A DNA stretch of 64,000 nt from Deltaproteobacteria bacterium ADurb.Bin207 (GTDB lineage Bacteria; Myxococcota_A; Polyangia; Polyangiales; Polyangiaceae), in NCBI GenBank assembly GCA_002070115.1, contig MWCO01000015.1, positions 1 through 64,000 of the forward strand. Direction: 5' to 3'. The notes under the pieces are model-generated. The model saw nothing but the letters and a program-made list of their open reading frames with translations, ran no database searches and was not told the origin of the DNA. The translations under genes were made by a program, and so were the position numbers. Positions 1-64,000 of this stretch are shown in pieces; positions within the stretch are counted from its first letter, which is position 1; every line of letters begins with the position of its first letter.

Positions 1-975
1 CAAGATGACGAGCGCACCGGCGAAAAGCGTCAGGATGTGCGTCTCGAACCAAGGCATTCCATCGGTGATCCACGCGATACGTGCGACCACACCGTCGCCG
101 TAGTCACCGTCGGCTGGCAGGTGGCCCGAGTCGATGAGCCGACGAACGATGCGCTCGACTTCATAGCAATCGCCCCAGGTGTATTCTCCGCCAAGATGCA
201 CGAGCTGTCCGGTGCGCTGGTCGATGCACCAGAGCCGCAAACCGTTCGCCATCTTCCACGCGGCGCTCCACGTGTCATCGACGTATCGTCGCAGAGCGTG
301 AGCATCGCACGACGCGTAGATGATCGGACGGCCCGTTTCGGCATCCCGCGTCGCACGCGTACGCAGAATCTCTCGAATCTGTTGAACGGGACGGTAAACC
401 CACCGCCAATCCACTATCGAGCCCACGGCGGCCATGTGCGAGGCGATGGTGGTGTCTTCCAGCGAGACGGCACCATGGGTGAAGAACGTCAGCGCCTGCT
501 GAGCGGCGCGGAAAGGATGCTCGCTGCCGAGCCGAGCCTCCCATTCCAAGCATAGTTGCGACGAGCGGCAGTGCTGATGCAACGGGAACAGCGTTCTGGC
601 TGGGGCTCTGGTTGTCGTGGTGACCGTCCCGTTCCGATCGCGGTACGCGAAGAGCGGGAAGCGGACAGCACCAAAGGTCGTCGTAAAGGTGTACCAGTAG
701 TCACGGTCGAGCCGCGGTGAGACCTGGGAGCCGTCCAGGCCTCGAGCCTGAATTTCCTGCTCCGTGGCACGGCGCGCCTGCATCGCGAACAGGGCTGTGA
801 GAAGCAGACGTCCGAACTCGAGCAGCACCTTCCACACGTCCGACTCGAGAACCCGCTCTGAGGCACCAGCCTGCGCTGACTCGAAGAGCTGCTCGACCTG
901 CGGAAGCAAGCTTTCGAGCAATTTAGACTTGACGACGCTGGGGGCGTATGAGAACAGAGAATCCGTGGTGGTCAT
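1..975 (-). CDS. DDE-type transposase, ISKra4-like, partial (3' end beyond window)
   Basis: The reverse strand is open without a stop from an ATG at 975 to the window edge, giving 325 codons and no C-terminus. A good ribosome site (AAGGAAG) lies just upstream. Visible pieces are a beta-strand region ending in FGAVRFPLFAYRD, a helical stretch starting CLEWEARLGSEHPF, and two acidic motifs, IYASCDAH and AWITDGMPWF, that look like the first two aspartates of an RNase-H-fold DDE core. The layout resembles ISKra4-type transposases; the family is an inference, the transposase class more secure. No inverted-repeat end could be recognised at 976-1372. The frame is intact as far as seen, so it may be active. 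Confidence 0.6.
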   Translation of the reverse strand, partial: MTTTDSLFSYAPSVVKSKLLESLLPQVEQLFESAQAGASERVLESDVWKVLLEFGRLLLTALFAMQARRATEQEIQARGLDGSQVSPRLDRDYWYTFTTTFGAVRFPLFAYRDRNGTVTTTTRAPARTLFPLHQHCRSSQLCLEWEARLGSEHPFRAAQQALTFFTHGAVSLEDTTIASHMAAVGSIVDWRWVYRPVQQIREILRTRATRDAETGRPIIYASCDAHALRRYVDDTWSAAWKMANGLRLWCIDQRTGQLVHLGGEYTWGDCYEVERIVRRLIDSGHLPADGDYGDGVVARIAWITDGMPWFETHILTLFAGALVIL

Positions 976-1372
976 GTGCGGACTTCCTTGCTGGGAATGG
1001 CCGTACATACCACTCTATCCGTCGCCAGCGTAGCGCAGATGAGCAGATGCCGTTCGTGCAAGAGGGGGCGAGCCGACACGGGGCGGATGGGCACGCGAAT
1101 CATCTCGCCGCCATGATGTGGCAGTGGCGGCGACCCGACGAGATGGCGCTATCACGTAAACCCCTCAGCAACGGCTCAAAGACCGGTTTGCTTGAGCGTC
1201 AGTTTGACCGGGTGATCAATCACGCCCTGATAATGCTTCTCACCCCATCGAATTTGCACAAATGGTAAAGTTCGCCACGGAAACGTATAGTGAAACCAAT
1301 CTACAATCGTTTTTCAACCAGATGGGCGAAGAGCTATCACGGCAAGCCAAATCGCAATGGGGATGAGAACTC
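976..1372. other. Intergenic region between divergent transposase and membrane protein
   Basis: These 397 bases hold no convincing gene; the short frames crossing them lack ribosome sites and family features. The transposon end probably lies here, but no terminal inverted repeat can be defined because the other end is outside the window. A candidate promoter with an embedded inverted repeat lies at 1204-1234. Confidence 0.5.
1204..1234 (+). promoter_or_regulatory. Candidate promoter with operator-like inverted repeat
   Basis: TTGACC at 1204-1209 and GATAAT at 1229-1234 resemble -35 and -10 boxes, with a rather long 19-base spacer. Inside the spacer, GTGAT-CA-ATCAC at 1212-1223 is a perfect 5-base inverted repeat, where a repressor could sit. 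It would drive the gene at 1373 with a long leader. The assignment is weak. Confidence 0.25.
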
Positions 1373-1894
1373 ATGAAGTACGTACTGTCGTCGATTGGCG
1401 TTGTTCTCGGAACGATCCTGCTCCTGCTCGGGTTGCTATTTCTGGTGGGATTTGGAGGACACTTCTATCGTCTGGTGATTGCTGCCCTCGGCATCACCCT
1501 CGGCTCGATCTCGATTGGCGCGGGGATATGGGGGTGGAAACGTGCGCAAGCGCATTCCCCCGCACAAGTACGAAAAGACCTGTTGGCTCTCGCGGGGCGA
1601 AAATCGGGAAGACTCACCGAAGCCGATGTCGTGGCCGCGATGCCAGACCGCGCCCAGGCCGCCGTCGACGCGCTTCACGCGCTCGTTCGCGCCGGACATG
1701 CCGTTCACGCCCCAACGCAAGGCGTAATGTATTTCGAATTTCCGGACCTTCGCCCCACCATCTCCATCCGCCGATGCTCCCATTGCGGCTGGGAATCACC
1801 CCTGTCTTCTCAAGCCACCGTTTGCGCACAATGCGGAGGTCCCCTGACCCTGGGACAAACGACAGACGACGACGCCATCGGACTCGACATGTAG
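1373..1894 (+). CDS. Two-helix membrane protein with winged-helix-like segment and zinc ribbon
   Basis: The 173-residue product starts with two hydrophobic segments (about residues 4-28 and 33-55), so it is probably an inner-membrane protein with a cytoplasmic C-terminus. Residues about 65-115 (VRKDLLALAGRKSGRLTEADVV and onward) look like a small winged-helix fold. Near the C-terminus, CSHC and CAQC form a four-cysteine zinc ribbon. A GGATGAG sequence precedes the ATG. I do not recognise a named family. It may be a membrane-bound sensor or regulator, but no function is shown. Confidence 0.75.
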   Translation: MKYVLSSIGVVLGTILLLLGLLFLVGFGGHFYRLVIAALGITLGSISIGAGIWGWKRAQAHSPAQVRKDLLALAGRKSGRLTEADVVAAMPDRAQAAVDALHALVRAGHAVHAPTQGVMYFEFPDLRPTISIRRCSHCGWESPLSSQATVCAQCGGPLTLGQTTDDDAIGLDM

Positions 1895-2049
1895 CCCGAA
1901 TCCAATCAGCGTCGCCCCTGCCCCCGATGCTTCAACCTTCGACCTCGATGGAAACATATACAAGGCCCCATAGACACGTAACCCCATGAAATAACGATAG
2001 AAATAGCTCCTACCCCGGTTCCTCTCTCTCACCCCAATAGCGAGTTTTC

Positions 2050-3159
2050 ATGATCCATCTACGACGGCTTATGTATTTTTGGTTCTGCGGATTTTTGTTT
2101 GGCTGCGCCACGACCCCTTCCCTTTCCACACCGCCGCACGCTTCAAAAACGGAAAATTCCGTAACCCCAGACCCACGGCCGACTTCCCTTCCCCACCCCG
2201 TGGAAAACCATGATCCACCCCCTCCCGAGCCGACCCAATCGGTACAAACCGTTGTGCTGCGGGACTTCCAGCGGATCCTGGAGGTACCTGTCCGCTCCAT
2301 CGCCGTGGGAAAGCCGCCGCATGTAGCGGTGCTGGCGGATCAAACGTATTGGTACGATGGAAATGACTGGCATTCCCAACCTTTTCCGTCGCCCCACGCC
2401 CTGTCAGACCGTGACCGGGTCGAAATATTTTTCGGCAGGGATAATCGCCCTCGCCTGATGGGTTCCGCCACGACCGGGGATACGACCCACGCCGTATATT
2501 ATCGTTGGAAAACGGCAGGATGGAGGAAGGAGCCCTCGGAGATTGGAAAACTCGCCGGTGCTCCTTCAGGTGGGTTATTTGGTGTCCTGGGCGATGAAGA
2601 CCCCGAAGTGGTCTGCAAAGTATCTGATATCTGCCTCATCAAACGACGAACGGGATGGTCCACCTTTGCTTCCGGCCAAGGCATGCCCCGGGTGATGCTA
2701 TTTCACGGTTTCGTAGCGGCGCTGCACCCCGACCATCTATCCATCCTGGAAGAAAATGGCTGGCGGGATCTGCCGGGAAAAGCGCCTTTTTCGAACGCCA
2801 CAGGGTTCTGGGGCCAACGCAATGCGCTGTGGGTAAGCGAAGCGCAAGAAAACTCCCTATTTTTTTGGAATGGCGAGAAGTGGGCCCCTGGCGCTTCCCC
2901 GATCGACGGTCCGAAAGCCCTATGGGGAACAGCCCCCAACGATGTTTGGTTGGTGGGACAGGGAGGCGCGGGCCACTTCGATGGTTCGACCTGGCACCGT
3001 GTTGCTGGCCTCGATGGCCCCCTCGAGGTGGTGACAGGCTCGGCACAAGGCGATGTTTGGATAGGGGGACCGTCGGGATTATGGCGAGGAAAAAACCAAG
3101 AAAGCGTCGCTAGCGCGCATGTTGACGCTGCCAGGCGCTCACCTCCGGAGATTCGGTGA
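2050..3159 (+). CDS. Lipoprotein, probable beta-propeller
   Basis: A 369-residue exported protein. The N-terminus has a hydrophobic segment ending in the lipobox LFGCAT, so the mature protein should be lipid-anchored at Cys19. A Pro/Thr-rich linker follows (to about residue 65). The rest contains repeated short Trp/Gly motifs such as YWYDGNDW, FFWNGEKW, FDGSTWHRVAG and DVWIGGPSGLW, typical of blades in propeller proteins that monitor or bind ligands. Start is the ATG at 2050; an in-frame ATG at 2071 is possible. The last 50 bases overlap the convergent gene ending at 3110. Function unknown. Confidence 0.75.
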   Translation: MIHLRRLMYFWFCGFLFGCATTPSLSTPPHASKTENSVTPDPRPTSLPHPVENHDPPPPEPTQSVQTVVLRDFQRILEVPVRSIAVGKPPHVAVLADQTYWYDGNDWHSQPFPSPHALSDRDRVEIFFGRDNRPRLMGSATTGDTTHAVYYRWKTAGWRKEPSEIGKLAGAPSGGLFGVLGDEDPEVVCKVSDICLIKRRTGWSTFASGQGMPRVMLFHGFVAALHPDHLSILEENGWRDLPGKAPFSNATGFWGQRNALWVSEAQENSLFFWNGEKWAPGASPIDGPKALWGTAPNDVWLVGQGGAGHFDGSTWHRVAGLDGPLEVVTGSAQGDVWIGGPSGLWRGKNQESVASAHVDAARRSPPEIR

Positions 3160-4387
3160 CGGCCATGCCGACGAGCCGCAACCCTTCGAGAAAATGCTTG
3201 ATTCCAAGACGAACGAGTTCCGGATTCTCCGTGCCCACGTCCGGGAATCCCTTTGCCTCCGGATCCGGTTGGACCTGATTCCAATTGGCAAACAACCTTC
3301 CCCATTCGCTCATGAGAGCGTCATTGACACGGGTTTTTCCGTACATCGGATACCAGAACATGTCGTGGTACGACACGGAAGCGACATAAGACCACGGTGC
3401 CAACCAGGTTTTTAGCGACCATTCGAGCGGTTTCTTGAGGGGCCCCCAGTAAATCCGGTGCTGATTACGCGATGCGAACGTCATGTTCTTGAACGGACCA
3501 TCGAAGTGCCAGTTCATTTCCGCCGCCTCTTGATCCCCAACGATCTCGATATCTCGTGGGTCACCACATCCGAGTCCCAACTCATGAGCGATCCGAACGA
3601 ACTTCAGATCCCGCATCGGGTCGAACCCCATGAGTTTGGCCGCTACCGCATCGATGGCCACTTGGTCTTGCGACGCCAAAATGACGTTTTTGACATGAGG
3701 GACCATGCAGCGGGGCCCCGGACCATCTCCTACGAACGTGCCATCCATGACGGCAAACACACCGCGATGGATTTTTTTCTGGATCATCAACAGGTCCACG
3801 AGAGTTTCGTGGATGACAGGATGAGTCCAATGTCGATGCTCGTTGAGCAAGCCGCCGAACGCGTTTTTCATCGCGCCCGTGGTCGTCGTAAAAATATGCG
3901 TTTTTACGGTCGGCAAGTGGATGATGTTCTCGCCAATGAACCGTTTGGGAATGGAGAATCCCTTTTTGTATACATCGTTGAGAACGAGGAAGTCATCCGC
4001 CAGATCGCCCACGGCATCTCGGATGTGAATCCAGTCTTCTCCCTCATATAGATGAACGTTGCGCAAGCCATGCGCGTTGATCACATCGACTTGCTTATTT
4101 TCCCGTTCCCCAAGGTGCGCGTCGATGACCACCGTGCGGTTATGGCAACCATGGATGAGGTCGGGATCGTAACCATCTCGCTTCATCGCACGGATGACCC
4201 CATCGAGTTGCCACGGTGTGGTGGAGGCGGCGGGATAGAAAAAATGCCAGGAGATATTGATTTTCAGGCCCGTGTCCGCGTCTTTGGCAATCACGTCCTG
4301 ATAGCCCGCAAGGTTCATCAGTCGGTGGTAATCCTCGAGCACCGTCGCAGGGCTAGTACGAAGAAGGGCGACTTTGGATCGGCTCAT
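3110..4387 (-). CDS. DUF362 domain-containing protein
   Basis: A 425-residue protein read from the ATG at 4387 (MSRSKVALLRTSP), preceded by AAGGAG at a slightly long spacing; a longer frame reaches 4441 but lacks a ribosome site. The DUF362 core spans roughly residues 1-280, with conserved-looking stretches LPTVKTHIFTTTTGAMKN and VAIDAVAAKLMGFDP. DUF362 proteins are uncharacterised and often linked to iron-sulfur or anaerobic enzymes. No ferredoxin-type cysteine cluster is visible here. The C-terminal about 140 residues are specific to this protein. It lies 174 bases downstream of the SerA-like gene on the same strand and overlaps the lipoprotein gene tail to tail. Confidence 0.8.
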   Translation of the reverse strand: MSRSKVALLRTSPATVLEDYHRLMNLAGYQDVIAKDADTGLKINISWHFFYPAASTTPWQLDGVIRAMKRDGYDPDLIHGCHNRTVVIDAHLGERENKQVDVINAHGLRNVHLYEGEDWIHIRDAVGDLADDFLVLNDVYKKGFSIPKRFIGENIIHLPTVKTHIFTTTTGAMKNAFGGLLNEHRHWTHPVIHETLVDLLMIQKKIHRGVFAVMDGTFVGDGPGPRCMVPHVKNVILASQDQVAIDAVAAKLMGFDPMRDLKFVRIAHELGLGCGDPRDIEIVGDQEAAEMNWHFDGPFKNMTFASRNQHRIYWGPLKKPLEWSLKTWLAPWSYVASVSYHDMFWYPMYGKTRVNDALMSEWGRLFANWNQVQPDPEAKGFPDVGTENPELVRLGIKHFLEGLRLVGMAVTESPEVSAWQRQHAR

Positions 4388-4561
4388 GGTAGAACAAGCG
4401 CTCCTTAGTTCGGTGAATAAGACAATTTCCGTGTGTAGCAAGCCCTTGGCTTGGGAAGCAAGAGCGGGTTATTCATTCACCAAAGGAAAAACGATTCTGC
4501 TGATGGCAAAATCAGGTGTGGACTTCCTACGATCGAAAAGCGCGTCGCTTCGAGCAAACGC

Positions 4562-5494
4562 CTAGGCGTTGACGATGAATTGCCTGTCGTTTTTCTCGAA
4601 GAAAGCAACGATTTGTTCAGCCGCGGCAATGCCCGCGTTCACATTCGCTTCCGAGGTTTGCGCCCCCATTTTCTTCGGTGTCATGAAGAAACGATCAGCG
4701 TATTTTTCTTGAAGAACTTTTGCCACCTCCGCGGAAGGTTCGACGTCGGTGGCATACCGGAAGTCAGGACGAGCTTCGAATACCTCGAGCAATTCCGGCT
4801 CATGGATGACTTCTTTGCGAGCAGTGTTGATCACACAGGCGTTCTTGGGCATCGACATGAGCAGCGCCTTGCCGATGCTCTGCTTGTTCTCCGGCGTGGC
4901 AGGAACATGCAAAGAAATATATTCGGACTTGGCATACAGGGTTTCCGCGGAGTCGACAGGCTCGGCCCCCGCGGCCCGAATGACCTCCGCCGTTCGACGC
5001 GGGTGGTATCCGAGAACGGTCATATCGAAACCTTTGGCAATGCGAGCCACACAACGCCCTACGTTGCCAACCGCATGAATGCCGATCGTTTTCCCCTTGA
5101 GTTCGGTACCAGACTTACCGCTGAACCGACCACGCGCCATCATCAGCATCATTCCAAACACCAACTCGGCGACGGCATTGGAGTTTTGTCCAGGCGTATT
5201 CATGGCGAATACGCCCTTTTGTTTTGCGTAGGCACAATCGATGTTGTCGTAGCCAGCGCCCGCGCGCACCACGAGCTTGAGGTTTTTCGCGGCATCGAGG
5301 ACAGCAGGATCCACCTTGTCCGAGCGGATGATCATCGCATCCACATCTTTGACCGCATCGAGCAGTTGCGCCTTGTCCGTGTAGGACTCGAGCAATACGA
5401 CCTCGTAGCGCGCCTCCTTCAACACGGCGACCACCTTGTCACGCGCCGCCGGCGCAAAAGGCTTCTCTGTAGCAAGTAGGACCTTCTTCGTCAT
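4562..5494 (-). CDS. serA: D-3-phosphoglycerate dehydrogenase-like 2-hydroxyacid dehydrogenase
   Basis: The 310-residue protein has the D-isomer 2-hydroxyacid dehydrogenase architecture: an N-terminal catalytic part with VVRAGAGYDNID, then a Rossmann domain with GIHAVGNVGR as the NAD loop, INTARKEV, and the C-terminal catalytic part. Members oxidise 3-phosphoglycerate to 3-phosphohydroxypyruvate in serine synthesis. The compact form without an ACT domain and the A-x-GNVGR loop resemble the short SerA of Bacteroidetes. The usual catalytic His motif near the C-terminus is replaced by MTPKKMGAQTSEA, as in that short type. Start at ATG 5494 with GAGGTG upstream. Another hydroxyacid substrate cannot be excluded. 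Confidence 0.8.
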   Translation of the reverse strand: MTKKVLLATEKPFAPAARDKVVAVLKEARYEVVLLESYTDKAQLLDAVKDVDAMIIRSDKVDPAVLDAAKNLKLVVRAGAGYDNIDCAYAKQKGVFAMNTPGQNSNAVAELVFGMMLMMARGRFSGKSGTELKGKTIGIHAVGNVGRCVARIAKGFDMTVLGYHPRRTAEVIRAAGAEPVDSAETLYAKSEYISLHVPATPENKQSIGKALLMSMPKNACVINTARKEVIHEPELLEVFEARPDFRYATDVEPSAEVAKVLQEKYADRFFMTPKKMGAQTSEANVNAGIAAAEQIVAFFEKNDRQFIVNA

Positions 5495-5597
5495 GACGCA
5501 CCTCAACAATCCGATAGGGTTGATGTTCGACCAGTGGCATGGGTCCTAACCCTTTTACGCAAGCCTCACAACCCCCACCAGCCCACCGAGCGCCCCG

Positions 5598-5822
5598 TCA
5601 TGATCCCTTGCGAATGAGCTTGGACACGCTTTTGGCATCCAACGTCTCCGTATCGGATAACACGCATGAAATATAGGCAATTTCTGCCAACGCATCGCGC
5701 CCCCGTTGCCTGATCTTCTCGTCTTCCGCACCCAATTGGTCGCCAAACGATGCGAGCCATGCCCCCGCCAAATCACGAAATAGGTACACCCGGTTCTCCA
5801 CCGTCGATTCTTTCTTTCCCAT
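5598..5822 (-). CDS. Small hypothetical protein, last gene of coiled-coil operon
   Basis: A 74-residue, hydrophilic, helix-rich protein (MGKKESTVENRVYLFRDLAG onward) without signal peptide or membrane segment. The ATG at 5822 has GGAGAAAG upstream at good spacing. It begins 18 bases after the stop of the lipoprotein gene and continues the same operon. No family recognised; it is probably cytoplasmic. Confidence 0.65.
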   Translation of the reverse strand: MGKKESTVENRVYLFRDLAGAWLASFGDQLGAEDEKIRQRGRDALAEIAYISCVLSDTETLDAKSVSKLIRKGS

Positions 5823-5840
5823 GATCTTTCTCCGAATCGC

Positions 5841-6851
5841 TTAAAAACACGAAGGCTGGATTTCTTCGATTCGACCTCGGTTTTCCTCGTTCCACGACAT
5901 ATATCGCTGCTCACTTACCTTCTGCAGCCCATTCGGCCCAACGACAAATACCTCCAGCACTCCTTCCGCATCCGTGACGATTCCACGCAATCCACGACGA
6001 TCGAAAAACATCGACCGCACCCCCGTCACTTCCGGGATTTCTTGCCACGGAGCATTGCTAGTCGGCTGGAAATACACGCCATGAAACCCATCGAAAGGCG
6101 CCGCACACGCCGGCTCGTCTCCTTCGACCGGATGAATCCAAACGGCCCCCACCTCGTAAATCCCCGCACCCCCATCCACATGCCCTCCAAGCGCAATCCA
6201 ACGAAAACACTTTGGCTCTTCGCAATGATTGTCCGGAAGCAGCTTTCTGACATCCGCAGGCATCACCGTCGACCCAACGCCCTGCTCATCCGCCGCCATC
6301 ACCGGCAGCGAATGCATCCGGCACCCTCGCGCCTCCTGCACGCCACGTATGGCAAGATAGCTCGGCGCTTGATCGTCCAAAGGACATTGCCCCGAAAGCT
6401 CCATGAATAGATGTGTTCGAAGGGCGCCATCCCCATAATGCACCGCCCATGGCGCACCCGCTTGCATCCCACAGGGAGGCGCTTCGTCATTCGTATACAC
6501 CCATACCGTCGATCCCACCGACGCCATCCCGTTTTGCTTGGCCTCCCCTTCCGTCATCGGCCGCGCCATCTCCTCCGCCACCCCAGGGAAAAACTCGTCC
6601 TGACGAGACGCTTGTCGCTCGTGGACCATCCAGCGGCTGCCGTTGGGTGTCGAAATACGCAGCACCATCGACACGATAGGCACCTCTGGACATACGTTCG
6701 CCGAATCATCCCGATCGCCCACCGCAGCCGAGCCCGATACGGGTTTCGAATCTACTATTTTCGAAGGAGGCAACGACGTTCCACAATGAATCATCGCCAT
6801 GGGCGAGAGCAAAAGAATCCACCGTAAACCCGAATTCATTCTCCACGACAT
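5841..6851 (-). CDS. Hypothetical lipoprotein
   Basis: A 336-residue exported protein starting at ATG 6851 with GGTGAG upstream; a TTG at 6872 is an alternative start. The signal peptide ends in MAMIHCGTS, so Cys would be lipidated. The mature region has about ten cysteines that could form disulfides (for example EAPPCGM, GQCPLDD, EARGCRM, HCEEPKCF), but no recognised domain. It starts 17 bases after the coiled-coil gene and precedes the small gene by 18 bases, so the three are probably co-transcribed. Function unknown. Confidence 0.7.
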   Translation of the reverse strand: MSWRMNSGLRWILLLSPMAMIHCGTSLPPSKIVDSKPVSGSAAVGDRDDSANVCPEVPIVSMVLRISTPNGSRWMVHERQASRQDEFFPGVAEEMARPMTEGEAKQNGMASVGSTVWVYTNDEAPPCGMQAGAPWAVHYGDGALRTHLFMELSGQCPLDDQAPSYLAIRGVQEARGCRMHSLPVMAADEQGVGSTVMPADVRKLLPDNHCEEPKCFRWIALGGHVDGGAGIYEVGAVWIHPVEGDEPACAAPFDGFHGVYFQPTSNAPWQEIPEVTGVRSMFFDRRGLRGIVTDAEGVLEVFVVGPNGLQKVSEQRYMSWNEENRGRIEEIQPSCF

Positions 6852-6868
6852 CACGCTCACCCTTGCCT

Positions 6869-8524
6869 TCAACGCCCGCGCCGCTTGGGTCGTTCGGGTA
6901 TCGTCTCTTCCGAGACCTCGTCACCCGTCAGAAAATAGCTCCCAACTGTTCGTTTTTCTTTGATATTTTCGCTATCCGCTTGCGGTGTGGAAACAGGCTC
7001 CTCCATGCCTTTCGCCTTCGACCGTCGCGTCGTGCGCATCGACCGCCGGGTCGGCGCCGTTCGAAACGCTTCCTCCGATTGCGGTGCGGGCGCCGCACGC
7101 GAAGACCTTCGAGACTCCGAGGTTTCCGGCTGTTCTCGCGCGGATTCCTGTTTCGAAGGCTCGTCCTGCGGAAACCCGGATGTCCGCTCCCGTCGCTTCA
7201 TCGCTGCTTTCAGACGAACATTCTCCGCGTTGAGACGCTCACAATCCTGCAGAAGCTGATCGACCCCCATGCGAGCCTGCGCCAACTCCTGACGCGTTCG
7301 CTCCAACTCCGCCGCCAGTTCTCTCCCATCCTGCGAAGTCTCGCTACCACTCTGGGCACGCAATGCGTCGAGTTCACGTCGCAGTTCGGCCAATTGTCCC
7401 TCGCTTTCGGATGGTACAACCGAGCCGTTCCTTTCGTTCTGAAGCTGCTTCAGCGCTTCTTCGTGCCGCTCCTCGAGCTGCTGCAACTGCGCTCGCTCCA
7501 CCGTGTTTTTCCGAACCTCTTCGAGCTGCCGCGCCAAGTCGTCTCGCTCGTTTCCAAGCTGCTTCAGCGCCTCTTCGTGCCGCTGCTCGAGCTGCTGCAA
7601 CCGCGTTCGCTCCACCGTATTGTTCCGAACCTCTTCGAGTTGTGCCCGTAGCTCGCCAAGCTGGTTGTCATAATCATCCACCAGCGTCGCAATGAATTCC
7701 TCTTGCTGTCGTTCGAGGACTTCGATCCGGTCTTTGCTTTCGGACCGTTGAACAGAAAGCTTTTCCCGCTGGCTTTCGATTTCCGCGCGAGCTTGTTCGA
7801 CTGCCTGTTGACTAAGTTTCAACGAATCCATGAGCGAAAGACGCTCTTGATCTTGACCGGAAAGCTTTCGTTCCAATTCCTCGACATTCTTACGCAGCAG
7901 ACGAATCTGCGACAAACGCTGCTCATCGGTGGCGTTCCACCGCTCCTCAGCCCCGGCACGCTCTTCGCGAACGGCCTCGAAAGCAGCTTCGAGATCCATG
8001 ACTTTCCGTTCGAGTTCAGCCTTCGCAAGCCCTAACGTCGTCAGTGTTTCCAACGTCTCATTGAGTTGCTCATCCGCCTTCCGTTGGGCATTTTTTGCCT
8101 CGACGATTCGGGCATCGGCTTCTTTCATTCGCTTTTTTCCGGCTTCTGCATCGCTGCGCAGCCGGTCTCGCTCTTGATCGAGCACACGAATTCGCGCTTC
8201 GAGATCATCCCCCCGCTGGCGCTCCGCCGCCAACTCGAAACCAGCCTTTTCATACTGGTTTTCTAGCTCAAAATGTCGTCGCTCCAAGTCCTGCATCATC
8301 GCGATCGTCCGCGATTGTTCCTGCCGCCAGCCCTTGACACTCTCGAGCACTCCCTCCCACGCTTCCGTCTCCTGCTCGTTCAACGACGTCAGGCGATCCA
8401 TGAGGTCCGATACGTACGACCCGATCGCATGCCTCGCCGATGCGCTGGTTTCGCGAAGCTCCTGCAATCGTTGAAGCGCCTCATTCCCTTGGGAAGCATC
8501 CTTTGGCTCATTTCCGTCCGACAT
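6869..8524 (-). CDS. Long coiled-coil protein with internal duplication
   Basis: The 551-residue cytoplasmic protein is almost entirely heptad-rich coiled coil from about residue 60 to 430, with Glu, Gln, Arg and Leu dominating. Around residues 290-370 two near-identical 39-residue units follow each other (each containing QLEEVR, NTVER and QRHEEALKQL or ERHEEALKQL). The C-terminal 120 residues are basic, Ser/Arg/Pro-rich and probably disordered. Start ATG 8524 is preferred because GGAGGG precedes it; ATG 8554 lacks a ribosome site. It resembles scaffold proteins of the AglZ/FrzS sort in general form only. First gene of a three-gene operon with a lipoprotein and a small protein. Confidence 0.8.
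   Translation of the reverse strand: MSDGNEPKDASQGNEALQRLQELRETSASARHAIGSYVSDLMDRLTSLNEQETEAWEGVLESVKGWRQEQSRTIAMMQDLERRHFELENQYEKAGFELAAERQRGDDLEARIRVLDQERDRLRSDAEAGKKRMKEADARIVEAKNAQRKADEQLNETLETLTTLGLAKAELERKVMDLEAAFEAVREERAGAEERWNATDEQRLSQIRLLRKNVEELERKLSGQDQERLSLMDSLKLSQQAVEQARAEIESQREKLSVQRSESKDRIEVLERQQEEFIATLVDDYDNQLGELRAQLEEVRNNTVERTRLQQLEQRHEEALKQLGNERDDLARQLEEVRKNTVERAQLQQLEERHEEALKQLQNERNGSVVPSESEGQLAELRRELDALRAQSGSETSQDGRELAAELERTRQELAQARMGVDQLLQDCERLNAENVRLKAAMKRRERTSGFPQDEPSKQESAREQPETSESRRSSRAAPAPQSEEAFRTAPTRRSMRTTRRSKAKGMEEPVSTPQADSENIKEKRTVGSYFLTGDEVSEETIPERPKRRGR
7443..7640 (-). repeat. Two-copy 117-base duplication inside coiled-coil gene
   Basis: The sequence GCTGCTTCAGCGC recurs at about 7445 and 7562, followed in both copies by nearly the same sequence through the CTCCACCGT motif. 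The period of 117 bases equals 39 codons, so copy-number change would keep the frame. Confidence 0.7.
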
Positions 8525-8725
8525 CTGGCCCTCCACACTCTCTTCCCTAGCCATGCCGTTGGCAGCAATCTACCGTCAAACCTCGTGCTTGGCGATCGAA
8601 ACCTGCGAACAACCACTTGTTCCCAACAAGGAAATACAACGACTTGAAGTCCCACGCCGTATTCTCGATTCCCGAAGGCGGGTTCCTGATTATGGTGAGG
8701 ACCTCATTCCAACTCGGAGGTTACC

Positions 8726-10777
8726 GTGCGCTCCATTCGTTTGGCGTTCATCCTACCCCTGCTACCGCTGTTTTGCTCCTCAGAGCCAACGATCATCCAG
8801 GCCGCGGAGAAAAAACCTTTCAATGTCCGCGACCTCGTGCAGCTCGAACGGGCCTCCAGCCCCGTGCTCTCCCCCGACGGACGATCCGTCGTTTTCGTCC
8901 TGCGAACGACCGATATGGAAGCGAATAAAGGACGCACGGACCTATGGATGATGAGCACCGACGGCAAAAACATGCGGAGGCTCACTACCCATGAAGCCAA
9001 CGACTGGAACCCTCGATGGATGGGCCCCAAAACCATCGGCTTTCTATCCACTCGGTCGGGATCGTCACAAATCCATGCTCTCGAAATCGATGGCGGTGAA
9101 GCTCGACAACTCACAAGCCTTCCCATCGACATCGAGACATTCCAATCCACACCAGACGGTTCGCTCATCGTTTTTAGCGCAGCCGTCTATCCGGAATGCA
9201 AAACGATCGAATGCACCGTCGAGAAAGACAAAAAAATCAAAGAATCCAAAGCCACCGGCCGCGTCTATGACAAGCTGTTTTTCCGTCATTGGGATACGTG
9301 GAAGGATGGAAAACGCAACCATCTTTTCGCTCTGCGCACCACCGGAGGCGAGCCAGTCGACTTGATGAAAGGACTCGACGCCGACTGCCCGTTGCTTCCT
9401 TTCGGAGGAATCGAAGATTACACCATCGCCCCTGACGGGCAGAACGTCGCGTTTTCTATGAAAAAACCAATGGGCAGCCAGGAGGCCTGGTCGACCAACG
9501 ACGACATCTGGCTTGTCCCCACCGATGGTTCCGCATCGCCAAAAAATATTTCAGAAGCCAACGAAGCACGAGACTCAATGCCCGTGTATTCCCCAGATGG
9601 GAAAAGCCTTGCTTATCTTGCGATGAAACAGCCGGGCTACGAGGCAGATCGTTATCGTGTGGTGTTGTACGACCTTGCCTCGGGTTCGCAGAAAGTGCTG
9701 ACGGAAGCATGGGATCGTTCCCCGGATTCTCTTACGTTCGGCGCCAAAGGAGCCCGTCTTTGGGTCACCGCCGACCACTTCGGCCAACACTCCATCTTCT
9801 CGATCGATGTGCGTTCGGGAAAAGAAAAACTCGTGATCAAAGACGGCAGCAACAGTTCGCCGATGGAAACCGATCGGGGCGTTTTGTATCTCCGCAATGA
9901 TTTGCGTTCCCCGGCTGACTTTTTTGTTGCGTCAGCGTCGGGAGGCAACGAACGACGACTATCCACCATCAATCAAAAACGTTTGGAATCCGTAGGATTC
10001 GGGGATGCAGAACCCTTTTCCTTCCAAGGAGCAAAAGGAGATACCGTCTACGGATATGTGGTCAAACCCGTCGGATTCGAAGCAAACCAAAAGTATCCAA
10101 TCGCGTTTTTAATCCACGGAGGCCCCCAAGGCTCCTTCGGAAACTCTTTTCATTACCGATGGAACCCGCAAACCTATGCAGGCGCGGGCTATGCCTCCGT
10201 CATGATCGACTTCCATGGATCCACCGGATACGGACAGGCTTTCACCGATGCCATCCGCGGCGATTGGGGCGGCGCACCTTTCGAAGACCTCATGAAAGGC
10301 CTCGACGCGGCTGTCGCAAAGTATCCTTGGCTCGATGGTCAGCGAGCTTGCGCCCTCGGCGCTTCCTACGGCGGCTATATGATCAATTGGATCGCAGGCC
10401 ATACCGACCGGTTCAAATGTTTGGTCGCCCATGACGGCAACCTCGACGAGCGCATGGCCTACTTTGACACCGAAGAGCTATGGTTCCCCGAATGGGAACA
10501 CCAAGGTACCCCGTGGGAAAACCCCGAGGGATACGCCAAACACAATCCCATCGACCACGTCAAAAACTGGAAAACTCCGATGATGGTCGTGCATGGTTCG
10601 TTGGATTATCGCGTCGTCGATACCCAAGGATTCAGCGTATTCACCGTGCTTCAACGCAAAGGCATCCCCTCCAAACTCCTGCACTTCCCCGACGAAAACC
10701 ATTGGGTACTCAAACCCCATAATAGCATTCTATGGCACGATGAAGTGCTTGGTTGGCTGGACCGATGGCTCAAATAA
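8726..10777 (+). CDS. Secreted S9-family serine peptidase (acylaminoacyl/dipeptidyl peptidase-like)
   Basis: A 683-residue protein with a signal peptide (residues 1 to about 27; a Cys at 17 could also be a lipobox). It has a seven-blade propeller with TolB/DPP-like strands (LSPDGRSVVFV, YSPDGKSLAYL) and a C-terminal alpha/beta hydrolase. The catalytic triad is visible: nucleophile Ser547 in GASYGGY, Asp627 in SLDYRV and His659 in ENHWV. HGGP forms the oxyanion loop. Such enzymes cleave short peptides, here probably in the periplasm or outside the cell. The GTG start has GGAGG five bases upstream. It stands alone; the next gene converges. Confidence 0.88.
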   Translation: MRSIRLAFILPLLPLFCSSEPTIIQAAEKKPFNVRDLVQLERASSPVLSPDGRSVVFVLRTTDMEANKGRTDLWMMSTDGKNMRRLTTHEANDWNPRWMGPKTIGFLSTRSGSSQIHALEIDGGEARQLTSLPIDIETFQSTPDGSLIVFSAAVYPECKTIECTVEKDKKIKESKATGRVYDKLFFRHWDTWKDGKRNHLFALRTTGGEPVDLMKGLDADCPLLPFGGIEDYTIAPDGQNVAFSMKKPMGSQEAWSTNDDIWLVPTDGSASPKNISEANEARDSMPVYSPDGKSLAYLAMKQPGYEADRYRVVLYDLASGSQKVLTEAWDRSPDSLTFGAKGARLWVTADHFGQHSIFSIDVRSGKEKLVIKDGSNSSPMETDRGVLYLRNDLRSPADFFVASASGGNERRLSTINQKRLESVGFGDAEPFSFQGAKGDTVYGYVVKPVGFEANQKYPIAFLIHGGPQGSFGNSFHYRWNPQTYAGAGYASVMIDFHGSTGYGQAFTDAIRGDWGGAPFEDLMKGLDAAVAKYPWLDGQRACALGASYGGYMINWIAGHTDRFKCLVAHDGNLDERMAYFDTEELWFPEWEHQGTPWENPEGYAKHNPIDHVKNWKTPMMVVHGSLDYRVVDTQGFSVFTVLQRKGIPSKLLHFPDENHWVLKPHNSILWHDEVLGWLDRWLK

Positions 10778-10884
10778 GCACTGCGCATATCCCTTCCGCT
10801 AACCAAATACGGATTGCCATCGGCAAATATATAACTACTTGAAACTACACGAAAAGTTTCGATCGTGTATCCGATGTCGAGCCG
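10778..10884. other. Convergent intergenic region with short hairpin
   Basis: TTGCC-ATC-GGCAA at 10814-10826 is a short perfect stem followed by AT-rich sequence and may help end transcription of the peptidase gene. TTGAAACTACA at 10839-10849 is one of four similar intergenic elements in the window. Confidence 0.3.
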
Positions 10885-11127
10885 TCAATCCGCAGCTCCG
10901 GCATCCTTCGCTCCGCTCCCACCGAAGATCCGAGGTATCGCCGGCCCGGCTGGCTGCGCAGAGGAAGCTGCAGGAGCCGCCGACGATGCAGTCGTCGTGG
11001 CTGGGGTGGCCGGTGCTTCCTGCTGCTGTTGCTGCTGCTGCTCCGGTGGCGGAGACTTGACGATGAAGCATCCTGCCACCGATGCCGAGAATACCAGAGC
11101 CAGACCGATGAGCATGAACCTGTTCAT
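10885..11127 (-). CDS. Small lipoprotein with poly-Gln run
   Basis: An 80-residue protein with a signal peptide ending in SVAGC, so Cys20 is the likely lipid anchor. The short mature part has seven consecutive Gln, then Ala/Pro/Thr/Ser-rich low-complexity sequence. AAGGA lies about nine bases before the ATG. It may be a periplasmic spacer or peptidoglycan-linked lipoprotein; no domain is visible. The Gln run is coded by a CAG-type repeat (reverse strand of 11020-11042), prone to slippage. Confidence 0.65.
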   Translation of the reverse strand: MNRFMLIGLALVFSASVAGCFIVKSPPPEQQQQQQQEAPATPATTTASSAAPAASSAQPAGPAIPRIFGGSGAKDAGAAD

Positions 11128-11244
11128 GATGCCATATCCTTGTCGCTACGATGGGCTCCGACGTCTGACCGTAACCCAATCCTTTCCCCATGCTGTCCCT
11201 TGCGGTTCTCGTTTGTCAACGTTAGCTAGTTTCGACAAGGGATC

Positions 11245-13770
11245 ATGCAACCCTTCCCCATCGATTCCATCCTGCAAGACCTTGAAACCGCGCTACAAAT
11301 TCATCCGAGGGCCATCGTGCAAGCCCCCCCGGGTTCAGGAAAAACCACACGCGTTGCCCCCTATCTCGCCTCCCGGGAAAACGGCCATGTCATCGTGCTC
11401 GAACCTCGACGACTCGCTGCAAGACTCGCCGCGCAACGCGTCGCAGAAGAAAGAAACGAATCCATCGGAAAAACCGTGGGCTACCACGTGCGCTTCGACT
11501 CCACCATTCGCCCTTGTACCCGCATTCATTACGTCACCGACGGCGTCTTCGTTCGCCAACTGCTCGCGAACCCATCGCTCGATGGAATCGAAACGGTCGT
11601 CATCGACGAGTTCCACGAAAGGCGATTGAACACCGATTGGATTCTCGGATGGTTGCTGAACCTTCAACGCACCCTACGCCACGACCTGAAAGTCGTGGTG
11701 ATGTCAGCCACCCTCGATTCCCACGCGCTGACACGATACCTCGAGCCCTGTAGCCAACTTCAAACGCAAGGAAAGCAATTCGACGTCGCCATTTCTTTTT
11801 CGAATACGCCCGACAGCCGCCCCCTTGCTCTACGCGTGGCCTCCGCCGTCAGATCCCTGGCCCAGCAGGGTCTCGACGGTCATCTCCTGGTGTTTCTTCC
11901 CGGTGCCGCGGAGATTCGCGAGACGCAACGGGCTTGTGAACCCATTGCCGAACGCTACCATCTCGATACTTTCGCCCTCCACGGAAGCATGCCTTCGGAG
12001 GAACAAGACCGCGCCGTGGCTCCCAGCGCCACACCAAAAATCATCCTATCGACGAATGTCGCTGAAAGTTCGATTACCATCGAAGGAATCGCGGCGGTCA
12101 TCGACAGCGGGCTGGCTCGGGTGGCCGGCCATGCTCCCTGGTCAGGCCTGCCCACGCTAAATACCCTGCCCATTAGCAAGGCATCCGCAATCCAGCGGGC
12201 AGGTCGCGCCGGACGAACGAGGCATGGACAGTGCATTCGCCTGTTTTCCGAAGCCGATTGGATGCGACGTCCCGACCATGATCTTCCCGAGATCCAACGA
12301 GCCGATCTCGCGGAAGTAGCCTTGGTTCTTCGAGGATTGGGCATCCAGTCTTCCGATGCATTCCCCTGGCTCGACCCGCCAGCGCCCAATGCATGGGCCG
12401 CGGCGGAAACCCTTCTCGGGGACCTCGGAGCCCTTCGACATGATGGTTCACTATCCGAAACGGGACAACAACTCCTTCGCTTTCCCGTCCACCCCCGGAT
12501 CGCAAGAATACTGCTTGAAAGCGAACGGCGAGGTGTCGCCGACCAAACCGCTACCGCCGCGGCTTTGATGACCGAAAAACACCTCATGACTCCTCGTCGC
12601 TTTTCTTCCCACGCTCACCAAGGCCCCCACCGCAATCCGTCCGCCAACCTCATCGACGCCCTCGATCACTTCCATGGCCGATCGGCGCGATCCGTTGCGG
12701 AGCGTTCGGACCACGCACCCGCCTGCGATGACTTCGCAAGGCGAGAACTGGACAAAGTACGTCGTGCTCTGCTCTCTGTCGTCCATGCATCCACTCCCGC
12801 CCCCGCAAACCAGGAAGAAGCCGTGGCATGTTGTGTGCTGACGGGCTATCCGGATCGGGTGGCAAGAAAAGTCCGCGGACGTCTCGTTACGCTCACGGTG
12901 GGAGGCAATGCCTGGGTCGATTCGGAAGAAGAAAACGTGCCGAATTTTCTTGTGGCCATCGATGCGCAACAATCGCAGGAAGGCATGAATCGACGACTGA
13001 TCGTGCGCTCCTATTGTGCGATCGATCCGTGGCACGTGCTTGACCTTTTCCCCGACCGAATCGAAGAGATGACAGAATACCGCTGGAACGAATCGACGGA
13101 TTGTGTGGAAACGATTGAGCGATGGCTTTACCGAGGGCTCGTCCTCGACGAAACACGGTTGGCACGCGTCGCTTCTGAACAGGCTTCCCACGTGCTCGCG
13201 GAACACGTTCTCGCGCTGGGGCCCCATGCGTTTGCGCCGGAACGCGAATTGACGGCTCTGCTTGGGCGTGTGGACTTGTTGCGAAAACTTGGACTGCCGA
13301 TGCCAGCACTGGATATGCGCGTCGTTCACGCCGTGCTTCGCGAAATTTGCGAAGGAAAACAATGTCTTAGCCAGGTTCGGGAAGCTGGGTTGATGCAGGC
13401 GTTGCAGGGGATGCTTTCTTCGCAACAGCGGCAAATGATGGAGCTTATGGCACCGAAAACCTTGCGGCTGCCGTGCGGCAAAGAACTCGAGATTCATTAC
13501 GAAGTCGGTCAACCCCCGTGGGCCGCGTCGAGGCTGCAGGATTTTTTTGGAATGACGCAAAGTCCCCGGGTAGCGGAAGGAAAAGTAGCGGTGACACTGC
13601 ATTTGTTGGCACCGAATCAAAGGGCGGTGCAGGTCACGCAAGACCTGGAAAGCTTTTGGAGCCTTCATTATCCGAAACTTCGGGGACAGCTCAGCCGACG
13701 TTATCCGAAACACGCCTGGCCCGAGGATGGCCGAAAAGCGCGCCCTCCAGCTCCGGGCAGACTCCGGTGA
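11245..13770 (+). CDS. hrpB: ATP-dependent helicase HrpB
   Basis: The 841-residue protein is a DEAH-box helicase of the HrpB type. Visible motifs are Walker A PPGSGKTT (near residue 28), LEPRRLAAR (Ia), DEFHERRLNTD (II), VVMSATLD (III), STNVAESSITIEG (V) and QRAGRAGR (VI). The HA2-like and HrpB C-terminal regions follow, ending in LRGQLSRRYPKHAWPEDGR, the family's usual end. HrpB proteins act on RNA and DNA, but their role is still poorly defined in most bacteria. Length is normal. It is monocistronic, 180 bases before the marR-pirin operon. Confidence 0.93.
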   Translation: MQPFPIDSILQDLETALQIHPRAIVQAPPGSGKTTRVAPYLASRENGHVIVLEPRRLAARLAAQRVAEERNESIGKTVGYHVRFDSTIRPCTRIHYVTDGVFVRQLLANPSLDGIETVVIDEFHERRLNTDWILGWLLNLQRTLRHDLKVVVMSATLDSHALTRYLEPCSQLQTQGKQFDVAISFSNTPDSRPLALRVASAVRSLAQQGLDGHLLVFLPGAAEIRETQRACEPIAERYHLDTFALHGSMPSEEQDRAVAPSATPKIILSTNVAESSITIEGIAAVIDSGLARVAGHAPWSGLPTLNTLPISKASAIQRAGRAGRTRHGQCIRLFSEADWMRRPDHDLPEIQRADLAEVALVLRGLGIQSSDAFPWLDPPAPNAWAAAETLLGDLGALRHDGSLSETGQQLLRFPVHPRIARILLESERRGVADQTATAAALMTEKHLMTPRRFSSHAHQGPHRNPSANLIDALDHFHGRSARSVAERSDHAPACDDFARRELDKVRRALLSVVHASTPAPANQEEAVACCVLTGYPDRVARKVRGRLVTLTVGGNAWVDSEEENVPNFLVAIDAQQSQEGMNRRLIVRSYCAIDPWHVLDLFPDRIEEMTEYRWNESTDCVETIERWLYRGLVLDETRLARVASEQASHVLAEHVLALGPHAFAPERELTALLGRVDLLRKLGLPMPALDMRVVHAVLREICEGKQCLSQVREAGLMQALQGMLSSQQRQMMELMAPKTLRLPCGKELEIHYEVGQPPWAASRLQDFFGMTQSPRVAEGKVAVTLHLLAPNQRAVQVTQDLESFWSLHYPKLRGQLSRRYPKHAWPEDGRKARPPAPGRLR

Positions 13771-13891
13771 TGCACGGTCTGCTTGCTCGAAGTTACCGCT
13801 AGTCATCGGCCGACCGCTGGCCTTCCCTGCGGAATATGCGCTAAATTCGCTCATTTCAGAACTCTTTCCCCGGGCTCGGGGGTCGGCACCC

Positions 13892-13919
13892 TTGACGATC
13901 CACCCGACCCAATTATCTT
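13892..13919 (+). promoter_or_regulatory. Promoter of the marR-pirin operon
   Basis: TTGACG at 13892-13897 and TATCTT at 13914-13919 are separated by 16 bases. The -10 box lies within the left arm of the palindrome at 13912-13933, so a bound repressor would block polymerase. Confidence 0.5.
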
Positions 13920-13933
13920 GACGTAAAGATAAT
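13912..13933. promoter_or_regulatory. MarR-type operator palindrome
   Basis: ATTATCTT and AAGATAAT are perfect 8-base arms around the spacer GACGTA. Known MarR-family boxes often have this TATCTTGA-type dyad. It is 19 bases before the regulator's start, so the gene probably represses itself and the pirin gene behind it. Confidence 0.75.
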
Positions 13934-13952
13934 TTCAAACAAGACGATTGGC

Positions 13953-14450
13953 ATGGCAGAGCGGCTTGAACACAAGCAATCTCAATCCGTCAGCGGCGTT
14001 CACCTGTGGCTGCTGTTGTGGAAGGCGACCAAAGCGCAGGAAGCCTATGCGCGACGCAGCGTGGAGGCCACCGGGCTTTGTTTGACGGACTTTGGAATTT
14101 TGGAGGCGCTTTTGCACAAAGGGCCGCTTCCGGTGAATACCCTTGGAAAAAAGATCCTTATTTCCAGTGGGTCCATGACGGCGGCGGTGGATCGTTTGGA
14201 GCGGCAAGGACTGGTCGAACGCCGGGATTCCACAACAGACCGACGAATACGCATGGCGCACCTAACACCCAAAGGAGAGGCGTTGATTCGACCGCTTTTC
14301 ACCGTTCATGCGCGGGATATGGAACAAGCTTTTTTTCCTCTCGCGCCGTCGGAAAGGGCGGCTTTAGCGGAACTGTTACGCAAACTGGCGTCCCCCACTC
14401 CGCGACAAGCGCCCCGCAAACCTGCACGAACACGACCTTCAAGGAGCTAA
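13953..14450 (+). CDS. MarR-family transcriptional regulator
   Basis: A 165-residue winged-helix regulator. Residues about 45-115 hold the DNA-binding part, with the recognition region ISSGSMTAAVDRLERQGLVER and the wing DSTTDRRIRMAHLT. MarR proteins bind palindromes as dimers and leave them on binding aromatic or electrophilic compounds. The operator lies immediately upstream and the pirin gene starts two bases after the stop, so the regulator probably controls that operon in response to oxidised or electrophilic compounds (inference). No clear redox Cys: the only Cys is in TGLCLTDFG. Confidence 0.9.
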   Translation: MAERLEHKQSQSVSGVHLWLLLWKATKAQEAYARRSVEATGLCLTDFGILEALLHKGPLPVNTLGKKILISSGSMTAAVDRLERQGLVERRDSTTDRRIRMAHLTPKGEALIRPLFTVHARDMEQAFFPLAPSERAALAELLRKLASPTPRQAPRKPARTRPSRS

Positions 14451-14452
14451 TT

Positions 14453-15373
14453 ATGTGGGTCCAGACAACACAGAACCATCCCATTTCTTCGGCATCGGCT
14501 CTTTCGAGGCCAATCGAAGGCATCTACAAAGCCCCTCCGCTTCATTGGGTGGGCGACGGCTTCCGCGTGGCGGGCTATTTCTCATCGATTCCCGATGCAT
14601 TGCGCAAGCTCGACCCCTTTCTCTTGCTCGATTACCATCCGGCCCATACCTACAGCCCCACGGACCGTCCCCGCGGGGTTGGGGTGCATCCCCATCGTGG
14701 GTTCGAGACGGTGACGATAGCATTTCAAGGAAGCGTGGCGCATCACGATAGCACGGGGGCCGGAGGGGTTATCGGCCCGGGAGATGTGCAATGGATGACG
14801 GCAGCTTCGGGAATTTTGCACAAAGAATACCATGAAGCCGGGTGGGCCGCCCAGGGGGGACCCTTCCAGATGGCGCAGCTTTGGGTAAACCTTCCCAAAG
14901 CGCATAAAATGGATCCGCCCCAATATCAGCCCATCGTAGCCAACCAGATGGGGGTCGTATCTTTGCCCGAAAACGCCGGGGAAATCCGGGTCATCGCTGG
15001 CGAAACCTTTGGTGTGAAAGGCCCCGCCAAAACCCATACCCCCATTAGCTTGCTCGACGTTCGTCTCCACGCCAAAGGCCACCTCGCCTTGCCTTTTCCT
15101 TCGAGCTACAACGTCGGGATGCTCGTCATGCAAGGCGAGGCAAGGCTCGGCGAAACCCATACCATCGTCCAACATGATTTCGTGGTGTTCGAGCATTCCG
15201 ACGACCCAATCCGCATCGAAGCAGCTAGCGATACGCAACTTCTTATGCTTGCCGGAGAACCGATACGAGAACCTGTGGTATCCTATGGGCCTTTCGTCAT
15301 GAATACAGAGCGGGAGATTCAACAAGCTTTCGCCGACTTCCGAAGCGGGAAATTCGGTCACCTCGAGGATTGA
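14453..15373 (+). CDS. Pirin family protein
   Basis: A 306-residue bicupin. The metal-binding motif GVGVHPHRGFETVTIAFQG and a later HHDSTGAGG give the His residues of the N-terminal cupin, followed by the pirin C-terminal domain. Pirins bind iron and some act as quercetin dioxygenases or as redox-dependent regulators. The ATG at 14453 has AAGGAG eight bases upstream. It is translationally close to the MarR gene (two-base gap), a pairing seen in many bacteria, and is probably induced when the MarR repressor releases. Confidence 0.9.
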   Translation: MWVQTTQNHPISSASALSRPIEGIYKAPPLHWVGDGFRVAGYFSSIPDALRKLDPFLLLDYHPAHTYSPTDRPRGVGVHPHRGFETVTIAFQGSVAHHDSTGAGGVIGPGDVQWMTAASGILHKEYHEAGWAAQGGPFQMAQLWVNLPKAHKMDPPQYQPIVANQMGVVSLPENAGEIRVIAGETFGVKGPAKTHTPISLLDVRLHAKGHLALPFPSSYNVGMLVMQGEARLGETHTIVQHDFVVFEHSDDPIRIEAASDTQLLMLAGEPIREPVVSYGPFVMNTEREIQQAFADFRSGKFGHLED

Positions 15374-15568
15374 TCTTCCCCCTGTCCGCCTCGTTCCCGC
15401 GAACCGAGACAACAATAAGTAATTGAAATACAAATAGTTACACCATTACCCCACGGACTGGGTCGCCACGACCGAACGCCGCCACCGTGGATTCCAAGCA
15501 GCAAGCCGCGGTGGGTGGATATCCAATTGCTCGACCCGTCAATAAGGAAACTGCGCTACGGTTCGCCC

Positions 15569-16390
15569 ATGGTTTCGTCCCGGAAAAAGATAAAAACTCT
15601 GCGCATATCGTCCTGGAATGTGAATGGTTTGCGAGCAGCCGCGGGCAAAGGATTCCTGGATTGGCTGATGCAAAGCAAAAACGATATCATCGGTTTGCAA
15701 GAGACCCGTGCGCGCGAAGATCAATTGGACGCTCCTCTTCGCTCGCCCAAAGGCTATCATGCTCATTTCGTGGCAGCGCAGCGTCCCGGCTATAGTGGAG
15801 TCGGGCTTCTAGCGCGCAAACGCTGGAATTCGCTGGAAACGTCGCTGGGGATCGAGGATTTCGACATCGAGGGGCGCTTGCAAATCGCCCAGTTTGGAAA
15901 ACTTTGGGTCGTGAACGGATACTTCCCGAACGGCAGTGGAAAAGAGCGAGACAACAGCCGTGTTCCTTTCAAGCTCGCGTTTTATCAAAAACTATTCGAG
16001 GTCTTGGAGCCGCTGCGCGCCAACGGGGGCCGGGTGCTGGTAATGGGCGACTTCAACACGGCCCACCGGGAGATCGACCTCGCCAGACCGAAACAAAACG
16101 AAAACACAAGCGGATTTTTGCCGGAAGAACGTCGGGAATTCGACCGATGGTGCCAGGCAGGATGGGTCGATACTTTCCGTCATTTCGAGCCTGGAGCCGG
16201 TCATTATACCTGGTGGAGTCAGCGCTACGGCGTTCGACAAAAAAACATCGGCTGGCGGATCGATTATATTCTTGCAAGCCAGGGAGCCATGCAATTTGTG
16301 GAAAATGCGGGGATTCAGAGCGCCGTCCAGGGAAGCGACCATTGTCCAATATGGGTGGAGGTCCGTCCTGAGATCCTCGGTACTTCCTGA
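15569..16390 (+). CDS. xth: Exodeoxyribonuclease III
   Basis: Read from ATG 15569 the product has 273 residues, close to the usual length. Catalytic motifs of the EEP nuclease fold are present: SWNVNGLRA, GLQETRA (metal Glu), VVNGYFPNG, GDFNTAHREIDLA, WRIDYIL and GSDHCPIW (active-site Asp-His). The enzyme cuts DNA at abasic sites and removes 3' blocks during base-excision repair. No good ribosome site precedes 15569; a GTG at 15515 in the same frame would add 18 residues. Monocistronic. Confidence 0.92.
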   Translation: MVSSRKKIKTLRISSWNVNGLRAAAGKGFLDWLMQSKNDIIGLQETRAREDQLDAPLRSPKGYHAHFVAAQRPGYSGVGLLARKRWNSLETSLGIEDFDIEGRLQIAQFGKLWVVNGYFPNGSGKERDNSRVPFKLAFYQKLFEVLEPLRANGGRVLVMGDFNTAHREIDLARPKQNENTSGFLPEERREFDRWCQAGWVDTFRHFEPGAGHYTWWSQRYGVRQKNIGWRIDYILASQGAMQFVENAGIQSAVQGSDHCPIWVEVRPEILGTS

Positions 16391-16753
16391 ATAGAGTCGT
16401 ATTTTTCGGGTTCCCCTCTTCCGTTCGCCACGATGACCGACGGGGCTGAGCCATCCCCTCATTTTTCCCCGGATCTTTCCTTCACGGTCCCGGCCCTCGA
16501 TCACGGTCACGGTCACGGTCACGGCCCACGGCACACAAAACCGGTCACGGTCATAGTCACCAGCCTTTCCCCTTGGATGCGATGGTGAGCGAACCTCGAG
16601 GATGGTGAAGATCAAGCTGGACGACCTGGGTCCACGTCTTGTATACTATCGCCCCATCGGTTCCGCCGGTAGTGGATTTCCCAGGTAACCTGGCTCTCTA
16701 TTCGGCTCCCGGGCTCGGCAGAACCTTCGCAACTCATTGAAAATACAACAAAA
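16391..16753. other. Intergenic region between xth and tRNA-Arg
   Basis: There is no gene in these 363 bases. They contain the TCACGG repeat tract (16501-16524), a promoter-like TATACT at 16642-16647 about 100 bases before the tRNA, and TTGAAAATACA at 16737-16747 directly before it. Confidence 0.5.
16501..16524. repeat. Tandem TCACGG hexamer repeat
   Basis: Four perfect copies of TCACGG follow each other, with degenerate relatives at 16543-16560. The tract is non-coding here. Similar hexamer runs are scattered through several myxobacterial genomes; no function is known to me. Confidence 0.8.
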
Positions 16754-16826
16754 GCCCCCGTAGCTCAGAGGATAGAGCAGCGGTTTCCTAAACCGTTGGT
16801 CGCAAGTTCGACTCTTGCCGGGGGCG
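16754..16826 (+). tRNA. tRNA-Arg (anticodon CCT)
   Basis: A complete cloverleaf can be folded: acceptor stem GCCCCCG with CGGGGGC, D-arm GCTC/GAGC, anticodon stem GCGGT/ACCGT around loop TTCCTAA with anticodon CCT at 16787-16789, and T-arm GCAAG-TTCGACT-CTTGC. The discriminator base is G and CCA is not encoded. It reads AGG codons. No duplicated tRNA 3' end was noticed nearby, so there is no sign of an integrated element. Confidence 0.95.
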
Positions 16827-17196
16827 CTACATCCCCCACAACAACGCCCTGTGTTCCCAGCCCGGCGTTTCTTCCCCAAAACCAGCCCATGAAGCCTCGT
16901 ATTCGTCTTCCCCACGCCGAACGTCAACGATAACGGCCAGGTTGACGTCGTGGGTGGACACAACGGGTCGATTATATACCCAAACCCGGGAAGAAAGGTC
17001 CTTCGACAGAACCAACCCCTCTATAGTTGGTGTCGAAAATCGAGCGAATCATCCCTTCCCCACAGGTATAATTCGCATGAAATCCGCAGGAAATCTACCT
17101 TTGACCGCGGAGGCTCGATGTCCAATATGCTAGGGTAGGACCCAGGCAAACACGAAATTCGGCCTCCCCAACCCAAGTCGATACAAGAGAACCTCG
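16827..17196. other. Intergenic region between tRNA-Arg and radical SAM gene
   Basis: These 370 bases have no convincing gene. A short frame at 16942-17133 (63 codons, ending ARCPIC) lacks a ribosome site. A promoter candidate for the next gene, TTGACC at 17101-17106 and TATGCT at 17126-17131, has a 19-base spacer. Confidence 0.4.
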
Positions 17197-18354
17197 ATGC
17201 TTCACGTCCTCGTCGGCGCCACCTGCAACAACAACTGCATCTTTTGCATGGAATCCGACCGTGGGCGACGTCGCACCCATATTCTCAGCCAATCTGCGGA
17301 CGATATTCGGCGAATGATCGAGAGCTATCCGGATAAAACAGAAATCCTGTTCACCAGCGGGGAACCTACCCTCGCTCCGCGATTGCCCGACTACATCACA
17401 TCGGCCCATACCGCCGGCTACCGCACGATCGCCCTCATCAGCAATGGGCGCAGACTGTCGTATCCCGAGTATACGAGGCATCTCATCGAATGCGGCCTCA
17501 ACAAGATCACCGTATCGATCCATGGGCATCGTCCGGAAATCCACGATTCCCTAACGCGGACGGGAGGCTCGTTTTTGCAAACCGTTCGTGGGCTCGAAAA
17601 CCTCGCGCGTGAGAAGCGTCGCAGACCGCTCGACCTGCATTCGAGCACCGTCGTGGTCGGTCGTAATCTCCCCTATCTTGTCGATATCTATGAATTTCTC
17701 CGGGATAAGTCCGTGGACCGCATGGTTTTCAACGTTTTGATGCTCAAAGGCCGAGGGCTCGACCATATCGGTACGCTCATGCCCACCTATCGTCAAATCG
17801 CTTCGAAGCTACACGAATTGGCGCAGCGAATCTCTGCCGCGGATCGACAGCGGGTGACCGTAGCGGATATTCCTCGATGCACGGCGCTTGGACTACCCTT
17901 CGATATCGTGGGCGATCAGGAGCGATTCTCCCAATTCGAACCTTCTCAGAGTTTGGGCGTCGAGGGATTATCCATGGAGGACCTTCGCCGTATGCAAGCG
18001 GAAGGTTCGAATAAGATGCTCCAGGCGAGCTTGCTCGACGTGGTATCGGAGGGGGAGGGCTGCCTCGAAGGGGATTCGGAATACTATCTGACCACCCGTG
18101 AGTTGAAAGATGGGCTGATGAGAACGAAAAGGCCGTTATGCTCGACATGCATCCACGAACCCGGCTGTCCGGGCGTGTGGGAGGGATATACGGCCCGTTA
18201 CGGGTGGGATGAATTCATATCCGTGCAGGCCGATGGTCCGCCGGGCGAAAAAACGAATCAAAAACAACGGGCTACGAACCTGCCCAAGGAGTTGTCCTCC
18301 ACGGTGGGGACACCAACGGCAGGAGCGGAACCGCGGTCGAAGTCCGAGAAATGA
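17197..18354 (+). CDS. Radical SAM protein with C-terminal cysteine motif
   Basis: A 385-residue protein. Cys10, Cys14 and Cys17 (CNNNCIFC) bind the SAM-cleaving [4Fe-4S] cluster; FTSGEPTL is the SAM-contacting GGEP-like motif, and the barrel runs to about residue 230. At the C-terminus Cys315, Cys318 and Cys324 (CSTCIHEPGC) followed by PGVWEGY look like a SPASM-like auxiliary cluster site. The last 45 residues are hydrophilic and probably disordered. Members with this C-terminal arrangement often modify peptides or small molecules; no precursor peptide gene is apparent. Substrate unknown. It stands alone between a tRNA and a convergent lipoprotein gene. Confidence 0.85.
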   Translation: MLHVLVGATCNNNCIFCMESDRGRRRTHILSQSADDIRRMIESYPDKTEILFTSGEPTLAPRLPDYITSAHTAGYRTIALISNGRRLSYPEYTRHLIECGLNKITVSIHGHRPEIHDSLTRTGGSFLQTVRGLENLAREKRRRPLDLHSSTVVVGRNLPYLVDIYEFLRDKSVDRMVFNVLMLKGRGLDHIGTLMPTYRQIASKLHELAQRISAADRQRVTVADIPRCTALGLPFDIVGDQERFSQFEPSQSLGVEGLSMEDLRRMQAEGSNKMLQASLLDVVSEGEGCLEGDSEYYLTTRELKDGLMRTKRPLCSTCIHEPGCPGVWEGYTARYGWDEFISVQADGPPGEKTNQKQRATNLPKELSSTVGTPTAGAEPRSKSEK

Positions 18355-18359
18355 AGGCG

Positions 18360-18386
18360 GGAAAAAACCAAAGGCTCCTGCGAGCC
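18360..18386 (-). terminator. Rho-independent terminator of the DUF4185 lipoprotein gene
   Basis: On the reverse strand GGCTC-GCAG-GAGCC forms a five-pair GC stem and is followed by TTTGGTTTTTT. It begins about 18 bases after the stop codon at 18404. It is placed and oriented for the minus-strand gene. Confidence 0.7.
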
Positions 18387-18403
18387 GCCGCGATACGGGC
18401 GGG

Positions 18404-19819
18404 TCATTCCACGCCGGTAACGAATTGCATAGCGCGATAGGGCCAATTGGTGGTGGTGTTCCATTGTGAGATGATGAGGTGCAGTTCGTGGAGCGTGGAG
18501 TCCGGATGGATATATCCTCCGTAAAGCTGGGCCACGTGGGTATCGTTTTCATGCCCCCAGGCGGTTCCTTTGATGGGCTTATAGGTTGTGGCGGTATAAA
18601 GATTGGACGTGGGGCTGTCGAGGACTTTGATAGTGATATCGTAGTCTTGCGCGTTGAACCAGGACAGCAGCCATTTGTTTTCGACCCTCCGCAAGCATAA
18701 TTCACCGAATTTGCCGGTGAGGACCACGGTGGCCGGATTGCCCCAGGCCCATTGATTGTTTTTGTATCCCCAGGGCTCGTAAGCATTTTTGTCGAGAAGC
18801 TTGTCCTCGGGCACGCGATGCAAAATAATCGGGTCTTTCCGGGTAAACGACGTAGAAATCACGTACACGAAACCATCGTCGCCCCGCTCCCACGTCCAGA
18901 GCTGCCGAAGATTGCCGTTTTCGTCTCCCTCCCACCGGGCGCTGCTCACGGTCCAGTTCTCGCCGTTGTCGTCGGAATAGGCGATTTGGGACCAACGCAC
19001 GTTGCCCAGCCCCTTGTTCACCATGAAGTGCAGATACATGCGGTTTCCGATGGTGATCACATCGGTAGGAAGCCATGTGGTATAGTTAGGATCATTGTGG
19101 TTATAGGCGAAGAGTTGTTTGGCATAATTGCCCCCTGCCGCGCTGGTGAACGTGATTCCGTTCGCTAGCCCCCCGGGGGAGGAGCGAAGCAGGACTGGAG
19201 CGCGCCAGCCTGGCCCTCCCACCCCGAATTGTTCGAAAGTATCCCCGAAAATATACGCGATCTGGCCGTTGGGTTGACGAACCGGAATGCCGAGGTCGGT
19301 GCCACCGACACCGAAGGGAGCAGCACTGGTGTTGGGGCCCGTCAAGTCCTTGATTTTTTTGGTTTCTGAAGGTTGGCTCGGGCTTCCGGCCGCCCCCGAA
19401 GCCCCGCTGGCACCCGCGCTGCCCGCCGCGCCTGCGCTACCACCAACCCCCGAGCCACCGGAGCCCGAACTACCGCCCGTTCCCGAACTACCGCCCGTTC
19501 CCGAACTGCCGCCCGTTCCCGAACTGCCGCCCGTTCCCGAACTGCCGCCCGTTCCCGAACTGCCGCCCGTTCCCGAACCGCCCGAGCCTCCCTGCGGTGA
19601 GGAATCGCCGGTCGCCGCATCGTAAGATTCTCCCCCAGCCCCATCTTGCCCGGCGTCGTGAGAGCCCGTTTTTCCCCAGACAATATCGGTTTCGGAATCA
19701 TCGCTACCACAAGCGGTGGTGAGCCAGGGAAGCATAAACGGAACACCGACGGACAGGGCGGAAAAGACGGCAAGCCATGCGCCTTTTCTGGTGAGGCCCC
19801 TTGATACACGTGGATTCAT
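18404..19819 (-). CDS. DUF4185 lipoprotein with (SGTGGS)n linker
   Basis: The 471-residue protein starts at ATG 19819 with AGGAG nine bases upstream. The signal peptide ends in LTTACGS, so Cys is lipidated. Residues about 75-150 are a Gly/Ser/Ala/Thr linker with six SGTGGS-type repeats. From about 165 to the end is a DUF4185 domain (a five-bladed-propeller-like fold related to glycoside hydrolases), seen in GTDLGIPVRQPNGQIAYIFGDT and DVITIGNRMYLHFM. It is probably a surface protein acting on or binding polysaccharide (inference from the family). A terminator follows. Confidence 0.85.
   Translation of the reverse strand: MNPRVSRGLTRKGAWLAVFSALSVGVPFMLPWLTTACGSDDSETDIVWGKTGSHDAGQDGAGGESYDAATGDSSPQGGSGGSGTGGSSGTGGSSGTGGSSGTGGSSGTGGSSGTGGSSGSGGSGVGGSAGAAGSAGASGASGAAGSPSQPSETKKIKDLTGPNTSAAPFGVGGTDLGIPVRQPNGQIAYIFGDTFEQFGVGGPGWRAPVLLRSSPGGLANGITFTSAAGGNYAKQLFAYNHNDPNYTTWLPTDVITIGNRMYLHFMVNKGLGNVRWSQIAYSDDNGENWTVSSARWEGDENGNLRQLWTWERGDDGFVYVISTSFTRKDPIILHRVPEDKLLDKNAYEPWGYKNNQWAWGNPATVVLTGKFGELCLRRVENKWLLSWFNAQDYDITIKVLDSPTSNLYTATTYKPIKGTAWGHENDTHVAQLYGGYIHPDSTLHELHLIISQWNTTTNWPYRAMQFVTGVE
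19464..19571 (-). repeat. Six tandem 18-base repeats coding Gly/Ser linker
   Basis: Six contiguous copies of the unit CCCGAACTGCCGCCCGTT (with an A variant in the first two) code for GTGGSS-type repeats. Gain or loss of units keeps the reading frame and changes only the linker length. Confidence 0.9.
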
Positions 19820-20206
19820 TCTAATGGCTCCTGAAGCGTAGAAATTCGAAATACTGTCGAGCAAGGGTTAGCAAAGGTCATGCCTCCCAACCGGTTGGAC
19901 CAGGACTGCTCTCGCTGGGGATTCATGGGCCACTGACCAGCATACCCCACGAACTCGAGTGTTTCCGTGCCAAACAGAGGATCCGGCATGACCGAGGATG
20001 GGATCGTACCGATCCCTACCCGATCCCGGACGACAACGCCCCAGTCGAATCGAAAACAGAGTGCAAGCATGTCATATTTCGCATATTATAAATATTTTCT
20101 AGATATGTATCATGATATCATTCGCAGAACGTGCGAATATTTTGATACCCTCCGATTCCTCTGTCGATTTTACGGACCCAGTTGTGCTATACATGACGGC
20201 AAACCG
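19820..20206. other. Divergent promoter region, AT-rich
   Basis: No gene is supported in these 387 bases. The part at 20071-20115 is strongly AT-rich for this genome. ATTCGCA-GAACG-TGCGAAT at 20120-20138 is a perfect 7-base inverted repeat that could be an operator for either divergent gene. Confidence 0.5.
20120..20138. promoter_or_regulatory. Inverted repeat, candidate operator
   Basis: Arms ATTCGCA and TGCGAAT flank GAACG. It lies 69 bases before the TPR-PEGA gene, next to AT-rich sequence, and has no U-tract that would suit a terminator. Confidence 0.4.
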
Positions 20207-21289
20207 ATGAACAAACAACGGTTTCTTGGACCTCCGATAGCTTTCGCGATGCTTTTCACGCTCGGAGTCGCGTTGGGGAATGACGAGACGCAGGCCCGCT
20301 CGCTCTTCAGGGAAGGGGTTGCCTTGATGAACCGGGGCGCCTTTGCCGAAGCGCTCGACCGATTCGATAGAGCCTATGATCTATGGGCCAATCCCAAAAT
20401 TCTCCTCAATATCGCCACCACCCTTCGTCAATTGGGACGCCTTGCGGAAGCGGCCAATGCTTATCAAGACTACCTGAATGATAAGCAAGCCGACCCGTCG
20501 CGCACGGCGGAAGTAAAAAAACAAGTAGAGGAAATCGATAAAAACGTGGGAGTCTTGGAGATCGTGGTTGCCGTTCCTGGCGCTACCATCAGCGTGTATG
20601 CCAAGAATCCACAACGGGAGCGCGGACGTGGCAAAAGCCTCCTGAAAGTGGTGGGGGACCAAAGCGACACCGAATCTGGCTGGACGGTGCGGGTCTCGCC
20701 GGGGGAACACCTGGTATCCGTGGCCAAGGAAGGATATCAATCGGTGACAGAATCGGTGACGCTCGCGGCGGGGGAACGTCGAACTCTGCGCCTGACTCTC
20801 GAAATCATTGGGGAAAAAGTCTCCTCGCCGAAGGAGCCACCCAAACCGTTGCCTGAGAAAACGGAAGCGATTTCTGCGGAAACTGAAGTCGATGAGCTCG
20901 GTCATCAGGGGCAATGGTCGCTCTATCTCCGTTCCGATATGGACGTTTCCTTCCATGGAGGGGTTGGTTCCGCAGGGGTGGGATATGGATTGGGAAAGGT
21001 GGCGGAAGTACAACTGGGCGCGTTGGTGGGACGAGACAAGGGGGTCGAACCTGGCGCTTCGCTGTATTTTGCCCAGGGAACCGTAAAGCCTATCATTTTC
21101 ATAGGGTTACCGGTTTTTTTTCTGGAAGGGGCGGTTCCGGGGATTCGCGGGGCGGCGGGGCTCCAGGTCGATGCCTCCCGCTCAATAGGCTTTTTCGCTC
21201 ATGGCGGAGCTGCTGCGTTCCTCGCTGTCCCGGAAGAGCGAAAAACAACTGCTATCGTCGTTTCCGCAGGTCTACAGGGGAGGCTATGA
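20207..21289 (+). CDS. Secreted TPR and PEGA domain protein
   Basis: A 360-residue protein with a signal peptide (about residues 1-25). Residues about 30-105 form TPR helices (ARSLFREGVALMNRGAFAEALDRF and the next repeat), followed by a PEGA-like beta domain (VRVSPGEHLVSVAKEGYQSVTESV) and a C-terminal region of alternating Gly-rich strands that resembles a small outer-membrane barrel. This arrangement is common in Myxococcota envelope proteins of unknown role. The start at ATG 20207 fits the signal peptide, though no strong ribosome site is visible. The following gene begins one base after the stop, so they form an operon. Confidence 0.8.
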   Translation: MNKQRFLGPPIAFAMLFTLGVALGNDETQARSLFREGVALMNRGAFAEALDRFDRAYDLWANPKILLNIATTLRQLGRLAEAANAYQDYLNDKQADPSRTAEVKKQVEEIDKNVGVLEIVVAVPGATISVYAKNPQRERGRGKSLLKVVGDQSDTESGWTVRVSPGEHLVSVAKEGYQSVTESVTLAAGERRTLRLTLEIIGEKVSSPKEPPKPLPEKTEAISAETEVDELGHQGQWSLYLRSDMDVSFHGGVGSAGVGYGLGKVAEVQLGALVGRDKGVEPGASLYFAQGTVKPIIFIGLPVFFLEGAVPGIRGAAGLQVDASRSIGFFAHGGAAAFLAVPEERKTTAIVVSAGLQGRL

Positions 21290-21290
21290 C

Positions 21291-23048
21291 ATGAAAAAGG
21301 GTTCACGGATCAGCGCAGGCTTGTGCATCCTTTGGGCCTCCGCTTGCCAAGCCCCTTCCGAATCATCTCCCACCGCGGAGCAACCCCTCGCGCGTACTAC
21401 CTCTGCGTTGACGATCACACCGGTAATGAAGGCATCCCACAGCCAACCGAACACCGGCACCACGGTTGCCGTATCGGATTCTGAGGCCATGGTCGTGGAT
21501 ACTAACAATAACACGGTCAGCGTATGGGAAAGATCGGGCAACGTATGGCTTCCCAAGCAAGACATCGAATTACCTAATGGCAGCGAATCAATCTCCATGG
21601 CCCTGGATGGGGATACAGCGGTCATTGGTTCGATCATTTGGAATCCACCGAGCCCGAAAACATTCGTTTATCAACGTAACGGATCGGCGTGGACCCTTCT
21701 TCAAACCCTTCCTCCGACGTCACCGGATCAATACTATTTTGGGTTTTCCGTAGCCGTCTCGGGTTCGAATCTGGCCATTGGATCTCCTATCGACAATCCC
21801 ACGTCGGGCTATGGAGCTGTCTATGTTTATTCCCGAAAGAACGGCACATGGCAACTGCTAAACAAACTGGTCCCCAACGACTATGATGGAGGATACTTCG
21901 GGGTTTCCTTGGGTATGCAAGGCGATACGCTGGTGGTTGGCTCTCTGGACCCCAACGGTCAAGTACAAGTCGACGAGTTTCGCTATACCGGGTCTGATTG
22001 GAAGTACGAGACGTCCATCCATCCTCCCGACTTGTCGACCACCGAAGTACGTACACTCTTGTCTCTCGACCAGGACAGGCTGCTCGTAGGATACGAAGCA
22101 TTTAACGCTGGACAAGTTCCCGTGCATTTGTTCAAAAAAACTGGGGATTTGTGGACGTTGGAAGCAACCCTCGAACCTTCCCTGCCCTACGAGCAGGATT
22201 GCTTCGGCTGGTCCGTGGCTCTCGACAGCAACCTGGCCTTGGTCGGTTCGCCCGGATATGGCAATAACACGGGAACTGCCTATCTTTTTCAGTCCAAGGG
22301 CGGTATTTGGAGCAACGTAGGTCGAATCGAACCGTTAGATCCTAATTCAGGGCTCAGCGTTGCCTTGTCTGGACCAACGGCGCTGGTGGCTGGACAGCAG
22401 TATGCCTGGTTCTACTGGCTGGCTCGGGATCTCGGCGATCCATGCCACGACGCGCAAGAATGCGAGTCAGGGTATTGCGTCGACGGCGTGTGCTGCAGTT
22501 CGAATTGTGGCGGAGGCGCTACCGACGATTGCCAGGCTTGTAGTGTCGCGGCGGGAGCGATCGTGGACGGCGAATGTGCCGCATTGTCCGGTACGCCCTG
22601 CGCGGCAGGGGTCTGCGACCATGGGGTTTGTGTAAACACGGGGGGAACGGGAGGAAGCGCGGGTGCCGGCGGAATGGGAGGAAGCGCGGGCGCTGGAGGA
22701 ACGGCCGGCTCCGGGGCAACTGGCGGCACAGGAGCAACGGCGGGTGCCGGGGGAACATCAGGGACAGGGGGCGCCGGGGGCGACGGCGGAATGAGCGGAA
22801 GTGGGGGCCCTTCGGGCGGAGCAGGCGGAAATGCGGGCGTTGCGGCCGATGGTGGTGCCGGTTCCAGCCACCAACCCCACCAGCCTGCCCCAAAATCCGA
22901 GGTCGAACCCTCTAGTTTCTATACCTGCAGTTCGAACTCCGGAGCCCCATCCGATGGTATCCTTCCCACCACCCTTGGCGCTCTCCTGCTCGCATGGCTA
23001 CGTCGACGCTCGGCAAGTCATGATTCGGCACTTCCCGTCCGACAATGA
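21291..23048 (+). CDS. FG-GAP repeat lipoprotein with Gly-rich linker and membrane tail
   Basis: The 585-residue protein starts at ATG 21291 after AGGGGAGG. The signal peptide ends with WASACQAP, a lipobox. Residues about 45-380 carry FG-GAP/integrin-type repeats (YFGFSVAVSGSNLAIGSP, YFGVSLGMQGDTLVVGS, CFGWSVALDSNLALVGSP), expected to fold as a propeller. A Cys-rich dickkopf-like segment follows (CHDAQECESGYCVDGVCCSS), then a long Gly/Ala/Thr linker. The C-terminus (YTCSSNSG, then hydrophobic ILPTTLGALLLAWLRRR) is a divergent MYXO-CTERM-like tail. Probably displayed on the cell surface. Translationally coupled to the TPR-PEGA gene. Confidence 0.82.
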   Translation: MKKGSRISAGLCILWASACQAPSESSPTAEQPLARTTSALTITPVMKASHSQPNTGTTVAVSDSEAMVVDTNNNTVSVWERSGNVWLPKQDIELPNGSESISMALDGDTAVIGSIIWNPPSPKTFVYQRNGSAWTLLQTLPPTSPDQYYFGFSVAVSGSNLAIGSPIDNPTSGYGAVYVYSRKNGTWQLLNKLVPNDYDGGYFGVSLGMQGDTLVVGSLDPNGQVQVDEFRYTGSDWKYETSIHPPDLSTTEVRTLLSLDQDRLLVGYEAFNAGQVPVHLFKKTGDLWTLEATLEPSLPYEQDCFGWSVALDSNLALVGSPGYGNNTGTAYLFQSKGGIWSNVGRIEPLDPNSGLSVALSGPTALVAGQQYAWFYWLARDLGDPCHDAQECESGYCVDGVCCSSNCGGGATDDCQACSVAAGAIVDGECAALSGTPCAAGVCDHGVCVNTGGTGGSAGAGGMGGSAGAGGTAGSGATGGTGATAGAGGTSGTGGAGGDGGMSGSGGPSGGAGGNAGVAADGGAGSSHQPHQPAPKSEVEPSSFYTCSSNSGAPSDGILPTTLGALLLAWLRRRSASHDSALPVRQ

Positions 23049-23069
23049 GCATATTACAAATAAACACCA

Positions 23070-23087
23070 TATAATCCAATAGATACA
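23070..23087 (+). promoter_or_regulatory. Perfect -10 box with shared downstream element
   Basis: TATAAT at 23070-23075 overlaps TCCAATAGATACA at 23075-23087; the same 13 bases recur at 51112-51124 after TATTAT. No good -35 box is seen. It would serve the phosphoesterase gene at 23211. Confidence 0.35.
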
Positions 23088-23210
23088 TCTTTTCCGGAGC
23101 CGTCCCTCGGCAACGGAATGAGCGAAGGCGGCGACTTCCGGGTGGCAGCGTTCGCCTTGTCGTGGCACGATGGACCCTTGCTGGCCCAGGCCTTCACCAA
23201 GGAGCGACCG

Positions 23211-25196
23211 ATGAACCATCGATCCCTGGCCTTGATTTTCCTTGTGGTTTTGGTTTCCACCGCAGCTCGCGCGCAGCAGCCCGACCTGGTATTCCACAGC
23301 CTAGGCCAAGATTCGAGGGAGCAAATCCACATCACCTGGCATTCGCACGGTGATGCCGACCGTCTGGAAGTCACCAAAGCGAATGACCCGAACTTCGAAA
23401 AAGCGACACTCATCACCGGCGCGGGACTGTCGGTTGAAAACCAAGACGACATTTTTTCAGGACAAAATTATTATCGTCATGAGGCTCGCCTCGACGACCT
23501 CGACCATGGCACGGACTACCTTTTTCGCGTGGGCGACACGTCGTTATCCGACGTGCATCGCTTTCGAACCGCGGGTGGATTCGGAACGTTCCATTTCATT
23601 CACATGAGCGATGTTCACGCGTATCCACCGATTGGTGGTCGGGTGAAGAAAGCGCAGGCTCTTGTCGAGCAGGCTCAAAAAAAGGAAAAAGACATTGAAT
23701 TCATTGTATTTACAGGAGATTTGACGGCCTGGGGCGCGGAATATTCCCATTGGCATGAATTGGCAAGCGCCCCTTTCGTCAGTGACTATCCCATCGCGGC
23801 AACCCCCGGCAACCACGATTACTACACATCCAACGCAACCACCGTCGACGAGCGATTTTTCAACGCTGTATTATCCCATCCCGACAATGGCGCCTCCGTG
23901 GCTCCCAACACCACCTATTGGTTCAAAGTCAATGGCGCCGTTTTCATTTCCTTGAATTCCGAAGCACGCGCCACGGAAGCCGTCGACGCGCAAAAAGCCT
24001 GGGTAAAACAGGTCGTGGAGGAGAATCCAGCCCAATATTATATCGTATATACCCATCGGGGATTCTTCGATGGGAGCGGCTCGAGTGTCAGCAAAACAAG
24101 TACGTATAATCTCTATGGAAAATGGCTGGAAGCCTTGCAGGTCGACCTGGTGCTGGCTGGACACGAGCACGTATACGTGAGAACCAAGCCCCTGCAAGAG
24201 GGGAAGGTATCCTCGGACGGGCTCGGGACGGTCTACATCACCGCCAATCAAATCGGGGATCGAGGAAGACAAGCGACGAGCACGCCAGGGGAGCTTTGCG
24301 CGGCCATCCACGGAGAAGGAAGCTCGACCAGCATGATTTCGGTGATCACGGTTTCCGATACAGGGATCGAAGGCAAGATGTTCGACGCCGATGGCAAGGA
24401 ATTCGATACGTATACGATACCGGCTCGACGCGCTCCCGAACTCGACTCTTTCGACCCGCAAGAGTATATCAACGCGTTCTCGGTCGAACCCCAACCGCCG
24501 GAGTTGACGCGAGGACTCCTTCGTTTCCAGCCTCAGGGCTATGAACGCGTGCGCCGTATCGATCTATTCGACTCACAAAATCACGAGTGGGTGTACGCAT
24601 CCTTTGCGCCATCGCAGCACCAGGAGCAAGAGGAATTTGGACCGCTCGTTCCCGGACAAACCTATGATTTCGATCTCGAAATCCTGTTGAAAGATGGGCA
24701 AACGAAACATGCAACCCTCTCGCTCGTCAACCGTCTCGATGCGGGGACCTATGACAAATTGCGGGTGGAAAACGAGGAGGGAAAGGTATGGTTGCGGTGG
24801 ATCAACCACTTCGTCACGAGCGAAATCGAGCGGATCGAGGTGCAAGTCAACGGGGATTGGTCCATTCGTTTGGCGGCCGATGCCACGGAAACGGATATCA
24901 CCGAAGGGATTCGTCGCGGTTCGAATACCATAACCTTCGGCGTGTTGGACCGGTACGAAACGTGGTATGTGAAGGAAACGCTGGCGTACGAGTATACGGC
25001 CCCATCCCCTGGCACGTTCGAATCAGAGCCTACTAGTGGCTGCGCCGGATGCCGGACACCAGGTGCCTCTCCCCGGTCTTCGGCATGGTGGTGGATACTT
25101 GCCCTTGTTTTACTCTATGGGAAGCGAGGCCGTCAAAGGCCCCTGTGGCACGGCCCTCGAAAAGAGGAGCGGCGCAAATCCCTATTCTACGCATGA
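23211..25196 (+). CDS. Secreted calcineurin-like phosphoesterase with MYXO-CTERM tail
   Basis: A 661-residue protein; ATG 23211 has AAGGAG at ideal spacing. Signal peptide residues 1-22. An N-terminal fibronectin-like domain resembles that of purple acid phosphatases. The metallophosphoesterase core has all metal motifs: MSDVHAYP, FTGDLTAWG, TPGNHDYY, VYTHRGFFD and LAGHEHVY. Two or more beta domains follow to residue about 600. SGCAGCRTPG, a WWWILALVLLY helix and a basic end form a MYXO-CTERM tail, so the protein is probably processed by a myxosortase and kept at the surface. Substrate could be phosphoesters, nucleotides or phospholipids. Confidence 0.9.
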   Translation: MNHRSLALIFLVVLVSTAARAQQPDLVFHSLGQDSREQIHITWHSHGDADRLEVTKANDPNFEKATLITGAGLSVENQDDIFSGQNYYRHEARLDDLDHGTDYLFRVGDTSLSDVHRFRTAGGFGTFHFIHMSDVHAYPPIGGRVKKAQALVEQAQKKEKDIEFIVFTGDLTAWGAEYSHWHELASAPFVSDYPIAATPGNHDYYTSNATTVDERFFNAVLSHPDNGASVAPNTTYWFKVNGAVFISLNSEARATEAVDAQKAWVKQVVEENPAQYYIVYTHRGFFDGSGSSVSKTSTYNLYGKWLEALQVDLVLAGHEHVYVRTKPLQEGKVSSDGLGTVYITANQIGDRGRQATSTPGELCAAIHGEGSSTSMISVITVSDTGIEGKMFDADGKEFDTYTIPARRAPELDSFDPQEYINAFSVEPQPPELTRGLLRFQPQGYERVRRIDLFDSQNHEWVYASFAPSQHQEQEEFGPLVPGQTYDFDLEILLKDGQTKHATLSLVNRLDAGTYDKLRVENEEGKVWLRWINHFVTSEIERIEVQVNGDWSIRLAADATETDITEGIRRGSNTITFGVLDRYETWYVKETLAYEYTAPSPGTFESEPTSGCAGCRTPGASPRSSAWWWILALVLLYGKRGRQRPLWHGPRKEERRKSLFYA

Positions 25197-25263
25197 TTTC
25201 GTCTGCCGGCAGGATTCACCCATCGTGAAAAACACAATAAAAGCGGTGATTGGGCCTATCTGC

Positions 25264-26082
25264 TCAGGGTTTGGAGCAACAGCGAAAACCGACGTTATCT
25301 GCACTGAAATCTCGCTGAGAGCCCGTTGTATTGATACAGCTATTGTTTTCTTTGACGGCTTCCCTGATACTGCCTCCGCGCATTCGACAGGAATCATCTT
25401 CTCCGGAATATGCTTTGCATGAATCTTCCCACTCTGAAACGTTGCCGTTCAGGTCGAGTACCCCGGCATAGTGGGAATCTGGCGACTTACAATCGGGATG
25501 AGTTCCGACCTCCGAGGCCATTTCCCCCGAGTCATGACACTTGCCTGCGTGGTACTTATCCCCATAGACATACTTGCTATAACCTCCGGAAGAGCACGCC
25601 GCATCCCACTGGCCCTTCGAAGAATCCTCAAAATCCGATTCACTAACGGACCCTCCGCCGATCTTGCCGCATAACCGCTTGCCGACGGCCCGGCAATAGG
25701 CGTAGGCGTCGCACCAATCCACGCATACCACAGGGAGATTGTCACAGCTTGCCCCTTGGCATTTCGGCATATTGTTCATGCAATTGGGAGCATGAGCGTA
25801 GGTGTTATTCCAACCACAGAATTCCGGTTGTCCTTCCCGCGAAGGTTTCTTAGACAGCCATGTTTCGTATTGGGACCACGTCACCTCGGTGGCATCGATG
25901 GAAAAACCTCCAGGCAGACGCACGGATTTCGCCACACAACATCCGTTTTTTCCACATTCCTCCAGCGCACCACAAGCATCCACGCAGGCGTACTCCGCAC
26001 GATCAAAGACATAGTCATCCATCCCTACCACTTGCTGACACCCCGCTAGCCAGACAATCCACAACCAAGCCAAGCGTTTCAT
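25264..26082 (-). CDS. SUMF1/FGE-domain lipoprotein
   Basis: A 272-residue protein from ATG 26082, preceded by AAGGAG at ideal spacing. The signal peptide ends in WLAGCQQ. A short Cys-rich segment (CVDACGALEECGKNGCCV) leads into a formylglycine-generating-enzyme-like domain: VTWSQYETWL, VCVDWCDAYAYCRAVGKRLCG, LDLNGNVSEWEDSC, RMRGGSI and VGFRCC. The closely spaced active-site Cys pair of true FGE is not evident near the C-terminus, and no sulfatase gene is nearby, so a binding or structural role is more likely than formylglycine formation. Such lipoproteins are abundant in Myxococcota. Confidence 0.85.
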   Translation of the reverse strand: MKRLAWLWIVWLAGCQQVVGMDDYVFDRAEYACVDACGALEECGKNGCCVAKSVRLPGGFSIDATEVTWSQYETWLSKKPSREGQPEFCGWNNTYAHAPNCMNNMPKCQGASCDNLPVVCVDWCDAYAYCRAVGKRLCGKIGGGSVSESDFEDSSKGQWDAACSSGGYSKYVYGDKYHAGKCHDSGEMASEVGTHPDCKSPDSHYAGVLDLNGNVSEWEDSCKAYSGEDDSCRMRGGSIREAVKENNSCINTTGSQRDFSADNVGFRCCSKP

Positions 26083-26518
26083 CCATCTCTCCTTGAGCAC
26101 CCGAGCAAGACCCATAGTGGGGAGCGTGTCAGCACCTTTGCCCCCTTGGCCGTCAGGAACACTGCGGTGCCCATCCGCCCCACGATGTGGAACGAAAAAG
26201 GCATGATTCCGCGCCGACACTATCGCACCGCGCGAAGCCAGCCCTTTCCGCATCCATCGCAACATCCTTCTGGTCCTGTGAAAAAGGGTCGACTCTCATC
26301 GGTACTGCTTGTGGAACAAGTCGATAGAAATTCAAAGACTAGCACAAGGGTCAGCGGTTTACCACCCCTGCAACATCCCCAACGCATGGTTTCGTGTGGC
26401 TTTCCCGCAATGGAAACGTAACGAAGGGCGGACAGTCCAACGCGCTTCCAAAATCATCGTAACAAATTGAAATTACAGGTATTTTTACTTCCTGCCCTTT
26501 CCATTGTCACGCGCGCCA
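26083..26518. other. Intergenic region before SUMF1 lipoprotein
   Basis: These 436 bases contain no supported gene on either strand. TTGAAATTACA at 26467-26477 is one of the recurring intergenic elements. No clear terminator for the reductase gene ending at 26519 is visible. Confidence 0.4.
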
Positions 26519-27259
26519 TTAAAACCCAATTCGACGCATGACGAAGCGAGGTAACCATCGGATGACCCGCATGACCCACGCCCAAACGGGGGGCGAATAC
26601 ACGAGCGGTTTTCCGCGGTCCATGGCGCGAATCACTTGGGTCGCGACGCGGTCGGGCGTTCCCGCGAAAGGAGGCGGCTGGAGCGCGGCGGTCATCTCCG
26701 TACGTACGAAACCGGGTTTGACGCAAAGCACGGAAAGGCCATGCGCGTGGAATTTATGGTCGAGCGCTTCGAGGTATGCGGATAAACCGGCCTTGCTCGC
26801 ACCATAGATGGCGACAGGCTTGCGTCCTCGGTCTCCGGCTACCGAAGAAAACACGCAAAGCCTTCCTCCTCCGCGTGCAAGCAGCCGTTTTCGAGCGTGT
26901 TCACAAAATAGGACCGTATTGGCAAAGTTGGCGGTAACCAGGCGTTGGGTAAGGTCCACATCCGCTTCGAGAGCCTCTTGGGTAGCGAAAAGCGCCGCCG
27001 TAACAATCACGGTGTCGAAGCCCCCAAGGGCGGCGTCGGCAGCATCCAAAGCTTCCGAAAACCCTTCGGGACGCAGCAAATCGCAAGGAGCGAAAGCCAC
27101 ATCGACCTTATCGGGATGTCGAGCTACCAGGTCCGCCGCGCTTCGCTCGAGGTTTTTTTTGCGGGGGCCTAGCAAAAAAAGCAGATCACCCCGTTCTGCA
27201 AGGCGACGAGCGATTTCACGCCCCATACCGGAGGTACCACCAAGGATGACAGCTTTCAT
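26519..27259 (-). CDS. DprE2-like short-chain dehydrogenase
   Basis: A 246-residue SDR. GGTSGMG (residues 7-13) is the dinucleotide loop; the Ser of FSSVAG and IYGASKAG provide the catalytic Ser-Tyr-Lys. The C-terminal half (SVLCVKPGFVRTEMTAAL, then WVMRVIRWLPRFVMRR) matches the pattern I recall for mycobacterial DprE2, which reduces the 2-keto sugar of decaprenyl-phospho-ribose to arabinose. Its start overlaps the stop of the DprE1-like gene by the sequence ATGA, supporting the pairing. GGAG precedes the ATG. The true sugar and lipid carrier in this organism are unknown. Confidence 0.82.
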   Translation of the reverse strand: MKAVILGGTSGMGREIARRLAERGDLLFLLGPRKKNLERSAADLVARHPDKVDVAFAPCDLLRPEGFSEALDAADAALGGFDTVIVTAALFATQEALEADVDLTQRLVTANFANTVLFCEHARKRLLARGGGRLCVFSSVAGDRGRKPVAIYGASKAGLSAYLEALDHKFHAHGLSVLCVKPGFVRTEMTAALQPPPFAGTPDRVATQVIRAMDRGKPLVYSPPVWAWVMRVIRWLPRFVMRRIGF

Positions 27260-28581
27260 GGGCAATCTCCAAAAAGGCGGACGGATTGCGCGCTGCGTAG
27301 CCGTCCGGACGGATCCCATTTTTTCTTCGTCTGAAGGAAACCTGGAAGACGAGGTTCCATCGCTCGAAAATGATCGGGCCGGGTAAATCCATCTTTCGTG
27401 AGGTAGATCCGACCGCCAGCAGCGATCACCAGCTCGTTCAACCGGTCCACGATCCCCTGAATATCCGGCGAAATCGCCATATCCACCGCAATGGAGGTGC
27501 CCTCCAGGGGGAAAGAGAGGGTGCCCGAGCCCTCAGGCCCACAGTCTTTGATGACGCAAAGGGGAGAGGGGGAGCCGAGTTTGACCAAACGCTGGAGAAA
27601 TTCGCGAACCGCGGCTGGACCCGCCGCACGCGGCAAAACGCACTGATACTGCGTAAATCCCCTTGGACCGTAGGCTCGATTCCAATGCAAGATGGCGTCG
27701 AGGGGGTAGAAAAACGGGTCCGGAGCCACGAGCCGCTCTCGTCGTTTTCGCCAATGACTCCAATAATACAAGGCGTTGAAAGCACGAGCGGTCCAGCGAT
27801 TCAGCACGAAGTTCGGCAACTCGAAAGGCAAAGACCGCTCAGCGGCGGTTTTGAAGGCGGCGCCACCGGTTTGCTCGACGGAGGCCCAACGCCCCGCCAT
27901 CAGAATCCCGCGCCCAAGGGACGAACCGCGGCTAAGACAATCAATCCAGCCCATCGTCATCGGCCATCGCAACGCCGCCTCCGCAAGGCCGTCGAGAAAC
28001 GCCTCAATGCTGCTCATTCGGCTGCTTTCCATCCAGATCCACGGACTCGGGATGGGTCCCATCGCGAATTCCACCTCCAAAATATGCCCGAGCAATCCCA
28101 TCCCCCCAATCGAACCGTAAAAAAGGTCGGGATGAACGTTGGGACTGCATTCGACAATATCCCCATCGCCCAGCCGAATGCGTAGCGCCCGAACGTGTTC
28201 GCCAAAGCATCCTTGCCGATGGTGGTTTTTCCCATGCACATCGCTCGCGACCATGCCACCGAGGGTGACGAACTTCGTTCCGGGGGTGATGGGAGGAAAC
28301 CAGCCCCGAGGCAGGAAAAGCCGGTTGATTTGCGCCAGACTCAGCCCCGCTTCCGCCCGAAGAACACCGCTGCCGGGGTCGAAGCCGAGAATTCGGTCCG
28401 CCATAAGAGAGTTTGCAACCCGATCGTCGGGCCGAGCCGGCAAGGAACAATCACCATAGGACCGGCCCAGCCCCCGTGACAAAACCGCTTTCGCCGTAAG
28501 GGACTCGAGATCACAGGAAACCACCTCCCGCCCTGGCATGGCTAGGCGCCCCCACCCTTCAAGGGTCATCGTTGCGCTCAT
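27256..28581 (-). CDS. DprE1-like FAD-dependent sugar oxidase
   Basis: A 441-residue vanillyl-alcohol-oxidase-type flavoprotein. FAD-binding RGLGRSYGD is at residues 36-44, and ASDVHGKNHH ends at His121. NRAYGPRGFTQYQ and SFPLEGTSIAVDM follow the DprE1 pattern. His116 aligns with the conserved HGKNHH motif and Lys396 with the catalytic Lys of DprE1. Ala365 occupies the place of Cys387, the residue attacked by benzothiazinones. DprE1 oxidises the 2-hydroxyl of polyprenyl-phospho-ribose. The gene overlaps both neighbours by four bases, so all three are translationally coupled. Confidence 0.85.
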   Translation of the reverse strand: MSATMTLEGWGRLAMPGREVVSCDLESLTAKAVLSRGLGRSYGDCSLPARPDDRVANSLMADRILGFDPGSGVLRAEAGLSLAQINRLFLPRGWFPPITPGTKFVTLGGMVASDVHGKNHHRQGCFGEHVRALRIRLGDGDIVECSPNVHPDLFYGSIGGMGLLGHILEVEFAMGPIPSPWIWMESSRMSSIEAFLDGLAEAALRWPMTMGWIDCLSRGSSLGRGILMAGRWASVEQTGGAAFKTAAERSLPFELPNFVLNRWTARAFNALYYWSHWRKRRERLVAPDPFFYPLDAILHWNRAYGPRGFTQYQCVLPRAAGPAAVREFLQRLVKLGSPSPLCVIKDCGPEGSGTLSFPLEGTSIAVDMAISPDIQGIVDRLNELVIAAGGRIYLTKDGFTRPDHFRAMEPRLPGFLQTKKKWDPSGRLRSAQSVRLFGDCP

Positions 28582-29633
28582 GCTTCAGCCTCCTTTCGCG
28601 CGATGAGCGCTTCCGCTCCGGCAGGGTCCCGCTTGCTTTCGAGCAGCGCTCGGAGCACAAGAGGCGCAACAAGAGTCGCATCCGATTCGATGACGAACAT
28701 CGGCGTGTCCTCGGTCAGCTTGTCCCAGGTGATTTTTTCGTTCGGCGTGGCTCCCGAGTACGAACCGTAGGAGGTCGTGGAATCGCTGATTTGGCAGAAA
28801 TACGCCCAGGGCTTCGCGGACTGCCCGACATCGTGCTTGAGGGAAGGTACGACGCAAATGGGAAAGTCTCCAGCAATACCACCGCCGATTTGAAAAAAAC
28901 CAACCCCAGGACCTGCGGAAAGAGCTTGGTATTGCTCATAGAAGGCCACCATATATTCGATACCTGATTTTACGATATTCGCATTACATTCACCGGATTT
29001 TACGTATGATGCAAATATATTTCCATAGGTGGAATCTTCATAACCGGGCACGACAATGGGCAAGCGTCGACGCGCCGCCTCCAGCAGCCAACATGCCTCG
29101 GGATCCCCTTCATAAACGCTTAGTTCGAGCGCTTGAACCAAATCGTAAAAATATTCATGCCAAAAGCGCCGGACCCCCACCTCGCTAGCATGCTTCCACA
29201 TCGGTACGATTCGCGCTTCGACAGCACGAAATGCCTGATCCTCGGGGATCGTGGTGTCCGTCACACGCCGCTTCCGGCTGGCAAGCAGAAGCGAATCGTC
29301 TCGTTGGCTCAGATAACGGTAGTTGGCAAAATCCTCATATCCACGATGAGCCACAAGGCGAAACAAGGATTCTTCGAGATTGGCTCCGGTTACCGAAAGA
29401 CCATGAATGAGACCTTCTCGAATCGCTGGCGCAAGGCAAATGCCAAGCTGTGCCGACGACATAGCACCAGCCATTGCCCAAAACATTCGCCCCCCCGCAA
29501 CGATATGCCGACGGTAGGCAAGGATGGCATCGCGGGTGGCGCGAGCATTGAAATTCTTATAGTGGGTAAGGACGAAATCAAGAATCGGAAGGTTGGGCTG
29601 AAGCACGCTGGGCCTCCTGCTACGAAGGAACAT
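28578..29633 (-). CDS. Deoxyhypusine synthase-like protein
   Basis: From ATG 29633 the product has 351 residues with the deoxyhypusine-synthase fold. GAMSSAQLGICLAP and LSVTGAN are in the NAD-binding half, QIGGGIAGDFPICVVPSL is the bacterial version of the glycine motif, and ITWDKL places Lys305 where the enzyme's catalytic Lys sits in eukaryotes. Eukaryotic DHS transfers the aminobutyl group of spermidine to eIF5A. Bacteria lack eIF5A, and some homologs make homospermidine or other polyamines. No ribosome site is evident at 29633, so the start is uncertain. First gene of the operon with the DprE1- and DprE2-like genes. Confidence 0.85.
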   Translation of the reverse strand: MFLRSRRPSVLQPNLPILDFVLTHYKNFNARATRDAILAYRRHIVAGGRMFWAMAGAMSSAQLGICLAPAIREGLIHGLSVTGANLEESLFRLVAHRGYEDFANYRYLSQRDDSLLLASRKRRVTDTTIPEDQAFRAVEARIVPMWKHASEVGVRRFWHEYFYDLVQALELSVYEGDPEACWLLEAARRRLPIVVPGYEDSTYGNIFASYVKSGECNANIVKSGIEYMVAFYEQYQALSAGPGVGFFQIGGGIAGDFPICVVPSLKHDVGQSAKPWAYFCQISDSTTSYGSYSGATPNEKITWDKLTEDTPMFVIESDATLVAPLVLRALLESKRDPAGAEALIARKEAEA

Positions 29634-29738
29634 CGGAATACAGGCGGCGCCGAAAATGAAAACGCCACCTCGAGACGCCCTACGGTCACGGCCCTGGGCC
29701 GCACCGCCATCGAAGCGCCGGGTGGCTAATTCATGTGT

Positions 29739-29766
29739 GTAGCACGAATTCATAAAAACGTGCTAC
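29739..29766. promoter_or_regulatory. Inverted repeat upstream of DHS-like operon
   Basis: GTAGCACG and CGTGCTAC are perfect 8-base arms separated by 12 AT-rich bases. It lies between the epimerase stop and the DHS-like start on the minus strand. It has no U-tract on that strand, so an operator or RNA hairpin in the leader is likelier than a simple terminator. Confidence 0.5.
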
Positions 29767-29894
29767 TAAATTTTGAACGCTCTTTCTCTGTCACAGCTTC
29801 AACCCAGCCGCAATTCCATGGGCGGGCCACCGACCCCACCAACCTCAGGCCGATTTGCACAAAAATCAGCCGAAGTACCGACTTGAGCCCCCCC

Positions 29895-30857
29895 TTATCC
29901 GGGTTGCTCGTCACGAAGGAATTGAAAGGTCCGTTCCAATCCCTCTCGCAATCCCGTGGTGGGACGCCAACCAAGCTGTTCGCGCGCTTTAGAAATATCC
30001 GCCACGCGACAACTTCCCGCGGTCCAATCGGCCGGACCTTGCTTCATCGGACGACGATCACCCCCTACGTCCTGCATAGTTTGCAGGAGTCGAGAAACGG
30101 TTATCCCCTGGCCGGAGCCGATATTGAAGACTTCGCCCGACGTTTCACTCCAGAACATATCCAGGGTTGCCGCCACCGCATCATCGACAAATACGTAATC
30201 GAGCGTTTGGTTTCCGTCGCCATACACCACTACGGGCTCGCCACGAAGCATTCGCTCGAAGTTGCGCACGATGACGGATTTGTACCCCATGCCGGCAAAC
30301 TGCCGCGGTCCATAGACAAACATATACCGCACGACATTCCAATGGAAACCATGTTGTTGGGCCGCGGTGCGGAGCAAATGCTCTCCAGCCAGTTTGGTGA
30401 CGCCATAGACCGTGCAGGGCGCAGGCAGTTCATTTTCTTGGAAAGGCGGTCCGGACATCCTGCCGTAGGCGTAAAGAGAAGAGGCAAACACGATCCGCGA
30501 AACGCCGACCCGGGCGGCGGCTTCGAAAAGCTGTTGGGTTCCCTCCACATTGGCTCGCAGCACCCGGCTTGGCTCATCTTTCGATTGGTTGTGTTTCTCC
30601 GCGGCAAGATGAAATAAGCCACTCACCCCCGCCAGCAAGTCCGGCAATCGACCGGGATCGTCAGTTCCCAGCGTAAAAGGCACCAACTCGACCTTCGCGC
30701 CGAGACCGGCAAGATTGGATGGATCGCCGTAGCGAAGGCTGTCGAGGATGATGACCTTCCGAGCCCCCTCGGCAACGAGGCTTCGGACGAGATGCGAGCC
30801 GATGAAGCCGGCGCCCCCGGATACGGCAACCATGGATCCTGCAAAGCGAGATGGCAT
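29895..30857 (-). CDS. NAD-dependent sugar-nucleotide epimerase/dehydratase
   Basis: A 320-residue extended SDR. GGAGFIGSH (residues 14-22) binds NAD. Ser of FASSLYAYG and Tyr-Lys of YGVTKLAGE are the catalytic residues, and RYMFVYGPRQ and GDGNQTLDYVFVDD belong to the substrate half. Such enzymes make UDP- or dTDP-linked sugars for cell-surface glycans. AGAGG precedes ATG 30857; a start at 30872 is possible. It lies 261 bases upstream of the DHS-DprE1-DprE2 operon on the same strand and may feed the same glycan pathway, but this is only suggested by position. Confidence 0.88.
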   Translation of the reverse strand: MPSRFAGSMVAVSGGAGFIGSHLVRSLVAEGARKVIILDSLRYGDPSNLAGLGAKVELVPFTLGTDDPGRLPDLLAGVSGLFHLAAEKHNQSKDEPSRVLRANVEGTQQLFEAAARVGVSRIVFASSLYAYGRMSGPPFQENELPAPCTVYGVTKLAGEHLLRTAAQQHGFHWNVVRYMFVYGPRQFAGMGYKSVIVRNFERMLRGEPVVVYGDGNQTLDYVFVDDAVAATLDMFWSETSGEVFNIGSGQGITVSRLLQTMQDVGGDRRPMKQGPADWTAGSCRVADISKAREQLGWRPTTGLREGLERTFQFLRDEQPG

Positions 30858-31233
30858 GCCTCTGGATAGCATAACGACTGGCGCTTGTGACCCCCTGCCG
30901 AACCGTGGACGATAGGATCGGTTCTCGAAAGGGATACCATGAATCGCCGCGAGGCCCCCCGCGGTTCCATCTCATAATAATTATAAAATCAATTATTTAT
31001 GTTATTTTCATTCCCCTCGGCCTCGAATCGTCGCAAGCCCATGCCATCCTCAAAACCAACGATGCTCAAGCGGGCCAGCGCATGCCCGGATCACAAAAAT
31101 CATCTTTATTTACAAATGGTTATCTATTCACCGACAGTCTTTGGACGCTCCTATCGTTCACCTTGCGCGAATTACGCCCTCTCGCGCCCTCCTCCTTTTT
31201 GTCAAACCGCGCGCCAACAGCTACCCTTTGAGG
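30858..31233. other. Divergent promoter region with AT-rich inverted repeat
   Basis: No independent gene is supported. AATAATT and AATTATT at 30976-30997 flank eight bases and form a perfect 7-base inverted repeat in a very AT-rich stretch, 119 bases upstream of the epimerase start. The right part may code for the extreme N-terminus of the VanW protein if a TTG at 31141 is used. Confidence 0.4.
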
Positions 31234-32676
31234 GTGCCTCCCCCTCACTCACGAAAGACCCCATGGCTTCGTGTCTGCCTCTGGCTGGGACTCCTGGCCT
31301 TTTTGTTCACTGGCGTTTCTCTCGTCGCGATAGCGTTTGTCGTCTTGCCCGCAGAAGGTTGCCCAGCTCATGGGCTTTTCGTGGGTTCTCATCTTCCCCC
31401 TTCTGACCCACCGTTCGGTTCCTGGCTCGAACAGCGGCGTCAGCGGCTCTCGCAAGAACCGGTGTTGCTCGTATACGGCATGGATTCCTATGAAACCACG
31501 CTCGGGGAGCTGGGAATCGAAGTCGACGTGGCCGCAACCATGGCCGATGCTCTTCGATTCGGTCGGGAACCGTCCGTCGCCCAACGCGCACGCACCTTGT
31601 ATTTAGCTCGAAACAGCTTGATCGACGTGCCGCTATCCTATTCCATGGATATGCGTCGCGCGCAAATCACCTTGCGACCTTTCGCGCAGCAGGTGCGACG
31701 GGCACCGGTCAATGCTTACGTCAACCTTACGGAGCATGCTCGAATCGCTGATATTCCGGGTGCGGAGTTGGATTTGGAAGCCACCGCGGCCTCGATGATG
31801 CAAGGCGTGCTTGCCGGTGAGCGAGCTTTCCTCGTTCATACCCGGCCCATTCGCGCTCAGGTCACCGAAGCCGATCTGATGGCCGTCGACGTCACCCGCG
31901 TGGTATCGACCTTCGAAACGCGATTTACCACCTGGGGAGAAGGCCACGGGCGTTCCCGCAACATCGAACTTGCCGCCGGCTCGATCGACGGCATGGTGCT
32001 GATGCCGGGGCAATCCTTCTCTTTCAATGAAGTCGTGGGACGCCGTTCTTTGGAGGCCGGATATGTGTGGGCCCCCGTCATCGTGGGCGACGAGATGCGT
32101 CCTGGGGTGGGAGGAGGCATTTGCCAGGTAGCGAGCACCTTGTACGCTTCCGCCCTGTTGGGTGCCCTACAAATCACCGAACGATGGGCCCATGGCCGTC
32201 CATCGAGCTACACCCGTATGGGCCTCGACGCCACGGTAGCTTATCCATCCAAGGACCTGCGTTTCGTCAATTCGCTGCCCTATCCTGTGATTCTCCACCT
32301 GCACTTTCCGGAAAAAGGGGTATTGCGAGCGGAAATCCTTGGGGGCGAACCGATTGCCAAGGTGCGCTACTCCTACGGCGTTTCCCGAACGATGCCTTTC
32401 GTGCGACGTATCGTCTCCGTATCCTCTCTCGCCCCTGGAACGGCAAAACGAAAACAGAAAGGAATTCAAGGGTATTCCGTCGTTTCGGTGGTGGAATTGG
32501 ACTTTGGTTCGCGCGTGGATAAAAGGGTTTATCACTCGGAATACCGTCCAACACCGGAAATTTTTTGGGTGTCCCCGGACTACGACCTGTCCGCGCTGCC
32601 GGAGCTTCCCAAAGGTGCCAAAGGAATAGAGGAAAAAATCACGGAAGCCGAGCAGGAATACGATCCAACCGGATAG
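31234..32676 (+). CDS. VanW family protein, membrane-anchored
   Basis: Read from GTG 31234 the protein has 480 residues; TTG 31141 would add 31, and neither has a clear ribosome site. An N-terminal helix (CLWLGLLAFLFTGVSLVAIAFVVL) anchors it. A region up to about residue 215 resembles the peptidoglycan-binding domain before VanW. The VanW domain follows: RSRNIELAAGSIDGMVLMPG, SFNEVVGRR, GGGICQVASTLYASAL and VAYPSKDLRFVN. VanW domains occur in envelope proteins, including a vancomycin cluster accessory, with no known activity. A probable periplasmic cell-wall protein. Confidence 0.85.
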   Translation: MPPPHSRKTPWLRVCLWLGLLAFLFTGVSLVAIAFVVLPAEGCPAHGLFVGSHLPPSDPPFGSWLEQRRQRLSQEPVLLVYGMDSYETTLGELGIEVDVAATMADALRFGREPSVAQRARTLYLARNSLIDVPLSYSMDMRRAQITLRPFAQQVRRAPVNAYVNLTEHARIADIPGAELDLEATAASMMQGVLAGERAFLVHTRPIRAQVTEADLMAVDVTRVVSTFETRFTTWGEGHGRSRNIELAAGSIDGMVLMPGQSFSFNEVVGRRSLEAGYVWAPVIVGDEMRPGVGGGICQVASTLYASALLGALQITERWAHGRPSSYTRMGLDATVAYPSKDLRFVNSLPYPVILHLHFPEKGVLRAEILGGEPIAKVRYSYGVSRTMPFVRRIVSVSSLAPGTAKRKQKGIQGYSVVSVVELDFGSRVDKRVYHSEYRPTPEIFWVSPDYDLSALPELPKGAKGIEEKITEAEQEYDPTG

Positions 32677-32736
32677 TCGACGACCTGCTCCGTGGTTTGC
32701 GCCATCTTGGTGCGGACTCGCGACATCCCCAAAACT

Positions 32737-33255
32737 TCATGTGTGTCCGCGATATTCTTTCATCAACTCCTGATACACCGCCGCCCCATCAATCCCGAGG
32801 GTGCGTTCGCTATCGTTGACCGGGCGCACCACCCGAGCGGGACGGCCCATCGCCAGAGATCGAGCGGGGATCGCGGTTCGAGCGGTCAACAGGCTCCCTG
32901 CCCCTAGCACGGACCCTTCCCCCACCACCGCATTATCCAGCAGGACACTGCCCATCCCGATCAAGGCCTCGTCGCCCACCTCGCAACCGTGCAAGACGCA
33001 ACTATGGCCAACCGTAACTTGGCGACCGACAATGACGCGGGACACGCCTCCGGTCGTATGCGCGCATGTCAAATCCTGGATATTCGACCCCGCGCCAATC
33101 CGAATCGGCCCTACATCACCGCGAAGTACGACCCCAAACCATATCGAAGCGCCTTCCTCAATCTCCACATCACCGATGATCGTCGCATTCGGCGCCACCC
33201 AGACGCCGGGATGAATTTTGGGAATATGCTGTTGAAACGGAAGAATCAGGGGCAT
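32737..33255 (-). CDS. Gamma-type carbonic anhydrase family protein
   Basis: A 172-residue left-handed beta-helix protein of hexapeptide repeats (ATIIGDVEIEEGASIWFGVVLRGD and onward). The metal-ligand histidines are in TCAHTTG and VTVGHSCVLHGC, as in the gamma-CA/YrdA group. Many members have weak or no carbonic anhydrase activity, so activity is uncertain. GGAGG lies just before the ATG. It is the gene after miaB on the same strand with a 19-base gap, so they are co-transcribed. Confidence 0.9.
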   Translation of the reverse strand: MPLILPFQQHIPKIHPGVWVAPNATIIGDVEIEEGASIWFGVVLRGDVGPIRIGAGSNIQDLTCAHTTGGVSRVIVGRQVTVGHSCVLHGCEVGDEALIGMGSVLLDNAVVGEGSVLGAGSLLTARTAIPARSLAMGRPARVVRPVNDSERTLGIDGAAVYQELMKEYRGHT

Positions 33256-33274
33256 GGTTACCTCCCGTTATCGC

Positions 33275-34690
33275 TCATGGCTCACCGCTGACGACGGCAA
33301 GCCGATAACGAAGATTATTTTTCACCGTGGCATCCGTTCGATCGAGTTCACCGACGAGCGAATGCTTGTACGCGCGCACAATCCGCAACGGCACGATCCC
33401 ATCGCCCACGCGCAATCCGCCGGAAGGCTCCACGTGTACGATTTCATTGCGGTCGGTGTGACCACTCACGCCACCGTCGCCCCTTGCATTGGGTTCTTCG
33501 ATAAGCACGCGCTGCGAGGTGCCGACGAGACCTTCGAGGTGTTGTTGCATGCATCGCTCGGACAGGTCGAAAACTCGCGCCAATCGCTCGGCTTTCAGGC
33601 TATCGGGCACATCATCGCCAAGACGAAGGGCCGCGGTTCCGGGGCGAGGGGAATACTTGAATGCATACACCCCGAGAAACGGTACTTCCTGCATGAGCGA
33701 CAGGGTTTGCTCGAAATCATCGTCGGTTTCGGTGGGAAACCCCACGATCAGGTCGGTAGATACCGTGAGCCCAGGGCGCGCGCGCCTCAATTGCCGGATC
33801 GCCTCGAGGTATTCGGCGCGATCGTGACGGCGAATCATGCGTTTGAGCATACGGTCGCTGCCGGATTGGACGGGCATATGTACGTGGGCGCAAAGCACTT
33901 CGAGCTGCCGATGAGCTTCGATGACCGATGGGTCGAAGTATCGCGGATGGGGGCTGGTATAACGAAGACGAGCCAACCGCGGCACATCACGGGCGATGCG
34001 TTGCAGAAGGGCCCCAAAGTCCGATAGAGCGTGGCTGGGACGCGCTCCGAGTTCACCGGTCGGGTCTTGATACCCATTGACCGTCTGACCGAGCAAGATC
34101 ACTTCCAGCGCCCCAAAAGACACAAGTTCTTGAATTTCATCTACAATTTCAGATGCCGGGCGATGTCTTTCCGGTCCTCTCGTCGACGGCACGATACAGT
34201 ACGAACATCTTTCGTTACACCCTTTGGAGATGGACACGAAAGCGGACGGCCGAAGGCCCTCGTTGGAGGCGCGAGAGCGAAGGAAGGTAGGTTGGTCCAC
34301 GTCCCAATCCGTCGCCACGGTGGGGGGAGCGCCCATGGCCGCCGCGGTCGCAAGCCTAGGCAAGGACATCAAGTTATCCGGCCCGAGCACCACGTCCACG
34401 AAAGGCATACGGTCGAGCATGGCCTGGCCTCGTTGTTTTGCGACACAACCGGCGACCACCAGCACCATTGCACCTTTTCGCGAGGTTTTCAGCTTGCGCA
34501 GTTTCCCCAGCTCGCTATCCAGCTTGGATTCCGCTTTTTCGCGAACACTGCAGGTATTGACCACCACCAAGTCCGCCAACTCCGGGGCATCCACGGGCGA
34601 CATACCTGCATCGCACAACAATTCATGCACGCGATCGGAATCGTGCATGTTCATCTGACAACCAAGCGTTCGAATATAAAACCGTTTCAT
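33275..34690 (-). CDS. miaB: tRNA-2-methylthio-N6-dimethylallyladenosine synthase MiaB
   Basis: A 471-residue methylthiotransferase. The N-terminal UPF0004 domain has its three auxiliary-cluster cysteines in TLGCQMNMHDSD, NTCSVRE and AGCVAKQ. The radical SAM domain has KGCNERCSYCIVP. A C-terminal TRAM domain follows (VLIEEPNARGDGG and onward). The enzyme adds a methylthio group to i6A at position 37 of tRNAs reading UNN codons. The ATG at 34690 is chosen; a GTG three bases earlier is equivalent. It heads an operon with the gamma carbonic anhydrase gene. Confidence 0.94.
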   Translation of the reverse strand: MKRFYIRTLGCQMNMHDSDRVHELLCDAGMSPVDAPELADLVVVNTCSVREKAESKLDSELGKLRKLKTSRKGAMVLVVAGCVAKQRGQAMLDRMPFVDVVLGPDNLMSLPRLATAAAMGAPPTVATDWDVDQPTFLRSRASNEGLRPSAFVSISKGCNERCSYCIVPSTRGPERHRPASEIVDEIQELVSFGALEVILLGQTVNGYQDPTGELGARPSHALSDFGALLQRIARDVPRLARLRYTSPHPRYFDPSVIEAHRQLEVLCAHVHMPVQSGSDRMLKRMIRRHDRAEYLEAIRQLRRARPGLTVSTDLIVGFPTETDDDFEQTLSLMQEVPFLGVYAFKYSPRPGTAALRLGDDVPDSLKAERLARVFDLSERCMQQHLEGLVGTSQRVLIEEPNARGDGGVSGHTDRNEIVHVEPSGGLRVGDGIVPLRIVRAYKHSLVGELDRTDATVKNNLRYRLAVVSGEP

Positions 34691-34800
34691 CACGACCGGA
34701 CAACGCTTCTCTTAGCGTAGAGCCCAGACCCTGGCAATCACCGTCGCGCCCCAAGCACGGCCATCAGCTCCTAGAGGTTGATGAAAAACAGAGGGGACTC

Positions 34801-34826
34801 TTCTTCCATTAAACATTACGGAAGAA
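34801..34826. repeat. Inverted repeat between miaB and amidase genes
   Basis: TTCTTCC and GGAAGAA flank 12 bases. It lies about 80 bases downstream of the amidase-fusion stop and 110 bases upstream of miaB on the minus strand. It could be a weak terminator or a regulatory site. Confidence 0.35.
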
Positions 34827-34864
34827 ACATTCAGGAAAGGCGAGAAAACAGAATACAGGGGCGC

Positions 34865-34882
34865 CTTCTCGACATCGAGAAG
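34865..34882. terminator. 18-base palindrome after the amidase-fusion gene
   Basis: CTTCTCGA and TCGAGAAG face each other around CA. The palindrome begins 20 bases after the stop of the minus-strand gene. The stem is strong but no U-tract follows, so a terminator role is only probable. Confidence 0.4.
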
Positions 34883-34902
34883 AGGATGGGCGTAGGACAG
34901 TG

Positions 34903-36930
34903 TCAGCGCTCGATCGTAGCCAGATACACCCCATCGGATTGGACATACGCGATCAAGCGACCATCCGCGGACAAAGAAGGCGTGCGTTCGATTTCTCGCG
35001 GTGTGCGGGTAAGATTGAATACGGGATACGCGGTGTCGCGCAAGTCGCAAAGATACAGGTCCCCGGAAATCAACGAATGTCCGTCGTCATCGGTCTTTTC
35101 GTAGGCCAACCACGTTCCATCCGCGGACAGCGATGGATGCGTGCCCTGTCCGAGTTGCACGGTTTCCCCCCGCGGCACGTGATAGAGATGAATCCCCAGG
35201 GTGATTCCCGTATAAACAACCCAGGATCCGTCCTGCGACACCGATGGTGAGAAGTACTTATCCTTGCCTTCGTCGATCGTATGCTCACGGCCCCCGACCC
35301 GCAGCACGATTCGGTCGTCTTCGGTTTGCCGCACGCTTACGGTATTCGAGGACAGGAATGAGGCGGCCCTTTGCGCGGCCAGATCCGAAAAAGACCAAAT
35401 ATTTCCAGACGGATCGGCATTTCCGTCGCGAAACGCAATGGCCTGGCTATCCGCGCGCCACGACGGCATATATCCACTGCGGGGAGCCTGGGAAATGTTT
35501 TTCAAGGCACCGTCGGAAGTAGAAGCGATCCACAACTGGTTCAGCCCTGGATGGGTGGCGGCCAGCCACGCGCCATCGGGGCTCAGAACAGGTAAAATAT
35601 ATTGTGAATTCAATATTTTACGCTGAGACGCGAGCCTCGGGGTCGGCTGGGCGGTTGGCTGCGTGGCCAAGGGAGCTGTCGCTTTTGTGATCGTGCCGTG
35701 ATGGGACGCGTCCTGATCACAGCCAAGCAGTGCGAGTGCGGACAACCCCATCAGGCCGCCGAGCAGGCGCCGTCGACGAGCCGCGAAAAGGCCCAGAGCC
35801 ATGAGGGTCCCCACACCGAAGCCGAGGCCGCCGCGAGGCTGGGTCGTTCTGCAAGAACAGCCGGAATCATCGTTGGAACTCCAATAGTTGGGACCAGGCG
35901 GACGGCGAGCATCTTCCTGTTCCGCATCCTCTTGACCAGCTTCTCGTTCAACATCCTGTTCAGCGGCGTCAGGACTGGTAAATACGTCTGGTCGCGCATC
36001 CGGCTGATCCAACCCCCCATCCGGTTTGGCGGGCTCGGATTTCTTAAGCCCTATCGAGCACCATTGGGTCTGTCCGGCGGTAACCACACAAGACACCGTA
36101 TTCGAATCGTATCCATCCATCGAAGCCTCGATATCATAAGTACCGGCTTTCAAATCGAAGGAATAAAAAGCATCCGGTCCACTGACGGTCATGGTCATGC
36201 TCGTGCCTTTCACCGTGGCGGTGGCGCCTTCGAGACGCGTGGACATGTCGTCGGTTCCCGAGCCTTTATCTTCAAAAATGGCTCCCATGGCCTTGCCGTC
36301 GGTAGGAGGAGCTGCCGAACAAGAGCCGTTCACGCCCAGGTGGCTGGTGATCGCGATGCAATGAGCGCTCGCCGCGTTGTCGCGATGGGCGGCGCTTCCC
36401 AGGTATTCCGCATCTGGACTGCACTTATCGATAAAAGCCAGTTCTGACAGGGTCGCCGCCATATCCGTCTCTCGCAGCACGGCAAAGTTCGCCTTTTTGA
36501 CCCCGCGATCCGGCAGCGGCCATACCTTCAGCATCTGCGTCTGAATTGCCGAGGCCATTTTATAGCCCAGGGACGTCGACGAGGACCCTTCCATGCAAAA
36601 CGTTTCGATCCCCGTTCCCCCTCCGGCGTTGGAATGCACGCTCGCGAAACGGTCCACGCCTTTGGAATTCGCGTACGAGGCTCGCGCCGACAAGCCTACG
36701 AAAACGTCCGTTTCTCGTGTCATATAAACGGTAACACCGCTGGCTTTCAGCAGATCTCGCAGCTTCAAGGAAACCTGCAGGTTGATTTTGGCTTCGGACA
36801 ACCCGCAACCTTGCGCACCTGGATCCGACCCGCCATGGCCCGGATCGATACAAACCGAAGCGGCCTGACTGGGCTTGGCCATCAACGCAATCAAAAGCAG
36901 CAATCCCAGCGCGTGAAAATACTTGCGCAT
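34903..36930 (-). CDS. N-acetylmuramoyl-L-alanine amidase with internal MYXO-CTERM fused to TolB-like lipoprotein
   Basis: The 675-residue frame starts at ATG 36930 (AAGGA six bases upstream) with a signal peptide (1-23). An amidase_3 domain follows: zinc ligands in DPGHGG, the Glu of GLSEAK and SVHSNA, and catalytic Glu in LSELAF. A PEGA-like domain (LKAGTYDIEASMDGYDS) and an Asp/Glu-rich linker lead to a MYXO-CTERM segment, G357-C-S-C, a helix and RRRR. Instead of stopping, the frame enters a second hydrophobic segment with lipobox ALLGC (Cys404) and a TolB-like propeller. An internal ATG at 35751 could start a separate 282-residue lipoprotein, although its ribosome site is poor. Confidence 0.85.
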   Translation of the reverse strand: MRKYFHALGLLLLIALMAKPSQAASVCIDPGHGGSDPGAQGCGLSEAKINLQVSLKLRDLLKASGVTVYMTRETDVFVGLSARASYANSKGVDRFASVHSNAGGGTGIETFCMEGSSSTSLGYKMASAIQTQMLKVWPLPDRGVKKANFAVLRETDMAATLSELAFIDKCSPDAEYLGSAAHRDNAASAHCIAITSHLGVNGSCSAAPPTDGKAMGAIFEDKGSGTDDMSTRLEGATATVKGTSMTMTVSGPDAFYSFDLKAGTYDIEASMDGYDSNTVSCVVTAGQTQWCSIGLKKSEPAKPDGGLDQPDARPDVFTSPDAAEQDVEREAGQEDAEQEDARRPPGPNYWSSNDDSGCSCRTTQPRGGLGFGVGTLMALGLFAARRRRLLGGLMGLSALALLGCDQDASHHGTITKATAPLATQPTAQPTPRLASQRKILNSQYILPVLSPDGAWLAATHPGLNQLWIASTSDGALKNISQAPRSGYMPSWRADSQAIAFRDGNADPSGNIWSFSDLAAQRAASFLSSNTVSVRQTEDDRIVLRVGGREHTIDEGKDKYFSPSVSQDGSWVVYTGITLGIHLYHVPRGETVQLGQGTHPSLSADGTWLAYEKTDDDGHSLISGDLYLCDLRDTAYPVFNLTRTPREIERTPSLSADGRLIAYVQSDGVYLATIER

Positions 36931-37190
36931 AGACATTCCTTCACACCTTCGAATCGTCTCGTTGCTCGCAAAGCATGCAATATGCCATCGCCGAACAACG
37001 CCAATCCGCATGGATACAGCCACCGGATCAACCCATGGCATGCGATCATGATCTCACGGTTCTCAGTTGGGATCTAGCTGAAGATTTCGAGCAGTTTTCA
37101 TATCTACATCTCGATTGAAAGGAAAGGCCGATAACGCCCGACCGTGTTTCGAATACTTGCCCCTTCGTGTAACCATAGGCGTGACCCGCC

Positions 37191-40019
37191 ATGCCTCCCC
37201 GCTCTCATACCGCCCAGCCTGTGCAACTCGACCTTGGTTTGTCTGCCCGCCAAAGCGAAATTCAGCGGGTTTTTCTTGGTTGGGATCGACCTTTGCTCCC
37301 CCTTTCGGTCGAGTATTTCCTCGCCCAGGACGTGGGAGACCCCATCGACCTTCGCTCTTTTTTGGTGGTTACCCCGGCGAGTCGGGCAGGTGCGAGACTG
37401 CTCGAAGCCCTTGTCCTTCATTCCGGACCCAAAAGAGCCCTCCTCCCACCTCGCGTCATCACGATGGGAGCGCTTTCCGACTCGCTCATCCAACCTTGCC
37501 AACCCACCGCTGCCCCGTTGACCCGAAGCATCGTCTGGGCGGAAGCGCTTCGCTCGGCCTCCCCTTCCCTGCTTGAAACGCTCGTCCCCACGCCTCCCGC
37601 CCCCAACGATTGGCCTGCCTGGTTGCAATTGGGCCGGATGTTCGATGATCTCGACGCAGAACTTGCTTCCGCGGCGCTGCGCATCGGCGACGTTCCCGCG
37701 CGAGCGGCTCATCTCGAAGGGTTTCGAGACGGCGACCGTTGGCAAGCCATCGCTCAAATCCGCGAAGGGGTGCATGAGCATTTTCAGCGGTTGGGAATCG
37801 ATGACGCTACGGCACGTCATCTCGATGCCATCGCGACAGGAAACGTCGAACTTGCCCCTCCGGCCACGACCATCGTGCTGGTGGGCTGTCCGGAACTTAC
37901 TGTTTTTACACGGAAAATTCTTGATGCGACCCGCGCACGGGTGCTCGCTCTCATCCACGCCCCCGCGTCCCTTGCAGACCGCTTCGACCAATTTGGTGCC
38001 GTTCTTCCTTCCGCGTGGGAGCAAGGCCCTCTCGGCGAGGTCACGGTGAACATCGTCGATGATCCAGCCCAGCAGGCAGCTTGCGTTGCCGCAACCCTCG
38101 CGGAACTTTCCCCTCATAAGGGACTACAAGACGTGGTGATCGGTGTTCCCGACGTCGATGTGATTCCATTGTTGAGCGAAACCCTCGAGCCTCTCGGCGT
38201 GCCCACGCGCAATGCGGCGGGCACCCCGATGCTTCGTCGTTCCGTCGTGCGCCTGCTGCTTGCGATTGCTAACCACTTGGAACGACAAAGTTTTTCCACC
38301 CTCGGGGTTCTCGCACGAATCCCCGATCTGAGCCTTCTGGTGGAATCCGAGGAGCAAGACAAGGATTGGAGAGTTCTTCTGGACATCTACCAATCCAAAC
38401 ACATTGCTTGCAACCTGACGGACCATTTCGTGGGGTCCTCCGACATCGCGCAATCGCTTGTTCGTCGCTTGAATAAGCTGCATGCGTGTCTCGCTGACTT
38501 GCTCGGTTCCGAGCGCCCCCTGGGTCGTTGGGCGCCTGCGATCGCTTCTTTCCTCATCCGCCTGTTTGGAGAAAAACCATTAGATCCCACGGACGCAGCG
38601 TCGAAGCAAACGATCGCCATTCTCGTGGCTTTCCAAGACGTTTTGCGCACCATGGCCGAGTTGCCCGATTCTGTCGTTGAGAAGGTGTCGGCGGCCACCG
38701 CGTTGCGGGTTGTCGTGGATAGTGTGGCGGAAATTGCCATTCCGGAGCCAGCGGAGCGAGAGGCCATCGAGCTGCTTGGCTGGTTGGAGCTTCCCCACGA
38801 CGATACCGCCGCGGTGATCGTCACGGGAATGAACGATGGCATGGTACCTGGTTGTCGCAATGCCGATCCGTTTTTGCCGGATGGTTTGCGACACCATCTC
38901 GGTCTTGCGGACAACCGACTTCGTTTTGCACGCGATGCGTTTTTGCTCTCGGCGCTGCTCGCCTCCCGGCAATCGGTCACGCTGATGGCGGGACGTCGTT
39001 CGCTGGCAGGCGATCCGCTCGCACCGAGTCGTCTTGCGTTATGCGGTTCCACCGAGCGCATAGCGGAACATGTTCTTGCATTTTATGAGGGGAGCAGCGA
39101 AGTGCTGCCCGTCGCAAGCCTCATTCAACCGGGATGCCAAGGGCCTTGCTTGCCGGTCGTTCGACCCAAACCGCTGTCCCATCCCATCGAAGCGATGACC
39201 GTTACCGCTTTCGGTGATTACCTATCTTGCCCTTATCGATTTTATCTTCGGCATGTATTGGGGCTTCGTGCGGCAAAAGACGATGCCAAGGAATTGGATG
39301 GCAGAGGGTTTGGCAACCTGGCGCATGAGGTGCTCAAGGATTTTGGGCATTCGGAGGTGGCGACGAGCACGGAGGTGCCCTTGATTCGAGAGTACCTCGA
39401 CGTTCGGCTGGACGAATGGGCGCGGTCATGGTTCGGCGACCAGGCCTTTTCATCGGTATGGGTGCAAGTCGAACAGCTTCGCGCCCGATTGCACGCTTTT
39501 GCTAGGTGGCAAGCGCAATGGGCGGCAAGCGGCAAACGGATCCTTCATGCGGAGTATGAGATTGATGCGGGGAAGATAGCGCTGAACGTCGACGATACGC
39601 CCATGTACCTGGTGGGTCGAATCGATCGAATCGACAGGGATGAGTCGACGGGAACTTTATATGTGTTCGACTACAAGGTTTCTCAACGGCCACGGGATCC
39701 GGTCAAGGATCATCTGACGAAGGGCGAATGGAAAAACCTGCAACTGCCTCTATATCATCGAATGGTGCAGGCGATGGCCCGCGGAAAGATCGAGCTTGGT
39801 TATCTATCGCTTTCCGCAGCCCATGAGGTGCAAGAGGCGTTGGCGGGATGGTCCGAACAGCAATTGGCAAGTGCGATGCAGGTGGCTGAGCATGTGGTGC
39901 GATCGGTTCGCAAGCAAGTGTTCTGGCCTCCCACGGACCGTCCTTTCTTCGATGATTTCGACGTGATTTGCCAGTCACAACGGCTTGGCGGCGCCGTGCT
40001 GCAAGGGGGTACTTCATGA
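37191..40019 (+). CDS. addB: AddB-like PD-(D/E)XK nuclease subunit
   Basis: A 942-residue inactivated-helicase/nuclease subunit. The N-terminal part (FLVVTPASRAGARLLEAL) corresponds to AddB's degenerate helicase domain without a Walker A lysine. Residues about 675-900 are the nuclease: LSCPYRFYLRHVLGL, GNLAHEVL, GRIDRID, VFDYKVSQ and LQLPLYHRM. Iron-sulfur cysteines (a Cys early in the domain plus C-x2-C-x5-C at its end) are not present as a set. With AddA it should process double-strand breaks for RecA. It overlaps the addA start by ATGA. Confidence 0.86.
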   Translation: MPPRSHTAQPVQLDLGLSARQSEIQRVFLGWDRPLLPLSVEYFLAQDVGDPIDLRSFLVVTPASRAGARLLEALVLHSGPKRALLPPRVITMGALSDSLIQPCQPTAAPLTRSIVWAEALRSASPSLLETLVPTPPAPNDWPAWLQLGRMFDDLDAELASAALRIGDVPARAAHLEGFRDGDRWQAIAQIREGVHEHFQRLGIDDATARHLDAIATGNVELAPPATTIVLVGCPELTVFTRKILDATRARVLALIHAPASLADRFDQFGAVLPSAWEQGPLGEVTVNIVDDPAQQAACVAATLAELSPHKGLQDVVIGVPDVDVIPLLSETLEPLGVPTRNAAGTPMLRRSVVRLLLAIANHLERQSFSTLGVLARIPDLSLLVESEEQDKDWRVLLDIYQSKHIACNLTDHFVGSSDIAQSLVRRLNKLHACLADLLGSERPLGRWAPAIASFLIRLFGEKPLDPTDAASKQTIAILVAFQDVLRTMAELPDSVVEKVSAATALRVVVDSVAEIAIPEPAEREAIELLGWLELPHDDTAAVIVTGMNDGMVPGCRNADPFLPDGLRHHLGLADNRLRFARDAFLLSALLASRQSVTLMAGRRSLAGDPLAPSRLALCGSTERIAEHVLAFYEGSSEVLPVASLIQPGCQGPCLPVVRPKPLSHPIEAMTVTAFGDYLSCPYRFYLRHVLGLRAAKDDAKELDGRGFGNLAHEVLKDFGHSEVATSTEVPLIREYLDVRLDEWARSWFGDQAFSSVWVQVEQLRARLHAFARWQAQWAASGKRILHAEYEIDAGKIALNVDDTPMYLVGRIDRIDRDESTGTLYVFDYKVSQRPRDPVKDHLTKGEWKNLQLPLYHRMVQAMARGKIELGYLSLSAAHEVQEALAGWSEQQLASAMQVAEHVVRSVRKQVFWPPTDRPFFDDFDVICQSQRLGGAVLQGGTS

Positions 40020-43000
40020 GTGCGCTGGCGACGTCGCCGCATGTGGCCATTCGAGCCTCCGCGGGATCGGGAAAGACCTATCAGCTCACGAATCGCTACT
40101 TGGGATTGCTGATACGAGGTGCTGCACCGGAGACGATTTTGGCCACGACGTTCACGCGCAAAGCCGCGGGAGAAATCCTGGGGCGCGTGCTCACGCGTCT
40201 TGCAAAAGCTTCTTTAAATTCATCACTTAGCGTTGAGCTGGGAAAACAAATCGGTGTGCCCGACCTCACCACCGCGCGCGTGGGACAGGTTCTTCGTTCG
40301 GTCACCGGAGCGCTCCATCGATTGCGCGTGTCGACCATCGACTCATTTTTTTCCAGCATCGCCAGGAGCTTCTCGCTGGAACTGGGGTTCCCCGCGCAAT
40401 GGCAAATCGTTTCTACGTCCGTGGCGGATGCCATGCAAAACCGAGCCATCGAAGCCAGCCTACGCGGCGACGTGCAAGACATGGTGGCACTCGTGCGCTT
40501 GCTTTCCAAAGGGCAGTACGTAAGACCGGTGGTCGCCACCGTTTCGGAAATCGTCGATTCTTTGCATGGCACGTTTCTCGATGCGCCCGCCTTTGCATGG
40601 CAAGCGTTGACCTTGGATTCGCCATCGGACCCAACGAAGATCGAGTCGATTTTGCGGCAACTCGAAGAATGCCAAACACGAATGACGCTGCCTGGGTCTA
40701 TAAGCAAGGCGTTGGCGCAAAGCATCGAGCATGTTCGCGCGAAACGTTTCAGAGAATTCGTCCACGCGGGGCTTGGACGGAAAGTTGCGGAAGGGCAGCC
40801 GACCTACCGCAAAGCGAACATACCCGAGGAATTGAAAGATCTGCTGCAACAACTTCTCGAGCAGGTTCGAACCATTTTTCTTGAAGCATTGATTGGGCGT
40901 GGACGAGCCATCCAGCGGTTTTTGACTGATTATGACGAGCATCTGCGAGTGCTCAAACAAACGCAGGCGTCGTATCGATTCGGCGATGTTGCTCGCGCCC
41001 TTGCCACCGCTTCGCTGCTGGGGCGTCTGGATGAGGTGTATTTTCGCCTCGACTGCGGAATCCATCACTTGCTTCTGGATGAGTTCCAGGACACTTCGCT
41101 ATCGCAGTGGCAAGTATTGCGGCCGCTAGCCCAGGAGGTGGCAGCTCACGCATCGATGCAGCGTTCCGTATTGCTCGTGGGCGATGTCAAACAAGCGATT
41201 TATGGCTGGCGGGGGGGCGTGGCGGATATTTTCGATTCCCTCGATCAGGATCTACCTGGACTCACTTGGGTCCCTTTGCACACCAGCTATCGATCGTCAC
41301 AGCCCATCATCGATACGGTCAATGACGTCTTCGAGGGGCTTGGTGACAACCAGGGGTTTCGGGAGGAGCAAGCCGCTGCCCGGGCGTGGCAAGCGGGTTT
41401 CCAACGCCATACGACGGCAAAAACCGACTTACCCGGATTCGTTCGCCTACAAGTCGCCCCCTTCGATGAACAGGCGTCGGCCCCTGTGCGACAAGCGGCG
41501 GATTTGGTTCAACAATGGGTCAAGCGTTGCCCTGGCGTCACCATCGCGGTGTTGACACGAACCAACGACGCCGTGCGAAAAGTCATGGCTGTATTGAGGG
41601 AAAAAGGCATTCCCGCAAGCGAAGAGGGGGGCAATCCCATCACGGATTCCGCGGCTGTCGGATTGATGCTTTCCCTTCTCCGCTTGGCCGACCATCCCGG
41701 TGATTCCATCGCACGGCACCACTTGGCCAACTCGGTGTTGGGAGAAGCTCTTGGGTTGCGCGACGATCCGGGGAGCGCTGTGGCGGTAAGTCAGAAAATT
41801 CGTCAACAAATTCAACAAGATGGCTTTGAAACGTGTCTTCGACGATGGTCTCTTGTGGTGGCGCCTCATTGTGACGCGCGCGAAGCTCGCCGCCTCACCC
41901 AATTGCTGCGGCTGGCGAATCAGCTAGACCAGCGCACCTTTTTGCGAATCGATGAGTTCATCGAGTTTGCGTCCACCGAACGGGTGGAAGATCCTGCGAC
42001 GAGTCACGTGCGGGTGATGACGATTCACAAGGCCAAAGGGCTTCAATTCGACATTGTGATTCTTCCCGATCTTGACAAGCAGCTTGTGGGGCCCGTCCCG
42101 GCGGTGTTGCTGGACTCGGTTTCTGCCATCTCCCCTGCCACGCGGGTGGTGCCTTATGTCAATGAGGAAGAGCAGTTGCTTCTTCCGGAGCTTGGGCAGT
42201 TGGTGAAGCGTTGGCGCGCGGGACAGGTGTGTGAGTCTTCTAGTCTGTTGTACGTGGCCCTGACTCGCGCGGTGCATGCGCTTTTCATGCTGATCGAACC
42301 GACCGGCTCTGCATCTATCCCCGCCACGTTCGCGGGGGTCATTCGTCATGCTTTAGCGCCTGGAAAGGCCGCATCTGCCGGCGCATGTCTGTTTGAGCAT
42401 GGAGATGAAACCTGGTTTCAAACCCTGACCTTCCCACCACCGGAGGCCTTGCCACACGAGCCTGCCATTGCGGGAATTACCATGCTTTCGTCGCCTGCCC
42501 GCACCAAAGGATTGCCAAAAACCAGTCCATCGTCCCTCGAGGGAGGAAAGCTTTTTGTGCCATCCGATTTGTTGTATCTCGACACGAGTTCGCTGCGCAT
42601 GGGTTCCATCATCCACGCGCTTTTCGAGCAAATCACCTGGCTGGAAGAGCAGCAGCCACGCGACGAAATCCTGCATCGAAAAGCCATCCAAGCCGGAGCC
42701 AATGAATCGAATGTCAGGGCTTTGGTACGTCAGTTCCAAGACATGATCGCCATGCCACAAGTCCACGCGGTGTTATCGAAGCAGACGTATCAACTCCCCG
42801 AAATTTCGGTGGAATTACATCGAGAACTGCCTTTTGCTCTTCACGACGACAACAGTTTGCTATCTGGTGTGATCGACCGGCTCGTCGTGCGAAAACATGG
42901 TGATCGAGTGATGGACGCCGAGGTGCTCGATTACAAAACCGATACGGTAGACGAAAAATCGCTTGCGGACAAAGTCGAGCGGTATCGCCCGCAATTGGAA

Positions 43001-43132
43001 GCGTATCGAAGAGCCGTCGCGCGGCTGCTAGGTGTGGAGACAGACAAAATCAAGACCCAAGTAGTATTCGTGCGGCCTGGTTGGGTCATCGACCTGCCGT
43101 ACCCGTCACGCCTTACGGAGCCTTGCTCCTGA
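40016..43132 (+). CDS. addA: AddA-like UvrD/RecB helicase-nuclease
   Basis: A 1038-residue protein from ATG 40016 with AGGGGG upstream. SF1A helicase motifs are ASAGSGKT (I), ATTFTRKAA (Ia), LLLDEFQDTS (II), LVGDVKQAIYGWRG (III), VMTIHKAKGLQFD (V) and LYVALTRAVHALF (VI). The C-terminal nuclease has the Asp-Tyr-Lys motif LDYKTDTV and the Gln of RPQLEAYRR. It forms a helicase-nuclease with the preceding AddB-like subunit for recombinational repair of double-strand breaks. RecB is the alternative label, but the two-gene AddB-AddA arrangement without recC or recD favours AddA. Confidence 0.9.
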   Translation: MSALATSPHVAIRASAGSGKTYQLTNRYLGLLIRGAAPETILATTFTRKAAGEILGRVLTRLAKASLNSSLSVELGKQIGVPDLTTARVGQVLRSVTGALHRLRVSTIDSFFSSIARSFSLELGFPAQWQIVSTSVADAMQNRAIEASLRGDVQDMVALVRLLSKGQYVRPVVATVSEIVDSLHGTFLDAPAFAWQALTLDSPSDPTKIESILRQLEECQTRMTLPGSISKALAQSIEHVRAKRFREFVHAGLGRKVAEGQPTYRKANIPEELKDLLQQLLEQVRTIFLEALIGRGRAIQRFLTDYDEHLRVLKQTQASYRFGDVARALATASLLGRLDEVYFRLDCGIHHLLLDEFQDTSLSQWQVLRPLAQEVAAHASMQRSVLLVGDVKQAIYGWRGGVADIFDSLDQDLPGLTWVPLHTSYRSSQPIIDTVNDVFEGLGDNQGFREEQAAARAWQAGFQRHTTAKTDLPGFVRLQVAPFDEQASAPVRQAADLVQQWVKRCPGVTIAVLTRTNDAVRKVMAVLREKGIPASEEGGNPITDSAAVGLMLSLLRLADHPGDSIARHHLANSVLGEALGLRDDPGSAVAVSQKIRQQIQQDGFETCLRRWSLVVAPHCDAREARRLTQLLRLANQLDQRTFLRIDEFIEFASTERVEDPATSHVRVMTIHKAKGLQFDIVILPDLDKQLVGPVPAVLLDSVSAISPATRVVPYVNEEEQLLLPELGQLVKRWRAGQVCESSSLLYVALTRAVHALFMLIEPTGSASIPATFAGVIRHALAPGKAASAGACLFEHGDETWFQTLTFPPPEALPHEPAIAGITMLSSPARTKGLPKTSPSSLEGGKLFVPSDLLYLDTSSLRMGSIIHALFEQITWLEEQQPRDEILHRKAIQAGANESNVRALVRQFQDMIAMPQVHAVLSKQTYQLPEISVELHRELPFALHDDNSLLSGVIDRLVVRKHGDRVMDAEVLDYKTDTVDEKSLADKVERYRPQLEAYRRAVARLLGVETDKIKTQVVFVRPGWVIDLPYPSRLTEPCS

Positions 43133-43215
43133 CTTCATCCGCTATTTCTAACGGGAAGCCTGGCTGCCTCACACGACACGCTGCATCTTGTTCCGATTCA
43201 CGCTAGAATCGACTC

Positions 43216-44457
43216 GTGCAGCTTCATCACACCCCCATGGCTCTGTTTTTCGTCTTGTTTGCGGGCTGTTCTCAGATCCTCGGATTCGACGATCTCGGGT
43301 TCGACGATACTGCCTATCCGAATGATGCAGCAGGCACGACGGACAGGGATGTGCAGGACAGCAGCGCGCAAGATAGCGGCGTACAAGATACCAGCGTGCA
43401 AGACAACATTGTCGATACATCATCCGAAGAGTCCGGCTTGGCCGATTCGAACGAGACAGGAATGGAAGATGTCGGCAAGGAAGAAGGCAATTCGCCGGAA
43501 TGCACCAACGTGGGGCCTGCGTATATCCACGGCGACCTCTGGGGTTTCTGGCACAACATCCACGTGGCATGCGATGCGCAAAACCGATGGTTGTGGCTCT
43601 GTCAAAAGCGCCTTGGACAAGGCAAATGCTCCATTGAAGCCCAACGATTCCAGGATTGTTGGACCGCTTCGGGAGACTTTCCTCCCACCACCTGGGGAAC
43701 GGATGCCACTCCCCATTCCCCTTCCCCAAACGTCTGTCAGCCCAATCAGTACAGTGAGAAAAACGTCGCGTCGGAGCGTCCGGGCAATCCTGTGCCCTGC
43801 GACACCAAAACGTTCGACTACGATAGCTTGCGGCAGAAAGACCCGTTTTATGGCGCGGATTGGATGCCATACCCCATCAATACCCGTCACTTGACACTCA
43901 AGGTATTTGCCCAAGGCCAAGACCCGCTCGAAAACGAGGGACAGTCAGATGCGATGGTCGTGCTCAGCACCGATCCTTCAAATAAATCCGCCTACACTTA
44001 TGAGATAAGCAATCACTCTTACCCCACGAGGCAGCGAAGTGGAGGCTGCTTGCCCCCGATCAAAGACGATGTGGAAAAGCCTTTCCCATCCCAGAATTTC
44101 GGCGCTTTTTTCTGGCTCGAAGTTCCTACCGACGAGCCCGTCACCCTGATGGCTTCCTGGATTGGACCTGTCGATGGTACGACGATCATCGCCCCGGTAT
44201 GCTCTCCAGGCTCGTCGATTTACAGTTTCCCAGCGAGTTTCGGGCAGCACGGAGAGGACGGCAAGCCTTGGTTCATTTCTTCCCCTTGCTGGGACATCAT
44301 CAAGGATGTGCAACTGGAGCCGGGACGTCATTACCTGTGGAATATCAACGGGTTACAGCTAATGCCCGATTGCAGTGGTCCTCCGGATTCCTTGTTGCAG
44401 CTCGTTCCTTCCAGCTCGCGGGCTTCGTTCAAAGACGGCACCTGCTCGTCGATGTAA
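43216..44457 (+). CDS. Lipoprotein with Asp/Gln-rich linker
   Basis: A 413-residue exported protein. The start is the GTG at 43216, or ATG 43237, which would leave a very short signal peptide. The lipobox is LFAGCSQ. Residues about 28-90 form an acidic low-complexity linker with repeated VQD units. The rest is rich in Trp and Cys (for example CDAQNRWLWLCQKRLGQGKC) and probably disulfide-bonded; I recognise no family. Proteins with this N-terminal style (GCSQILGFDD) are typical of Polyangia lipoproteins. Function unknown. Confidence 0.72.
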   Translation: MQLHHTPMALFFVLFAGCSQILGFDDLGFDDTAYPNDAAGTTDRDVQDSSAQDSGVQDTSVQDNIVDTSSEESGLADSNETGMEDVGKEEGNSPECTNVGPAYIHGDLWGFWHNIHVACDAQNRWLWLCQKRLGQGKCSIEAQRFQDCWTASGDFPPTTWGTDATPHSPSPNVCQPNQYSEKNVASERPGNPVPCDTKTFDYDSLRQKDPFYGADWMPYPINTRHLTLKVFAQGQDPLENEGQSDAMVVLSTDPSNKSAYTYEISNHSYPTRQRSGGCLPPIKDDVEKPFPSQNFGAFFWLEVPTDEPVTLMASWIGPVDGTTIIAPVCSPGSSIYSFPASFGQHGEDGKPWFISSPCWDIIKDVQLEPGRHYLWNINGLQLMPDCSGPPDSLLQLVPSSSRASFKDGTCSSM

Positions 44458-44484
44458 TGAATCGATAGCTGTGAAGGATCTTTG

Positions 44485-45858
44485 CTACTTGTTGTGGCAG
44501 GGGAGTTCCAGACCGTATCCCATTTTCTTGTCTTCGGCTTTGAGCAGCAACGCGAATACCACCGCGAGAACGCCGAGCGCGGAAAAAACGGCCATGGGCC
44601 ATGTGTAATCGTAGGCAGGGCTCGAAACCCCTTCGACATCACGGGTTCCGATCACGCAGAACCGATCGAGGACCCAGCCAATCAGATACGGGACTCCCAT
44701 GAGAGCCACTAGATTTTGCATGTAGAAGATGAGCGCGTACGCGGTCCCGAGCTGTCGTTGGGGAATGAACTTGGGAACGGAGGGCCACATGGCCGAGGGG
44801 ACGAGGGAAAAGCCGAAACCAAGAACGACGGTAGCAACCACGGCGATGACCCAATGACTGAGCATGGGGATGGTGAAGGTGAGGTGAACGACGACGAGCA
44901 GCAGGGAACCGAGGGCCATGATCGTGGCTCCTTTTCCTTTGCGATCGTAGAAGCCGCCGAAAATGACGGTAAGCGGGATGGTTGCGAAAGGAAGGATGCT
45001 TGGAATGACTCCGGCGAGGTCGTCGCGAACGTCGAATTTTTGCACCATGAGGTCGGGGGCGTATTTCAAGAAGGGAAAGACGGCTGAATAGAACAGGGCA
45101 CAAAGCATGGCGATGTACCAAAAGCCTCGAATACGCAAGATTTGGCCGATATCCGCCAGGCGGAAAGGCTCCTCGGGTTCAGCTTCGGCCGCCGTTTCGG
45201 AGGCGTCGAGTTTGCGGTCCATGACCACATAAAAGAAAAACGCGATGAGTCCCACCGCAAGCATGAGCAGACCGACAAGGACCGGAGCCGCCACGGAGTG
45301 CAAAGCCGCTGCAATCGGTCCTCCAAGACCAAGGGCTAGAGCGGTTCCAATGCGTGCCGTGGACACCTGCAATCCCATCGCGAGGGCAATTTCATAGCCC
45401 TTGAACCAGCGAGCGATGATTTTCGTCGCCGTGATGCCGCAGATTTCGATCCCAACGCCGAAGATGGCAAAACCCACGGACGCAATCAGCACCTGGGCTT
45501 TGGTTCCAAGCATCATGACATCACGCAACGAATCGGTACTGATGGCGAAGTACTTGGCGCCGCATCCCACCACCATCAGCACACATCCCAGAACACCGGC
45601 AAATCGAGGACCTTTCTTGTCCAAAATCACGCCGCCAAAAATCAGCATGGCCAAAAACACGTTGAACCATGCATACGCCCCCGTGAAAAACCCGTATTCC
45701 GAACTGCTCCAACCAAGCTGCTGCTCGATCATGGGCTTGAGCGGCGACATGATATCCGCCACGTAGTAGCCACAGAGCATCGAAAACGACACGATCAACA
45801 AGGCAGTCCAGCGGGCAGCCTTGGAGTCTCGAAGGGTCCGTTTGATGTCATCGACCAT
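44485..45858 (-). CDS. MFS transporter
   Basis: A 457-residue integral membrane protein with about twelve hydrophobic helices. ATG 45858 (MVDDIKRTLRDS) is chosen because the longer frame has no hydrophobic or signal sequence. A typical MFS loop is seen after helix 2 (GGVILDKKGPRFAG) and again after helix 8 (GGFYDRKGKGAT). The substrate cannot be told. It ends with charged residues in the cytoplasm. It stands alone, converging on the lipoprotein gene and diverging from the protease gene. Confidence 0.88.
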   Translation of the reverse strand: MVDDIKRTLRDSKAARWTALLIVSFSMLCGYYVADIMSPLKPMIEQQLGWSSSEYGFFTGAYAWFNVFLAMLIFGGVILDKKGPRFAGVLGCVLMVVGCGAKYFAISTDSLRDVMMLGTKAQVLIASVGFAIFGVGIEICGITATKIIARWFKGYEIALAMGLQVSTARIGTALALGLGGPIAAALHSVAAPVLVGLLMLAVGLIAFFFYVVMDRKLDASETAAEAEPEEPFRLADIGQILRIRGFWYIAMLCALFYSAVFPFLKYAPDLMVQKFDVRDDLAGVIPSILPFATIPLTVIFGGFYDRKGKGATIMALGSLLLVVVHLTFTIPMLSHWVIAVVATVVLGFGFSLVPSAMWPSVPKFIPQRQLGTAYALIFYMQNLVALMGVPYLIGWVLDRFCVIGTRDVEGVSSPAYDYTWPMAVFSALGVLAVVFALLLKAEDKKMGYGLELPCHNK

Positions 45859-46137
45859 GGCCCGCAAGCCTACTCGAATACCACGCGAATGGATCAGAGA
45901 TAGGCATGAGAAAAAGCAATCCGTGGACGGCCCCGCCCAGAAGGGAATGCCAACGAACCATCCGCCGGTTTTCTTCGCCCCGGCAAAGGAAAGCCTTGCT
46001 CTGTTCTTGCGCGACGCTACGCTCTTTGATGCGACGTGTGTCGTAGTCCGCCCAATCCAAAACGGCACCTTCGCAAGCGTGATGCGAACCACTCCATTTC
46101 GTGCGTCGCGATCCACGGCAAGAGGAAATCGCACCTC

Positions 46138-48378
46138 ATGAAAAAAACGACCCCACTCGGCCTATTCGTAACGGGCTTGAGCCTCACCCTATCCGTTTGC
46201 GCCCATGCGACCGAATGGTATCAAGGCTCCCCTTCGTTTCGAAACCATACGAATCATCCCACCACCGCCGCGAGCACCTATCTGCAAAAACACTCGTCCC
46301 AGCTTCGACTCGAGTCGGTCCAACTCGAGACCAAACGCGTGCTACCCCTGCGGTCACTGCACACCGTTCGCTTCGCCCAACACCACCACAATCTTCCCGT
46401 CATCGGTAAATACGCTGTCGTTCGCGTCGGCCCCGAAGGCTCCGTTCGCGTCGTCGCCCTCGATGTGGCCCGCGGTCTGCGCGTCGACCCCCAGCCTACC
46501 CTAACCGCAAACGATGCCATCGCCGAGGTAGCCGCAGCGCTCCACGTTCCGCTTCCGCCCCCTCTGGCTCATGCCAGCCTGGTCGTTCTTGCGGAAGAAC
46601 CATCCGACGAGATGCTGGCTTGGCAGGTAGATACTGTCCAACCATACGGAATGCATAGATTTTTTGTCGACGCCCACCGTGGTGGCGTCGTTGCCCATCG
46701 GTCGATGGCACGACACGCCCTCGGGCGCGTATTCGACGTCAATCCGATCGTCACGCCCAATCTTGTCGAACGAGAACTGATTGGGCTCTCGCCAGCCGTC
46801 CCTACCAGTTTGACGGGTTTCGAAGAAGCTTTGCGTGTTCACGCTTACGTGGCCGGCGATATCATGTACGGCGGGCTACAAACGAACCAAACGCCTCCCA
46901 GCGAAGGGGAGGATTTCTTGTTTACGCCCAACTTCGATCCCTGGGGCGGCAACGATCCGTTCGGGGAAGTGATGGGCTATTACCACGCGGCGCGCATACG
47001 CGGTTTTTTTGAAAACAACCTGGGAGTGGACATGAGCGGCAGCGAGTTTAGCCTCGCAGTCATCACGGGCTACGCGCCGGAGTCCAGCCCTGAGTACATA
47101 CAGAACGCGTTTTATTCCCCTTGGCCCCCCAACTATCCCGGCATTCCGGGCAACCCTCGCAATATCATCTGCCTTGGGCGCGGCTATTCCGAAAACCTCG
47201 CTCACGATTCCGACGTGCTCCTGCATGAATTCACGCATTATATGAGCCATAACGCGCTGGATTACACCAGTTCGTCCCTGTTCGATGCTTACGGATATGT
47301 GTCGATGCCCGATGCGATCAACGAGGGCACGGCGGATTATTTTTCGTCTTCCCTCAACAACGACCCGCAAGTAGGCGAATATGCCTTGGGAGCGTGGGCG
47401 CGGAACCTCGACGAGCCGGCGGGCCGCTGTCCGGAAAATATGATCGGCGAGTCTCACGAAGATGGCAGAATCATTGGGAATCTGACCTGGACCTTACGGA
47501 ACATGCATGGTGCCGACAAGGCGGACCAGCTCGTTTGGGGAGCCATGTCTTTGCTGGGTTCCAGGGCGACCTTTGGTGATTTCGGTCGAGGGCTGCTCCA
47601 ATCCGCCGCGGACTTGAATTTCGACGACCAACAAATCCAACAGATCGAAAATGAGTTGAAGGATAGGGGGCTCGACGATTGCGATCGAGCCCTGGAAATC
47701 AATGGAAAACCGCGCGTTTCCTATATGTTGGGGCTCGGGGAATTGGGCTCGATGATGGGTTATTCCTGTGCCGACATGAAAGCTTCCGGCTTTATCATGT
47801 CATCTCTGTTCCAATACCAATATACGCCTCACCCCACGGATTCATCGCTCACGCTCGACGTCAGATTCAGCAATGCCCATGGTGGCTCCCATGACATGAA
47901 TTGGCGCATCGTGGTGCAGCGCAATCGCATGGCCGTCGTCCACTCGAACCTGCTGGTTTCACCGGACTATATGCTCAATCCCATCACCGACACCCATGCG
48001 CAACTCGTCATCGACGCGGACAGTACGCCGCCGTTCGATCCTTCGGCCACCTACTATGCCGCCATTTTGAGCGAAAACTGTTGGGGCGCTTCCCTGCATG
48101 TCGAGGCCAATCCACCAGAAACCCCGCCGGCCGACGCTGGTGCCGACGTGGCGCCGGAAGCGGAAGCCAAGGACGCGGGATGGGATATTGATCTGGTTTT
48201 CGATACGGCAGCACCCCCTGAACCTTCGATGACTCCCGAGTTGTACCCCGCGGGGGGCTGCTCTTGCCACACGTCGCCTGCCGCGCCGTCTGCCCGTTGG
48301 TGGTGGCTCATCGCGACCAGTGTGCTTTGCGTGGCTAGACGACGTCCAGCCCCATCGCGCATCAGACCGCGGTCATGA
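46138..48378 (+). CDS. Secreted gluzincin metalloprotease with MYXO-CTERM tail
   Basis: A 746-residue protein from ATG 46138. The signal peptide ends after VCAHA. The N-terminal propeptide has an FTP/PepSY-like part. His363-Glu-Phe-Thr-His (LLHEFTHYMSH) gives two zinc ligands and the catalytic Glu; AINEGTADYF supplies the third ligand, as in M4/M36 gluzincins. A C-terminal beta domain and an Ala/Asp-rich linker precede GGCSCHTSP, a WWWLIATSVLCVA helix and RRR, a MYXO-CTERM tail. It is probably a surface or released protease for feeding on proteins. The last six bases overlap the convergent malQ gene. Confidence 0.9.
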   Translation: MKKTTPLGLFVTGLSLTLSVCAHATEWYQGSPSFRNHTNHPTTAASTYLQKHSSQLRLESVQLETKRVLPLRSLHTVRFAQHHHNLPVIGKYAVVRVGPEGSVRVVALDVARGLRVDPQPTLTANDAIAEVAAALHVPLPPPLAHASLVVLAEEPSDEMLAWQVDTVQPYGMHRFFVDAHRGGVVAHRSMARHALGRVFDVNPIVTPNLVERELIGLSPAVPTSLTGFEEALRVHAYVAGDIMYGGLQTNQTPPSEGEDFLFTPNFDPWGGNDPFGEVMGYYHAARIRGFFENNLGVDMSGSEFSLAVITGYAPESSPEYIQNAFYSPWPPNYPGIPGNPRNIICLGRGYSENLAHDSDVLLHEFTHYMSHNALDYTSSSLFDAYGYVSMPDAINEGTADYFSSSLNNDPQVGEYALGAWARNLDEPAGRCPENMIGESHEDGRIIGNLTWTLRNMHGADKADQLVWGAMSLLGSRATFGDFGRGLLQSAADLNFDDQQIQQIENELKDRGLDDCDRALEINGKPRVSYMLGLGELGSMMGYSCADMKASGFIMSSLFQYQYTPHPTDSSLTLDVRFSNAHGGSHDMNWRIVVQRNRMAVVHSNLLVSPDYMLNPITDTHAQLVIDADSTPPFDPSATYYAAILSENCWGASLHVEANPPETPPADAGADVAPEAEAKDAGWDIDLVFDTAAPPEPSMTPELYPAGGCSCHTSPAAPSARWWWLIATSVLCVARRRPAPSRIRPRS

Positions 48379-49869
48379 CGGGCAACGCTCATATAACTCC
48401 GTGAGTTCACGAAGTTTTTCTGCTACCGCCGCGTGGGGCTGCTCGGTCAAACGATACGCCCACCAGCCGCCCATTTGCCCTGGCATGTTCATACGCGCTT
48501 CACTGCCCAAGCCCAGCACGTCTTGTATCGGAATGATAACCGTATCGGCCACCGTACCGTATGCCGCGCGAATCATCGCCCAATGAATGGTAGCGCCCGA
48601 CGTATTCAAGTAGGATTGCACGAAGGCTCTATCCTTGGCGCTCAGCGTTCTGAACCATCCCACCGTCGTATCATTGTCATGGGTCCCGGTATATACGACG
48701 GAGTTGCGCTCGACGCGATGGGGGGCGTTGTAGCGATCTTCCCCCGTGCCGAATCCGAATTGAAGGACGCGCATGCCGGGTAAACCGTAGTGGTCTCGCA
48801 GCGCATAGACTTCTTTTGTGATCAGACCCAAGTCTTCCGCGATGAACGGAAGGCTTCCCAGTTCGGAGCGAAGGGCGTCAAAGAAGGCGTTTCCAGGCCC
48901 TTTGACCCAGGTTCCGTGACACGCATCGGCGTGATGGGAGGGGACTTCCCACGCGGCTTCGAAGCCTCGAAAATGGTCCAGCCGAACGACATCCGCGAGC
49001 AAAAGCGCCATCCGAACCCGGTCCACCCACCAATTAAACCCTTGTTTTTCATGCGTTTTCCAGTCATACAGCGGATTGCCCCAAAGCTGTCCCGTGGCTG
49101 AGAAATAATCTGGCGGAACCCCGGCCACCACCGATGGGGTCAAATTTGCATCCACCTTGAAAAGCTCGGGATGCGCCCATACCACATCGCTATCGAAAGA
49201 CACGAAGATGGGCATATCCCCGATGATTCGCACCCCACGGCCATGGGCGTAGGAACGCAGCGCCGCCCATTGCTCGAAAAATAGAAACTGCATCACCCGC
49301 TGATGACGTATTTCCGTGGCGAGCTGCTGACTCGCCCGGGCAATGGCCGCGGGTTCGCGGCAACGCAGCTCGGTGTCCCAGTCCCGAATCGACTTGCCTT
49401 CGTTGGCTTGTTTTACGGCTTCGAACAAAGCATAATTGTCCAACCACCAGGCGTTTTGCTGTTCAAAAGCCTCGAATTTTTCCCGTCTTTCTGCCGAAGC
49501 CACCGTGGCGAAACGCTCTGCCGCAAGGTGAAGTTTCTCGGTTTTGAACGGGCCGACCGCGCCATAGTCCACTCGATCCGTGCAAAGGGGCGCTGCAGCC
49601 AACTCCGAGCCGTGCAGGAGCCCCTCGGTCACCAGGGTCTGCAAATCGATGAGCCACGGATTGCCCGCGAAGGTACTGAGCGCCGAGTAGGGTGAATTGC
49701 CGTACCCTGTCGGTCCCAACGGAAGAATTTGCCAATAGGACTGGCCTGCAGCGGCGAGAAAGTCGATGAAACCACGAGCGTAGGAGCCCAGGGAACCAAT
49801 TCCGTGGGGGCCAGGCAGCGAGGTGGGGTGAAGCAAAATGCCAGCGCTTCGAGTCGATGATGCATCCAT
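48373..49869 (-). CDS. malQ: 4-alpha-glucanotransferase
   Basis: A 498-residue GH77 enzyme read from ATG 49869 (MDASSTRSAGILLHPTSLPG). Characteristic blocks are YWQILPLGPTGYGNSPY, IGDMPIFVS, VRLDHFRGF (nucleophile Asp), FIAEDLG (acid/base Glu) and YTGTHDNDTT (third Asp). It transfers maltosyl units between glucans in maltodextrin or glycogen metabolism. No glycogen or maltose genes are adjacent. Only a poor ribosome site (AGG) precedes the ATG. Confidence 0.93.
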   Translation of the reverse strand: MDASSTRSAGILLHPTSLPGPHGIGSLGSYARGFIDFLAAAGQSYWQILPLGPTGYGNSPYSALSTFAGNPWLIDLQTLVTEGLLHGSELAAAPLCTDRVDYGAVGPFKTEKLHLAAERFATVASAERREKFEAFEQQNAWWLDNYALFEAVKQANEGKSIRDWDTELRCREPAAIARASQQLATEIRHQRVMQFLFFEQWAALRSYAHGRGVRIIGDMPIFVSFDSDVVWAHPELFKVDANLTPSVVAGVPPDYFSATGQLWGNPLYDWKTHEKQGFNWWVDRVRMALLLADVVRLDHFRGFEAAWEVPSHHADACHGTWVKGPGNAFFDALRSELGSLPFIAEDLGLITKEVYALRDHYGLPGMRVLQFGFGTGEDRYNAPHRVERNSVVYTGTHDNDTTVGWFRTLSAKDRAFVQSYLNTSGATIHWAMIRAAYGTVADTVIIPIQDVLGLGSEARMNMPGQMGGWWAYRLTEQPHAAVAEKLRELTELYERCPS

Positions 49870-50053
49870 GACGGGGGACCTATGGCATGGAAACGGAGTA
49901 TTCCCAAGATAGTCATTTCGTATTATCGGCATTTGCTCTCTTGCGCCACTCAAAACTGAGTAACGTTTTCGAAATCGGCTGCGCGAGCGAGCCGTGCCAC
50001 AGCGCTGTGCTTGACGAAAAGACCCGTAGGGTGCAGGAGGGGCCTCACGCACC

Positions 50054-50350
50054 ATGAATCCTTTGACCGGTAAGCAAAAAAGACACCTGCGTGCTTTGGG
50101 CCATGCGTTGGATCCGGTGATTCGCGTGGGCAAAGCCGGGGTAACCGATAGCCTGCTTGCGGCAGTCAGTCAGGCATTGGAAGACCATGAACTTGTCAAG
50201 ATCAAAATCCTCGAGGAATCGCCTCAAGACCAGGAGCAAGCGGCAGTCATGATTGCCCAGGCAACGCAGGCCACCGAGGTGCAAGTCCTGGGTCGAACCG
50301 TGCTTTTGTACCGACCTCATCCCGAAAAACCCAAAATCACATTGCCCTGA
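50054..50350 (+). CDS. yhbY: YhbY family RNA-binding protein
   Basis: A 98-residue CRM-domain protein. MNPLTGKQKRHLRALGHAL, the loop IRVGKAGVTDSLLAAV, LEDHELVKIKIL and GRTVLLYRP are typical. YhbY binds precursors of the large ribosomal subunit and aids assembly. GGAGGGG lies upstream at a long spacing of about 14 bases. It is divergent from malQ and followed after 96 bases by a lipoprotein gene. Confidence 0.92.
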   Translation: MNPLTGKQKRHLRALGHALDPVIRVGKAGVTDSLLAAVSQALEDHELVKIKILEESPQDQEQAAVMIAQATQATEVQVLGRTVLLYRPHPEKPKITLP

Positions 50351-50446
50351 AAAAACGACTTCGTGACCCATTCTCCCAATTGACTATCGAATACCCGGCG
50401 GTTTTGGGTATACTTGCGCTCTATTCATCCGGGAGGAGCCATTGCC

Positions 50447-51016
50447 ATGCTCGCGAGAGGGACCGCGATTTTCAGCGTGACCGCTATGCTCAGCGCAGTT
50501 TTGCTAGCGGGCTGCTGCAAAAACAACAACTCCTCGAACAACGAGGAAGAACTGCCGTTGATCGAGACGCCGCCTCCCACGCCCATCGCTACCGACTCGG
50601 TGGTGCAATTCAGCAAAGTTCCGCTGTCGGTGACGCTTCCCGCCGGATGGAACCAAACCCAAAATACCACACAATGGTTGGTATATCGGCCTTCGAACGG
50701 AGGGGCTTTGGTCGCCATGTCCGGAGAAAAAAGCTGTACGCTGGTGAACACCCGCTTCGCAAGCGCTCTTCGGGAACTCGGGCTCACCAATGTCGTATGG
50801 GGAACACCTCAAAACACGACCATCCATGGGCTCCGAGCCAAAATCGCCGCGGGCACCGCCATCGAAGCCAACCAATTGTCCTACGTCAAATATTCCCTCA
50901 CGTACGCCGCGGGCGGCCAAGGCTGCCTCATCACGCTGTACAACGTGTGGCAAAGCCGCGCCGATGACTTTCGCGCCACCGCCGACCAGATCATCCTTTC
51001 GGTCCGCCCTCAATAG
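50447..51016 (+). CDS. Hypothetical lipoprotein
   Basis: A 189-residue exported protein from ATG 50447, preceded by GGAGGA. Its signal peptide ends in LLAGCCKN, followed by a polar linker. The mature domain (VPLSVTLPAGWNQTQNTTQWLVYRP onward) resembles small alpha/beta domains of the PsbP/MOG1 type found in bacterial lipoproteins, but the match is only by pattern. Function unknown. Confidence 0.72.
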   Translation: MLARGTAIFSVTAMLSAVLLAGCCKNNNSSNNEEELPLIETPPPTPIATDSVVQFSKVPLSVTLPAGWNQTQNTTQWLVYRPSNGGALVAMSGEKSCTLVNTRFASALRELGLTNVVWGTPQNTTIHGLRAKIAAGTAIEANQLSYVKYSLTYAAGGQGCLITLYNVWQSRADDFRATADQIILSVRPQ

Positions 51017-51111
51017 ACTGCCACCTACGCTTGCCGCCTCGTCGTACCCCTCCCTGCTCGTTGCGAACGTCAGCCTCCCGGCTTGGGGCCAATCCAAAAA
51101 AACTTTATTAT

Positions 51112-51124
51112 TCCAATAGATACA
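51112..51124 (+). repeat. Intergenic 13-base element shared with 23075-23087
   Basis: TCCAATAGATACA occurs here and before the phosphoesterase gene, both times just after a -10-like hexamer (TATTAT here). It lies in the region between the lipoprotein gene and the convergent GMC gene. A chance match cannot be excluded. Confidence 0.3.
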
Positions 51125-51268
51125 CCGATCGCGGCAGCTTCATCCCCCGTGTTGAGTAAATATCGTCCGCGCCGACACGCCGCGCCATGAACTCCTTGGC
51201 TCGGTTCAACAAGCGTGTTTTCCGTGGTTCTCGGAGGCTAGCAGCGCCGAACGCCCAGGAAAAAGAGA

Positions 51269-52828
51269 TTAAATCCGCGCCGCCAGGATATGGGCGGTTC
51301 GCGACGCCAGCGCCATAATCGTTAGCATGGGATTGACCGCAGGGCTGGAGGGAATCACACCGGAGTCCGCAATATATAGGTTATCCGTCTGATGACATCG
51401 CCCATCGACATCCACCACGCTCGTTTTGACGTTATTTCCCATTCGCGTGGAGCCGAAGGCGTGGGTTCCCGCAATCACGGGGTCGGTGGGTTTCATGCGA
51501 TAAGCGCGCAATTCATCCAGGTCGGCTTGGGAACGGAGCACGGGTTTATAGCCGAACAGGCCGGGAAGCACCTCCACAGCTCCGGCAGCCAGCGAAATTT
51601 CCACGAGCCGGCATAATCCCCGGTGGAGCTTTTTCACATCTTTGGCCCCGAAGGTAAAACGAATATCGGGTTCCAAGCCGAAGGGCCGCCCGGTCACCGA
51701 ACCCTCCGAATCAGCCCCATCGACATAGGCATCGAAAGGCGCTGACCGCTCGAAACGCGCCAATTGATCCTTGAACTGCACACCCATGCCTGGAAAACGC
51801 GTGGCAATGATGGGCGGCGGGGACCATAACACCTCGTATTTCAAGCCATCTTCCAGTTCATGCAAGGAATGATATCCCTGGGTCGCCCCCTCCCAGGGGC
51901 GAATCAAATCCGGAAATACGGCTAAAACGGCGGTTCCCGGGTGAAAACGAAGGTGACGTCCCGCCTGGCCGTTTTCGTTGCCAATCTCCGAACGCTGCAA
52001 AATCACCGGCGTTGCCATGCATCCGGCCGACAACACGACCACACGCGCCTGTACCCGAACATCGTACACCGCTTTTTTCGACCGGGGATCGACTGCTTTT
52101 CCCTGGACACCACGGGCTCGACGTCCCGAAGCCATCACCGTGTCCACACGCACACTCGTATACACCCTGGCCCCCGCTCGGATCGCCGCCGGTACATAGG
52201 AGACGTCCATCGAGGCCTTTCCTCGATTGCGGCAGCCCGTAAAACACTCTGCCGACCCTTTGCATCCCGGAGCATTGCGCGGACACGGGGCACTCGACAT
52301 GCCAAGCGCATCACAGCCGCGTTTGAACGCTAAATTGCGTTCTCCCAGCACTTTTTCTAGCGTCGGTTCCACCCCAAGAAACGACTCCACCCGCTGATAA
52401 TGCCCATCGAGCGAAGCGCCCGTGAGCAATTCCGTTCCATGCAGGCTTGCCCAACGATCGAAAACCCACGCAGGCGAGCGGGCGCAGATGGCAGAATTGA
52501 CAACGGAACCTCCCCCCAGGGCGATGGCCTGCATCGTGGGCATGAAGACATTGCCTCGGGTGGCGCGCATCCCGCCTTCCCGCAGCATGCGCACCATCGC
52601 CGCGCCAGCATCCGGTACGAAATCGGGCGCATCCCATGCAAGTCCCTCTTCCAAGAGCACGATATCGAAACCCGCTTCCGCCAATTCCTTGGCTACCACC
52701 GCTCCGCCGGGTCCGGAACCCACCACCACCACATCGCAACGGTCGACGATATCGCCCTGATAGTCCGCGAAAACTTTGACCGACTCGTGAGGGTGGTCGG
52801 ACGGTTCATAGCGAGACACCTTTTTCAT
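51269..52828 (-). CDS. GMC family oxidoreductase
   Basis: A 519-residue flavoprotein. GSGPGG at residues 37-42 binds FAD; ALGGGSVVNSAI is the second signature. The C-terminal catalytic block has His of THAFGSTRMG and Asn of AVNPMLTIMALA. A Cys-rich insertion (CPRNAPGCKGSAECFTGC) is typical of the bacterial alcohol/sterol oxidase-like branch. It probably oxidises an alcohol or sterol. AGGAAAA precedes the ATG, which overlaps the stop of the upstream small partner (ATGA), so both are made together. There is no Tat motif or signal peptide. Confidence 0.9.
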   Translation of the reverse strand: MKKVSRYEPSDHPHESVKVFADYQGDIVDRCDVVVVGSGPGGAVVAKELAEAGFDIVLLEEGLAWDAPDFVPDAGAAMVRMLREGGMRATRGNVFMPTMQAIALGGGSVVNSAICARSPAWVFDRWASLHGTELLTGASLDGHYQRVESFLGVEPTLEKVLGERNLAFKRGCDALGMSSAPCPRNAPGCKGSAECFTGCRNRGKASMDVSYVPAAIRAGARVYTSVRVDTVMASGRRARGVQGKAVDPRSKKAVYDVRVQARVVVLSAGCMATPVILQRSEIGNENGQAGRHLRFHPGTAVLAVFPDLIRPWEGATQGYHSLHELEDGLKYEVLWSPPPIIATRFPGMGVQFKDQLARFERSAPFDAYVDGADSEGSVTGRPFGLEPDIRFTFGAKDVKKLHRGLCRLVEISLAAGAVEVLPGLFGYKPVLRSQADLDELRAYRMKPTDPVIAGTHAFGSTRMGNNVKTSVVDVDGRCHQTDNLYIADSGVIPSSPAVNPMLTIMALASRTAHILAARI

Positions 52829-53292
52829 GGCGTTTTTTCCTGGGTGAAAGGGTCCAAGTTCGGTGTGGCTCCAAGCGCTTGCATCACGTTCTCATCTCGA
52901 AAATAAGCGACGGTAAGTACCGTCCGAAGCCCAAGAAACGCCGTGCGCACAAGATAAAACCGGCTGTTCATCAACCGTTCCAACACCTTATGCCGCTGGG
53001 ACAAGTCCAGACGGCTGAACGGGCGCGGCGAATATCCATATGCCCACGGGCTGCGCTCCACGAATTGCAACATCGCGCGCAACAACATGCGGGTCATGGG
53101 CGGCACGTTCGCCAGCAACTGTTCGAATGTCTCCACGACTTTCGCATCCAGTCCGGACACCGCAATCGCGCCCCCTGCTGGAAGCAAAACCTCCGTACAA
53201 GCAGTCACGATTTGTTTCTCGTGACGATCGAGCGCCCCTTTCCATTTCGAGAGGGCGGCCGACAACAAGGGGGAAAAAGGGTGGTTTTGCAT
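52825..53292 (-). CDS. Small partner of GMC oxidoreductase
   Basis: A 155-residue all-helical protein from ATG 53292, with GAGG six bases upstream. The sequence pattern (SPLLSAALSKWKGALDRHEKQIVTACTEVLLP early, then LSQRHKVLERLMNSRFYLVRTAFLGLRT) recalls gluconate 2-dehydrogenase subunit 3-like proteins that accompany GMC enzymes. No signal peptide is visible. Its stop overlaps the GMC start, so it probably forms a complex with, or matures, that enzyme. It follows the GntR regulator gene by 22 bases in the same operon. Confidence 0.7.
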   Translation of the reverse strand: MQNHPFSPLLSAALSKWKGALDRHEKQIVTACTEVLLPAGGAIAVSGLDAKVVETFEQLLANVPPMTRMLLRAMLQFVERSPWAYGYSPRPFSRLDLSQRHKVLERLMNSRFYLVRTAFLGLRTVLTVAYFRDENVMQALGATPNLDPFTQEKTP

Positions 53293-53314
53293 GGTCATCC
53301 TCGCGGGCAAAGGG

Positions 53315-54046
53315 TCAGGACGCGGAAAAGAGGCTCGTCAAACCTTCTTCGATCTGACGGTCCACGCGGTCGAAGTAGCGATGCAAGTGGGCCACGGCCT
53401 CTTCGGCTTTCCGCGCCTCGATGAGGTCCATCAACGTGTTCATGGTATCGAGCCAATCGGGTTGCACCGCCGCCAACGGCTCGGCCACCAACGCATGCAC
53501 CTCGCGCATGGGCTCCATGAATGCATTGGCGAACCAAACCGCGGGCCATACGGCGGATGCTTGCGTCATCGCGCGAAAGATATTCAGTTCCTCGAGCGCA
53601 TGTTTCAAAGGATGGGCACGGCTTTCATGGGCCTTTTCGATTTTTTTCCGAATCGCCGAAAGGGATTCCGGACGTGCATACCTCGCGGCCAATCGCGCGG
53701 CTTCACAAGCAAGGGCGGTTCGCGTCCGAAGCATCTCACTCACCAGCACTGGTAACGGATGATCGAATCGACCGTGCAAAAAATACGGAGCCATCAGCTC
53801 CAGCGTTCCCTCCCGACGATAATCCAATACGACAGCGCCCGAGCCTTGACGGCTTTGCACGAGGTTGAGGCTGGCGAGATAGCGAAGAGCTTCCCGAATG
53901 GTGCTTCGCGCGCAGGAGAATTCGGCGGCGAGATCGACTTCCGAAGGCAAACGCAATCCTGGAGAATATTCCTCCGAAACGATTCGTTGCAGCAGGACTT
54001 CGGCCACGCGCAAAACAGCCCCAACAGGTTTGGCCATGACCTTCAT
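53315..54046 (-). CDS. FadR-subfamily GntR transcriptional regulator
   Basis: A 243-residue regulator. The N-terminal winged helix has LPSEVDLAAEFSCARSTIREALRYLASLNLV and the wing QGSGAVV. The all-helical FCD domain follows, with metal or effector-binding His and Asp expected in ELNIFRAM and HLHRYFDRVDRQI. Such regulators sense small carboxylic acids or acyl-CoAs. It is first in the operon with the GMC pair and divergent from an alpha/beta hydrolase, with a tandem operator between. ATG 54046 or 54037 are both possible starts. Confidence 0.9.
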   Translation of the reverse strand: MKVMAKPVGAVLRVAEVLLQRIVSEEYSPGLRLPSEVDLAAEFSCARSTIREALRYLASLNLVQSRQGSGAVVLDYRREGTLELMAPYFLHGRFDHPLPVLVSEMLRTRTALACEAARLAARYARPESLSAIRKKIEKAHESRAHPLKHALEELNIFRAMTQASAVWPAVWFANAFMEPMREVHALVAEPLAAVQPDWLDTMNTLMDLIEARKAEEAVAHLHRYFDRVDRQIEEGLTSLFSAS

Positions 54047-54048
54047 AG

Positions 54049-54074
54049 TAGTCTGACAACTTAGTCTGTCAACT
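54049..54074. promoter_or_regulatory. Tandem 13-base operator of the GntR regulator
   Basis: TAGTCTGACAACT and TAGTCTGTCAACT lie head to tail, differing at one base. The first contains TAGTCTGACAA, which fits the FadR-type box T-N-G-T-N3-A-C-N-A; the second deviates once. It sits directly before the gntR start, between the divergent genes, and could repress both. Confidence 0.65.
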
Positions 54075-54116
54075 TTAACCGTGACCTCGGACCGAATTCA
54101 TGCTCTGACTACTTTC

Positions 54117-55082
54117 ATGATAGAGATCGACCATCACCAGACCCACAACGGCGACGGTTGGATGCTGTCGCTTCGTCGCACGGTAGACCCGGAAAAGCTC
54201 GATTCCGAGCGGCATCCGCTGCTCATCATTCCGGGGTATGGGATGAATTCGTTCATTTTTGGTTTTCATCCACGGGGCACATCGATGGAAGCGGTGCTGG
54301 CCTCGCACGGTTTCGAGGTTTGGTCCGTGGATCTTCGTGGGCAGGGAAGGAGCCGCTCGGTAGGGGGAAGCCTTCGCTACCACCTCGAGGATTTGGTGCT
54401 TTACGATGTCGCGGCGGCGGTGCGCTTCGTGGTTGGAACGACGAAGACCCGCGCCAAGGATCTGGATTTGATCGGCTGCAGTCTGGGGGCAACGATGATG
54501 TTCGCCCATGTGGTATGCCAAAAGGAGCATCATGGGAGGCGGTTGGTCAATATGGGTGGTCCGGTGCGCTGGGTTCAGGTCCATCCTTTGCTGCGGGTGG
54601 CCTTCGCATCACCGCGGGTGGTGGAAGCTCTTCCTTTTCGCGGCACCCGGCACCTGGCGCGCGTCGCCCTACCCGCGCTTCGTCGTGTTCCCTGGCTTCT
54701 TTCCTTGTATCTTCACCCGAGCCATATCGACATGTCCCGTGCCGGCGAACTGAGTCGTACCGTCGAGAACCCAAACCGCCATATCAACGCGGACATCGCG
54801 CGATGGATGAATTTGCGCGATCCGATGATCGGGGGTCGCAACATTGCTGAGGAACTCAAAAATATTCGGCTGCCGCTTTTGACGATGGTAGCCAACGCGG
54901 ATGGGATCGTACCTCGAGCGACCACGTTATGGCCGCATGAAACGATTGGTTCCCCACAAAAAAAGGTGGTTGAAGTGGGAACCGACGATGAACCGATGGC
55001 CCATGCGGATATGTTCATCCATGATCGAGCGCCGGAGCGGGTGTTCAACCCTCTCGGCGATTGGCTGTCGACGGAGTCATGA
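54117..55082 (+). CDS. Alpha/beta hydrolase
   Basis: A 321-residue protein read from ATG 54117; a GTG at 54081 would add 12 residues and no ribosome site favours either. LLIIPGYGMNSF is the oxyanion region, LIGCSLGATMM holds the nucleophile Ser, VANADGIVP the acid and HADMF the His. The fold suits lipase- or esterase-type hydrolysis. In several bacteria such a hydrolase is fused or adjacent to a GMC oxidase, so the two probably act on one ester or sterol substrate (inference). Shares the operator region with gntR. Confidence 0.85.
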   Translation: MIEIDHHQTHNGDGWMLSLRRTVDPEKLDSERHPLLIIPGYGMNSFIFGFHPRGTSMEAVLASHGFEVWSVDLRGQGRSRSVGGSLRYHLEDLVLYDVAAAVRFVVGTTKTRAKDLDLIGCSLGATMMFAHVVCQKEHHGRRLVNMGGPVRWVQVHPLLRVAFASPRVVEALPFRGTRHLARVALPALRRVPWLLSLYLHPSHIDMSRAGELSRTVENPNRHINADIARWMNLRDPMIGGRNIAEELKNIRLPLLTMVANADGIVPRATTLWPHETIGSPQKKVVEVGTDDEPMAHADMFIHDRAPERVFNPLGDWLSTES

Positions 55083-55122
55083 GGATTCGGTTTTGTTGCC
55101 TGTCAGCGAAGCATTGCGGCAA

Positions 55123-55905
55123 CTACTCGGGAAAACCACAGCACGTGGGGTTTCCACACCAATCACCGGGGCCGCCTGCTGACCCCCCACTCGTCGCGCA
55201 GCCAAACGTGATCTTGCCATCGATGAGACACTCGCACGACTCGTCACCAGAGCCGATGGGAACACATTTGGTGGCGTAGTCATGGCCGTCGGGACATGAC
55301 CAAGCGCAATTGCATCCCCAAATGGAGGTCACCGTACAGTTTTTTTTCCCGCACTCGGACCCCGGCCAGCAGAGCCCATCCTCCTCGCAATGCTGATGAC
55401 TTCCGCAACTCATGGGGGTGCTCGGATCACAAGGGGGCGTCACACAAGGGTCTACGCCGTTTTCGCACCTATATCCCACAGCGCAGCCATTGGTGTCGTA
55501 AATGACCACGCCATGGCACCAATTGCAGGGTGGCAGCGGCGGGCAACCATCCGGCAAAGTACCGGTGCCACCGTAAGCTCCCGTGCCTCCGTCCGGGGCC
55601 CCCCCATACGCTCCTGTTCCGCCTGTCGCCCCTGAAGCCGCGTATCCCCCCATTCCTCCGGTTTCTGTACCCCCATACGCTCCCGAACCTCCTGTCGCGC
55701 CTGAACCTCCTGTCGCTCCCGAGCCTCCTGTCGCTCCCGAGCCTCCTGTCGCTCCCGAGCCTCCTGTCGCGCCTGAACCTCCCGCGCCCGCTAGCCCACC
55801 GTCGTTATGCTCTGAAGCAGAATCCAATACTTTCCCACCACAAGCGGTAACGAGAAGGGCGGTAATGCTCAAGCATGCGGAAAGCTCCCTAGTCACGTGA
55901 GTCAT
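55123..55905 (-). CDS. Lipoprotein with (SGATGG)n linker and Cys-rich domain
   Basis: A 260-residue exported protein from ATG 55905 (AAGG just upstream). The lipobox is LLVTACGG. Residues about 38-125 are Gly-rich with five or more SGATGG units. The C-terminal half has about twenty cysteines (for example DGCPPLPPCNWCHG, CGSHQHCEEDGLCWPGSECGKKNC), implying a compact disulfide-bonded module. Not recognised as a named family. Probably surface-exposed. Confidence 0.75.
   Translation of the reverse strand: MTHVTRELSACLSITALLVTACGGKVLDSASEHNDGGLAGAGGSGATGGSGATGGSGATGGSGATGGSGATGGSGAYGGTETGGMGGYAASGATGGTGAYGGAPDGGTGAYGGTGTLPDGCPPLPPCNWCHGVVIYDTNGCAVGYRCENGVDPCVTPPCDPSTPMSCGSHQHCEEDGLCWPGSECGKKNCTVTSIWGCNCAWSCPDGHDYATKCVPIGSGDESCECLIDGKITFGCATSGGSAGGPGDWCGNPTCCGFPE
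55685..55774 (-). repeat. Five tandem 18-base repeats coding Gly-rich linker
   Basis: Five contiguous copies of a unit like GAGCCTCCTGTCGCTCCC code for GSGATG repeats. As in the DUF4185 gene, the period is a multiple of three. Confidence 0.9.
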
Positions 55906-56057
55906 GGCCTTGCCCCTTAGATTCGACATTCGAAAGACGAAGTATAGCAGACGAGAAGGGGGCTGCCATTTTCGAGGCGGCTAAAAACGGCTTCGTCATC
56001 GGCGATCGGCACCTGTGAGCTAGATCATCCCTATCCAAAGATGCTAGGGCATCAGGT

Positions 56058-57566
56058 ATGCGTTATCGAGCGGCAATTCCCGTGTTCCTGAGTGGCTTAC
56101 TCTTCGCCCTCGGATGGATGGACCTCCCCATCGCGAATTCACAAACAATTTCAACTAGTTCCAGTTCAACGGCGCCATCGTCGCCCCCCTCTTCCGCCGC
56201 CCCGCAGACCCATCCACGCATCCAACAAGCCGTCGATAAACTCGCCCAGACCATCCATGAATACGGCGGAACCGTCGGCGTGTATATCGTCGATATCCCC
56301 ACCGGCAAAGTCCTTGGTGCCCATGAGCCGAAAACAGCGCTCAATCCGGCGTCGAACATGAAATTGGTGACGGCTGGGGCGGCGCTTTGGAAGCTCACGG
56401 CCCACCATACGTATCGCACGGGACTGTACGGGCAACACAAGGGCCAAGAAGTCCACCAGTTGGTATTGCGCGGCTACGGTGATCCTTCTTTTGAAGCCAA
56501 GGATTTATGGGAACTCACGCAGGGGCTCAGCCGGTTGGGCGTCAAGCGGGTTCGAGGCGATATCTTGGTTGACCAGTCATTTTTTGACGATGCGTACGTG
56601 CCGCCGGGATTTGAGCAACAACCGAATGAGTGGGCGTATTTTCGAGCGCCGGTGAGCGCCATCGCGTTGGAAGCGAATACGGTGACGATGCATGTGACGG
56701 CGACGAAGAGCGGCGAGCCGGCTTTGGTTTCGTTTGCTCCCCCGGGGTTCGTGGACATGGCGGGTCGGGTGACGACGGGGGCAGGAGGGTCGGAACAAAG
56801 CGTGACGCTGACCCTGACGCCGCAGGATGGGAGATTACAAGCTCGTGTGGGAGGCTCGATCCCTGAGGATTCGATCCGGATGCGCTTCACCCAGCGTATC
56901 GACGATCCTAGTTTATTCGCGGGATATGCTCTTCGAGCCATCCTTGCGGAGCGAGGCATTCAGGTCGATGGGCAAGTTCGGGCGGGAGGTGAAAAGATAA
57001 CACGACTGCTTGCGATGCATCATTCCTCCCGGCTCGCGAATCTGCTCGAACGGTTGGGAAAAGACAGTGATAATTTTTATGCGGAGATGATTTTCAAAAG
57101 TTTGGCGGGAGATACGAAACGTCGCGGTCTAACGACGGCCTCCGGCGCCGAGGTGGCGCGCGCCTATCTCGAAAGCATCGGAGCCTTCGATGAAGGAACG
57201 CTCATGCGCAACGGTTCGGGGCTTTTCGACAGCAATCGTCTGACGGCCCACACCCTGGGCACCGTTTTGCGGTCGTCGTATCAAGATCCCGTCGTTCAAT
57301 CTGAGTTTGTGCGTCATTTGGCGGTGGGGGGGCAAGACGGGACGCTTCGATGGCGGTTTCGGGACAAGATGACCAAAGGCATTGTGAGGGCCAAAACGGG
57401 TACCTTGGCATCGGTGACATCGCTATCCGGATATGTATTGCCGAGGAACCGAAATCCGATCGCGTTCGCCATCATCGTCAACGGGGTTGCGGGAAAGATA
57501 ACGGGGGCGCGGGATTCCATCGATCGATGCGTTCAAACCGTGGTTCGAGAAAGCTACAAGGATTGA
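56058..57566 (+). CDS. dacB: D-alanyl-D-alanine carboxypeptidase/endopeptidase (PBP4 type)
   Basis: A 502-residue S13 peptidase with an N-terminal signal peptide and a Ser/Pro linker. The penicillin-binding motifs are SxxK with Ser99 (NPASNMKLV), SxN (KDSDNFYAEMI) and KTG (RAKTGTLASV). It trims D-Ala and cuts cross-links in periplasmic peptidoglycan. Length is normal for PBP4. It is monocistronic and converges on the sigma factor gene; an unusual hairpin-rich gap follows. Confidence 0.92.
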   Translation: MRYRAAIPVFLSGLLFALGWMDLPIANSQTISTSSSSTAPSSPPSSAAPQTHPRIQQAVDKLAQTIHEYGGTVGVYIVDIPTGKVLGAHEPKTALNPASNMKLVTAGAALWKLTAHHTYRTGLYGQHKGQEVHQLVLRGYGDPSFEAKDLWELTQGLSRLGVKRVRGDILVDQSFFDDAYVPPGFEQQPNEWAYFRAPVSAIALEANTVTMHVTATKSGEPALVSFAPPGFVDMAGRVTTGAGGSEQSVTLTLTPQDGRLQARVGGSIPEDSIRMRFTQRIDDPSLFAGYALRAILAERGIQVDGQVRAGGEKITRLLAMHHSSRLANLLERLGKDSDNFYAEMIFKSLAGDTKRRGLTTASGAEVARAYLESIGAFDEGTLMRNGSGLFDSNRLTAHTLGTVLRSSYQDPVVQSEFVRHLAVGGQDGTLRWRFRDKMTKGIVRAKTGTLASVTSLSGYVLPRNRNPIAFAIIVNGVAGKITGARDSIDRCVQTVVRESYKD

Positions 57567-57588
57567 AAATCGGTTGTGTTGAAAATCG

Positions 57589-57625
57589 ACCTGGCATCCG
57601 TTCGGAAACGGGGTAAACTCCAGGT
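57589..57625 (+). terminator. Two-part hairpin after dacB
   Basis: Outer arms ACCTGG (57589-57594) and CCAGGT (57620-57625) enclose inner arms CCGTT (57598-57602) and AACGG (57607-57611) around CGGA. It begins 22 bases after the dacB stop and probably acts as terminator, although no U-tract follows. Confidence 0.45.
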
Positions 57626-57657
57626 TAGGGAAATCGTGACTCCGCAAGGAGGAGAGG

Positions 57658-57681
57658 CACCATGATCGCAATGTCATGGTG
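57658..57681. repeat. Perfect 8-base inverted repeat with embedded mini-ORF
   Basis: CACCATGA and TCATGGTG are separated by eight bases. The left arm holds an ATG preceded by AAGGAGGAG at good spacing, which opens a six-codon frame (MIAMSW). A third inverted repeat, TCATGTA (57698-57704) with TACATGA (57726-57732), lies downstream. Confidence 0.5.
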
Positions 57682-57753
57682 AGGGGGCATCGTGTGGTCA
57701 TGTATCGAGCTGTAAACCAACGCGGTACATGAGCCCGGCAGGGGGGATATTTC

Positions 57754-59205
57754 TCAGAAATCACGCATTTGTTTGCGGATTTTTGTCAGGGCCTGCTCCT
57801 GCAATTGGCGAATTCGCTCGCGAGACAGATTGTATTTGTCCCCAATTTCCTTGAGAGTCAGCTCGTTTTCGTCGTCCAAACCAAAACGCCATCGGATGAT
57901 GCGCGATTCGATGGGCGACAACGTGGTGAGAAGCCGTCGCACTTCGTCGGCCCATTTGCGATTTGCCAGGTGGTCATAGGGTGTGGCGGCATCATCTTCC
58001 TGTAGAAAATCGATAAATTTTCGTCCATCTTCATCTCCGACGGGTCGGTCGAGGGAAAATGGGGTTTCGGCAAAAAAGTCCTTGACCTTATCGAGTTTGT
58101 CTTGAGGGATGCCGGTTTCGGACTCGAGTTCCTCCAAGGTAGGTTCGCGGCCCGTTCGCGCGATGACGGCCTGTGTGGCTCTGGCGACTCGATTGTGGGT
58201 ATCGAGCATATGGACGGGGATTCGGACGGCGCGTCCTTTGTCGGCCAAGGCACGGCTGATGGCATGCCGGATCCACCAGGAGGCATAGGTCGAGAACCGG
58301 TATCCTCGGCGATGATCGAAGCGTTCGACGGCTTTCATCAAGCCGATATTGCCTTCTTGAATGAGGTCGATGAGAGGCATCCTGCCGCGGTTGTAACGTC
58401 GAGCGATCGACACCACCAATCGCAAATTCGCCTTAACAAACGCGCTTTTAGCAATCAATTGCCGTTCATGGGCCACCCGGATACGTCGCAGGAAGCGGCG
58501 ATAAGCGGGCGTATCGGCGAGTGTGGTATGGTTGGTGGCTTCGTCGGCGTTTTCGATGGGGCTAACGAGTTCATGAACGACTTGGCAGCAATGGCTTACC
58601 CACAGACGGTCACTGTCGGGCAGGCGGACGGCCGCGGCGAGTTCGTTGCAGTATCGTCGGTAACGTCGCTCCTGTTCCGCGGTCAATTTGGAGCGTTGTT
58701 TTTGAAAAAGTCGAATTAGTTTGCGCAGTTCGGGGATGGCTCGCAGGTCGACTTCTTCGGAGGCGCCTGATATTTTGATGGCAGCCTCGAGGCCATCGAG
58801 AACGTAATCCGCGGCGGGGACATACGATAAGATGGCACGCCAGTATGCAATCTCTGCGGTTTCGACTTTTTCCGCGGCTTGGATCTCATCGTCGGGGCCC
58901 ATGACATGGTGGGTAGCCATTTCCCGGAAGTACCGGGCGAGCATCGAATCCCCAGTTTTTTCTGATGTTCGTGCGCCGGTTTCGAGGGCGGGGGGAGGTT
59001 CGGAGAAAGAGATGATGACCTCCATATCCTCTGCCCTACCGAAGCGGCTGGCCACGCGAACCGACGTATCCTCCAACTCATCTGCCAACGAGGACAGGGG
59101 TGCTACGGCCAGCCCTGTCATCCCCACGCTGTCCTGCGGATGGTCGGACTCAATCCTCGGTCGCTTAGAATCCATGGTCCAATTCCGAGCTGTCGAAGAC
59201 CTCAT
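57754..59205 (-). CDS. RpoD-like RNA polymerase sigma factor (group 2)
   Basis: A 483-residue sigma-70 protein from ATG 59205 with AGGTG seven bases upstream. Region 1.2 ([21 protein letters not shown]), region 2 ([51 protein letters not shown]), region 3 and region 4 ([29 protein letters not shown]) are complete. Region 1.1 is absent or replaced by a short, unrelated N-terminus, and the non-conserved insert is small, so this is a secondary RpoD-type factor rather than the housekeeping one. It is monocistronic and would redirect transcription under some condition; the signal is unknown. Confidence 0.9.
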
Positions 59206-59531
59206 CTTTTCACCTAACCTATCATCCCCTCGGGTTATTCCCACGTGTTGTGGTTGACTTCTCGCGTTTGCTCTCCTCATCGGCTGTGTTCGCCTCTCAT
59301 TTCTGCTCACAGCTCGTTTCATCTCTGAACCATCGTGCACCAGATCCTTGGCGCGATTGGTGCCACGTATTCTGGGTTTGAATTGTCAAGCAATAATCGT
59401 TCCGCGACGGAGCATCGAAGAATCATTTCGAGCCAAGGCTCGTTGAAACGGAAATATGAGTTCTGCCTCCGGGGCTCGGCATATTTGTGTCACAGTGCCA
59501 AAAGCTCGCCTGCGGCTAACCCCTGATCCTC
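59206..59531. other. Divergent intergenic region between sigma factor and ABC transporter
   Basis: These 326 bases hold no supported gene. CGAGCC-AA-GGCTCG at 59429-59442 is a perfect palindrome 90 bases before the ABC gene and might be an operator. Confidence 0.4.
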
Positions 59532-61154
59532 ATGTCTCGCATTGGGCATCAATCCTTCTCCCGTCTTCGCGTTTCGAGCATTTGCGGCTGGGTTGCGGTT
59601 CACCATCCGGGCTGGGCCCTGCTGCTCGTGATCGCGGGGGTGCTACATGCGGTATTTCATGGAGCGGTGGCGTGGATGGCTGCTTCGTTGGGTCGTGCGA
59701 TCGCCGCAGGTTCGACAGCACCGATGGCGGGGTCGGCCATTGTCGTAGCATCCCTCGGATTGGGTGCGGTTTTCGCGAAAGGGTTGTTCGGTATCCTGGC
59801 GTCGCTGGCACAAACTCGTTTGTCTTCGGCAGCCGGTCAAGCGCTTCGAGACCACATCCTTTCCATTCTGCTCGCGACAGGCTCGCACGCGCCTGGTCCC
59901 GCGACCATCACACGGTTGAGTTCCCGTTTACGCGAAGCCGAAGCAGCGATAGCCAACGGACCGTTTGCTGTCGCGCGCGCCATCCTTCAACTTCTTCCCA
60001 TTATCGCGGGTCTTTTCGTTGTTTCGCCAGGATTGACGGTGCTTGCCATCGCCATGCTCGCGCCGTTTTCACTCGTTTTGTCCCTGGCACGACGTCGTTG
60101 GCGGCATGCTTATGAATCTAGCATGCGCGCATCGGATGCGGTGCATGAGGAGATGGACGACCTTATCCGACATCTCGATCTATGGCGTTGCTATGGATCG
60201 GGTGGGCAGGTTCGTGAAGTGGTTTCCGAGCTTGGGGCCCGTGCGGCCTCGGCACATCTCCGAGCACAAACGCTAGGCGTGACCATATCCTCGACCAACG
60301 AAGTGCTTGGAGCCACTGCTTTGCTCGCGGTTTTGGTCGTTGCCGCCCATGGGTTCGGCACCATCGATGGAGCATCCGTGATCGCCTTCATAGCCCTTTT
60401 CTTTTTGGCTTATCGACCGTTACGGGACTTGGGGGATGGGAGAACCGCCTGGTTGCGTGGACGTGAAGCCCTTCGGACCTTGAGCCAACTGCCAGTGTCG
60501 ACGGAAACGAGTGCTGTCGCCGGTACTATCCCGCGAGCGGAACCATCCGTTCACGTGCGCATCGAGCGAGTTGGTGTGCCACCGATGACGCCTTGCGTAA
60601 GCTTTGACCTGCCGGCTGGTCGTATGGTTGCGATTGCGGGGCCGACCGGCGCTGGCAAGACGACTCTCGTTCGGGCGTTGCTCGGGCTGGAGCCATCGGC
60701 GGTGGGAGAAGTGTCCGTAAACGGATACGCTTTGGCTCCCGGGCAAGTGGGCCCAGCCTATCGTCCGTTTGCCTGGGTTCCTCAAGATGCGCCCGTGATT
60801 TCCGGTTCTCTCGACGACAACTTGCGTCTTGGGGGGGCGACTTGTTCGCATGCTTACGGGCATTTGGCGGCATTGGGGGCTGGGGCATTGATGCAGGACA
60901 TAGGCGAAGACAAGCTTGGAGCCTGTGGGCGCACTTTGTCGGGTGGGGAACGTCGATGGGTGAGTCTTGCGCGGGCGCTTGCGACAGGGTTTCCGGTATT
61001 GTTGTTGGATGAGCCGACGGTAGGTCTCGATGCACGTGCTCGAAAGGCGGCGTTGGAGGTGCTTCAGCGAATCAAGGGCAAACGAAGCCTGGTGGTGGCG
61101 AGTCACGATCAAGACGTGCTGTCGATGTCCGATGAAGTCGTTACGTTGGAGTAA
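59532..61154 (+). CDS. ABC transporter, fused permease and ATPase
   Basis: A 540-residue half-transporter. The N-terminal 330 residues include about six membrane helices of a type I exporter fold. The ATPase domain has Walker A GPTGAGKTT (near residue 374), Q-loop VPQDAPV, signature LSGGE, Walker B VLLLDEPT and the switch His in VVASHD. The compact permease and NBD resemble CydC/CydD-type exporters, but no partner half-transporter is adjacent, so it probably forms a homodimer. Substrate unknown. Confidence 0.88.
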   Translation: MSRIGHQSFSRLRVSSICGWVAVHHPGWALLLVIAGVLHAVFHGAVAWMAASLGRAIAAGSTAPMAGSAIVVASLGLGAVFAKGLFGILASLAQTRLSSAAGQALRDHILSILLATGSHAPGPATITRLSSRLREAEAAIANGPFAVARAILQLLPIIAGLFVVSPGLTVLAIAMLAPFSLVLSLARRRWRHAYESSMRASDAVHEEMDDLIRHLDLWRCYGSGGQVREVVSELGARAASAHLRAQTLGVTISSTNEVLGATALLAVLVVAAHGFGTIDGASVIAFIALFFLAYRPLRDLGDGRTAWLRGREALRTLSQLPVSTETSAVAGTIPRAEPSVHVRIERVGVPPMTPCVSFDLPAGRMVAIAGPTGAGKTTLVRALLGLEPSAVGEVSVNGYALAPGQVGPAYRPFAWVPQDAPVISGSLDDNLRLGGATCSHAYGHLAALGAGALMQDIGEDKLGACGRTLSGGERRWVSLARALATGFPVLLLDEPTVGLDARARKAALEVLQRIKGKRSLVVASHDQDVLSMSDEVVTLE

Positions 61155-61218
61155 GATTTGGATTTCGCAGCCAAGCGTGCGCTCATCCAAGGGGTGGGAA
61201 CGCTCAACCGAATCGACA

Positions 61219-62181
61219 TCACAGGTTTTGGTCTAAAAAGTGAAATGTATCTTTCCATGCCGCCTTGGCTTGGGCGCGCCAGACGAAGGCGTGAAACGCG
61301 TGTCCTTGTCGTGGGTACGAGCGAACTTCCACGGGCGAAGCGCGATGGCTCAGGGCTTTTTCGAGGCGAAGAGAGTCGCGGCGGATGGGATCGTCGGCCC
61401 CCACGATAGCGTGGCAAGGGGGCAGCGGGCGGACGGGACAAGCCGTGCTTTCCAGCACGAGCAGGGGGCTTGCCAAGTCCGCACCCTCGACCTTTGGGTC
61501 GGGCAGGTAGGCTTTGGATACGGAAACGATTCGGTTCATGACCCAGGGATGAATGGCCGGATCGTCTAAAAACCTTTCTGGATTCGATACTTGCAGAATT
61601 CCGCACGCGGGCAGGAGGGCTTTGGGAACGATGGTGGTGTCAAACACATTTCGTGCGTACGGTTCTTTTCGTTCGAAACAAGCGGCGACCGTAAGAGCGG
61701 TGGCGAGATTGGCTCCGGCCGATTCTCCCGCAAGGACCAATCGTTGCACGTCGGCGCCATAGCGATGAGCGTTTTGGACGACCCATTGATAGGCCAGGCA
61801 AGCATCTTGGAGCGGGGCGGGGAATGGGTGTTGGGGAGCGAGACGGTAGTTGGCGTTGAAGACGACATACCCACGCCTGGCGAAGGAAAGGGCCATGATC
61901 CAATGGGTTTCCTTCGACAGGATGCGAAAGCCGCCGCCATGCAGATACAGCAAAGATGGTCTTGGGGCCGGGAACTTGGAGGGCACCCATACATCCAGAC
62001 GATGCATGGGGCTATCCAAGCCGTAGGCTACATCTTGTACGACATGAATACCGTACCGCGCTGGATCCGCGGACGGCCAGCGGCTACCGATCCAAGACAA
62101 CGAGCGGTAAAAGCTGTCGATACCGACCGAAAGGGCGGATGCGCCAGGGGAGATGGCATGAGAATCATCGCGCATGAGCAT
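61219..62181 (-). CDS. HSL-type alpha/beta hydrolase (esterase/lipase)
   Basis: A 320-residue enzyme. The HSL-family oxyanion motif LYLHGGGF, nucleophile LAGESAGAN, acid in VGADDPIR and His in RQGHAFH are all present. It hydrolyses short-chain esters or acyl groups. No signal peptide is visible, so it is cytoplasmic. It starts at ATG 62181 or 62175, with no clear ribosome site. It converges on the ABC transporter gene. Confidence 0.9.
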   Translation of the reverse strand: MLMRDDSHAISPGASALSVGIDSFYRSLSWIGSRWPSADPARYGIHVVQDVAYGLDSPMHRLDVWVPSKFPAPRPSLLYLHGGGFRILSKETHWIMALSFARRGYVVFNANYRLAPQHPFPAPLQDACLAYQWVVQNAHRYGADVQRLVLAGESAGANLATALTVAACFERKEPYARNVFDTTIVPKALLPACGILQVSNPERFLDDPAIHPWVMNRIVSVSKAYLPDPKVEGADLASPLLVLESTACPVRPLPPCHAIVGADDPIRRDSLRLEKALSHRASPVEVRSYPRQGHAFHAFVWRAQAKAAWKDTFHFLDQNL

Positions 62182-62492
62182 CGACCGTGAACGAGACAGA
62201 AGCGAATGGCAAGAGTTCGTCGCGGGGAATCACTCGTGGAGCCAATCCACCGCGCCTGGGCAAGACGCAGAAAGTCGATTGGCACCATGACCACAATCGC
62301 TAAAGAAGTCGGCCGGTTCGATGAAATCACCGTCGTCGTCGTGAGCGAGCATGTTGATGAGGCTCTGAACGCATGCCACAGCAGATTCGGCAACAGGAGA
62401 TGGTTCGAGTCGATGGTCTGACGAAGGGGCAACGATGGCAGGACATCAGCTTGCTGCTGACAGGCCCGTGGGTTCCAGCTAGCGTTGCGGGA
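62182..62492. other. Divergent intergenic region
   Basis: These 311 bases contain short frames on both strands but none has a ribosome site or family features. No strong promoter or repeat was recognised. Confidence 0.35.
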
Positions 62493-63761
62493 ATGCGATT
62501 GACACTCATCGCCCTTTTGTTGTTCGTGTTGCACACCTTGGCCTGCTCTAGCCTATCGGCATCGAGGCCAGCGAAAGAGGGAACGGCCGAGGAGCTGCGT
62601 AGCGCCTTGCGCGAGGATTTTCGCTACGGTCGTCTGGATAGGGATGCGGTACGCGACCTGGCATACCTGGTAGGTGAGCGAGAGGTGCGGGAATCGAAGG
62701 GGGAGCAGGCCATTCAGCGGGTGCAGCAAGCCCGCGGGTGTGCGCGGGACTTGGAGGATGTCTTGGAGGATCGGGCGGAAGGCACCGACAAGGCTGCCGC
62801 GCTTGCGGCCATGGCGTTGTTGGCGATCGACCGGGGACGTCCGAGTGCGTGGCGTTCGCATCGAACTTCGTCGGATCCGGATTGGCGAGCGGTGGGAGTG
62901 CGAACGCTGACGTTGGCCGAGGAGGGGCAATGGCGTAGGGCGGCGATGGTCGATCTGGATCAGAACGTTCGGTTAGCGGCTGCCCAAGCCTCTGAAAAAG
63001 CGATGGATCCGGCGGATCGGGCGGCGCTTTTGGACGTAGCGCGCAACGATCCGGAGGTACTGGTTCGGGTGGCAGCGATTCGCGCCCTTGGGTGGATAGC
63101 GACCGAGCAGGACGTTCATTTCATGCGAGATTTATGGCCGTTGGCGCCAGCACCGGCGCGTCAGGCGTTGGTGAGCGCCTGGGCATTTCCTGGGACGATG
63201 GAGCGCAGGGGATTGGAGCAAATCCGTTGGGTAGCGGAGACGGAAACGGGAACGCCAGCGATCATTGCCGCGGGGATTTTGTATCGGTATGGTGAAAGCA
63301 CACGGGGAGTCGGGGCAGCGATGCTTCGCAAAGCGATTCAACAAGGAATCGCGAGAGATCGCGTGTTTGCGATAGCCATGGCGCCTTATCGGGAGCCACA
63401 GTGGCTCGAGCTATTGAAAGAAACTGCGGAGCAAGCGGAGCCCATCGTGCGTGTGGCTGCATTGGAGAAACTGGCGTTGCACCCGGAGACGGCCGCGATG
63501 GCGCGGGAAAAACTCGGTCATATTGCGGTATCGGGACAAGCGGGACAACACGAGGCAAGGCAGAGTATGGCGCGCGTGGGTGATCGTCGGGTACTGCGGC
63601 TGCTTCTTCAAGACGCGAAAAGTTCCAAGCCATCGGTGCGGCTATCCGCGATGCATTCGTTGCTTACGCTCGATGAATGGGCTCGTGCGTCATTTTTCTT
63701 GGCGGATCCGGAGCCTTCGGCTCGCATGCACACCGCTTGTGCTCTTTTATCCAAGCCGTGA
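62493..63761 (+). CDS. HEAT-repeat lipoprotein
   Basis: A 422-residue exported protein from ATG 62493, preceded by GCGGGA. The signal peptide ends with LHTLACSS, a lipobox. The mature part is a string of HEAT-like helix pairs (QNVRLAAAQASEKAMDPADRAALLDVARNDPEVLVRVAAIRALGW and similar around residues 170-420). Such solenoids bind protein partners at the membrane. It is followed after 78 bases by another lipoprotein gene on the same strand, probably in one operon. Confidence 0.8.
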   Translation: MRLTLIALLLFVLHTLACSSLSASRPAKEGTAEELRSALREDFRYGRLDRDAVRDLAYLVGEREVRESKGEQAIQRVQQARGCARDLEDVLEDRAEGTDKAAALAAMALLAIDRGRPSAWRSHRTSSDPDWRAVGVRTLTLAEEGQWRRAAMVDLDQNVRLAAAQASEKAMDPADRAALLDVARNDPEVLVRVAAIRALGWIATEQDVHFMRDLWPLAPAPARQALVSAWAFPGTMERRGLEQIRWVAETETGTPAIIAAGILYRYGESTRGVGAAMLRKAIQQGIARDRVFAIAMAPYREPQWLELLKETAEQAEPIVRVAALEKLALHPETAAMAREKLGHIAVSGQAGQHEARQSMARVGDRRVLRLLLQDAKSSKPSVRLSAMHSLLTLDEWARASFFLADPEPSARMHTACALLSKP

Positions 63762-63839
63762 AAGGCAAGACGACGCGTGTATTCGATGACGGGATATGCA
63801 AAGGTAACCGCACGTTTCAAGGACGCAAGGGGTTCGAGG

Positions 63840-64000
63840 ATGGGTATGCATAGGAAGATGGCGAAGGTGCTTATCGTTGGGCTGGGGATGCTGGGGATGA
63901 CGGGATGCATCCAGCAGATGTTGGTGGATGAGCAGCTTGCATCCACCAGCAAAGCCATGCCTGGAATCAACACGGTGGGAGATTTCGAGGTGGCACGCAC
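63840..64000 (+). CDS. Lipoprotein, partial (cut by right edge)
   Basis: The frame opens at ATG 63840 (or ATG 63846, which has GAGG at better spacing) and runs off the window after about 53 codons. The N-terminus is MAKVLIVGLGMLGMTGCIQQ with a clear lipobox, followed by LVDEQLASTSKAMPGINTVG. It weakly recalls TatT-component lipoproteins of TRAP transporters in Myxococcota, but too little is visible to assign. Confidence 0.6.
   Translation, partial: MGMHRKMAKVLIVGLGMLGMTGCIQQMLVDEQLASTSKAMPGINTVGDFEVAR

Follow-up and report, generated by a model that had tools for sequence, protein, structure and literature searches.

A homologue of deoxyhypusine synthase (DHS) is followed by relatives of DprE1 and DprE2 on the minus strand of the window analysed here, the 64,000-nucleotide stretch from position 1 of contig MWCO01000015.1 of Deltaproteobacteria bacterium ADurb.Bin207 (Polyangiaceae). 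The question that this arrangement raises is whether the three proteins serve a single pathway or are only made together. The explanation that we favour, with moderate confidence, is one transcription unit holding two separate small metabolic modules, a homospermidine synthase and an arabinose-lipid cassette.

Both gene junctions read ATGA, as the initial annotation had reported, and each start is preceded by a Shine-Dalgarno-like stretch (Table 1). From the overlaps we infer that the three genes are carried on one messenger. Translation of the DHS-like gene probably begins at the GTG rather than at the ATG, since AGGAGG lies 6 nt upstream of the former and the N-termini of relatives fall at about that point. 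This start gives a protein of 342 aa and renumbers its catalytic lysine as Lys296.

Table 1. Features of the three-gene unit, in positions of the window (SD, Shine-Dalgarno-like stretch).
Feature	Position	Strand	Remark
DHS-homologous gene	28578..29606	minus	likely GTG start at 29606, 342 aa; alternative ATG at 29633; SD AGGAGG 29618-29613
Catalytic-type lysine codon	28719..28721	minus	Lys305 counted from ATG, Lys296 from GTG
DprE1-like FAD oxidase gene	27256..28581	minus	441 aa; SD AAGGAGG 28595-28589
DprE2-like short-chain reductase gene	26519..27259	minus	246 aa; SD GGAG 27270-27267
ATGA overlap, DHS-like stop / DprE1-like start	28578..28581	minus	read from sequence; TGA 28580-28578, ATG 28581-28579
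ATGA overlap, DprE1-like stop / DprE2-like start	27256..27259	minus	read from sequence; stop 27258-27256, ATG 27259-27257; region conserved in 11 other operon loci

A gene for an NAD-dependent epimerase (30872-29895) lies upstream of the DHS-like gene. It was considered as a fourth member of the operon and left out because of the gap of 261-288 nt (depending on the DHS start) and because it is absent beside DHS at the other operon loci. A terminator-like hairpin is found behind the epimerase gene, but shuffled sequence yields such hairpins at least as often. Divergent from the epimerase gene, positions 31141-32676 on the plus strand encode a protein that by eye resembles VanW. At two loci of Sorangium cellulosum (L097 and L103) an NAD-epimerase gene is located directly downstream of DHS, at the place taken by DprE1 in other loci, and its product is 25% identical to the upstream epimerase of the window.

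The DHS-like assignment of the first protein held. In a profile search it scores 106.4 bits against PF01916 (cut-off 27), and its AlphaFold2 model (pLDDT 90.3, pTM 0.89) adopts the DHS fold (versus 1dhs, Z 27.6 and rmsd 2.9 Å over 292 residues), with approximately 16% identity to eukaryotic/archaeal deoxyhypusine synthase in the structural alignment. The residue annotated as a catalytic-type Lys305 does align with Lys329 of human DHS and does not vary among 92 close relatives or 16 more distant ones, although its number is probably 296, given the GTG start. Equivalents of human Trp327 and Glu323 are likewise kept in the subfamily. Human Asp243, His288 and Asp316, on the other hand, are replaced by Asn205, Phe257 and Tyr292 (ATG numbering), which are invariant in the relatives, and these replacements weaken the proposal that the DHS homologue uses spermidine.

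The subfamily spans about ten phyla at ∼70-80% identity, and 175 of 351 positions are nearly invariant. This degree of constraint is unusual for a small-molecule enzyme and, together with the fold and the catalytic lysine, would suit a protein that modifies a protein lysine, as eukaryotic/archaeal DHS does. We nevertheless regard that function as improbable: the three human residues are replaced, the neighbours of the Candidate-Phyla relatives make polyamines, and SpeY-type homologues of DHS function in making homospermidine (PMC9992855).

These neighbours were seen at three Candidate-Phyla loci. In Nomurabacteria (L099) the DHS-type gene has an arginine decarboxylase-like gene on one side and an agmatinase gene on the other, and at another locus (L113) an arginine decarboxylase-like gene is found nearby upstream, with AguB and AguA directly after the DHS-type gene. 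Published speY clusters likewise contain arginine decarboxylase, agmatinase or AguA-AguB, SpeY being a homospermidine synthase homologous to DHS that is known from Anabaena, Pelagibacter and others (PMC10407285, PMC9992855). Given the arginine decarboxylase and the agmatinase or AguB-AguA beside these relatives, the likeliest identity of the DHS-like protein is that of a SpeY-like homospermidine synthase, with substrate and product predicted from sequence. In the window itself DHS adjoins the DprE genes and not putrescine-pathway genes; the same genome encodes an agmatinase that is 45% identical to that of L099. Myxococcus xanthus (L040), which makes homospermidine lipids (PMC9548883), carries the same DHS type. 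Our main reading is weakened by the score of the DHS-like protein against the SpeY-type model NF001980, 92.9 bits, which is its best NCBIfam match and still far below the cut-off of 450, although a model score is no biochemical property, and by the polyamine neighbours coming from three loci only.

The main alternative to homospermidine synthesis is agmatine coupling, in which there would again be two modules, but the DHS-like enzyme would use agmatine or a mixed substrate and yield a guanidino-polyamine. CdmS of Thermus thermophilus couples agmatine and is devoid of equivalents of human Asp243 and Asp316 (PMC10981699), positions that are also replaced here, by different residues. We consider this alternative unlikely, as agmatinase or AguA-AguB, which accompany the DHS relatives, consume agmatine for putrescine, and as the guanidino-polyamine model PRK02492 gives 54.7 bits, below the 92.9 bits of PRK00770.

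The genome of the window encodes two further DHS paralogues (G000 C48:17131-18060, L001/L235, and C107:7648-8598, L002/L236), which are 22-24% identical to the DHS-like protein described above. They are nearer to PRK00805-type deoxyhypusine synthase models, yet below cut-off, and have Trp and Leu at the positions of His288 and Asp316. A second DHS subfamily from other Myxococcota (L018-L033) is ∼50% identical and shows the same Asn/Phe/Tyr signature, with Gly for the Asp that precedes the catalytic lysine.

The relationship of the second protein to DprE1 was borne out. The oxidase scores 325.6 bits against the DprE1 model NF053785 (cut-off 500) versus 33.1 bits for the next model, that of a lactone oxidase, and neither DprE-like protein groups with aldonolactone oxidases. 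DprE1 structures are also its best structural matches (E 7e-66) for the oxidase. The equivalents of DprE1 His132, Lys134 and Lys418 are His116, Lys118 and Lys396 and are invariant in the 12 operon copies, while the position of Cys387 is occupied by Ala in all 12 (mycobacterial numbering for the DprE1 residues). The annotation of the reductase as matching DprE2 likewise held; it scores 211.4 bits against PRK07102 and 154.8 bits against the DprE2 model NF053786 (cut-off 250), both below the curated cut-offs, and has the cofactor motif GGTSGMG and the YxxxK motif as YGASK. Because the scores fall below the NCBIfam equivalog cut-offs, we describe the DprE1-like and DprE2-like proteins as family relatives and not as certified equivalogs. 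Several genomes hold a second PRK07102/DprE2-like reductase, ∼30% identical to DprE2, beside the DprE1-DprE2 pair (L043 11088-11948, L053 11113-11853, L066 11211-11966, L215 2232-2972 and L221 6135-6884).

The genome of the window encodes a phosphoribosyltransferase of the DPPR-synthase family (C1:56853-57716; 240.6 bits, cut-off 207). Its gene precedes a CAAX-protease-like gene and then that of undecaprenyl diphosphate synthase; a GT-C protein encoded ∼4 kb further on (L234:13631-15244) matches the AftB model NF041481 weakly (41.7 bits, cut-off 1050). Polyprenyl-phosphate pentofuranose systems of Gram-negative bacteria use the same steps, with DprE1/E2 homologues where the glycan contains arabinofuranose (PMC11127046). 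The presence of a polyprenyl-phosphate phosphoribosyltransferase in the same genome makes lipid-linked arabinofuranose plausible in this organism. Among 329 Myxococcota genomes, 280 have a phosphoribosyltransferase match and 194 a DprE1-family match, most of the latter below the curated cut-off, which only one match passes. In most of the Myxococcota examined, DprE1-DprE2 forms a two-gene cassette in varied surroundings without DHS. Within 7 kb at locus L234 (G000 C1), genes for a phosphoribosyltransferase (8775-9743), undecaprenyl diphosphate synthase (10554-11324) and the AftB-like GT-C protein (13631-15244) may form an arabinofuranose locus that is separate from DprE1/DprE2.

The three-gene order extends beyond this contig. 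The DHS protein was scanned against 84,980 species genomes and the best 80 of the 338 relatives obtained were retained; the order DHS-DprE1-DprE2 on one strand recurs in 11 of these 80, which are the closest relatives and not a random sample, several of the carriers being close kin. The carriers belong to two phyla (three Polyangium, three other Myxococcales and five Acidobacteriota). The junction between DprE1 and DprE2 is conserved across the operon loci, mostly as an ATGA overlap, and that between DHS and DprE1 is a short overlap in some loci and a spacing of up to >100 nt in others. The recurrence of the order and the conservation of the DprE1-DprE2 overlap region indicate that the linkage is more than chance. 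Among the matches listed for the 329 Myxococcota genomes, direct adjacency of DHS and DprE1 was seen only in the window's own genome; in one other (G066) the two genes are 15 kb apart on the same contig and strand. An all-against-all comparison of the flanks of the DHS relatives found no conserved neighbour besides DprE, and its largest groups were antisense or overlapping frames of DHS itself. No DHS relatives were found on plasmids or phages at E 1e-5, and in the genome of L060 the search for a DprE1 on the contig of DHS showed no overlap.

The operon state is scattered on the DHS tree: the best tree needs six changes, and its well-supported branches by themselves require no fewer than four, so that a single clade of operon DHS proteins is not supported. 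All 12 operon DprE1 proteins group within a clade of 23 members that has full support, and for DprE1 a single origin may have been followed by losses. A DprE1 with 66% identity or more to that of the window occurs in seven of the 33 genomes that have this DHS type, and it adjoins DHS in six of the seven, which is a count and no test, since six of the 33 genomes were chosen for having the operon. Polyangium y55x31 has DHS and is devoid of DprE1 in its genome; it is missing a 5.9-kb block that in Polyangium 15x6 starts right after the DHS stop. Polyangium 6x1 also has the block. We infer that the cassette became attached to the DHS gene and has since come or gone as one piece, which fits both the tree and the indel data.

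Scattered adjacency with at least four changes, and linkage in six of the seven co-occurring genomes, could reflect a functional tie. In a joint pathway, the polyprenyl-linked pentose or its glycan would receive an aminobutyl (polyamine) group from the DHS-like enzyme, which would yield a polyamine-decorated arabinofuranose. The tight overlaps in the window, the retention of the gene order in two phyla and the side-by-side position of DHS and DprE1 in nearly all genomes with both are consistent with this pathway. Most DHS relatives, however, have no DprE beside them and the Polyangium y55x31 genome has none at all, DprE1-DprE2 pairs usually occur without DHS, and the comparison of operon with non-operon relatives found no active-site residues peculiar to the operon copies of DHS. 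These observations favour co-expression or co-transfer, and we consider the joint pathway highly improbable. Shared expression or co-transfer also explains repeated adjacency and usual separateness with fewer assumptions. Of the two readings offered by the initial annotation, that of genes that are only co-regulated is thus favoured, whereas a polyamine-modified pentose glycan is disfavoured. It is equally hard to credit that the operon makes an arabinofuranose lipid bearing an aminobutyl or homospermidine arm supplied or transferred by the DHS-like enzyme; if true, such an arm would be a new way of placing positive charge on an outer-surface glycan.

In the two-module explanation that we prefer, the NAD-dependent DHS homologue would oxidise putrescine, hold the aminobutyl imine on its lysine and hand it to a second putrescine, as suggested by its fold, the catalytic Lys, Trp and Glu, the loss of three human substrate-site residues and the polyamine neighbours of its relatives. 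The DprE1-like and DprE2-like proteins would oxidise and re-reduce C2 of polyprenyl-phosphoryl-ribofuranose, giving polyprenyl-phosphoryl-arabinofuranose to feed an extracytoplasmic glycan; the family, the active-site residues, the conserved overlap and the phosphoribosyltransferase were observed, and substrate and end glycan are predicted. No chemical step would need both modules. The DHS gene and the DprE1-DprE2 cassette would have come together and afterwards been transferred as one, some lineages retaining them. The linkage is real and probably reflects joint expression or joint transfer. It is unreported in the literature searched, where no paper names both deoxyhypusine synthase and DprE1.

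If this is right, a distinct DHS subfamily of about ten phyla gains a testable role in homospermidine synthesis, which would help to define the polyamine pathways of myxobacteria, Acidobacteriota and Candidate-Phyla bacteria. The DprE genes would also point to a widespread, little-studied lipid-linked pentofuranose in Myxococcota, and the recurring but non-obligate linkage, including the Polyangium without the DprE block, offers a natural comparison between joint function and joint travel.

Among known systems, SpeY resembles the DHS-like protein in being a DHS homologue with the catalytic lysine and in its gene context, since arginine decarboxylase, agmatinase or AguA-AguB are encoded beside relatives of the DHS-like protein. 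The likeness is drawn through model score and gene context, and the DHS-like protein differs in the score (92.9 versus the 450-bit cut-off) and in the DprE neighbours of the window. CdmS of Thermus thermophilus, compared by residues, is also a DHS homologue without the human Asp243 and Asp316, but has Phe and Leu where the subfamily of the window has Asn and Tyr. Eukaryotic/archaeal deoxyhypusine synthase shares the fold, the catalytic lysine and the Trp327 and Glu323 equivalents, in contrast with the replacement of Asp243, His288 and Asp316 and the identity of ∼16%. Mycobacterial DprE1-DprE2 is likewise an oxidase and a reductase from adjacent genes, with equivalents of His132, Lys134 and Lys418; the proteins of the window differ in scoring below the equivalog cut-offs, in the Ala at the position of Cys387 and in being encoded by overlapping genes behind a DHS gene. 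The Gram-negative pentofuranose systems (PMC11127046) also combine a phosphoribosyltransferase with DprE1/E2 homologues for arabinofuranose outside Actinobacteria, whereas in the genome of the window the parts lie apart from one another and the GT-C protein is only a weak AftB-like match.
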